From a virus, in the IMG/VR virus record IMGVR_UViG_3300035666_000117, positions 1-31,216 of that record: DNA of 31,216 nt; one strand, written 5' to 3'. The notes below the pieces were generated by a model that was not told the DNA's origin, did no database searches, and saw only the letters and a program-made list of their open reading frames with translations. The stretch's first letter is position 1. The number at the start of each line of letters is the position of its first letter. Below, piece by piece: positions 1 through 31,216 of this stretch. A program made the translations under genes and the position numbers.

Positions 1-1943
1 ACCGCGTCGTAGAGCGCATGATCAGTTGCCCCGGACCGACCTTTGATCCACACGAGGTCGGGCGTAAAAGCAATGCTGGTTGGTGTGCTGCTGGCGTAGG
101 GAAGCGTCAGGCTTGACCCAGTGCCGGTGTAAAGCACCACATCCATCACCGTCGAAGGCTTTGTGACTAATGGGGCGGGCAGGTTTGCCGTGCAGAGCGC
201 CTTGAAGCCGCTGGGGGCCGTGTAGGCGAAAGGGCGTTGGCCGAAGTTAAAATCTAGCTGGCACGTTCCAGTGTTTTTGTACGGTCGGGTGACTATTTGG
301 TATGTTCCCGCCGAAATGGAATACATAGGATTTGCGCCAGTGACGGGATTGCTTGATGCAAACCAAGTCCCGTTCTTTCCGGTAAAGATCTTGTTGTTGT
401 CAAGATCAACGGCAAACATCAAAACATCGCCGGCGGCCAAAGTACTGCCATATGCCGTAAATGAAGTACTATTGCCCTTGTTTCCGGTTTCCAATTGATA
501 TGCATATGAATATGATTCGTTACCAGGGTAAGTGTTAGTTCCGTTATTTTGGCTGATACCCACAAGCGAAAAATCGCCAGCCGTTGTCAACGTTACTTCA
601 AAGTACCATTTGCTTGAGGATACGCTGATCGTTGAGTTTGACTGATAAGAGCCAGAGCCGCCAGCGCCTGTGACCGCTAAGTTTCCATTGGCGAGAGTGA
701 GGCTACTGTTTGTTGCCAGCGGATTCAGCGTCGCATAATTCCCCCTAACCTGACCCCCCACGCCCGTATCCGTCTGCGCCCCATTAGTGGGAACGTCTAC
801 AAGGGAATCAATGCCTGCGCCGCTCTCCTCTTTGAGGATGACGCCATCGACACGGATCCCGCGCCAGTTCAACCCGCCTGAATCCGCCTGCAGCCGAATT
901 TTGGTGATGGTGCCAGAGCCGGTTGCCAGCGTTACCCAAGAGTTCGCATTAACAGTGTTGATCAGAGATCCACCGTTTAACTGCCATCGTGCGTTGTATG
1001 GCGGGTTGGGACTGCCTGACCCCATTACCTCAACTGATGAGGAGTATGGAATCCCTACAGGAGGATTAAATTCGATCGATGCAGCCCCAGTGGCGATTGT
1101 TGCGTCAGCGCTAGCTGTGCCATCAAGGATTCGCTGTGCGTTAGTAAGCCCGCCAGACGATGTAATCGAATTGGCAGTTGTATAAGTAGTAGCGGCAACT
1201 GTAAGGTTAACCGGCGTCCAGTTATTCGCCGGGGAGTTGCCACTAGTGTCCTTCCCTAATGTGGTCGCGGTGTTGCTGCTGTTGTCCGCAAACTCCAGGT
1301 GCCAACCTTGCGAGCCGTATGATCCCGAGAACGCCTTGGGGATGAGCTGGCCGGTGGTGGCGTCGGTTTCGGTGAAGCTGCTGGGGGTCAGCGCTTGGCC
1401 GTCTACCATGTAAACGTCAGCCACATACCCGTTAAAATAGTTTGCAAGACTGTAAGAAGTTGTGCCTAAAGTGTGCAGGTTGGCTGCATTAAAAAACCAA
1501 TCTGAAGTATCAGGTCCAGTGCTTGTGTCAAACGCTGTAACCTCTGCGCCATTAACGTAAACCTTGAACAGAGAGCTTGAGTCCGCAGCGACAACAAGAT
1601 GAAACCAAGCAGAGGGATCTCTGAATACCTGCGTAGTGAGTCTATAAGTCTTGCTTACGCCTCCGACATAATTGTAAATTGAAAGTTTATCTGTTGATGT
1701 AAACTCAAACATTGAAAAGTTAGAGCTATTTGTTGACGCGCCAAAGAGTCGCTCTTCTCGTCCTGGGTTTGTCCGCTTCACCCACCCCGCCCAGGTCCAG
1801 GTCTTGCGGTTGCCAGCAGATGCGGGGGTGCGGGACAAGTAGGCACTGTCACTACTATTGAATCTCAGACTTCTGGAAATACCCGCAGATGCAGTGCTAG
1901 CACTACGAAGCAGAAGCGGATTTGCGTTTCCTGGAATACTCAT
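1..1943 (-). CDS. LamG and SPRY domain tail/adhesin protein, 3' end beyond left edge
   Basis: The frame is open without a stop from an ATG at 1943 to the window edge (647 codons plus 2 bases), so the C-terminus is missing. Residues about 24-185 look like a concanavalin A-like LamG domain: an LRFNSSDSAYLSR start, WTWAGWVKR, FHLVVAADSSSLFKVYVNG, and NGYVADVYMVDGQ at the end. Residues about 440-572 look like a SPRY domain: KWYFEVTLTTAGDFSLVGIS, then DVLMFAVDLDNNKIFTGKNG, ending LDFNFGQRPFAY. Near the edge, FTPDLVWIKGRS resembles a segment common in marine phage tail proteins. LamG and SPRY folds usually bind carbohydrate or protein, so a receptor-binding or fibre-tip role is inferred. It starts one base after the stop of the preceding fibre gene, so it is probably co-translated with it. 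Base composition alternates between GC-rich linkers and AT-richer domains. Domain calls are from motif recognition only. Confidence 0.85.
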   Translation of the reverse strand, partial: MSIPGNANPLLLRSASTASAGISRSLRFNSSDSAYLSRTPASAGNRKTWTWAGWVKRTNPGREERLFGASTNSSNFSMFEFTSTDKLSIYNYVGGVSKTYRLTTQVFRDPSAWFHLVVAADSSSLFKVYVNGAEVTAFDTSTGPDTSDWFFNAANLHTLGTTSYSLANYFNGYVADVYMVDGQALTPSSFTETDATTGQLIPKAFSGSYGSQGWHLEFADNSSNTATTLGKDTSGNSPANNWTPVNLTVAATTYTTANSITSSGGLTNAQRILDGTASADATIATGAASIEFNPPVGIPYSSSVEVMGSGSPNPPYNARWQLNGGSLINTVNANSWVTLATGSGTITKIRLQADSGGLNWRGIRVDGVILKEESGAGIDSLVDVPTNGAQTDTGVGGQVRGNYATLNPLATNSSLTLANGNLAVTGAGGSGSYQSNSTISVSSSKWYFEVTLTTAGDFSLVGISQNNGTNTYPGNESYSYAYQLETGNKGNSTSFTAYGSTLAAGDVLMFAVDLDNNKIFTGKNGTWFASSNPVTGANPMYSISAGTYQIVTRPYKNTGTCQLDFNFGQRPFAYTAPSGFKALCTANLPAPLVTKPSTVMDVVLYTGTGSSLTLPYASSTPTSIAFTPDLVWIKGRSGATDHALYDA

Positions 1944-1944
1944 A

Positions 1945-2799
1945 TCAGTTCACCGTGTTGTCGAGGAGCTGCGCCGTAATACGACTAGCAGACTCAACGA
2001 AGTAGGCGATGACGTTGACGCTGCTGAGCGTTGTGCTCATTTGCGGTGCGCCTCCTTTCCATTTCCAGGCAGTCGAGTATGCAACTTGCGCTGCCGTTGA
2101 GGCGTTTTGCGTAATGACGATGCACCCGCTTTGACCAGCAGTGATGTTGCTGGGCGTTGCCAGAGTGACTGTGCCTCCAGCGGGAAGGCTCAGGGAGAAG
2201 TGGTTGGCGGTGGCAAAGTCAAGCGTGGTGGTACCGGCCGCCAATGCGCCAAGGGCGCTGATTGTTCCACGCTGAGCAGCAGTGAAGCTCTGGGCTGATG
2301 CAAGAGCTGCATAACCCGAGATGCTTGCCCCTGCGGGAATGGTGACCGTCCCCGTAAAGGTTGGGCTGGCCAGAGGTGCATATGTGGACCCAGCAGCACT
2401 GGTGGTCAAATAGCTGCTCATACCAGCTTGGGTCTGGTAGGTAGAAGCAGCGGTGCTGGTGTCCAGGTAGCCACTGATCGAAGCACCAGCAGGGATTGTG
2501 ACCGTACCCGTGAAGGTGGGTGATGCAAGCGGTGCGTAGGTTGAGCCTGCAGCACTGGTGGTCAGGTATGACGACATACCTGCCTGAGTTTGATATGTAC
2601 TTGCTGCTGTAGCTGAGGTCAGATACCCGCTGAGATCAGCTTGGGTGTTGACCAGAGCGTTGTTCTCTTTGACATACAGCTTATCCTGGTCAGTTGCATA
2701 GACAACTTCCCCTTCAAGGATGTCAGCAAGACTGCTGTTCAGGTTTGCGTAGGTACCCCGAGCAATGCGAACAGGAGTACGGTAAGTAGGTGTAGGCAT
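1945..2799 (-). CDS. Accessory tail fibre / structural protein with a duplicated module
   Basis: A 284-residue protein whose ATG overlaps the stop of the gp17-like fibre (TAATG). The N-terminus has a segment often seen in phage fibre and tip proteins (GEVVYATDQDKLYVKE, residues about 30-45). A 48-residue block rich in Ser, Thr, Ala and Gly then occurs twice (residues 64-111 and 116-163), containing YAPLASPTFTGTVTIP, a motif typical of fibre shafts. The C-terminal part (about 190-284) has alternating hydrophobic residues compatible with a beta-rich head, but I do not recognise a named family. No catalytic motif is visible. Its place between the fibre and the LamG/SPRY protein suggests a second fibre segment or a fibre-tip adaptor. 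Structural role is likely; exact function is unknown. Confidence 0.82.
   Translation of the reverse strand: MPTPTYRTPVRIARGTYANLNSSLADILEGEVVYATDQDKLYVKENNALVNTQADLSGYLTSATAASTYQTQAGMSSYLTTSAAGSTYAPLASPTFTGTVTIPAGASISGYLDTSTAASTYQTQAGMSSYLTTSAAGSTYAPLASPTFTGTVTIPAGASISGYAALASAQSFTAAQRGTISALGALAAGTTTLDFATANHFSLSLPAGGTVTLATPSNITAGQSGCIVITQNASTAAQVAYSTAWKWKGGAPQMSTTLSSVNVIAYFVESASRITAQLLDNTVN
2311..2610 (-). repeat. Two tandem copies of a 48-residue module (156-base period)
   Basis: The blocks at 2610-2467 and 2454-2311 encode identical 48-residue sequences. The DNA differs at many synonymous sites: in the ten codons for TYAPLASPTF, eight differ between copies, including a serine encoded AGC in one and TCA in the other. 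Confidence 0.9.
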
Positions 2800-3965
2800 T
2801 AGAAGGTACCTCCGTCAAGAATTTTTGAACCGTTTACTGTGCTAGAGCCATTAACAAAGTTCCCACCATCAATTAACTCAACAACTGCATAGCGGTTGTC
2901 AGGATCATTGGGGAAATACTGAAGCCATACCCAGCTTCCTGCTGCACTGCTGTACTTAATCCGAACACTCAGCCCTGGGTCCCCTTTGAACCCATAGGGA
3001 AGTCCGATCAAAGGAGTAAAGGTTTGGATGCCAGTTGAGTCTGTGACCTCCACAGCATCGTTATTGGCTGGTGATAGTGGTATTGAGTTCTTAGTGGCAA
3101 CAATGTTGTACAGCAAGGCGTTAGCAACAGCGCTTATTGCCTGGTTAGCCGTTGCAGAAGCATTATTTGCTGTCGTGATTGCGCTGTTAGCGTTACTCAG
3201 GGCCGTGTTGGACGTAGAGGTAGCACTGTTTGCAGTGCTCACCGCACCGTTAGCGGTTGAGACTGCAGAGTTGGCTGTGTTTACAGCCTGTTGAGCTGTG
3301 TTGGTGGCAGCATTTGCCGTTGAAACAGCGCCTGCAGCCGTAGTCGATGCAGAGTTAGCTGTTGAGACTGCTGCTGAGGCGTTAGAAGACGCTGTATTGG
3401 CTGTACTGACTGCAGCAGAGGCGTTACTAGACGCTGTATTGGCTGTTGAAACAGCAGCAGCAGCGTTAGAAGAGGCTGTGTTGGCTGTGGAAACAGCAGC
3501 AGATGCGTTGCTAGAGGCTGTGTTAGCTGTGCTTACAGCAGCAGCAGCATTGCTTGAAGCAGTGTTAGCTGTTGATGTTGCAGCGTTGGCAGTGCTGATA
3601 GCCGTGTTTGCATTTGCCAGTGCTGTAGTAGCCCTTGTATTGGCTCCAGCAGCAAAGTTGACGGACTCTTGGGTGACATACAGGTTCTGAATGAAGTTCT
3701 CATTCAGGTCCTGTGACCGGATGGCAGAACCTGGGTAGAAAGTGGCAAGCAGAGTAGAATCATCTGTTGACCGATAGATCCTAATAGCGGCCCCGTTGGC
3801 TGGTGCCGTATTAAACTGCAGAGTGGTAGCGTTGGCAAAGGTGTATGAAGTTGTAAGAGTGCCGTTAATCGTTACCTTAACGTCACTCTCTCTAAGATAT
3901 GGGAAAGTAAAAGAGTAGAGAACGGTTGACCCGTTCCCTACGTAGTTATTTTCAATTGTTGCCAT
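2799..3965 (-). CDS. 17: Tail fibre protein, T7 gp17-like N-terminal domain
   Basis: A 388-residue protein. Residues 1 to about 110 match the T7 tail fibre N-terminal domain that attaches to the tail: NNYVGNGSTVLYSFTFPYLR near the start, the central IRIYRSTD and the AIRSQDLNENFIQNLY motif. Residues about 115-282 form a low-complexity shaft of ten 14-residue units (STANTASSNAxAAV), consistent with a heptad-patterned trimeric rod. A short GFKGDPG-type linker follows, then a tail with WVWLQYFPNDPDNRY, ending LDGGTF. It is shorter than T7 gp17 (about 553 aa) and has no obvious receptor-binding tip. The tip may be supplied by the two downstream proteins. Its ATG overlaps the gp16-like stop (TAATG). 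Confidence 0.93.
   Translation of the reverse strand: MATIENNYVGNGSTVLYSFTFPYLRESDVKVTINGTLTTSYTFANATTLQFNTAPANGAAIRIYRSTDDSTLLATFYPGSAIRSQDLNENFIQNLYVTQESVNFAAGANTRATTALANANTAISTANAATSTANTASSNAAAAVSTANTASSNASAAVSTANTASSNAAAAVSTANTASSNASAAVSTANTASSNASAAVSTANSASTTAAGAVSTANAATNTAQQAVNTANSAVSTANGAVSTANSATSTSNTALSNANSAITTANNASATANQAISAVANALLYNIVATKNSIPLSPANNDAVEVTDSTGIQTFTPLIGLPYGFKGDPGLSVRIKYSSAAGSWVWLQYFPNDPDNRYAVVELIDGGNFVNGSSTVNGSKILDGGTF
3156..3575 (-). repeat. Array of ten 42-base units encoding the fibre shaft
   Basis: Residues 131-270 of the fibre fall into ten 14-residue units. The five proximal units (3575-3366) are nearly identical, alternating NAAAAV and NASAAV endings. The five distal units are degenerate. 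Fourteen residues equal two heptads, as expected for a coiled-coil-like fibre shaft. Confidence 0.9.
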
Positions 3966-6900
3966 TACTTAATAGGCAGATTTACGAGATTCTCAAAGCT
4001 CTGCTGAGGCTGGTTAGCCTCCATAGACCCGCGACGGGCTGATGTGATCTGATTTCTGTTTTTATTGATATCGATTACCAGTTCTGGGAATTCTTGTTTG
4101 ACTCGATCAAGTGCTGCATCTCTATAGCGTTCATGGATCCTCAAAATCTCCCGATAGAAGAACTGATTCCTCTTGTCACCTGCAATTCCTGCCCTGAGGT
4201 CACTTCGATACTGCTCCACAACCTTGGGGAAGTTCTCATGTGTGACTAACTTCTTCAGTTCTTGGTACAGACCGCTCTGTCCCATCAACTGTTGCACTCT
4301 GGAGATGTGTTCAGGCTTTAGCTTCACGCCTGACACTGACTTCATAACATCGCTGCTCTCAAACTCAATGTTTGTCAGAGCAAGACGCACTGGATCAGCA
4401 TTCTTATCTTGAACAGCAAACGGAAGAAGCGCATTGACCCCACCGCTAGGTGAGAACATAGGCTTACCATCAAGGTAGTCATACTTAATTGGAAGTTTGT
4501 ACAGTCCTGCTGATGCTGTGGACATCAGACGCTGCAAAGCACCGTCGTATTCCTGCATGTATGGGTTTAGTCCGTTGGCCAGGGACCTACGAGCTCCAGA
4601 CAGAGGGATGAAGTTGTTAGCAACCTCTGCAGGCAGCTTCGATAGGGTTGAAAGGCCCTGCCAGCCAGGTGTAAGCATCTGACCCAGAGGCACAACACCT
4701 TGCATGTATGACTTGTTGGTCAAGTTCATGGCAATGGCATACGTGAGATACCCCGCGAGGTATTCCCGTTGATCTTCACCTAGACCATTCCTCCAGCCAT
4801 ACTTCGACATCTGTACCAGGTCAGCTACAGCCGAGAGGATCTGACCAAAGGGTTCAATCCTGCTGTAGTCAAACCACTTGGTTTTCTTGTTGCCATCCTT
4901 GTCTGTGTACTCACCAACTCGGATCGAGCGGGGTGCATTGGTCTGCAACCACACTTTCCTCTCTGCTGGGTCCGGGGGACCATTGCCAGTGATGTGATCA
5001 GCAAAAGCAGCCGCTGCCCCACTGATGACAATGAATCTACCAACTGCTTCCCTACCTTTCCAGATGGCTTTGGCGTATTCATCTTCACCTTCCATCACTG
5101 CCTTGTACTCCCCAAGGGCTTTATGCAGATATGGAACGTGAGATGCTGCAAAGACCATGATGTTGTGGCCAGTCTTCACAAAGGGGAAGAACGGCCTGAG
5201 TGGCGGAAACTCATTGATCAGATCAGCAAAGGACCTAGCAGCCCCTTCCAGGTCTGTCTGGAAGGTTGAATCCTTAGCAGCAGCAATCAGGTCCTTATCT
5301 TTCAAGGCACCCGTCTTGGCATCGAATGCTTTATCTGTTCCTTCCTGGAGCAGACGCTCAAATGTCTCCGTAACAGTCTGACCACTACCCGTAGACTCTT
5401 CAATTGCTTTCAGCATTGTGCGGGTGTTGTATTCCATCCGCCCAATCATTGTCTTGAAGAGCTCGTCAGAGGTGGTCAACAGTTTGCTGGGCCAACTGAA
5501 CAAGGGGAAGTCAGCCATAGCCTTGATCATGGTGACAAAGTTCACACCCCTAGCCAGCGCCTGATCTCCACTTACCTCAACAGCCCGTTGCAGCAGTTGT
5601 AGACGTGCTTCCTCTTCACCCTGACGGATCATCATCTTGGATCCTTCAGTAATGGGTCCATCTGCCCAGGCTTTCTTAGCCATAGTGAAGGCAGCATTCA
5701 GAGTGTCGTGGAAGTTATAGAGCGAAGCAATAGCAGCCTGCTTGACCTTTGCATCACCACCAACAAAGCCAGCAACTGGCCTGTACATGGTGTTCATTGC
5801 ATTAGACATCAGGTTGACGATCTGAGTCTTGGGCGAAGACAACATGGAGTTGTACATGATCTTCAGCGCCTGACCCATGCTGATCTCTTTCAGATACTTG
5901 CTCAGGTGGATCGTCTTAGTAGCATCACCATCTGCCAGAAGCAGAGCATTAGCAATCCTCCAAGCTTCCCGCTGGGCACTAGGCTCTCCAGATGCCAGCT
6001 TGGAAACAAGGTCATCAAGTACCTTGTCAGCAGCTTTCAGCTCTGCAGTAACCTTCTCCAAGGGAGGAGGGCTGAATGGATTGCTAATCTCGATGCCAAG
6101 GCCAGGAACTTTGATCTTGTAGGCAGAAAGCATCCGGCTGTAGGCGTTAGCGCTTTCTTTGTGAACCCTAAGCAGTGCCTTTAGGTTATCAACCATAATC
6201 TCAACTTGAGGGAACGAGTCCATATCGGCTTCCCCAAGTTTCATGATGTTGTAGCTTGACTCGTACAGGCGGCTTGTTATTTCTTGCATCAGGCCACGGA
6301 CCTGAACAATACCCGCCTGAGTAAGAAGAGAATCCTCTCCTACGTTCATAGTCAAGAGTTTGTTGAAGTCCACTTCACCAGTGGTTCCCAAGGCATCTTG
6401 AATGCCTCGTGCAGCGTCTTCAACGATCTGCTCAATAGGCATACGACTGATCGAAGAGAGCTCTTGCAGGTCAACGGGGTTCTCCCTCACCATCTGCCTC
6501 AGAATCTGGGCAGGCTCATCACCAATCGACCTGGCAATGCGGCTTAGCTGGGCTTGAGTGACAGTGGGTTGTGATCCACCTCTAACACCCATTTCAAAGC
6601 CTTGGCGGGCTTCAAGCTGCTGTCCAATTGCCGTAGTGGAATCGATTGTGCGCTGTTCAAATGGCCTTCCTGTTTGAGTACGCAGGTGGTCGCCCTGGGT
6701 GTAGCGGAGAGAATCACCACCTCCCATAGGAATCTGATTCACCAGATTGATATCATCAATAGCTGGCTGATCAAAGAGACTTCCAAGGAACCTAGCTTCA
6801 TCCTGATCTTCTAGGACTCGAACGATCTCAACTACTGGACCATTCTCACCAACGCTAGCCTTCAAGAAGGCGTCTTCCCTTGACAGGATATCTTGGTTCC

Positions 6901-9679
6901 TAGCAATGAAGTCAGCTACTCCCTCTTCAGAGAAGTCCTCTAAAGAGCGGTAGTCAACATTCACGCCATAGCCCCATGCCGGAGTGTTGCCTGTAGCTGG
7001 ATCAATAAAGGAAGGTCTATCTGGTTGAGCAAACCGCACCTCTTGAAATACATTTGGATGCAGCTCAGTAATTTCCCTGCTTCCAGCAGCGAAGTACTCA
7101 GGAACAACCTCAGCAACATCATCCCAGGTTACGGGGATCCCACGCTCTGACTGCGAGATTAGGTTTTGCAGTCGTGCAGTCCGTGGATCTGCCTGATATG
7201 CTTCTTGTTGAACCCTGGCAAGTTGTGTTGGTGTTACACGTGGTGGTTCACCGTATTCACTAAGCCACCGGCTGATAGCTTCTTCTATTGAACCAAGGTT
7301 ATTAGCCTGAGCATAGCTCTCATAGCTTTGTTGCTTAAAGTTGGTTACAAATTCTTCTATTGCATCGAACTGACGAAACTGACTAAGTTGTGTCTGTGCT
7401 CTTTGCAGATATGGGCGTTGCCTGTTTACTGCCTCTAGTGCTTTGGCAGGATCATTGGGATCCAGGGGTTCTAACCAGCGCCCTCGGCCATCAGGAGCTG
7501 AACGTACAACGGCAAGTTGAGCACCCTCATTACTCACGGGGCCAAATCCGGCACGCGAATATAGGCGTTGGCGGATTGGTATTGCTTTTACCTCGCTTAG
7601 GAGGTTCTTGTTGGTTGCGTATTCTAGCTTTTGAGCATCAGTGAATCCCGCCCAAACCTCGTCAACGCTTCCACGCATTGCGTCGTGCAGCTCCTCTGCA
7701 TAGAGGGCTTTTGCCCGCGCATCAACCTCAGGGGTCAAGCGGGATACATCACCCCGACGCCTAGCCTGAGCACCACTCAAGCCACGACCATACGTGTCAT
7801 CAGCGGGAAAGTTAACCAGCACTGTCCCAGGATCGAACTCGGTTCGAGCAAGGCGATGAAAATCAGAAACAACCTTCCTTCCATAAGGGCCGATCAATTG
7901 ATCGTCGCCGCTCATGTCCCAGGTTACTTCGTAAACCTTTGTGCCACTGGGTAGTGTGTACGCTTGTTCAATATCGTAGTCTTGACGTATCCTCCACTCT
8001 ACTCTGTTTCCATTTGGTAAACGTGTAAAGTGATCGGCAAAGCTACTGGTTTTTAGCTGATTTCGTACAGACTGATCACCACGATATCGTGTTTGTAGTC
8101 CAGGGACAAAGCCATCTCGGTAGTCGATCAGTTGATCGTAGTCAGTGAAGCTTTTGTTCAGCTTGTCTGCTGCTATCAACTTGTCAGGGTCGTACACCAT
8201 TGCCACTACGGGCGGCTTACCGTGCAGAGCCTCGTCCCAACCAGGAGGGGCGTATTGAGGATCAAAGGGCACCTGGCCTACTACCCGAAAACCATTCCGT
8301 TCGTATATTTTGCGGAGGTGTAGGAGATCAAAGTTGTCGAGCTTGATCCCACCTTGACGGATAGCCTCCTGGACTACTGCATCACCAACACCACTAGGCC
8401 CACCTGGCACCTTGTAGACACCTTTGATGTCTCCATCAGGTCCAACGAGACCACCACCACCTTCAACGGTGATGATTCGGCCCTCAGTCGCTTTGGCAAG
8501 GTCTACAGAGTCAACTGACCAGTACGTTGAAGGGTCTGAAGCCTTTGTGGCTTCTAGCTCTTGCACGAACTGCTCTGGCGTCAGATTTGGTCGAGTGGAA
8601 GTGATAGTTGCTGAAGAAGCCCTCTGCGAGTTATTCAGGATGTCTTGAACTTCCTTGACTGCCTGTTGGGCAGCTTGCTCTTCAGGGACGCCAGCTTTCG
8701 TAGCTCTGCGAAGGGCTCGTACACCACCGATATAAGCACCAGCCGCATCGGCGGCAAAGCCCAGTCCCATGCCTTCAAGGCCAGTCTTAAGAGCTGCTTC
8801 CCACGGACTGTCATCCTCGTCAACAGCCAGGGCGGTGAGCCAACTTGGGTACCAATCAGGGGCGTTCTCTTTGATCAGTGTCGAGAGGTTTCCATCTCCA
8901 CGTGTTGCTGAGATCAGATCCGCAGGAAGACCAGAGGCAGCCCCACGAGCTCCTGCCCTTGCAAGGACACCCAGCTTTGCAGCGGTACTACCAGCAGCAG
9001 CAAACTTTGCACCAGCAGCAGGAAGCCCACCAAAGCCTCCAGTACCAAGCATCAGTACTCCAAATTCAAGGAATCCCTGAGCTACCTTCCCAGCTCCCGT
9101 TTGAGCCCCCAGCTCATCACGTCCTAAGTCCCAAAGAGCCCATTCATATTTGTTGTGAAATGGGTTCTCAGTATCCTTGACGTTTCCAAGGGAAGTACCA
9201 AACCTAACGGTGTCTCCGATTAGCTCACCAGCATTAAGAACACTGGCAGCAGCACCACGAATGCCACCACCAACGCTCCGTACTACCTCAGCAGCAGGGT
9301 CATTCCTAGAAACGTCCCTTGTTCGTTGAATACTTTCCTGGAATGTTGTCCTTTGGTTTGCCCTTTCCCTGGCAATTTGATCTGGTGTTTTTTGATTGCC
9401 CTGGAAGGTATTGTCAATAGCATCAACAGCAGGGATACTGATGTTCTCTTCGATCCACTTCCCAACACCTTGCAAGGGGTTGTTTTGTGCAGGACCATAC
9501 TGTTGACCACCATCACGCCTTACCTGATTTCTTCGAGGCGCTTGGGCTACTTGTTGTTGATTTGTTTGCGGCTGTTGTGGTTGATCCTGAAGGCCCCCCA
9601 ATAGCTCGTCTCTTGACACATCAAGATCAAGCTGTGAGGAGTCTACGGACTTAAATACTTTATCAATGTAGTCAGACAT
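3965..9679 (-). CDS. 16: Giant internal virion protein, gp16-like, with GNAT-like segment
   Basis: The 1904-residue product sits exactly where T7 gene 16 lies, between gp15 and the tail fibre. T7 gp16 (1318 aa) is ejected into the cell and helps form the channel across the envelope. The first 100 residues are Gln/Asn-rich. Residues about 135-260 are Gly/Ala-rich with hydrophobic stretches. Residues about 385-500 look like a GNAT acetyltransferase fold: a GPDGDIKGVYKV strand-turn and IYERNGFRVVGQVPF, typical of the late GNAT motif. A motif common in large phage virion proteins, MLSSPKTQIVNLMSNA, lies near residue 1277, and a hydrophobic helix (RFIVISGAAAAFAD) near 1545. No transglycosylase motif was seen at the N-terminus, unlike T7. 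The gp16 role is assigned by position and size; the acetyltransferase activity is inference. Confidence 0.88.
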   Translation of the reverse strand: MSDYIDKVFKSVDSSQLDLDVSRDELLGGLQDQPQQPQTNQQQVAQAPRRNQVRRDGGQQYGPAQNNPLQGVGKWIEENISIPAVDAIDNTFQGNQKTPDQIARERANQRTTFQESIQRTRDVSRNDPAAEVVRSVGGGIRGAAASVLNAGELIGDTVRFGTSLGNVKDTENPFHNKYEWALWDLGRDELGAQTGAGKVAQGFLEFGVLMLGTGGFGGLPAAGAKFAAAGSTAAKLGVLARAGARGAASGLPADLISATRGDGNLSTLIKENAPDWYPSWLTALAVDEDDSPWEAALKTGLEGMGLGFAADAAGAYIGGVRALRRATKAGVPEEQAAQQAVKEVQDILNNSQRASSATITSTRPNLTPEQFVQELEATKASDPSTYWSVDSVDLAKATEGRIITVEGGGGLVGPDGDIKGVYKVPGGPSGVGDAVVQEAIRQGGIKLDNFDLLHLRKIYERNGFRVVGQVPFDPQYAPPGWDEALHGKPPVVAMVYDPDKLIAADKLNKSFTDYDQLIDYRDGFVPGLQTRYRGDQSVRNQLKTSSFADHFTRLPNGNRVEWRIRQDYDIEQAYTLPSGTKVYEVTWDMSGDDQLIGPYGRKVVSDFHRLARTEFDPGTVLVNFPADDTYGRGLSGAQARRRGDVSRLTPEVDARAKALYAEELHDAMRGSVDEVWAGFTDAQKLEYATNKNLLSEVKAIPIRQRLYSRAGFGPVSNEGAQLAVVRSAPDGRGRWLEPLDPNDPAKALEAVNRQRPYLQRAQTQLSQFRQFDAIEEFVTNFKQQSYESYAQANNLGSIEEAISRWLSEYGEPPRVTPTQLARVQQEAYQADPRTARLQNLISQSERGIPVTWDDVAEVVPEYFAAGSREITELHPNVFQEVRFAQPDRPSFIDPATGNTPAWGYGVNVDYRSLEDFSEEGVADFIARNQDILSREDAFLKASVGENGPVVEIVRVLEDQDEARFLGSLFDQPAIDDINLVNQIPMGGGDSLRYTQGDHLRTQTGRPFEQRTIDSTTAIGQQLEARQGFEMGVRGGSQPTVTQAQLSRIARSIGDEPAQILRQMVRENPVDLQELSSISRMPIEQIVEDAARGIQDALGTTGEVDFNKLLTMNVGEDSLLTQAGIVQVRGLMQEITSRLYESSYNIMKLGEADMDSFPQVEIMVDNLKALLRVHKESANAYSRMLSAYKIKVPGLGIEISNPFSPPPLEKVTAELKAADKVLDDLVSKLASGEPSAQREAWRIANALLLADGDATKTIHLSKYLKEISMGQALKIMYNSMLSSPKTQIVNLMSNAMNTMYRPVAGFVGGDAKVKQAAIASLYNFHDTLNAAFTMAKKAWADGPITEGSKMMIRQGEEEARLQLLQRAVEVSGDQALARGVNFVTMIKAMADFPLFSWPSKLLTTSDELFKTMIGRMEYNTRTMLKAIEESTGSGQTVTETFERLLQEGTDKAFDAKTGALKDKDLIAAAKDSTFQTDLEGAARSFADLINEFPPLRPFFPFVKTGHNIMVFAASHVPYLHKALGEYKAVMEGEDEYAKAIWKGREAVGRFIVISGAAAAFADHITGNGPPDPAERKVWLQTNAPRSIRVGEYTDKDGNKKTKWFDYSRIEPFGQILSAVADLVQMSKYGWRNGLGEDQREYLAGYLTYAIAMNLTNKSYMQGVVPLGQMLTPGWQGLSTLSKLPAEVANNFIPLSGARRSLANGLNPYMQEYDGALQRLMSTASAGLYKLPIKYDYLDGKPMFSPSGGVNALLPFAVQDKNADPVRLALTNIEFESSDVMKSVSGVKLKPEHISRVQQLMGQSGLYQELKKLVTHENFPKVVEQYRSDLRAGIAGDKRNQFFYREILRIHERYRDAALDRVKQEFPELVIDINKNRNQITSARRGSMEANQPQQSFENLVNLPIK

Positions 9680-9727
9680 TCCATCCTATGGAGGTAAGTA
9701 CCCCGCCAGACGCATCCTCAGGGTTGG

Positions 9728-12385
9728 TTAAATTCGACCGTGTTTGAGTAGATTCTGAGCGTATGCATAACGACCACCTTCGTCGCGATAGCCCCAGTAC
9801 TGATAAGAAGCCCAACGCAATTGGTTCTCGGTAGCGCTTGGATTCATGAATACCCGATAAGCCTGGGGGTTTCTCCTTTGCATCTCTAGCTTCATATAGG
9901 CGAGCTGATCAGTCTCTGGGATCTGTTTAATAGGCTTCCCAAAGTGACGCTCAATGGCTCCTAGTCGAGCCGGATTATTTGCCCATGAAGCCCACGAAAT
10001 AAGCCCACCGTTCCTATTTGTTCCATCCCCTGCTACTTCACCCCATTCACGAAGACCATGCCACCCGCTTTCTTGTTGGATGTTACCAGCGATATACGCA
10101 GCACCTTTGGTGGGAAATCCCATTGACTTGAGGTGACGGTACCCAGCAGAAGCATCTTTAATGTCGATGACTTCCATTGCTGTTCCGCTCTTGATTGCTC
10201 TGAGGCTTGGTAGGCCTCGTACACCTAGTTGAGCTTCAATGAAGGCAGTAGAGCTTAAGCCGAGATTCCGTGCCCAAAGCCTAGTTTTGTTTGACACCTC
10301 TTTACCCTCTACGACCCTTTTGACATCAGCCTTTAGGTCATTAAGAGGTAGGAAGTTATCCTTGGTAGCATCCATCTCAGACTTTGGAAACTTCAGCTTC
10401 CCGAACGCATCTTCTGGGCTTAGCTTTGAGAAGTCCTGAATACCAGGACCTACAGTGATCCTTGCAAGTCTTTGGTCAGCCTTCATTTCTGCTCCAAACT
10501 TCCAACCACCACCACCGTTGTTGTCGAGTTTGTAGCGCGGTTGGTTAAGGAGGTATTGGGTCTTAGCCTCAATGATTCTTGCCAGTTCTGTTGGACTGTT
10601 AGCAATACCAGGATTAACCTTGACCTCTGCTCCAACAAGACTACGGAGCTCCTCTACCATTGCCCGATGTCTGATGTTGAGCTCTGCTCTGACATCTGGG
10701 GTAAGGTCTTGAGCACCAGCCGTGCCTTGCATGGAAGCCTTCAGGCCACTGTCAATCTTCTTGATGTAATCATCAACGTTCTTAATAGCGGCCTTCTCTG
10801 GTCCCGCTTTGCTGAACTGTTTGTATTCAGCCTCGTTGATCGTTCCTTTGCTCAGGAGAGACCTAAGGGTTGACTCTGGGATCTCAACACCACGCTGCTC
10901 CATCTCCAGAAGGTCAAACTTCTTTTGAGGGTCGTAGTTCAATCCAAACTGAGCCAGCTTGCTTGCTTCAGATAGCGCGTCTTCAGATCCGATCGACCTA
11001 AGCTGGTCAATGGCCTTCTGACGGTTCTCAGGAGAAGGATTGTCATAGTAGAACTGAACAGCTTGCTTGAGGGCGATGTTCTGTTCCGTTTGCTGAAGGT
11101 TGAAGTCTTGGATAGCTGCAACTCTTGCCTCTTTTTCATACTTGTCAAAGAGGTGGTCAAACTGCTTTCCGAGCTTCGTCCCCTTATTACCGGGGACTAC
11201 CTCATGCTCACGTAGAGCCTGGATAGCAGCAGTGTTCTTGTTCTCAGCTAGGTTCTTAAGAAAATCCTCTGTGACTTGGTAGTTCAGAGCTGAGCTGTAT
11301 TGACCATTGAAGCCAATGTTGCCATGTGCGTGCTCATCAGCAGCCTTTTGCCAATCAGCACCAACACTCGCTGCAGAGGTTCCATCAGCAAGCTCTGAGG
11401 TCGCTGCCTGGACTCGTGCAATGTTGGCCTCTCGAACTTGTTTGGCTTCCTGCTGTGTGGTGGCCATCACAGTGTTTTGGATGGCTGCCAGGGCTGTAGG
11501 AGCAAAGACACTTGCAAGAACGCTCTTGTCTACCCCAATCAGACCAGCCTTTTTGGCAAAGTCCCTTGTGAACTGCCTGGCATCCTCGTAGCCCTGAGCC
11601 CCAGGGCGAATGCTTCCATTTGCTGTCGCTTCAGCCAATGCAACCTGGAACATTGCCCTTGCTGCATAGACGTTTCCCCTGATGGAGCTGAGCTGGTTCC
11701 AGGTAGTACCTTGTCGCAGCTTAGTCTCAGCGTTAAGGTCAATAGGATCATTTGATCCAGTCAGGATGTCTGCTGCCTTGTTGAGGGCTGTCGATTCAGA
11801 CTTGATGACTGTGTCTTTGATCTTTGCTTGCTCTACCTGCTCTACTGTCTGAACTTGTCCGAGCTCTTCAAGGCTACCCAGTCCAAGGCTGTCAAGTACA
11901 GCATTTTCTTGCTTGATTTGTTCCTGTCTGGCTAGTCGCTGTTCTTGGAACTTGAGGGCAGTTGATGAGAGGCTCAGAAGCCCCTGTATGGCCGTCTGAG
12001 TGGCCTGTAAGTTTGCATTGGCTACAGCCTGTCCAGCCCTCATGTGAGCGCCCTCCAGGGCGGTCCTAGAGGCCTCTAGCGACTGTTGCTGCCTCAGGCT
12101 GTTGCTGTCGTATTGCTGCTGCATCCCAAGTACAGCTCGTTCTCCAAAGTTTTGGAGCCCAAGCCTTCCACGAGCTGCTTCCTGTTGGTAGCCAAGAGCT
12201 GCCTGTTCCAGTTGCATTTGACGGGAGATCTCTCTTCCCATCGTTTCTGCGTCTTGGATCGTAGCTTCTTTGTATTGACGTAACTTTTGTTCAGAGCTTA
12301 CGACTTGCTCTGGTACAAAGTCTGCTGACCTGGCAGATCCTTGGTAGCGCGTCTCTGCCTGTTGTGATTGGTAAATTCTAGACAT
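9728..12385 (-). CDS. 15: Internal virion protein, gp15-like, with C-terminal lysozyme-like domain
   Basis: An 885-residue protein starting with a TAATG overlap at the gp14-like stop, matching T7 gene 15 in position (T7 gp15 is 747 aa). The first 740 residues are mostly helical with long Gln/Ala/Glu-rich stretches, as expected for a core protein ejected with the DNA. Residues about 746-885 resemble a phage tail lysozyme domain: GFPTKGAAYIAGNIQQESGW with the likely catalytic Glu at 772, then GDGTNRNGGLISWASW and a helical end rich in Trp and Tyr. In T7 the peptidoglycan hydrolase is at the N-terminus of gp16 instead. The domain probably opens the host wall during ejection. Position gives the gp15 call; the hydrolase call rests on motif resemblance. 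Confidence 0.88.
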   Translation of the reverse strand: MSRIYQSQQAETRYQGSARSADFVPEQVVSSEQKLRQYKEATIQDAETMGREISRQMQLEQAALGYQQEAARGRLGLQNFGERAVLGMQQQYDSNSLRQQQSLEASRTALEGAHMRAGQAVANANLQATQTAIQGLLSLSSTALKFQEQRLARQEQIKQENAVLDSLGLGSLEELGQVQTVEQVEQAKIKDTVIKSESTALNKAADILTGSNDPIDLNAETKLRQGTTWNQLSSIRGNVYAARAMFQVALAEATANGSIRPGAQGYEDARQFTRDFAKKAGLIGVDKSVLASVFAPTALAAIQNTVMATTQQEAKQVREANIARVQAATSELADGTSAASVGADWQKAADEHAHGNIGFNGQYSSALNYQVTEDFLKNLAENKNTAAIQALREHEVVPGNKGTKLGKQFDHLFDKYEKEARVAAIQDFNLQQTEQNIALKQAVQFYYDNPSPENRQKAIDQLRSIGSEDALSEASKLAQFGLNYDPQKKFDLLEMEQRGVEIPESTLRSLLSKGTINEAEYKQFSKAGPEKAAIKNVDDYIKKIDSGLKASMQGTAGAQDLTPDVRAELNIRHRAMVEELRSLVGAEVKVNPGIANSPTELARIIEAKTQYLLNQPRYKLDNNGGGGWKFGAEMKADQRLARITVGPGIQDFSKLSPEDAFGKLKFPKSEMDATKDNFLPLNDLKADVKRVVEGKEVSNKTRLWARNLGLSSTAFIEAQLGVRGLPSLRAIKSGTAMEVIDIKDASAGYRHLKSMGFPTKGAAYIAGNIQQESGWHGLREWGEVAGDGTNRNGGLISWASWANNPARLGAIERHFGKPIKQIPETDQLAYMKLEMQRRNPQAYRVFMNPSATENQLRWASYQYWGYRDEGGRYAYAQNLLKHGRI

Positions 12386-13197
12386 TAGGAGCGCCTACTA
12401 GGATTATTTGCTTCTATCCCAATCCCACCAATGAAGGTAGGAATATCAGGGAATTCAGGTAGGTAAGGGTTAGACGGATTCCAAGCAATACCACTGATAG
12501 CCCTGTTGTTCTGGCTCTTAGCCTGAAGCCAGCCCGTATCCATCGAGATGAGTGCTGCATCACGCTTTGAGTCAAAGCTTGCAGCATCCTGAGCCAAGGC
12601 AAAGCCCTTCTGACGTTCCACATCATTGAGCAGAAGGCCAATGGATTGACCAGTTCGTCCAGCAGCAAGTACATTGCCCGCATTGCCGATAGACTTAGCC
12701 AAGATTGCTTGCTGTTCAAAGGCTGCCTGTTTACGCGCTTCGTTCAGCTTTGTTTGCTCTGCTACGTAAACCTTGTTGGCTGCTTCGTTGTTGTTGCCAA
12801 TCTGAGCCTGTGCCTCTTCAAATGTTCTCTGATAGGTCAGCCTATCAGCAGCATTTCGAGCCATGATTGTGGAGCGCTCATTTAGTACCTGCTGCCTGGC
12901 CTGATTGTATTGATTGACCATTTGAGCATTAGCTTGCTCAACCTGCAGGTTGTAGTTCTGCTGGTTTTGCCTTTGCTGTAGCTCCAGCCCTTGATACTGC
13001 TGTTGCTGTTGTTGGAGCATCTGCTGACGTTGCTGCTCCATTTGTTGTTGCTGGGCCCTAGCTTGATAGCTCAGTTGGGCCTGGGCCTGTTGAGCCTGCA
13101 TTTGAGCGGACATAATGCCCATCCCAATGCTGGCAACCGTACTAACCGCAGAAATAGCTAGGGTTGCGGCTGGAATGGCCGCCGCTGCTATGCACAT
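12385..13197 (-). CDS. 14: Internal virion protein, gp14-like
   Basis: A 270-residue protein whose start overlaps the gp13-like gene by 10 bases. The N-terminus (residues about 4-30) is a hydrophobic Ala/Ile/Val segment that could insert into a membrane. Residues about 30-110 are extremely Gln-rich, followed by a long predicted helix with AKSIGNAGNVLAAGRTGQS, a stretch I associate with gp14-like proteins of T7-like phages. In T7, gp14 leaves the head first and inserts into the outer membrane to form the ejection channel with gp15 and gp16. Length exceeds T7 gp14 (196 aa), mainly through the Gln-rich part. The call is from position and composition. Confidence 0.86.
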   Translation of the reverse strand: MCIAAAAIPAATLAISAVSTVASIGMGIMSAQMQAQQAQAQLSYQARAQQQQMEQQRQQMLQQQQQQYQGLELQQRQNQQNYNLQVEQANAQMVNQYNQARQQVLNERSTIMARNAADRLTYQRTFEEAQAQIGNNNEAANKVYVAEQTKLNEARKQAAFEQQAILAKSIGNAGNVLAAGRTGQSIGLLLNDVERQKGFALAQDAASFDSKRDAALISMDTGWLQAKSQNNRAISGIAWNPSNPYLPEFPDIPTFIGGIGIEANNPSRRS

Positions 13198-13637
13198 AGT
13201 TTTACAATCTCATAATATGGAAGATTCGTTGGCCCAACATGGACCGTTTGTAGGGCTTGAAACCCTAGTAGCTTGAGAAGTTTGTGATGCATATGGTTTC
13301 TTGCGTCTGCCAGATTCCACAGCAGCGCATACTCTTTCTCTACTTCGTTTAACCAGCGCTTGGCCCCACGAACAAACCTCTGTGGGCCCTCTTGGATCAC
13401 TGGCGTACAAAGCATCCAGATTTGACCTATTTGGTTGTCCAGACGCACTATCCCAGCAACACCAGCTAGGTCTCCATGTTCGTTGTGGAAGCTAATCGCT
13501 TGTTCACTGGTGACAATGCCTACAGGAATATGGAGGGGGGAATGACCCAACCCCTCCACTTCTTGCCTATCTTCTATGCGGAGATTTCTGGCAACCATCA
13601 GGCCATCTTGAATCGTGGCTTGACGGTAATACTTCAT
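13188..13637 (-). CDS. 13: gp13-like internal virion protein, acetyltransferase-like fold
   Basis: A 149-residue protein at the T7 gene 13 position. The layout resembles a small GNAT-like fold: an N-terminal RQATIQDGLMVARNLR helix, a strand pair around GDLAGVAGIVRL, a basic helix (RFVRGAKRWLNEVEKEY), and ALLWNLADARNHMHHKLLKLLGF, comparable to the LWNYVW...LKTIGA region of T7 gp13. T7 gp13 is needed for morphogenesis rather than known to acetylate anything, so enzymatic activity should not be assumed. It lies 3 bases after the tail tube B stop and overlaps gp14 by 10 bases. Confidence 0.82.
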   Translation of the reverse strand: MKYYRQATIQDGLMVARNLRIEDRQEVEGLGHSPLHIPVGIVTSEQAISFHNEHGDLAGVAGIVRLDNQIGQIWMLCTPVIQEGPQRFVRGAKRWLNEVEKEYALLWNLADARNHMHHKLLKLLGFQALQTVHVGPTNLPYYEIVKLCA

Positions 13638-13640
13638 TCT

Positions 13641-16600
13641 CTATCGAATAAGGTTGATGCCTCTTGTGCTGTAATGCCCTTCCCAGCTATAGCTTGTAAT
13701 TGAAGCAGGTAGCGGGTCAGGGGCATTGATCGTGACCGTTGCAAAGTCACCCCTACTAAAGATTGGAACTTCCTTGGTAGTTACGTCCTGTACAGCAGCA
13801 CTGTTTGCCTTGTAGATGTCTGCTGGTGTTACATCCAGATCAACACTGATCGGGCTATATCCCAGCTTCTCTACAGTTACGTTGTAACGGCCTGAGTAGT
13901 AGAGATCGAGATAAACTGTCTCTACCATAGGGATGTTCTTCCTGTCAGCCTTCTTGTCCACAGTCAGCCAGAAGCTAGGTAGCTGGATCTTCATGTCATA
14001 GACCAGACCAAGGATGTAATCCTCGTTGGCAATCTCAGTGTCTGCTGTGATGTAGTAACCAGTATTGTCTTGCTGAATTGGCAGGTTGAAGAACGCTGTT
14101 GAGGTTCCTTCCTTCGTCAAGATCAGGCAGGGCTGAGCCTCTGCTACATAACTGCCAGCAGGAAAACGGATGATCGTAGTCCCGTTTTGCTGATTGGTTC
14201 TAGTTGTTTCTGACTTGTACAGGTAGAAGTCCAGCCTGGGGACAAACTTGCTTCCATATGCACTGATCGGAGATGTCTCTGGGTCATCGATCATCTCAAG
14301 CTTTGCCAGTACATAGGCTGTCCCGTTGTACAGGACAAAGTAGCCACTGTCGTGGGCAAAGCTGAACAACCTGACAGGGCAAGGGAGCACCCACTTTGAC
14401 CACCCAGCAAGGCTACGCTCGTTGCCTGTGTTGAAGAATTTGAATACCCATAGGTTCTCTGTGTCATTGCCATAGGCCACAAAGCTGTTGTTGGGGCTAG
14501 ACGTGGCAAATGTCAGATCAGGCGGAATGTACTCAGGTACAATCCGGGTGTTCTCAGCAACCAGGGGCCTGTTGTCAATAGAGTCCACAGCCATCTCAAA
14601 CACTTTGCTATAGGTGTCGGCTTCAGTGCTGAAGAGGATGGATACTCCTGTTTCCAACGGGTGAACATTGGATGTATAGGCATAGTTGGACAGCTCAGTC
14701 ATCTTGACAGTTGCAGGCCCAAAGGCAGCCTCCGATGTAGCCAAGAGGAACTGGCTGTTCTCAGCAAAGAGAAGAAGACCCTTGGGTGTTCCAATAGCAG
14801 CCTTAAGCTGGGCCGGTTTGGTTGCTGATGCTGTCATGTCTATTGGATCAGCATCAGAGACGGCAATAGCACTACCTGTGAAGAAGTTAAAGTAATCTCC
14901 AGGCTGACTGAGGATCACTGCGTCGTCGGCCAAGAACCCTAGGCGGTTCATGAAGAAGAACATGTCAGTGATCGTTCTCCCAACAAACGATGGCTCAGGG
15001 TTGGTCTTATCATCACCAACCTCCCTGGGGGCCCAGAAAAGGGTGTCGTTGTAGGTCCTACTAAGAGCCCTAACTGTGAACGTACCATTCGTTTCTCGAA
15101 TCAATGCATGAGGCATTGTTACGGTGTTGAGATCTGTCAGGACGCCTGGTTTTACTGTCTCTTCCCATCCACCGTTGCCTGGGATGTCTCCACTGCCTGG
15201 AACAAACTTAACGTAATAGTCATCAGCATCAGAGTCTGCTGAGTTCCTCACCATCAAGACAACACCAGGGACACACTGGTTAGGAAGCAACGAAACATCA
15301 TTCACAGAGCCCTTAATGCCATACAGAGCATTGTTGGCTGTACCACCTCTCGTCTGGATGTTGAATTCCCTTGAATCAGTTCTCTTGACGTAGATCACAT
15401 TACCAATCGGTGTGGCTTGGTAGGGACCTAGGAGGTTGATACCGGCTGTCAGGTTTGATGTGATTGAACCTACATCAAGGGTTCCTGTTGTTTGATCAAG
15501 TGGCGTTGTATAGCTTACCTGGTTTTCTGAGGCGTAGCTAAATCCGTAGGCTTCTTCTTCAACCGTTACCCTGTACTGTTTGTTCATCAAGGTTACAGTA
15601 ACGCTATCCCCTTTTCTCCAATTCTGCCCACCGTTGTTAAGTGTAACTCTGGTTGTGTAAACCGACTTGTAGGAGTATGCAGGCGTGCTAGGTGCAGTTT
15701 GAATGGATGAAATTAAAAACCGCATTCCAACAGTACTGCCTGCTGGGTATATCTGTCCTCCAGGATAACGTTCAAGGTTTGAAGCAAGTGTGATGACTTC
15801 TATAGCGTCATCGCTGGTACTCCATTTTGGATCACCACTTACTGTATAACCTGTGATTGAAGCACTTGAGAACACAAATTTTTTGTGTCCTACATTTGCA
15901 TCGTCGTTATCTACCCTGACCTCAATTCTTACAGTGATGTTGCCTTGTGGCTTCGACTGTGTGAAGCTGCTATATAGGTACGAACCTACTGCAAAGTTGT
16001 CTGCAGAACCGACTTTATACGTGAAATATGCTTGCATCTGGTACGTAAAATACGTGCCAATGCTGTTCTCGGCCCAAGTCAATGCCGTTGGGTATGTTTG
16101 GCCAGGAGTGGCTGTCGTGACTAGGGTGGGATTGCAGCTTGTAGTTAATGTAAAGCCAAGTCCGGTTTTGTTCCCGCTGCTTTGGTTGTAGCTCTGTGAC
16201 CCTGCTGCTGCACAGTTACCATCGGCTTCATCTTCAAACGTCCCAGGAGATACCGTAAGCTTTGATGCCCGATATACCTTCTGCTGTACCTGTGCCTGAC
16301 CATCCTTGAGGAAGTCAACTGCGTAGGTAGTGTTGTACGCAACCTGATTTACAACAATCAGAGCCTCTTGTATCTGCGTCGATGACTTGTCGGCAGACAT
16401 CGACACCCTCCGCTCTGAGTTGCAGAGAAGGGTGTAGTCATTGATGCTCAGCTCTTTCAGGCTGGCTACGTCGTTTACAGTAAGGTACTGTGCTGAGTCA
16501 CCCAGCATTGTTACTGTACGCTCTGCACCTGTGTCTGCTTCCCAGACCCTCAGTACCGTGTTGTTGCTTGCATTCTTGTAAACACAAGCAACATAGCGTT

Positions 16601-16817
16601 CGTTCTTATCCCTGAAAATGGGAAACCATTTTGCCGTCTTTGGAATGTTAGTAGCCAGCCTTGCCAAGAACTTAGTGGGTGGCCTCTTGCGACATCCAAA
16701 CGTAGGATCCAGCAATACATTCTCCGCCTCCCTGACCTGACCAGGCAGCTTGAGTGGATCCGGTTGCTGGCTGACACCCCCCAGAAGGTTAGGGATTTGT
16801 TGAGAGATTGCTGCCAT
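13641..16817 (-). CDS. 12: Tail tubular protein B, gp12-like (tail nozzle)
   Basis: A 1058-residue protein. The start ISQQIPNLLGGVSQQPD and the REAENVLLDPTFGCRKRPPT segment (residues about 28-48) are hallmark motifs of T7 gp12, which forms the nozzle below the portal and gp11. The end keeps a usual gp12 feature, the SWEGHYSTRGINL segment. T7 gp12 is 794 residues. The extra length is mostly in residues about 170-360, a Ser/Thr/Gly-rich stretch that may be an additional surface domain. The gene starts two bases after the tail tube A stop. No enzymatic motif was seen. Confidence 0.95.
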   Translation of the reverse strand: MAAISQQIPNLLGGVSQQPDPLKLPGQVREAENVLLDPTFGCRKRPPTKFLARLATNIPKTAKWFPIFRDKNERYVACVYKNASNNTVLRVWEADTGAERTVTMLGDSAQYLTVNDVASLKELSINDYTLLCNSERRVSMSADKSSTQIQEALIVVNQVAYNTTYAVDFLKDGQAQVQQKVYRASKLTVSPGTFEDEADGNCAAAGSQSYNQSSGNKTGLGFTLTTSCNPTLVTTATPGQTYPTALTWAENSIGTYFTYQMQAYFTYKVGSADNFAVGSYLYSSFTQSKPQGNITVRIEVRVDNDDANVGHKKFVFSSASITGYTVSGDPKWSTSDDAIEVITLASNLERYPGGQIYPAGSTVGMRFLISSIQTAPSTPAYSYKSVYTTRVTLNNGGQNWRKGDSVTVTLMNKQYRVTVEEEAYGFSYASENQVSYTTPLDQTTGTLDVGSITSNLTAGINLLGPYQATPIGNVIYVKRTDSREFNIQTRGGTANNALYGIKGSVNDVSLLPNQCVPGVVLMVRNSADSDADDYYVKFVPGSGDIPGNGGWEETVKPGVLTDLNTVTMPHALIRETNGTFTVRALSRTYNDTLFWAPREVGDDKTNPEPSFVGRTITDMFFFMNRLGFLADDAVILSQPGDYFNFFTGSAIAVSDADPIDMTASATKPAQLKAAIGTPKGLLLFAENSQFLLATSEAAFGPATVKMTELSNYAYTSNVHPLETGVSILFSTEADTYSKVFEMAVDSIDNRPLVAENTRIVPEYIPPDLTFATSSPNNSFVAYGNDTENLWVFKFFNTGNERSLAGWSKWVLPCPVRLFSFAHDSGYFVLYNGTAYVLAKLEMIDDPETSPISAYGSKFVPRLDFYLYKSETTRTNQQNGTTIIRFPAGSYVAEAQPCLILTKEGTSTAFFNLPIQQDNTGYYITADTEIANEDYILGLVYDMKIQLPSFWLTVDKKADRKNIPMVETVYLDLYYSGRYNVTVEKLGYSPISVDLDVTPADIYKANSAAVQDVTTKEVPIFSRGDFATVTINAPDPLPASITSYSWEGHYSTRGINLIR

Positions 16818-16819
16818 AT

Positions 16820-17413
16820 TTAGTATCTATAGAGAGCGTTTACTGGTCGGTAGCTGTAAAATGGATTCCTGTTATTGATGTCTGAGAATACGGAGTAGTC
16901 ACCTTGTTGCGTGTCGTACTCAATTGCTGTTGCTCTGGCAATAACCTCTTCTCTCTCGCCAAATCTGACTGCCTCTACTGAACCTACTGATCTACCAGCG
17001 AATACGTTGGCAGCCCGGATGGTGATGTAGTTCTTGAATGCTTCAGGCAGCTCTTCAAACTCAAAGAGCCAAACCACATCAAGCTCTTGTTGACCAGTGA
17101 AGACGTATGTGTGGTCTGCTTTGTTGTAGAGCCGTGATCCTCTAATCGTGGCCTTGCCCTCATAGGGAGGGTTTGCCAGTGCCAGAACATTGTCCGGGAT
17201 CGTGATGAATCCTGTTACAGGGTCAGGGGTGAACGGGAACCTGTACTCAGTGTTGAAGACCCATCCTTCACCCTGAACAGCTCTGGAGATTTCATCCAGA
17301 ACCTGTTCTGCCATTTCCACCAATGGGTTTCCTGTCTCCAATGTAGTAATTGGGGACTGTCCAATGTTGGAAATAATGGTATTGATTGCTGTAAGCTTAG
17401 TTGCTTTCGCCAT
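16820..17413 (-). CDS. 11: Tail tubular protein A, gp11-like
   Basis: A 197-residue protein, the same size class as T7 gp11 (196 aa). Family features are visible: LTAINTIISNIGQSPITTLE at the start, AEQVLDEISRAVQGEGWVFNTE (residues about 34-56), the ITIPDNVLALA strand, and the C-terminal RNPFYSYRPVNALYRY. The protein forms the adaptor ring between portal and nozzle and binds fibres. It begins just after the hairpin that follows the capsid gene, so its expression probably depends on read-through of that structure. No Shine-Dalgarno is evident. Confidence 0.96.
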   Translation of the reverse strand: MAKATKLTAINTIISNIGQSPITTLETGNPLVEMAEQVLDEISRAVQGEGWVFNTEYRFPFTPDPVTGFITIPDNVLALANPPYEGKATIRGSRLYNKADHTYVFTGQQELDVVWLFEFEELPEAFKNYITIRAANVFAGRSVGSVEAVRFGEREEVIARATAIEYDTQQGDYSVFSDINNRNPFYSYRPVNALYRY

Positions 17414-17436
17414 TTAGTTTTCTAGGGGAATGGTAT

Positions 17437-17466
17437 GCCCCCGAGGGGTCCTAAGACCCCAGGGGC
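17437..17466 (-). terminator. Strong hairpin after the capsid gene, possible transcription attenuator
   Basis: Perfect 6-bp arms (GGGGTC/GACCCC) around a TTAG loop are extended by a second GC block past a small internal loop, giving about 10 pairs in all. No T-run follows on the minus strand, so it is not a classical intrinsic terminator. T7 has its main terminator at the same place. It could also be a processing or stability hairpin for capsid mRNA. Confidence 0.6.
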
Positions 17467-17472
17467 TCAATA

Positions 17473-18462
17473 TCAGGCCTTGGCCTGCAGAGAACCAGCC
17501 ACGGACGTGCGGAGCGAACCAGCACCCATAGCAAGTTTGCCCACGATCAGGTCGCCCTGATACTGGACATGGAAATCACCCGAAGTGGTTTCGATGCTGG
17601 GAGCAATGGCTTCCACAACACCAGCAGCTTCACGGTGGAACACCAGACCAGCGCAGGTAGCGTTGGCGTCGGTGTAGTCATTGTTCTCACCAGTCACAGC
17701 CGTGTTGTAGGCAGCCATGAAGGGGAGGTTGTTGCTCTTGTAGATCCGAATGCCAGCGATGCTGTACAGACCCTTGCCACTGTTCATATCACCCTGGGTG
17801 TTACCGATCTCGCGGTTCAGGATGTTGGTATCAACAGAGGAAATCAGAGCGTAGTACTGACGGGGGTTGAGCACAGCAACACGACCCTCTTGGGGGGCAG
17901 AGCGCTCATCCAGAACAGCGGCAGCTTCAAAGAAGCCATCCACGAGAGCTTGAGCGTTGTACTGGTTACCAGCACCCAGCTTCACTTCAAAGCCACCAGG
18001 CTCACCTGTGACCACAGAAGCTTCACGGGAAGCGATATCCAGAACGCGAGCAATACGCTCGTCGTAGAATTTGGCCAGGGCCTCACCGATCTGCTTAGAG
18101 ATCTCGGAGCGGGTTGAGTACTGGCTCAGAACCTCATCGAGGTCATACACGAACTGGCTGCTAACCAGAAGGTCATCCATGAGGATGGTCTTCTCGTTAG
18201 CCTTCAGAGCGGTATCACCCAGGATCGGGGTACCGGGGGTGTGGAACCCAGCGGAAAGTTTGCCAGTCAGCAGGAACTGCTTGCTTTTGCCACCACGGAG
18301 GGTGTAGCTGCGGACCAGACCTTTGAAGATAGAAGCGTTGTTGAAAGCCGTGAACACTTCGCCGCTAAACAGCTTCAGAGCTGTCGAGTACTTATCAGCG
18401 TAGGCGTTCGACTGGCTTCCATTAACCGCATTGGGGCGGCTAATGTTAGCAATGTTAGTCAT
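17473..18462 (-). CDS. 10: Major capsid protein, gp10-like
   Basis: A 329-residue protein of HK97 fold, close in length to T7 gp10A (345 aa). Typical family segments: YADKYSTALKLFSGEVFTAF near residue 22, LRGGKSKQFLLTGKLSAGFH (about 56-75), the DDLLVSSQFVYDLDEVLSQY helix (about 96-115), ALAKFYDERIARVLD (about 127-141), and an EGRVAVLNPRQYYAL segment. Codons look biased toward C- and G-ending forms relative to neighbours, in keeping with very high expression. It follows scaffold after a roughly 200-base leader and precedes the hairpin at 17437-17466. No gp10B-style extension was seen. Confidence 0.96.
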   Translation of the reverse strand: MTNIANISRPNAVNGSQSNAYADKYSTALKLFSGEVFTAFNNASIFKGLVRSYTLRGGKSKQFLLTGKLSAGFHTPGTPILGDTALKANEKTILMDDLLVSSQFVYDLDEVLSQYSTRSEISKQIGEALAKFYDERIARVLDIASREASVVTGEPGGFEVKLGAGNQYNAQALVDGFFEAAAVLDERSAPQEGRVAVLNPRQYYALISSVDTNILNREIGNTQGDMNSGKGLYSIAGIRIYKSNNLPFMAAYNTAVTGENNDYTDANATCAGLVFHREAAGVVEAIAPSIETTSGDFHVQYQGDLIVGKLAMGAGSLRTSVAGSLQAKA

Positions 18463-18585
18463 TGTTCTTAGAAGTTAAGGAGAAAGAATTGTTCGGTCTT
18501 TTAGATCGAATCCTTTTCGGTTTGAAAGTTGTCCCTCGTAAGGGGCTTTCTCCTACTTCGTCTTCTTGATATAGACCTAGGTTTT

Positions 18586-18597
18586 CCTTTGCAAAGG
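18586..18597. repeat. 12-base perfect palindrome CCTTTGCAAAGG in capsid leader
   Basis: The sequence equals its own reverse complement across 12 bases; flanking bases do not extend it. It could be a protein-binding site or chance. Confidence 0.5.
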
Positions 18598-18635
18598 TTC
18601 GCCGTTTTAATGCCACGGTCGCGGGCAATGTCTGA

Positions 18636-18654
18636 GGGGGGAGTTGCACCCCCC
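18636..18654 (-). repeat. GC inverted repeat with 6-bp G/C stem
   Basis: Six G and six C form a stem around a 7-base loop, 7 bases upstream of the scaffold stop in genome coordinates. No T-run follows in the direction of transcription. It could be an RNase processing hairpin, a weak terminator, or an element 5' of a capsid promoter. Confidence 0.5.
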
Positions 18655-18660
18655 AACAAA

Positions 18661-19521
18661 TCAAAGAAGATTTGTGCTCCTAGCCAGACGCTCTTCCACA
18701 TCAGCCCGGAAAGCCGGATCAGCGTGGTAGAGGGGATTAGCAATATCACGAGCAAGCTCGGCTTGACTGCGATAGGGCTTTAGACCTGTATCAGCTTTCT
18801 TGCCAGTCACCAGCGGGGCCTCGTAGCCTTCATCTCGCTGATATCGGGCCTGGAGGGCCTGTACAGCAAAGCGAATGGCTACGGGGTTGCCACTACCTGT
18901 GACCGTGTTGTAGTCATTGATCTCTTCAGGAGACAGGTTCTGAGCAGCCCAAGTCATCATCTCTCCATAGGCAGCATCACCACCAACGGATTCCTTGATA
19001 GCATTGATCTGCTCAGCTTGAAGCTGGACCTGTTGGCTCTGGGCTGCTGACTTTTGGTAGTACTGGAGATAGGATTGAATTAGCTCCTTCTGATCCATCT
19101 GACTGAGACGCTCGATGGCTTCATCAGAGATGGTTCCAGTCTTGGCATACTCCTCCCCAAGCTGTGACATGTAGTCAACTGCTTCAGAGACTGGCTGCTC
19201 CTCTACATCCTCTGCCTGTTCAGAATCGCTCTGAGTGGCCTCTGTGGGCTCCTCTGAGGCGTCTTCATCATCGTCTTGACTCTTCTTCCCTAATTTGGAT
19301 TCAAGCTCCTTGTAGGCCTTCAGAAGCTCCTCTTGTGATTTGAACTTTCCAGCGATGAGTGAGACGTTCTCGTTCTCATTGTCGGATTGCTGGTACTTAC
19401 GAAGACGATCCTCTTCTTGAGCTTGTGCAATCTTCTCCCCCTGTGCAAGGGCCTCTGCTTCTGCACTCAGTTGGGCCTGTTCAGGTTGGTCAGTTGAGGG
19501 ATCGAATGTGGTGATTGCCAT
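18661..19521 (-). CDS. 9: Capsid assembly scaffolding protein, gp9-like
   Basis: A 286-residue, strongly acidic and helical protein between portal and capsid, as T7 gene 9 (about 307 aa). The first third is dominated by Glu, Gln and Asp, including FKSQEELLKAYKELESKLGK (about 57-76), a segment common in phage scaffolds, then an acidic linker (DDDEDASEEPTEATQSDSEQ). The C-terminus (ANPLYHADPAFRADVEERLA) is a compact helix of the kind that contacts the capsid protein. It starts 2 bases after the preceding small gene. Confidence 0.93.
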   Translation of the reverse strand: MAITTFDPSTDQPEQAQLSAEAEALAQGEKIAQAQEEDRLRKYQQSDNENENVSLIAGKFKSQEELLKAYKELESKLGKKSQDDDEDASEEPTEATQSDSEQAEDVEEQPVSEAVDYMSQLGEEYAKTGTISDEAIERLSQMDQKELIQSYLQYYQKSAAQSQQVQLQAEQINAIKESVGGDAAYGEMMTWAAQNLSPEEINDYNTVTGSGNPVAIRFAVQALQARYQRDEGYEAPLVTGKKADTGLKPYRSQAELARDIANPLYHADPAFRADVEERLARSTNLL

Positions 19522-19522
19522 A

Positions 19523-19795
19523 TCAGTAGGTGGTGGAATAGACGGAACCGAATGTAGGCCGAAGCTTTTGGCTGTCCTTATTGCTGTATTTACCAGCTTC
19601 TTCCTGAGCTTGGCTCGATCCGGTTACTTGCGGTTTAATTGCATACTTGCCAGCTTCCTTGATCACAGGCTCAACCTCAGTAGGCTCCCAGGCAATGTTG
19701 AGATCTGGGGTTGCTGGGTTTTCGCCAAGGTACTTACCGTCAGACTGGCGGGCCCGACGGCGCTGCTGGTTCTGGCTGTTGTTGCTGTTGGGCAT
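19523..19795 (-). CDS. Small protein overlapping the portal 3' end
   Basis: A 90-residue protein whose ATG lies 56 bases inside the portal gene in another frame; its stop is one base before the scaffold ATG. It is Asn/Gln/Arg-rich at the start and hydrophilic throughout, with the repeated feature EAGKYAI and EAGKYSN (residues about 47-53 and 67-73). I do not recognise a family. Position between portal and scaffold and the close spacing favour a real gene, perhaps a minor head or assembly protein. Confidence 0.7.
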   Translation of the reverse strand: MPNSNNSQNQQRRRARQSDGKYLGENPATPDLNIAWEPTEVEPVIKEAGKYAIKPQVTGSSQAQEEAGKYSNKDSQKLRPTFGSVYSTTY

Positions 19796-21356
19796 TGATT
19801 AGTTGTTCTGCTATCGGTGATTTGGCAAGCTGACCCATCTGACCCATTACCTGGGCCTGCATGGCCTGCTGCTGTGCTTCCTGCTTCTCTGCATCCATCT
19901 GCTCTGGAGTTTTGATCAGACCCAGAGAGTCGATGCCACTTGCAGCGGCAAGACGTTTAAGGATTTCGGTGGGGTTGACATAGACAGCTAAGGCTTCTGG
20001 GCCCATAGCCTGTCCAACCGTGGTTAGGAACTCCAGCAATGCAGCTCTGTCCTGTCCACGTCCAATCCCATTTAGGCCAGCCACCACTGTGGGCAGGACA
20101 AGGCCCTTAGGCAATTGGGGGATGGCTTTGTTCCTGGTCAAGAGGAATAGTTTGCGGTTCAGGTAGGGCTGGAGCAGCTCAGTTGTGAGGTTTCCAAAGA
20201 TCCCTCCCAACTGCTCATTGAGCTCCTGCTGTACAGCCTGGACTTCCATTGCCGTAGTCCGCTCACTTTGGCGAACATTCAAGATCAGGAACGCATCACT
20301 CAGGCGTTGAGTGAGGTTCTGAATCATCTCCTGGACAGTACGGAAGTCAGCAGTCTTACCGACCTGGACAACTCCCACATCATCGGGGCGACCTTGAATG
20401 ATGGCACCGTTGGAAGCACGTGCAAGGCTTTGAGGCTTGGTAGTAGCTGACGGAGAGACTAGGAACACAACCTTAGCGGCTGCTGCACTACCCTCAACCA
20501 TGCTCTGCATCAATCCTTCGAGGCTTCTCAGATCTCCAAGGAACTCTTCAACACGCCCACGACCATAGTCTTCCCCATCAACAACGTTGAAGCGAAGCGG
20601 GAGCCAGGGGTTGATATTCTTCGGTGAGTTTGATTCGGAGCCAGGCAGGATCTTGCCATCTACCTCTTGATGCCAACGCCACTGACCATCCTTGAGCTTG
20701 ACCCAGGTGTAAACCGTGGCTTCTTCGGTATCAGAAACTCCGGCAACTCCAAACTTAGGACCATCCTCTCCAGGAGAGTTTGAATCCTGTTCATCCAGCA
20801 GGGGCTTCTGAAACTCCTTGGGCAGGAGTGACCTGTGAATAATCTCTCTAGTTAGGATCTCGATGGGGTTACCATCTCCGTCCCTGTAAATTACATATCG
20901 GTCTAACGGATAGACACGAAGGGCTTTCTTCCCTGCAAATACAAGAGCATTGCCGGTGACGATCAGATGCTTCATCGCTGTATGCAGAATGATCCTGTCG
21001 GATGACTCTGCAATCTGCTGCATGATCATTCTCTCCATCTTTGCCAGAGAGAGATCAATCTCAGAGCGAATCTGTGGGGTAACCTCTGGAATGGAGGCCA
21101 CCTCTGCATCATTGATCTGCAGCTTAAAGAAGCTGGTGTTGACTGGGAAGAGGCTGAGCATCAGCTTTGATGCCAGCACGTTGACGCCCTTAGCCCCTAC
21201 TGATTGCCAGGGGACGATCAGCGGTCCGCCAGTTGCCAACCCCTCTTCTGTCAGAAGATAGGGAAGGGTCAGGCGGGCTGCTTCTCGTCCAGCATCCAGA
21301 AAGGACTGCCTATCCGTTGCCAGAAACTGATAACGGGCTTGGGCTTGTTCTTTCAT
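19740..21356 (-). CDS. 8: Portal (head-tail connector) protein, gp8-like
   Basis: A 538-residue protein, the same size as T7 gp8 (536 aa). Typical portal features include RQSFLDAGREAARLTLPYLL (about 17-36), the PWQSVGAKGVNVLASKLMLS motif (about 49-68), and LFPVNTSFFKLQIND just after it. DYGRGRVEEFLGDLRSLEGL (about 262-281) and RQSERTTAMEVQAVQQELNE (about 361-380) are also conserved in this family. The C-terminus is Gln-rich. Twelve subunits form the ring through which DNA is packaged and ejected. The gene starts 2 bases after the proline-rich ORF and its 3' end overlaps the next gene by 56 bases. Confidence 0.96.
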   Translation of the reverse strand: MKEQAQARYQFLATDRQSFLDAGREAARLTLPYLLTEEGLATGGPLIVPWQSVGAKGVNVLASKLMLSLFPVNTSFFKLQINDAEVASIPEVTPQIRSEIDLSLAKMERMIMQQIAESSDRIILHTAMKHLIVTGNALVFAGKKALRVYPLDRYVIYRDGDGNPIEILTREIIHRSLLPKEFQKPLLDEQDSNSPGEDGPKFGVAGVSDTEEATVYTWVKLKDGQWRWHQEVDGKILPGSESNSPKNINPWLPLRFNVVDGEDYGRGRVEEFLGDLRSLEGLMQSMVEGSAAAAKVVFLVSPSATTKPQSLARASNGAIIQGRPDDVGVVQVGKTADFRTVQEMIQNLTQRLSDAFLILNVRQSERTTAMEVQAVQQELNEQLGGIFGNLTTELLQPYLNRKLFLLTRNKAIPQLPKGLVLPTVVAGLNGIGRGQDRAALLEFLTTVGQAMGPEALAVYVNPTEILKRLAAASGIDSLGLIKTPEQMDAEKQEAQQQAMQAQVMGQMGQLAKSPIAEQLINAQQQQQPEPAAPSGPPV

Positions 21357-21358
21357 TT

Positions 21359-21742
21359 CTACTTAGGAATGTTGAGTCCTGTGGACCCAGTTGATCCGGT
21401 GGGTGTGGATCCAATTGCTTCCTGACCACCCAGGGGAATCCTCAGAGCCGAGGTACCACCGCTGGCCTGCTGCAGCTCTTGACGTTGTGACTTGCGGCGC
21501 TTGACGATGGCGTTGTCTTGGCCTGCCATCTGTCCCTGTACCAGAGTCGGAGGGGGTGCCTGGGGATCCACCCGATCAAACATCGGGGGAAGTGGAGCTG
21601 CGGGGGTGGGGGCAACAGCCTGGGGCTGAGGGGCCATCACGGGAGGGGTTGGTGCCTGCTGTGGTGTGGGAAGCGGTTCAGGTTTGGGCAGAGGTGCCGG
21701 AGCTGGCATCTCTGGCATCGATGGCATTGAAGGTGTACACAT
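21359..21742 (-). CDS. Proline-rich small virion protein, possible gp7.3 counterpart
   Basis: A 127-residue protein directly before the portal gene. Residues 1-65 are mostly Pro, Ala, Gln and Met. The C-terminal half has a basic stretch (VKRRKSQRQELQQASGGTSA) and ends in Gly/Ser/Thr repeats. T7 gp7.3, a tail or host-range protein at the same location, also combines a low-complexity region with a basic, Gly/Ser-rich end. That parallel is my inference from position and composition, not a confirmed homology. Confidence 0.7.
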   Translation of the reverse strand: MCTPSMPSMPEMPAPAPLPKPEPLPTPQQAPTPPVMAPQPQAVAPTPAAPLPPMFDRVDPQAPPPTLVQGQMAGQDNAIVKRRKSQRQELQQASGGTSALRIPLGGQEAIGSTPTGSTGSTGLNIPK

Positions 21743-21744
21743 TG

Positions 21745-21927
21745 TTAGTTTTCTAGCTTTTGTGAAAGGTATTCAACAACGGATCTTTGTCCTGATCGAA
21801 ACATGATCTCAGAGATGGTGCTAATAGGTGTGGGCAGGAAGGATGGAAAAAGGGAGTCAAGTTCTTCAATAAGCTTTTCTAGAACCTGCTCCCCTTCAAA
21901 CACATCCTTTGCGGATAGCTCATCCAT
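21745..21927 (-). CDS. Small acidic protein of unknown function
   Basis: A 60-residue protein whose ATG overlaps the end of the reductase small-subunit gene by 8 bases; it ends 2 bases before the proline-rich ORF. Acidic N-terminal half (EGEQVLEKLIEELDSLFPSF, about 12-31) followed by a polar helix (SGQRSVVEYLSQKLEN). No family recognised. The tight spacing on both sides supports a real gene. Confidence 0.65.
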   Translation of the reverse strand: MDELSAKDVFEGEQVLEKLIEELDSLFPSFLPTPISTISEIMFRSGQRSVVEYLSQKLEN

Positions 21928-22639
21928 ATGCAGGGAGGTTTACGTTTGATGCCTCAAAGAAAGCTGGCATCCTTGCTCGTTGTGTTTCGGCTAGACCTTC
22001 GGCTTTACCTTTCAGATAAAGAGAATCAGACTGCTTAATCCAGAAGTCCTTATCTAGCCATTTGTTTTCACTACTGACCAGCTCATCCATCACCCATGCC
22101 ACAGTGGCCCGGCGAAGACGATTCAGGTTCTCTGTTGATTTAATTCCCAGGTCGTGGCAGACCATGCCGTGAATGGCAACGTGGGTCTGCTCATCACGGC
22201 TAATGTCTGCTGCCAGGGTCCTGATGCCTACATCCCCGTTGAACCGGAAGAACGGGAGCAGAACAAAGAAGACAGACCTTTCCAGGATGGAAGCCTTAAG
22301 GATCGGATGCTCAGGGGCATCCAGCCATGCCTGTTTAATCCGTTGTGCTTCTTTCTCTGCCTTTGCATCACTACCATGAGCAGCAATAACATAGTTCAGA
22401 CCCAGATCATGTTTATCCTCGTCTGCCTGATTTGACATCAGCGCTTCAATAACCCCAGGTTTGTTAGGGAGTTCCTTGTCCAGACCTTGTTGGAGAAATG
22501 ACTTAACAGGAAGCTCAAGGCAGCGGAGTGCCAGGGCCCGCTGCAGGGTTGCTTCTGATCCTGGGGCTACTTCTCCTTTGTCAACAGCGACTGGAGTCCA
22601 TTTACGTTTTCTAGCTACTACTTCTAAATACTTCGACAT
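21920..22639 (-). CDS. nrdB: Ribonucleotide reductase small subunit (class I beta-like)
   Basis: A 239-residue ferritin-like protein. I chose the ATG at 22639, which overlaps the alpha-subunit stop (TAATG), over an upstream in-frame start at 22651. Metal-ligand motifs of class I beta subunits are visible: E74-x-x-H77, E120 (in SILERSVFF) and E150-x-x-H153 (RDEQTHV); E42 is a candidate first ligand. The position that carries the radical tyrosine in E. coli (His plus 4) is Leu81 here. A tyrosine at 83 is two residues off. It is shorter than E. coli NrdB (376 aa). The partner alpha subunit is immediately upstream. Published work reannotated the comparable P-SSP7 cyanophage enzyme as class I. Cofactor type cannot be told from sequence. 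Confidence 0.85.
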   Translation of the reverse strand: MSKYLEVVARKRKWTPVAVDKGEVAPGSEATLQRALALRCLELPVKSFLQQGLDKELPNKPGVIEALMSNQADEDKHDLGLNYVIAAHGSDAKAEKEAQRIKQAWLDAPEHPILKASILERSVFFVLLPFFRFNGDVGIRTLAADISRDEQTHVAIHGMVCHDLGIKSTENLNRLRRATVAWVMDELVSSENKWLDKDFWIKQSDSLYLKGKAEGLAETQRARMPAFFEASNVNLPAYG

Positions 22640-24024
22640 TACTCGGCGCAAGATACACAGAACTCATCATCTTCTGCAAATGAGAAGATTTCCTTGTAGT
22701 CGTCATCCAAGATTGCTGCTGCATCATCCTTGCGGAGAGTGTCAGGCATGACTTGGAGGGCGTAATAAAGAGAGGTCTGAGGTGACTCAAGCCACTCTTG
22801 AATGAATGCGTTGTCATAGGTGACAACATCAGACCAGCTATTAAAACTGTACCCGTGCAGCAGACCCGTAGAGTCAAGCAATCTCAAGATGCCATCAGCA
22901 ACGGACTTGTAGGCCTTCCAGCCGACCTCTGCTGCAATCTCCACCGGACCATAGTCAAAACTCTGCACACCAAAAGTCCCTGAATCTCTATCGACTTCTC
23001 GTGCAATTGGTGGGGCAATCTCTGGGCAGCATGTGTATCCATCCAGATCTGTGTAGCGGTAGCTGCATGAGGCTGTTGGAGCGATGGCAAAGGCCCTATC
23101 CATATTGTTGGCTTTAGCTACCTGTGCTGCCTGCTCAATGCCGTTCCTCAGTTCAAGAGCTAGTACGTAGGCTGAGTTGTACTCTTCTTTGTATTCATTG
23201 GTGACGACATCTTCCAATGCCACTCCAAAGTCTTCGTAGGTGACTCCATATCGTCTGAGCAGATTCGCCAGTCCCAGGATGCCTAGCCCAACCTGTCGGT
23301 CATCTTCAGGGCTTAGGTATTCCCCACTCATCCCAACGCCAGTACGAGCGTGAAGGGAGCACAGCTCAGACATCCCAGCAACAAATGCTGGAGCAATATC
23401 ACCAACTTCACAGGCGCCTAGGTTGATATGTTGTAGCAGGCAGGTCCCCCGAGAAGGGAGAAAAACCTCCAGGCAGACATTGCCGTAGATCCGGTTTCCT
23501 TTATTGTCGTGGCGAATCTTTGTCAGCCAGATATCTCCGCTATGTATGCCTCGCAGGATTGCTTGCTGAACTACTTCATCAGTAGCATTCCACTTCTCCT
23601 GGTCTACGTTGATACAACGCTTGACCCAAGGCAGCTCCGCTCTTGACACATTGACAAAATCAAGAACATCTGGATGGTCAATATCAAGGTGAAGTACACA
23701 AGCACCATTCTTGTAAACTCCACCCCTTCTGAGAATCTCATTCAATGATGAGTAGATCTTTCCAAAGGAAACTGGACCGCTGGACACAAGACCCTTGCCG
23801 TTCTCGTAGCCCTTAGGGCGAAGCTTTGATAGGTGTACGGCTACGCCTGCTCCATAGCGCAGTGCATGGGATACAAACCTCCAACTGGCTTCAATCCCAT
23901 TTGGACCTTCCATCGAGTCATCAACCACAAACACTGTGCAGCTAACGGGAAGGCGGGCCTCTGGATTGTCAATCCAGGACTGAACACGGCCCGTTCGGGC
24001 AATTGTTTCGGCAGTTGACTTCAT
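22639..24024 (-). CDS. nrdA: Ribonucleotide reductase large subunit, compact
   Basis: A 461-residue protein that reduces ribonucleotides for phage dNTP supply. Catalytic elements are present: C29 (LPVSC), then N182-x-C184-x-E186 (GNVCLEV) matching E. coli N437, C439 and E441, and C195 in CLLQHINLG matching C462. PTASCSYRYT, a Tyr-Tyr pair in SLYYALQV and a C-terminal C456-x-x-C459 for thiol exchange complete the set. It lacks an N-terminal ATP-cone and much of the N-terminal helical region, so it should lack dATP feedback inhibition (inference; E. coli NrdA is 761 aa). Starts by TAATG overlap with the MazG-like gene. Small phage enzymes of this type have been labelled class II; the adjacent beta-like gene argues for class I. 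Confidence 0.92.
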   Translation of the reverse strand: MKSTAETIARTGRVQSWIDNPEARLPVSCTVFVVDDSMEGPNGIEASWRFVSHALRYGAGVAVHLSKLRPKGYENGKGLVSSGPVSFGKIYSSLNEILRRGGVYKNGACVLHLDIDHPDVLDFVNVSRAELPWVKRCINVDQEKWNATDEVVQQAILRGIHSGDIWLTKIRHDNKGNRIYGNVCLEVFLPSRGTCLLQHINLGACEVGDIAPAFVAGMSELCSLHARTGVGMSGEYLSPEDDRQVGLGILGLANLLRRYGVTYEDFGVALEDVVTNEYKEEYNSAYVLALELRNGIEQAAQVAKANNMDRAFAIAPTASCSYRYTDLDGYTCCPEIAPPIAREVDRDSGTFGVQSFDYGPVEIAAEVGWKAYKSVADGILRLLDSTGLLHGYSFNSWSDVVTYDNAFIQEWLESPQTSLYYALQVMPDTLRKDDAAAILDDDYKEIFSFAEDDEFCVSCAE

Positions 24025-24413
24025 TAGATTAAATCTTCTAGAAATGGTGGTTCGTAGTTTGGACCCTTAAGCACCTTGCCTCGCTCATCTTTGACTGGCT
24101 TCCCATCTACGAGCTTGGACATATTGCTTCGATGTACTCTTGCCAGAGCTTCGTCGAGTTCCCACCCAGCAGCAGCAGCAAACTGGAAGCAAACGTACAC
24201 AAGATCCGCAAGTTCTTTAAGGGCATCCTCTCTAGCCCTAAGGTTTGAAAGATCCTCAGTGCATTTTTCGTATGCATAGAAGAACTCGTTGCTCTCTTCA
24301 AATATGAGATCTGATTGAATGTCAAGAACGTCTGAGCTAAAGTGCGATGTTGGTTGACTCATGGCCAACCGAAATTGAAGTGCTTGGCCTAGCAGGTCAG
24401 GAACGTTGGTCAT
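24024..24413 (-). CDS. MazG-like nucleotide pyrophosphohydrolase
   Basis: A 129-residue all-alpha NTP pyrophosphatase-type protein. The metal-binding pattern is visible: EESNEFFYAYE (about 39-49) followed by KELADLVYVC (about 66-75). The C-terminal NMSKLVDGKPVKDERGKVLK is usual for the phosphoribosyl-ATP/MazG-like subgroup in cyanophages. It may hydrolyse non-canonical or signalling nucleotides. Substrate cannot be told from sequence. It starts by ATGA overlap with the DUF3310 gene and leads directly into the reductase, placing it in nucleotide metabolism. Confidence 0.87.
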   Translation of the reverse strand: MTNVPDLLGQALQFRLAMSQPTSHFSSDVLDIQSDLIFEESNEFFYAYEKCTEDLSNLRAREDALKELADLVYVCFQFAAAAGWELDEALARVHRSNMSKLVDGKPVKDERGKVLKGPNYEPPFLEDLI

Positions 24414-24625
24414 TGGTTACGAGAGCCCGAAACAAGTTGAATCTTTTTGTCGATGTACGCCTTTGCCTTTAGAAGGTCGTCAATCTCTTCTTCGTATTTT
24501 TTATGACCTGCTCTGCAGATGTACTTGACTACATTGCCCAAGAAGTAGTCCAGCTTTTGATCTGCAATAAAGTTCCAGACTTCTATGCTTCCTCGTTGAT
24601 AGTGGTCAGGTGAGTACTTGCTCAT
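24410..24625 (-). CDS. DUF3310 family protein
   Basis: A 71-residue protein with the DUF3310 pattern: PDHYQRGSIEVWNFI (residues about 6-20), FLGNVVKYICRAGHK (28-42), and DLLKAKAYIDKKI. This family is common in phages of cyanobacteria and other hosts. A similar segment occurs in T7 gp1.7, a nucleotide kinase, but no kinase function is shown for the stand-alone domain. Its start lies inside the preceding small gene by about 20 bases and its stop overlaps the MazG-like ATG. Confidence 0.88.
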   Translation of the reverse strand: MSKYSPDHYQRGSIEVWNFIADQKLDYFLGNVVKYICRAGHKKYEEEIDDLLKAKAYIDKKIQLVSGSRNQ

Positions 24626-24782
24626 GTTTGGTGTATGGTGGTGAATCGATCAGTTCGTCTTCAATCTTCTGCAGCAAAGATTGCATAAAAGGTTTCCACA
24701 CTATGTCTCCATAGGGTGCATACATCTTTCGTGCATACAGTGTGTTCCTTATTAGCAATAGCTCTTTGTCAGTCAGCTTCAT
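24606..24782 (-). CDS. Small hypothetical protein
   Basis: A 58-residue protein. I chose the ATG at 24782 over an upstream TTG at 24791. AAGGAG lies 10 bases before the ATG but directly abuts the TTG, so the ATG fits better. The sequence is helical and charged (LTDKELLLIRNTLYARKMYA, then SLLQKIEDELID). No family recognised. Starts inside the 3' end of the membrane-anchored ORF and runs into DUF3310. Confidence 0.65.
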   Translation of the reverse strand: MKLTDKELLLIRNTLYARKMYAPYGDIVWKPFMQSLLQKIEDELIDSPPYTKHEQVLT

Positions 24783-25002
24783 CAACCCCAAGCTCCTTCC
24801 TGAGTTCTTCTGCCATCCTCATGTACTTCTTCATGTCAGTTTTCATGAAGTAAATATCCCATTCCAGCTTTAGCCTCATTGGAACTTTCCTTATCTCCAG
24901 CCAGAGTCTCTTCAATTGAAGGTCAAAGAAGTAAACAAAGTTGAAGTCAAGGATTATTAGCCCAGCTACGACCGCTGTGATTGTTATGTATGTGATGTTC
25001 AT
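24769..25002 (-). CDS. Small protein with N-terminal membrane segment
   Basis: A 77-residue protein starting by ATGA overlap with the exonuclease. Residues about 5-27 are hydrophobic (YITITAVVAGLIILDFNFVY), followed by a basic, helical cytoplasmic-type tail (LQLKRLWLEIRKVPMRLKLE) and an acidic end. It is probably a single-pass inner-membrane protein. No family recognised. Holin is possible by shape but the location in the replication block does not favour it. Confidence 0.7.
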   Translation of the reverse strand: MNITYITITAVVAGLIILDFNFVYFFDLQLKRLWLEIRKVPMRLKLEWDIYFMKTDMKKYMRMAEELRKELGVDEAD

Positions 25003-25730
25003 GGAGTAATGAGTATTGGCTCTTGCTTGTCCGAATCCCAGTCAGATGCTTGCAGAATTCGGGCAAGTCGAAGGGTCTTGAGTGCATCGTCTGCTGTCTT
25101 TCCTGCGGCTTGGTAGGTTTCGACAACTGCAGGCCAGTAATCTCCCCCTTTAACCTTGTTCAGGATTAAGTCAGCCTTCTTTGGGCCTACACCTGGGCAG
25201 CCGCCATAGCCATCGGTTTGATCACCTGTCAAGCACTGTTCAAAGAGTTTTCTACGAGCCGCTTCGGGGCACTGATTAAACTCATCTTTGAGGTTGTACA
25301 GCCTCACAGGAAGCTGTTCCATGTCCTTGTCTGGACTGATCACAACGAAGCTCTCAAAGCTTTGATTCGTTGAGAGAATGCCAATCACATCATCAGCTTC
25401 CAGACCAGGCTTCATGACTGATTCGTATTCAGACATTGCCCACTGCTTCAACTTCAGGTAGCCAGCAGGCTTTCGCTTGATACGGTTTCCCTTGTAGGTT
25501 GGTTCGATCTGCTTTCTAAAGTTCACCCTATCGGTGAAAGCAAGCAAGATGTCTTTGCTGTCAAACCTTTCTTGTAGGTTCTTCAGCTCTGATCTGACAA
25601 TCCTTTTGGCTTCTGTGAAGTTGCCAACAATGACAGTCAGCTCTTCGTTGTACTCGTGCTCTTCCTCCGTTGCGGAGGCGGCTCGATACACAAAGAAGTC
25701 ACAGTCAACTAATAACTTTGGTGGTTTCAC
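24999..25730 (-). CDS. 6: 5'-3' exonuclease, T7 gp6-like (FEN family)
   Basis: A 243-residue protein. Start is a GTG at 25730, 26 bases inside the HNH gene; no in-frame ATG fits the N-terminus better. Acidic active-site motifs of the FEN/T7 gp6 family: LLVDCDFFVYR with D9 and D11, GLEADDVIGIL, ISPDKDMEQL, and a helix-hairpin-helix (TDGYGGCPGVGPKKADLIL). The enzyme removes primers and host DNA and is needed for recombination and packaging in T7. The length is less than T7 gp6 (300 aa). The gene ends in an ATGA overlap with the next ORF. Confidence 0.94.
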   Translation of the reverse strand: MKPPKLLVDCDFFVYRAASATEEEHEYNEELTVIVGNFTEAKRIVRSELKNLQERFDSKDILLAFTDRVNFRKQIEPTYKGNRIKRKPAGYLKLKQWAMSEYESVMKPGLEADDVIGILSTNQSFESFVVISPDKDMEQLPVRLYNLKDEFNQCPEAARRKLFEQCLTGDQTDGYGGCPGVGPKKADLILNKVKGGDYWPAVVETYQAAGKTADDALKTLRLARILQASDWDSDKQEPILITP

Positions 25731-26142
25731 TTGGTTGAGTGGAATTGATGAGGTAATGAATGGCGGTCATCATGAGTGCTGGGTCATCGTTAAACTTGCC
25801 GAACCCAAGGTTGCATGAGTCACACACGTAGCCCCGAAAGGTGTTGGAGTGATGGCAGTGGTCCAGAACCCAGCTTTCTGTGTGCCTGCCACATGCAGGG
25901 CAGTTGCCTGGGGCCGGTGTCGGGTTCTGCTTTCGGAGCCGATCCCTGACGATGCGTAGGTCGTTGCTGCAGGTCTTGCAAGTGTTCTTCCTGCCTGCTG
26001 TTGATGTGGAGAAATATGGGAACTCTTCTAAAGCTTTATGCTCTCCACACTTTCTGCACTCTTTAGTGCGTGTCTGCCCAGCTTGCCCCGATCTTATACT
26101 CTGAGTCCAGTTTACATCGAAAAGAGATAGCTGATTCAACAT
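25705..26142 (-). CDS. HNH endonuclease, recombination endonuclease VII-like
   Basis: A 145-residue protein. The only ATG overlaps the polymerase by 80 bases (a TTG lies at the next codon). An N-terminal zinc knuckle (CRKCGEHK...CKTCSND) is followed by the endonuclease VII core: CPACGR, VLDHCHHSNTFRGYVCDSCN and LGFGKFNDDP. The Cys pairs bind zinc and the Asp-His/His/Asn residues form the His-Me active site. T4 endonuclease VII resolves branched DNA and Holliday junctions. In this position it might equally be a free-standing homing-type nuclease. The genome already has an endonuclease I, so the role may differ. Confidence 0.9.
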   Translation of the reverse strand: MLNQLSLFDVNWTQSIRSGQAGQTRTKECRKCGEHKALEEFPYFSTSTAGRKNTCKTCSNDLRIVRDRLRKQNPTPAPGNCPACGRHTESWVLDHCHHSNTFRGYVCDSCNLGFGKFNDDPALMMTAIHYLINSTQPSETTKVIS

Positions 26143-27829
26143 CCTTCATTGCACATGTAATTAAGAAGGCGGCCTGCTCCGCTTGTTCTGGTTCAACTGA
26201 TAACTGCATCTCGTCGTGTACAAATGCCAACGGCCAATAATCAATACCTGCTTCCCTCAGCAGTTCGTTACTGCGGATGACCCACCGCTTGCAGATGATT
26301 GCCCCTGCTGATTGCAGAAGGTAGTTCAAAGCAGCGTGGCTTTTGCCTTGCAATCGAATTGGCCTACCGTCCAGGCCTGTGATGACCCCTGATTTGGCCT
26401 TTTCTTGAATGGCCTCTGTGAGCTGACCAAACCCGTCAAGGTCAGACATGATCCGTTTGCGGATCTCTTTGCCCTTGCTTATGGCTTTGTCCTTGCTGGC
26501 ACCTGCCGTCAGTCCCAGCTTCATGTCACCACCCCCGTAGATCAGGCAATAGGTCACTCCCTTGCCTGTCTTCCTGTCAGTGCCATAGATCTCTGCCAGC
26601 GCGTTGTGGATGTCTCCCTCCACAACTTCCTTGCCAAACTTCCCACCATCAAATCTTGCTAGATAGTGGGCAAGGCACCTGAGCTCTAGACCACTGGCAT
26701 CGGCACCAACCTGAGCCCTCTTAGGTCCTGGAATGAACAGCTCCCTATAGTCATGTGCTGACGGAACTTGAGCAAGGTTCGGCTTCATATGAGCCATCCT
26801 GCCTGTGTTGGTGTTCAAGACGCAGGAGTGGTGGATCCTGCCATCTTTCTCCACTTTCTTAAGCCAGGCGTTTTGACCCTCGCTCAATTGGCCTAGGTGT
26901 TTTTGTAGTTCCAGAATACGAGCGAATTTTTTCGACTCTATAGTTCCAAGGTTGACCAAGACATCTTCGTCGATCTTGGGAACACCAGTGTCAGTGAACT
27001 CTTCTGGCTTCCACCCTCTGAACTGTTTGAAGGCCCAGGCTATGTGCTGTCTGGAAGTCGGGTTGAACTCTTTGAGGCGGCAGAATGTTGCACCAGTTAC
27101 ATACCCTCTTGTTTTGTTGGGGCGTAGTGGTGTGAACTCACCTCCATCCACAAATAGAAATGTGGACCGCATCTCTTCGGAGAGCTGTTCAAGTTCAGAC
27201 CTTAATCTTCCTTCCAGTGCGTGGGCCTTCTTTAGATCAAAGGGATAGCCCTCCCGTTCCTGCCAGGACATTAGCTTAGCCAGCTCATGTTCTGTCGTAA
27301 TGCACTGTTCGTACTCTTTTAGCTTGGGCTCAAAGAGCTTGCTCAAGGCTACGGACACTTCTACGTCTTGAGCGCAGTAGTCCAGCATCTCAGGTGTGTA
27401 GGTTGACCAGTCACCTTTGAGTTGCTTGCCGTACTCACTCTTCAACACCCCTAGCCTGTAGCCCCAGGATTCCAGGGAGTGTCTTCCATAGAGCTGGGCT
27501 GGCATGTTGGCTGGTTTGCTTCTGAAATCCCGATCCAGCATGTCCATGAAGAACAGCCTTGAGAGGATCAGTGTGTCGTAAACCTTCTGTTCTGGGTTGA
27601 AGAACGGGTAGATCTCTTTGATGGCTTCAAAGTCATAGCCGACGATATTGTGGCCCCAGAGCTCATCAGCTTCAGCCAGGATGTTGATCCCGGTTGTGAC
27701 TGATTCACGCAGCCCACTGTCGTCATACTTCAATGTCTCCCCTGTATCCAGGTCATGGGTGACCAGACAGTGAACACAGGAGAGGTCCCTGAGGAGTCCA
27801 TCTGTTTCAATGTCAAAGACAAGTCTCAT
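26063..27829 (-). CDS. 5: DNA polymerase, family A, T7 gp5-like
   Basis: A 588-residue polymerase with 3'-5' exonuclease. Exonuclease motifs: LVFDIETDGLL (D6, E8), GHNIVGYDFEAI and YCAQDVEVSVAL. Polymerase motifs: DASGLELRCLAHYL (motif A), KTGKGVTYCLIYGGG (motif B) and FVHDEMQL (motif C). T7 gp5 is 704 aa. Part of the shortfall is in the thumb, where T7 has a thioredoxin-binding insertion: the comparable stretch before EFNPTSRQH (residues about 221-254) is about half as long by my memory of T7. It starts by ATGA overlap with the thioredoxin gene and its 3' end overlaps the HNH gene. Confidence 0.97.
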   Translation of the reverse strand: MRLVFDIETDGLLRDLSCVHCLVTHDLDTGETLKYDDSGLRESVTTGINILAEADELWGHNIVGYDFEAIKEIYPFFNPEQKVYDTLILSRLFFMDMLDRDFRSKPANMPAQLYGRHSLESWGYRLGVLKSEYGKQLKGDWSTYTPEMLDYCAQDVEVSVALSKLFEPKLKEYEQCITTEHELAKLMSWQEREGYPFDLKKAHALEGRLRSELEQLSEEMRSTFLFVDGGEFTPLRPNKTRGYVTGATFCRLKEFNPTSRQHIAWAFKQFRGWKPEEFTDTGVPKIDEDVLVNLGTIESKKFARILELQKHLGQLSEGQNAWLKKVEKDGRIHHSCVLNTNTGRMAHMKPNLAQVPSAHDYRELFIPGPKRAQVGADASGLELRCLAHYLARFDGGKFGKEVVEGDIHNALAEIYGTDRKTGKGVTYCLIYGGGDMKLGLTAGASKDKAISKGKEIRKRIMSDLDGFGQLTEAIQEKAKSGVITGLDGRPIRLQGKSHAALNYLLQSAGAIICKRWVIRSNELLREAGIDYWPLAFVHDEMQLSVEPEQAEQAAFLITCAMKDVESAISFRCKLDSEYKIGASWADTH

Positions 27830-28146
27830 ATGTTGTTGCGCAGGCGAAAGTCATGGATGTACGTCAAGGCCTTTTCCCACCACTCCTGAGGCAGCAACCG
27901 GGCTCCCACACGCCTTGCCACTTCATCACCGTTCTTATCCAGAATCAAAACTGTTGGATAGGTCTGGAGGTCGTAGCTGTGAACCAGGGCAGAGTGGTAT
28001 TCCTTCTGCATGACATGGACTATCGGCCTTAACTCAGGCCGTTGCTGCAGTACAGCGTCCAACCCCTCTTCTGTTACTTTGCAGGGATTGCATTCCTGCT
28101 TCTTGAAGAACACCAACTTGTAAGGGATGCCCTCAAAAGTCGTCAT
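27826..28146 (-). CDS. Thioredoxin-like protein
   Basis: A 106-residue protein. I chose the ATG at 28146, which removes an unlike N-terminal stretch and leaves a 14-base overlap with primase-helicase. The CxxC is C19-N-P-C22 (in KKQECNPCKVTEEG) rather than the usual WCGPC, and the cis-proline loop LQTYPTVLILDKNG is present. Host thioredoxin is the processivity factor of T7 DNA polymerase. Here a phage copy lies directly before gp5, with ATGA overlap. It could also reduce the phage ribonucleotide reductase. Which role applies is not visible. Confidence 0.85.
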   Translation of the reverse strand: MTTFEGIPYKLVFFKKQECNPCKVTEEGLDAVLQQRPELRPIVHVMQKEYHSALVHSYDLQTYPTVLILDKNGDEVARRVGARLLPQEWWEKALTYIHDFRLRNNI

Positions 28147-29734
28147 AGGTAATGGGTGCGGATTGTTTGGTAGGTGATGCGGCTGCTTCCACCAGGCGGC
28201 CTGTTTCCTTGTCAAAGGAGAGCAGCCCAGCAGGCCCTGCAAGGCCGTTGAATCTGTTCTTGAGTACAACGAGCTCGGAGATGTTGTCTCCAGACGTTAT
28301 GGACCGTTGTAGGGCTATTACGATGTCCGATAGCTGAGCGATGCTGTGGCTACCCCTGAGCTGGCCCATTGATACGGCTGCTCCGTCCTCATGACCCTTG
28401 TCGTTATGAGAGCGGCGTAGGTGGGAAACCAACAACAGCCCGATCTTTGTCTCTTCAACAAATGAGCGCAGTTTGGTCATCGTCACATCAATCAGCTTGC
28501 GCTCATCGTCTGATGCGTTACCAGATAGCAAGATGCTGAGGTGATCGAGGATGACCCACGACACACCCCTGGCTTTGACCATGAAGCGGATGTCATTGAG
28601 GATCACATCTGGATCTACGGAGCCAAAGCCATCTCGCAGGTAAATCAGCCCTGAACCCAGAGAGGCGTCAAAGCTGGCCTGCAGGTCATCGAGGGGGATC
28701 TCGTTGTTGAGATGCAGCGGCTTGTTAGCTTTGACCGTCATCAGCCGGAGGGCTGTCCGTTTGACGGATTCCTCCAGGGCGATGTAACCCACTGATTGCC
28801 CCTGATCCACCAGGGACATGGCAATCTCCCCACAGAAGGTGCTCTTGCCAATACCGGAGCCAGCGGTGATGGTCACCAGCTCGCCCCGCCTCAGTCCTGT
28901 GGTCAGGGTGTTCAGTCCTGAGTAGGGGTAGTCCGCATCCTTGCCATGTAGGGGGGTGCTGACCAGCTCAAACAACTCCCGCCCATCGATGATGGTCTGG
29001 GGTGTGTAGGCCCGCTTGTTGTAAATGGCTTGCCTGATGGCATCGCCATCACCAGCCTGCAGGGCCTCGGAAGCATCCTTGTAAGCCCCCAGAGCAGCCA
29101 GATAAACCCGATCAGGTGGGAACAGTTGGGCACATTCTTGTGCCGCCCTGGTGCCCGCCTCATCCCCATCCAGCATCAGGATGATCTCTTCAAAGCCCAT
29201 CAGCCACTTGAGCTGATGCCTCAGGTCTTTGACTGCTGCAGCGGCCCCATTGGGGACGCTTACCACCGGCCAGGTGGGCCGTGTCTGGTAGACGGAGAGG
29301 CAGTCAATCTCGCCTTCTGTAATTACGATGGACTTACCGGATCCCCAGAGCTGTTGCCCGAATAGCTGATGTTCAGTGTTAGTACCGACCCAGCGAAAGG
29401 TCTTTTTCTGATCACGCTCCTTGTAACCAACAACAGCCCGAGCTGAGCTGTAGTAAGGGAAACGAAGAACAGGACCCGAATCAACACGCACGTTAAATTT
29501 ACGGCAAGTCTCTTCGGTAATTTTCCGAGATCTAATCGCCGCGATCTCACCCTCATAGTGCATTGTGTGTTTGGTGGATTGGTGGCTAATAGGTTCACCA
29601 GTCCCTGCTTCGTAGGTGCGGCATGAAAAACAGAAGCCATGCCCGTCGGTGTAGCGGGACATGGCATCTGAGCTGCCGCAGTGAGAGCAGGGTTCGTGTC
29701 TTACAAACTCTGATTCACTTGAGCAAGTATTCAT
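28133..29734 (-). CDS. 4: Primase-helicase, T7 gp4-like
   Basis: A 533-residue bifunctional protein. Zinc-binding primase head: C16-x-x-C19 and C35-x-x-C38 (PCSHCGSS, FCFSCRT). TOPRIM motifs: VITEGEIDCLSVYQ (about 134-147) and LMLDGDEAGTRAAQ (about 183-196). The RecA-like helicase has Walker A GSGIGKST (around 295), Walker B WVILDHLSILLSG and a downstream LLLVSHLRRSHND. The C-terminus ends TYDDF, an acidic tail with a final Phe as in T7 gp4, which contacts polymerase. It starts inside a small gene by 20 bases. Confidence 0.96.
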   Translation of the reverse strand: MNTCSSESEFVRHEPCSHCGSSDAMSRYTDGHGFCFSCRTYEAGTGEPISHQSTKHTMHYEGEIAAIRSRKITEETCRKFNVRVDSGPVLRFPYYSSARAVVGYKERDQKKTFRWVGTNTEHQLFGQQLWGSGKSIVITEGEIDCLSVYQTRPTWPVVSVPNGAAAAVKDLRHQLKWLMGFEEIILMLDGDEAGTRAAQECAQLFPPDRVYLAALGAYKDASEALQAGDGDAIRQAIYNKRAYTPQTIIDGRELFELVSTPLHGKDADYPYSGLNTLTTGLRRGELVTITAGSGIGKSTFCGEIAMSLVDQGQSVGYIALEESVKRTALRLMTVKANKPLHLNNEIPLDDLQASFDASLGSGLIYLRDGFGSVDPDVILNDIRFMVKARGVSWVILDHLSILLSGNASDDERKLIDVTMTKLRSFVEETKIGLLLVSHLRRSHNDKGHEDGAAVSMGQLRGSHSIAQLSDIVIALQRSITSGDNISELVVLKNRFNGLAGPAGLLSFDKETGRLVEAAASPTKQSAPITYDDF

Positions 29735-29855
29735 CCGAGAGTTCTACATAGTCACGCAGAACCCCTACAATCACTTCGTAGGGGACACCCTCGTCCTCAA
29801 GCTGCTCCACCAGTTGGTCGAGTCGTACAAACAGAGCATCAATGGAATCAGTCAT
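29715..29855 (-). CDS. 46-residue acidic protein between endonuclease I and primase
   Basis: A 46-residue ORF with ATG at 29855 overlapping the preceding stop (TGATG). AGGAG lies 5 bases before the ATG, one of the clearest Shine-Dalgarno sites in the window. The peptide is acidic and amphipathic (MTDSIDALFVRLDQLVEQLE, then GVPYEVIVGVLRDYVELSDE). No family recognised. The end overlaps the primase start by 20 bases, suggesting translational coupling to gp4. Confidence 0.75.
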   Translation of the reverse strand: MTDSIDALFVRLDQLVEQLEDEGVPYEVIVGVLRDYVELSDEYLLK

Positions 29856-30085
29856 CAGTTCTCCTGGATCAGGGTGTACAGGTCTTGGCTGAATTGCTGG
29901 TACCGTTCAGCCGCCTGGCTGTGGTAGTCCTTCCAGCTTTTCAAAGCATTCACCAGGCCCTGCAGACAGTTCGCGCTGTAGTCAGTGGCACCCGCCACCT
30001 GGGTATCGCCAACGTCGCAGAGAATGTCGCTGAAGTGTTCCTCGTAGTATTCAACTGTTCCCAGTTGATGTGGTTTGTAGGTCAT
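29855..30085 (-). CDS. Small hypothetical protein
   Basis: A 76-residue protein. I chose the ATG at 30085, giving a 35-base overlap with endonuclease I; in-frame starts further upstream (ATG 30136) would overlap more. Aromatic and acidic (VEYYEEHFSDILCD), then a helical segment (NCLQGLVNALKSWKDYHSQA). No family recognised and no Shine-Dalgarno. T7 has an amidase (gp3.5) here; this protein is not an amidase. Confidence 0.65.
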   Translation of the reverse strand: MTYKPHQLGTVEYYEEHFSDILCDVGDTQVAGATDYSANCLQGLVNALKSWKDYHSQAAERYQQFSQDLYTLIQEN

Positions 30086-30437
30086 TGGTAAGCCAGGTTT
30101 GTGGGATGTCGGGATAGAGGCACCAGGGGAATCCATGCTTGTTGCACCAGTCCCCATAGGTGCTTTTGCTGCTTTTGGTTAGCGTGTTGTTGCGCTGAAA
30201 TATGAAGCGGATATCTAGTTCCGGGTGTTGAGCTTTAACGGCCAGCATCTTCCTCCTGTCCGATGGCTTAAAGAAACCCTTGCATTCAAGGATCACGCCA
30301 TTGGTCAGAAAGAAATCCGGTGTGTATTTGGACTCAAGGGTATAGCTGAACTTCTCTGCCTCATAGAGGTAGGGAACGTTTAACTTCTCGAAGTATTTAG
30401 ATACCCGCTCCTCCAGTCCGGAGCGGAGATCAGCCAT
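30051..30437 (-). CDS. 3: Endonuclease I (Holliday junction resolvase), T7 gp3-like
   Basis: A 128-residue protein of the T7 endonuclease I family (T7 gp3 is 149 aa). The nuclease core is visible: YEAEKFSYTLESKYTPDFFL with the Glu and Asp ligands, VILECKGFF with E-x-K, and the conserved basic PSDRRKMLAVKAQHP and STYGDWCNKHGF. It cuts four-way and branched DNA during recombination and host DNA breakdown. It starts by TGATG overlap with the ssDNA-binding gene. Codon use here is markedly less GC-rich than in that upstream gene. Confidence 0.95.
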   Translation of the reverse strand: MADLRSGLEERVSKYFEKLNVPYLYEAEKFSYTLESKYTPDFFLTNGVILECKGFFKPSDRRKMLAVKAQHPELDIRFIFQRNNTLTKSSKSTYGDWCNKHGFPWCLYPDIPQTWLTNDLQTTSTGNS

Positions 30438-30997
30438 CAGAAGTCGTAGCTGTCTTCTTCGCTCTCCACACGGCGCACCGCCGGGGAGCTGGCCCGGTAG
30501 CCCTTGACCTCCCCAAAGATGGAGGACACGTCTTCAGGGCTCAAGGTGCCGGAGTCGATGGCCCCGCTGCCGGTGACCAGCTCGATGATCTGCACACCCA
30601 GCACCTTGAGGGTGGTGCCAAGGGAGGGTTTGGTGTACGGGGACTGCTGCACGATCAGGCGGACCTTGGTCCCCTTGCGCACATCCCGGAGCACGGACTG
30701 CTCCACCGGATCCCCGGCGGAATCGACGAACACGGGCTCCACCCGGTTGGTCTCGCCCCCGTAGCTGTACTTGACCAGGCCCTCCTCGTCCCACTTGGCG
30801 GGGTTGATGGCCACCCGCTTGGGGTTGTCCACCTTGGACTTGGCCCAGGTCAGCAGCTCCTCGCGGTCCGCTTCGGCCTGCTCCAGCACGTCCGCTGGTA
30901 GCCGAAAGGAGAAGCTCCGGTTGTTGTACTTGCCGGAATCTTCATACACGTTGATGTAGCCGTCCAGCACAGCGTCAAAGACGTAGCGGTTTTTCAT
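30437..30997 (-). CDS. 2.5: Single-stranded DNA-binding protein, gp2.5-like
   Basis: A 186-residue protein of the T7 gp2.5 functional type, placed directly before endonuclease I as in T7. The N-terminal two thirds are beta-rich (OB-fold-like; for example VRLIVQQSPYTKPSLGTTLK and VLGVQIIELVTGSG). The C-terminus is acidic and ends in Phe (EDSYDF), as T7 gp2.5 ends, where that Phe contacts polymerase. The gene is distinctly GC-rich compared with the rest of the replication block. No Shine-Dalgarno is evident upstream. Confidence 0.9.
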   Translation of the reverse strand: MKNRYVFDAVLDGYINVYEDSGKYNNRSFSFRLPADVLEQAEADREELLTWAKSKVDNPKRVAINPAKWDEEGLVKYSYGGETNRVEPVFVDSAGDPVEQSVLRDVRKGTKVRLIVQQSPYTKPSLGTTLKVLGVQIIELVTGSGAIDSGTLSPEDVSSIFGEVKGYRASSPAVRRVESEEDSYDF

Positions 30998-31038
30998 GGT
31001 CGATTAGATGGTTTGGTTGTGGTAGTGGAATCGAAAAC

Positions 31039-31179
31039 TCAGCGCCCTTGGCCCCGGTAGGGCTTCTGTCCGCGCTTGGGCAGGCTGTGCAGGCCGGTGC
31101 CCTGGTGGGTGCGCTTGGGCGGCCCTGGGACGTGCTCACGCCGGGCTGTCGTCTTCGTTGGTGAACTCTTCTTCTTCAT
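31039..31179 (-). CDS. 46-residue basic peptide, possible small gene
   Basis: ATG at 31179, stop at 31039, overlapping the 3' end of the clipped frame to its right by 44 bases. The product is highly basic (KKKSSPTKTTARREHV, then KRGQKPYRGQGR). No Shine-Dalgarno and no family recognised. GC-rich composition makes chance open frames more likely here, so it could be spurious. Its placement fills the space before the ssDNA-binding gene. Confidence 0.4.
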   Translation of the reverse strand: MKKKSSPTKTTARREHVPGPPKRTHQGTGLHSLPKRGQKPYRGQGR

Positions 31180-31216
31180 GGAATCTGGACCAGTGGGTGG
31201 GCTCGGGATAGCGGGT
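31136..31216 (-). CDS. C-terminal fragment of an upstream gene (5' end beyond right edge)
   Basis: The frame is open from the right edge to a stop at 31136, giving 26 residues. They end in an acidic tail (HEEEEFTNEDDSPA). This may be the end of a gene that precedes the ssDNA-binding protein. Too little remains to identify it. Confidence 0.5.
   Translation of the reverse strand, partial: TRYPEPTHWSRFHEEEEFTNEDDSPA

Follow-up and report, generated by a model that had tools for sequence, protein, structure and literature searches.

An RNR small (beta) subunit that keeps the metal ligands of a class I enzyme but lacks the radical tyrosine raises the question of where its oxidising equivalent is held. 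Such a subunit is encoded in the window, a 31,216-base viral record with T7-like cyanophage gene content, including portal, scaffold, capsid, tail tube, internal virion proteins, DNA polymerase, primase/helicase, and 5'-3' exonuclease around the RNR locus. We consider it probable that this Cyano SP / class Ø subunit carries a class Ic-like dimetal oxidant, most likely Mn/Fe, from which a hole is passed to the alpha subunit.

The RNR locus and its family

The beta gene, encoding a ferritin-like subunit of 239 aa, occupies 21920..22639 on the minus strand, with its ATG at 22639 and its stop ending at 21920. An earlier note on this DNA had given the same coordinates with no strand; translation confirms the former and identifies the strand as minus, and the plus-strand frame over these positions is full of stops. 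The start agrees with that of homologues. The assignment is supported by the phrog_6799 (RNR beta) profile, matching end to end (E=1.5e-114), by structural modelling, and by conservation in 323 homologues, while Pfam PF00268 matches weakly, under the family cut-off. The protein is identical over its full length to one in a single other IMG/VR contig (L001), followed by its next closest relatives at 83%, Syn5 at 70%, and P-SSP7 at 52% identity. With a median pairwise dN/dS of 0.10, the beta family is under strong purifying selection.

The alpha subunit (461 aa; 22639..24024, minus strand), identified by translation, motifs, the junction, and a PF02867 match (E=7.6e-20), lies directly upstream of beta here and in almost all loci. 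Its stop shares one base with the beta start in a TAATG junction, from which the two genes appear to be translationally coupled. Directly upstream of alpha, and in the same nucleotide-metabolism gene group, is a MazG-like nucleotide pyrophosphohydrolase (24024..24413, minus strand; phrog_671, E=2e-31), an order shared with Syn5 and S-CBP4. On the other side, a small conserved gene (phrog_4970; 21745-21927, minus strand) overlaps the end of beta and also stands beside it in Syn5 and most phage-like contigs examined. In the Microcystis phage Mic1 and its relatives (L085, L185), beta and alpha are not adjacent, being some 12-13 kb apart; this beta is about 34% identical to that of the window and keeps the same ligands and Leu81.

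Beta is a member of the cyanophage Cyano SP / class Ø family, a minimal RNR. In its members, a short alpha of about 410-470 aa is followed immediately by a beta of about 240 aa, which has E/D plus EXXH twice and Phe or Leu at the radical-Tyr position, as found here. Beta ends in LPAYG, one residue past a Tyr and without an alpha-binding tail, and alpha has a YY dyad, no ATP cone, a CXXC tail (CVSC), and a sequence closer to class II. The RNRs of P-SSP7, Syn5, and S-CBP4 match that of the window in their length, their ligands, the Leu/Phe at the radical position, the short C-terminus after Tyr, the upstream alpha, and the T7-like cyanophage context, differing in sequence detail only; the window alpha has a CXXC tail, like Syn5 and S-CBS4, whereas P-SSP7 and S-CBP4 have CXC. 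Overall, alpha tails are of two kinds, with CXXC at 146 loci, the window included, and CXC at 78 loci on the P-SSP7/S-CBP4 side.

The missing Tyr was described in P-SSP7 by Harrison in 2019, with a new subclass, 'Cyano SP', proposed (PMC6370689), and was reported again by Burnim et al. in 2022, who renamed the family class/clade Ø (PMC9531940); both reach the same reading for the relatives, so the trait itself is not new. The published precedent that the earlier note had invoked for the subunit pair extends to the missing Tyr itself. What is new here is the breadth of the position-81 test, the answer on Tyr83, and the side results, with no new principle. A 2026 preprint still calls the class Ø group biochemically uncharacterised (PMC12918982), and the literature found holds no measured metal content, cofactor, or activity for a class Ø RNR.

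Several related records deserve mention. The deposited records of S-CBP4 (L084, KC310804.1) and P-RSP2 (L087) carry a frameshifted beta, leaving the annotated protein shortened or missing. In L099 (3713-4654), some 237 bases interrupt beta, both halves of which are conserved, pointing to an inserted element, perhaps an intron. Relatives with Phe81 lie on the IMG/VR contig L320 (189,763 bases) and on L334 (125,409 bases), both far larger than a cyanopodovirus genome.

All 14 matches in species genomes (L088-L101) are on MAG or single-cell contigs labelled Planctomycetota, Verrucomicrobia, Flavobacteriales, Dehalococcoidia, Euryarchaeota, Prochlorococcus, and others. T7-like phage genes stand beside the RNR in 13 of them, and the remaining contig (L089) groups in the tree with a viral contig, near the siphophage S-CBS4. 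What has been described as the bacterial part of class Ø (PMC9531940) may thus consist of phage DNA, either binned together with bacteria or infecting them, a suggestion drawn from a scan with two peptide patterns.

Metal ligands, position 81, and Tyr83

Translation gives six metal ligands in beta, E42, E74, H77, E120, E150, and H153, which include two EXXH pairs. The earlier note had named the last five correctly and missed the first, E42, which is Glu as in class Ic and Id rather than Asp as in class Ia and Ib. The P-SSP7 beta has the same set (E42, E71, H74, E117, E147, and H150), with D70 and D146 in the second sphere (PMC6370689 Table 3). At the position of the radical Tyr in E. coli NrdB, which in class Ia and Ib lies four residues after the first His, beta has Leu81 (codon at 22399-22397, minus strand, counted from the ATG), as the note had claimed.

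Conservation was assessed in two sets. The first comprises 206 distinct full-length betas, which were drawn from phage records, species genomes, and IMG/VR and fall into 29 clusters at 80% identity. None of the six ligands varies in it, nor do W14, D73, and D149. At position 81, 194 of these betas carry Leu and the other 12 Phe; a maximum-likelihood tree built from 95 representatives requires four exchanges between the two residues. Loci from pattern scans enlarged the set to 323 distinct betas in 53 clusters, with position 81 Leu in 268, Phe in 55, and Tyr in none. Ligands, W14, D73, and D149 again show no variation, although the scan patterns fix residues 67, 70, 73, 74, 77, 78, and 81 and restrict 83, biasing conservation there in the added loci. 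Y238 is present in every homologue that reaches the C-terminus uncut by a contig end.

The position-81 scan covered all of IMG/VR (2.9 million viral contigs) with patterns otherwise identical. The Tyr pattern gave no match, compared with 70 for Phe, 69 of them confirmed as true relatives by tblastn, and at least 120 for Leu (CTN codons only). Phe and Tyr codons are one base apart, and the two residues do exchange at position 83 (Tyr in 296 and Phe in 25 of the 323 betas); hence, from these counts, Tyr looks selected against at position 81. A Fisher value computed for this contrast is descriptive, since the sequences counted are related to one another.

According to the earlier note, this reading would be overturned if a structure-based alignment put Tyr83 or another Tyr beside the metal site. 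In the AlphaFold2 model, Tyr83 shares helix 63-88 with E74, H77, and L81. Taking 100° per residue, L81 and E74 are 20° apart, whereas Y83 is 160-180° from L81/E74 (180° from E74 itself), which would place Tyr83 on the helix face opposite the metal-binding side, an orientation that rests on helix geometry and alignment. The family profile alignment puts L81 over F127 and Y83 over Y129 of the Chlamydia trachomatis R2 (numbered from the alignment; weak, E 0.11). That R2 is the enzyme on which the Mn(IV)/Fe(III) type was founded and has no radical Tyr (PMC8463856, PMC4118035), so its Tyr129 is no stand-in for one; the literature search found no Y129 mutant. Additionally, Tyr83 is replaced by Phe or Leu in 27 of 323 relatives. 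On these three grounds, Tyr83 is rejected as the radical site.

A radical on some other Tyr or Trp of beta (Tyr4, W105, W182, or similar, besides Tyr83) replacing Tyr122 is doubtful more generally. It could draw on W14, W105, W182, and Y238, which are invariant or nearly so, and on Tyr83 being only two residues past the canonical position. However, Tyr4 is also substituted in some relatives, W14 and Y238 suit the parts that W48 and Y356 are known to play in radical transfer, and there is no further invariant Tyr in beta.

Fold and subclass comparison

The AlphaFold2 model of beta (pLDDT 91, pTM 0.87) was compared with the PDB using Foldseek. The best 50 matches are all RNR R2 subunits except for one AurF and span class Ia, Ib, Ic, Id, and Ie, with query TM-scores of 0.40-0.61 and the class Id subunit of Flavobacterium johnsoniae at the top. 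A single match passes E 0.001, so the model supports an R2 fold for beta without separating subclasses. A single-sequence phmmer search of beta against the PDB gave no match; the best PDB profile matches are those to the C. trachomatis class Ic R2 described above, and profile-profile comparison with class Ia beta was not significant (probability 1.4%). The link to R2 thus rests on the fold and the class Ic profile alignment.

The fold matches also bear on the idea that beta is not an RNR subunit but an R2lox-like oxidase, which we regard as extremely improbable. R2lox proteins belong to the same ferritin-like superfamily and have the same type of metal site (PMC4118035). Nevertheless, F124, four residues after E120, is invariant in beta, whereas R2lox has Ala in place of R2c F197; the pairing with alpha and the invariant C-terminal Tyr stand against it as well, and this reading is rejected.

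Among the RNR classes, Phe/Glu is the pairing signature of Ic, Tyr/Glu that of Id, and Tyr/Asp that of Ia and Ib (PMC8463856). Class Ic combines Glu at site 1 with a non-Tyr residue (Phe, Leu, or Val) at the radical position, so the E42/Leu81 pairing reads as class Ic-like. Class Id is approached in its Glu but not in its Tyr. Class Ie, with lost ligand carboxylates, a DOPA-forming Tyr, and NrdI dependence, is rejected, since beta keeps all carboxylates, has no such Tyr, and NrdI was not found in six related phage records.

The nearest known systems each resemble beta in part. The C. trachomatis R2 shares Glu at site 1, a non-Tyr radical position, the R2 fold, a second Tyr two residues on (Y129 / Y83), and Phe four after the third carboxylate; it differs in being about 100 residues longer, with an alpha-binding tail, and in having Phe rather than Leu and second-sphere E119 rather than D73, at about 15% identity in the Foldseek alignment. 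The F. johnsoniae R2 (Mn2) shares Glu at site 1, an alpha without an ATP cone, and a metal-based oxidant, as proposed for beta, but is longer and keeps a (non-radical) Tyr where beta has Leu. The E. coli class Ia R2 (Fe2-Y122) shares the R2 fold, the EXXH pairs, Asp before the second EXXH, and a C-terminal pathway Tyr, whereas beta has no Y122 equivalent and Glu replaces Asp at site 1.

Two features weigh against a strictly Ic-like site. In C. trachomatis R2, Y222 is used in cofactor activation, and it has no Tyr counterpart in beta, where D145 takes its place by spacing. The second-sphere pattern fits no known subclass, and Harrison could not place the Cyano SP relatives with class Ic (the NrdBz group) phylogenetically (PMC6370689), so beta is not filed as class Ic.

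It is conceivable, though we lean against it, that a dimanganese (class Id-like) or diiron high-valent cluster stores the oxidant instead of Mn/Fe, superoxide-activated in the Mn2 case without a phage NrdI. The first-sphere ligands of the P-SSP7 beta match Id exactly, as they do Ic, and Glu at position 42 is also common to Mn2 class Id (PMC6370689 Table 3); the class Id beta has the highest TM-score, and the negative NrdI search is in keeping with class Id activation by superoxide (PMC8463856). Against this, the radical position of class Id retains a Tyr, which is never present there in this family, and the best sequence match of beta is the C. trachomatis Ic protein. The overall reading of the earlier note, a class I-like beta in which a stable tyrosyl radical is unlikely and a metal cofactor as in Ic may serve, is supported and agrees with PMC6370689 and PMC9531940.

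The alpha partner and the proposed transfer route

Alpha carries C29, C184, and C195, the Y420-Y421 dyad, and the C-terminal CVSC (456-459). The dyad is present in 226 of 226 aligned alphas, and the three active-site Cys wherever covered. Its best NCBIfam match is NrdJ_Z (class II); Burnim et al. likewise found alpha nearer class II by sequence and place it outside class I, in clade Ø (PMC9531940), so 'class I' here denotes mechanism more than membership.

This affinity, along with the first annotation of cyanophage RNRs as class II, is what could favour beta being an accessory or inactive ferritin-like protein while alpha works otherwise, for example class II-like with adenosylcobalamin. That is very unlikely: the beta metal site is invariant under the purifying selection noted above, the Tyr dyad of the S-CBP4 alpha fills the space that binds adenosyl in class II (PMC9531940), and alpha and beta are apparently coupled in translation. 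A class II-only mechanism is rejected on these three points.

A small thioredoxin-like gene with a CNPC motif lies between DNA polymerase and primase (27826-28146, minus strand), with relatives in Syn5, S-TIP28, S-CBP42, P60, and S-CBP2. Among the RNR Ø carriers searched, it occurs in CXXC-type phages only and was not found in those of CXC type. It was considered and rejected as a fixed partner of the CXXC tail, being absent from many CXXC phages and present in P60-type phages, a patchiness that leaves no firm link; it is possibly an RNR reductant or a polymerase partner.

For the favoured Ic-like reading, the oxidising equivalent would be kept on the dimetal cluster bound by the six ligands and not on a Tyr, with both the metal pair, most likely Mn/Fe, and the oxidation state of the cofactor inferred, and Leu or Phe at position 81 would keep the pocket beside the metals redox-inert. 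On contact of beta with alpha, the hole would leave the cluster by way of W14 and D149 (with H77), reach Y238 at the C-terminus, cross to Y421/Y420 of alpha, and end on C184, giving a presumably active enzyme. W14 is the likely W48 counterpart because no other invariant aromatic precedes the first ligand helix, and Burnim et al. equate the beta C-terminal Tyr with Y356 (PMC9531940). The same study notes that beta is without the usual alpha-binding tail (PMC9531940); its docking on alpha must consequently differ. It also reports that ferritin-like proteins of class Ø lose stability when no metal is present.

A less favoured possibility is a metal-centred oxidant other than the Ic Mn/Fe, such as high-valent Mn2 or Fe2 with no Tyr and no NrdI, delivered without a docking tail. 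If true, the smallest known oxygen-dependent RNR would use a cofactor of a new type. No known RNR has a smaller catalytic subunit than those of class Ø, which are common in cyanophages and have been given a basal position at the class I/II split. With Tyr strictly excluded throughout the family, a metal-based oxidant becomes a firm and testable prediction, one that bears on how marine phages make DNA precursors in hosts whose own enzyme depends on B12.
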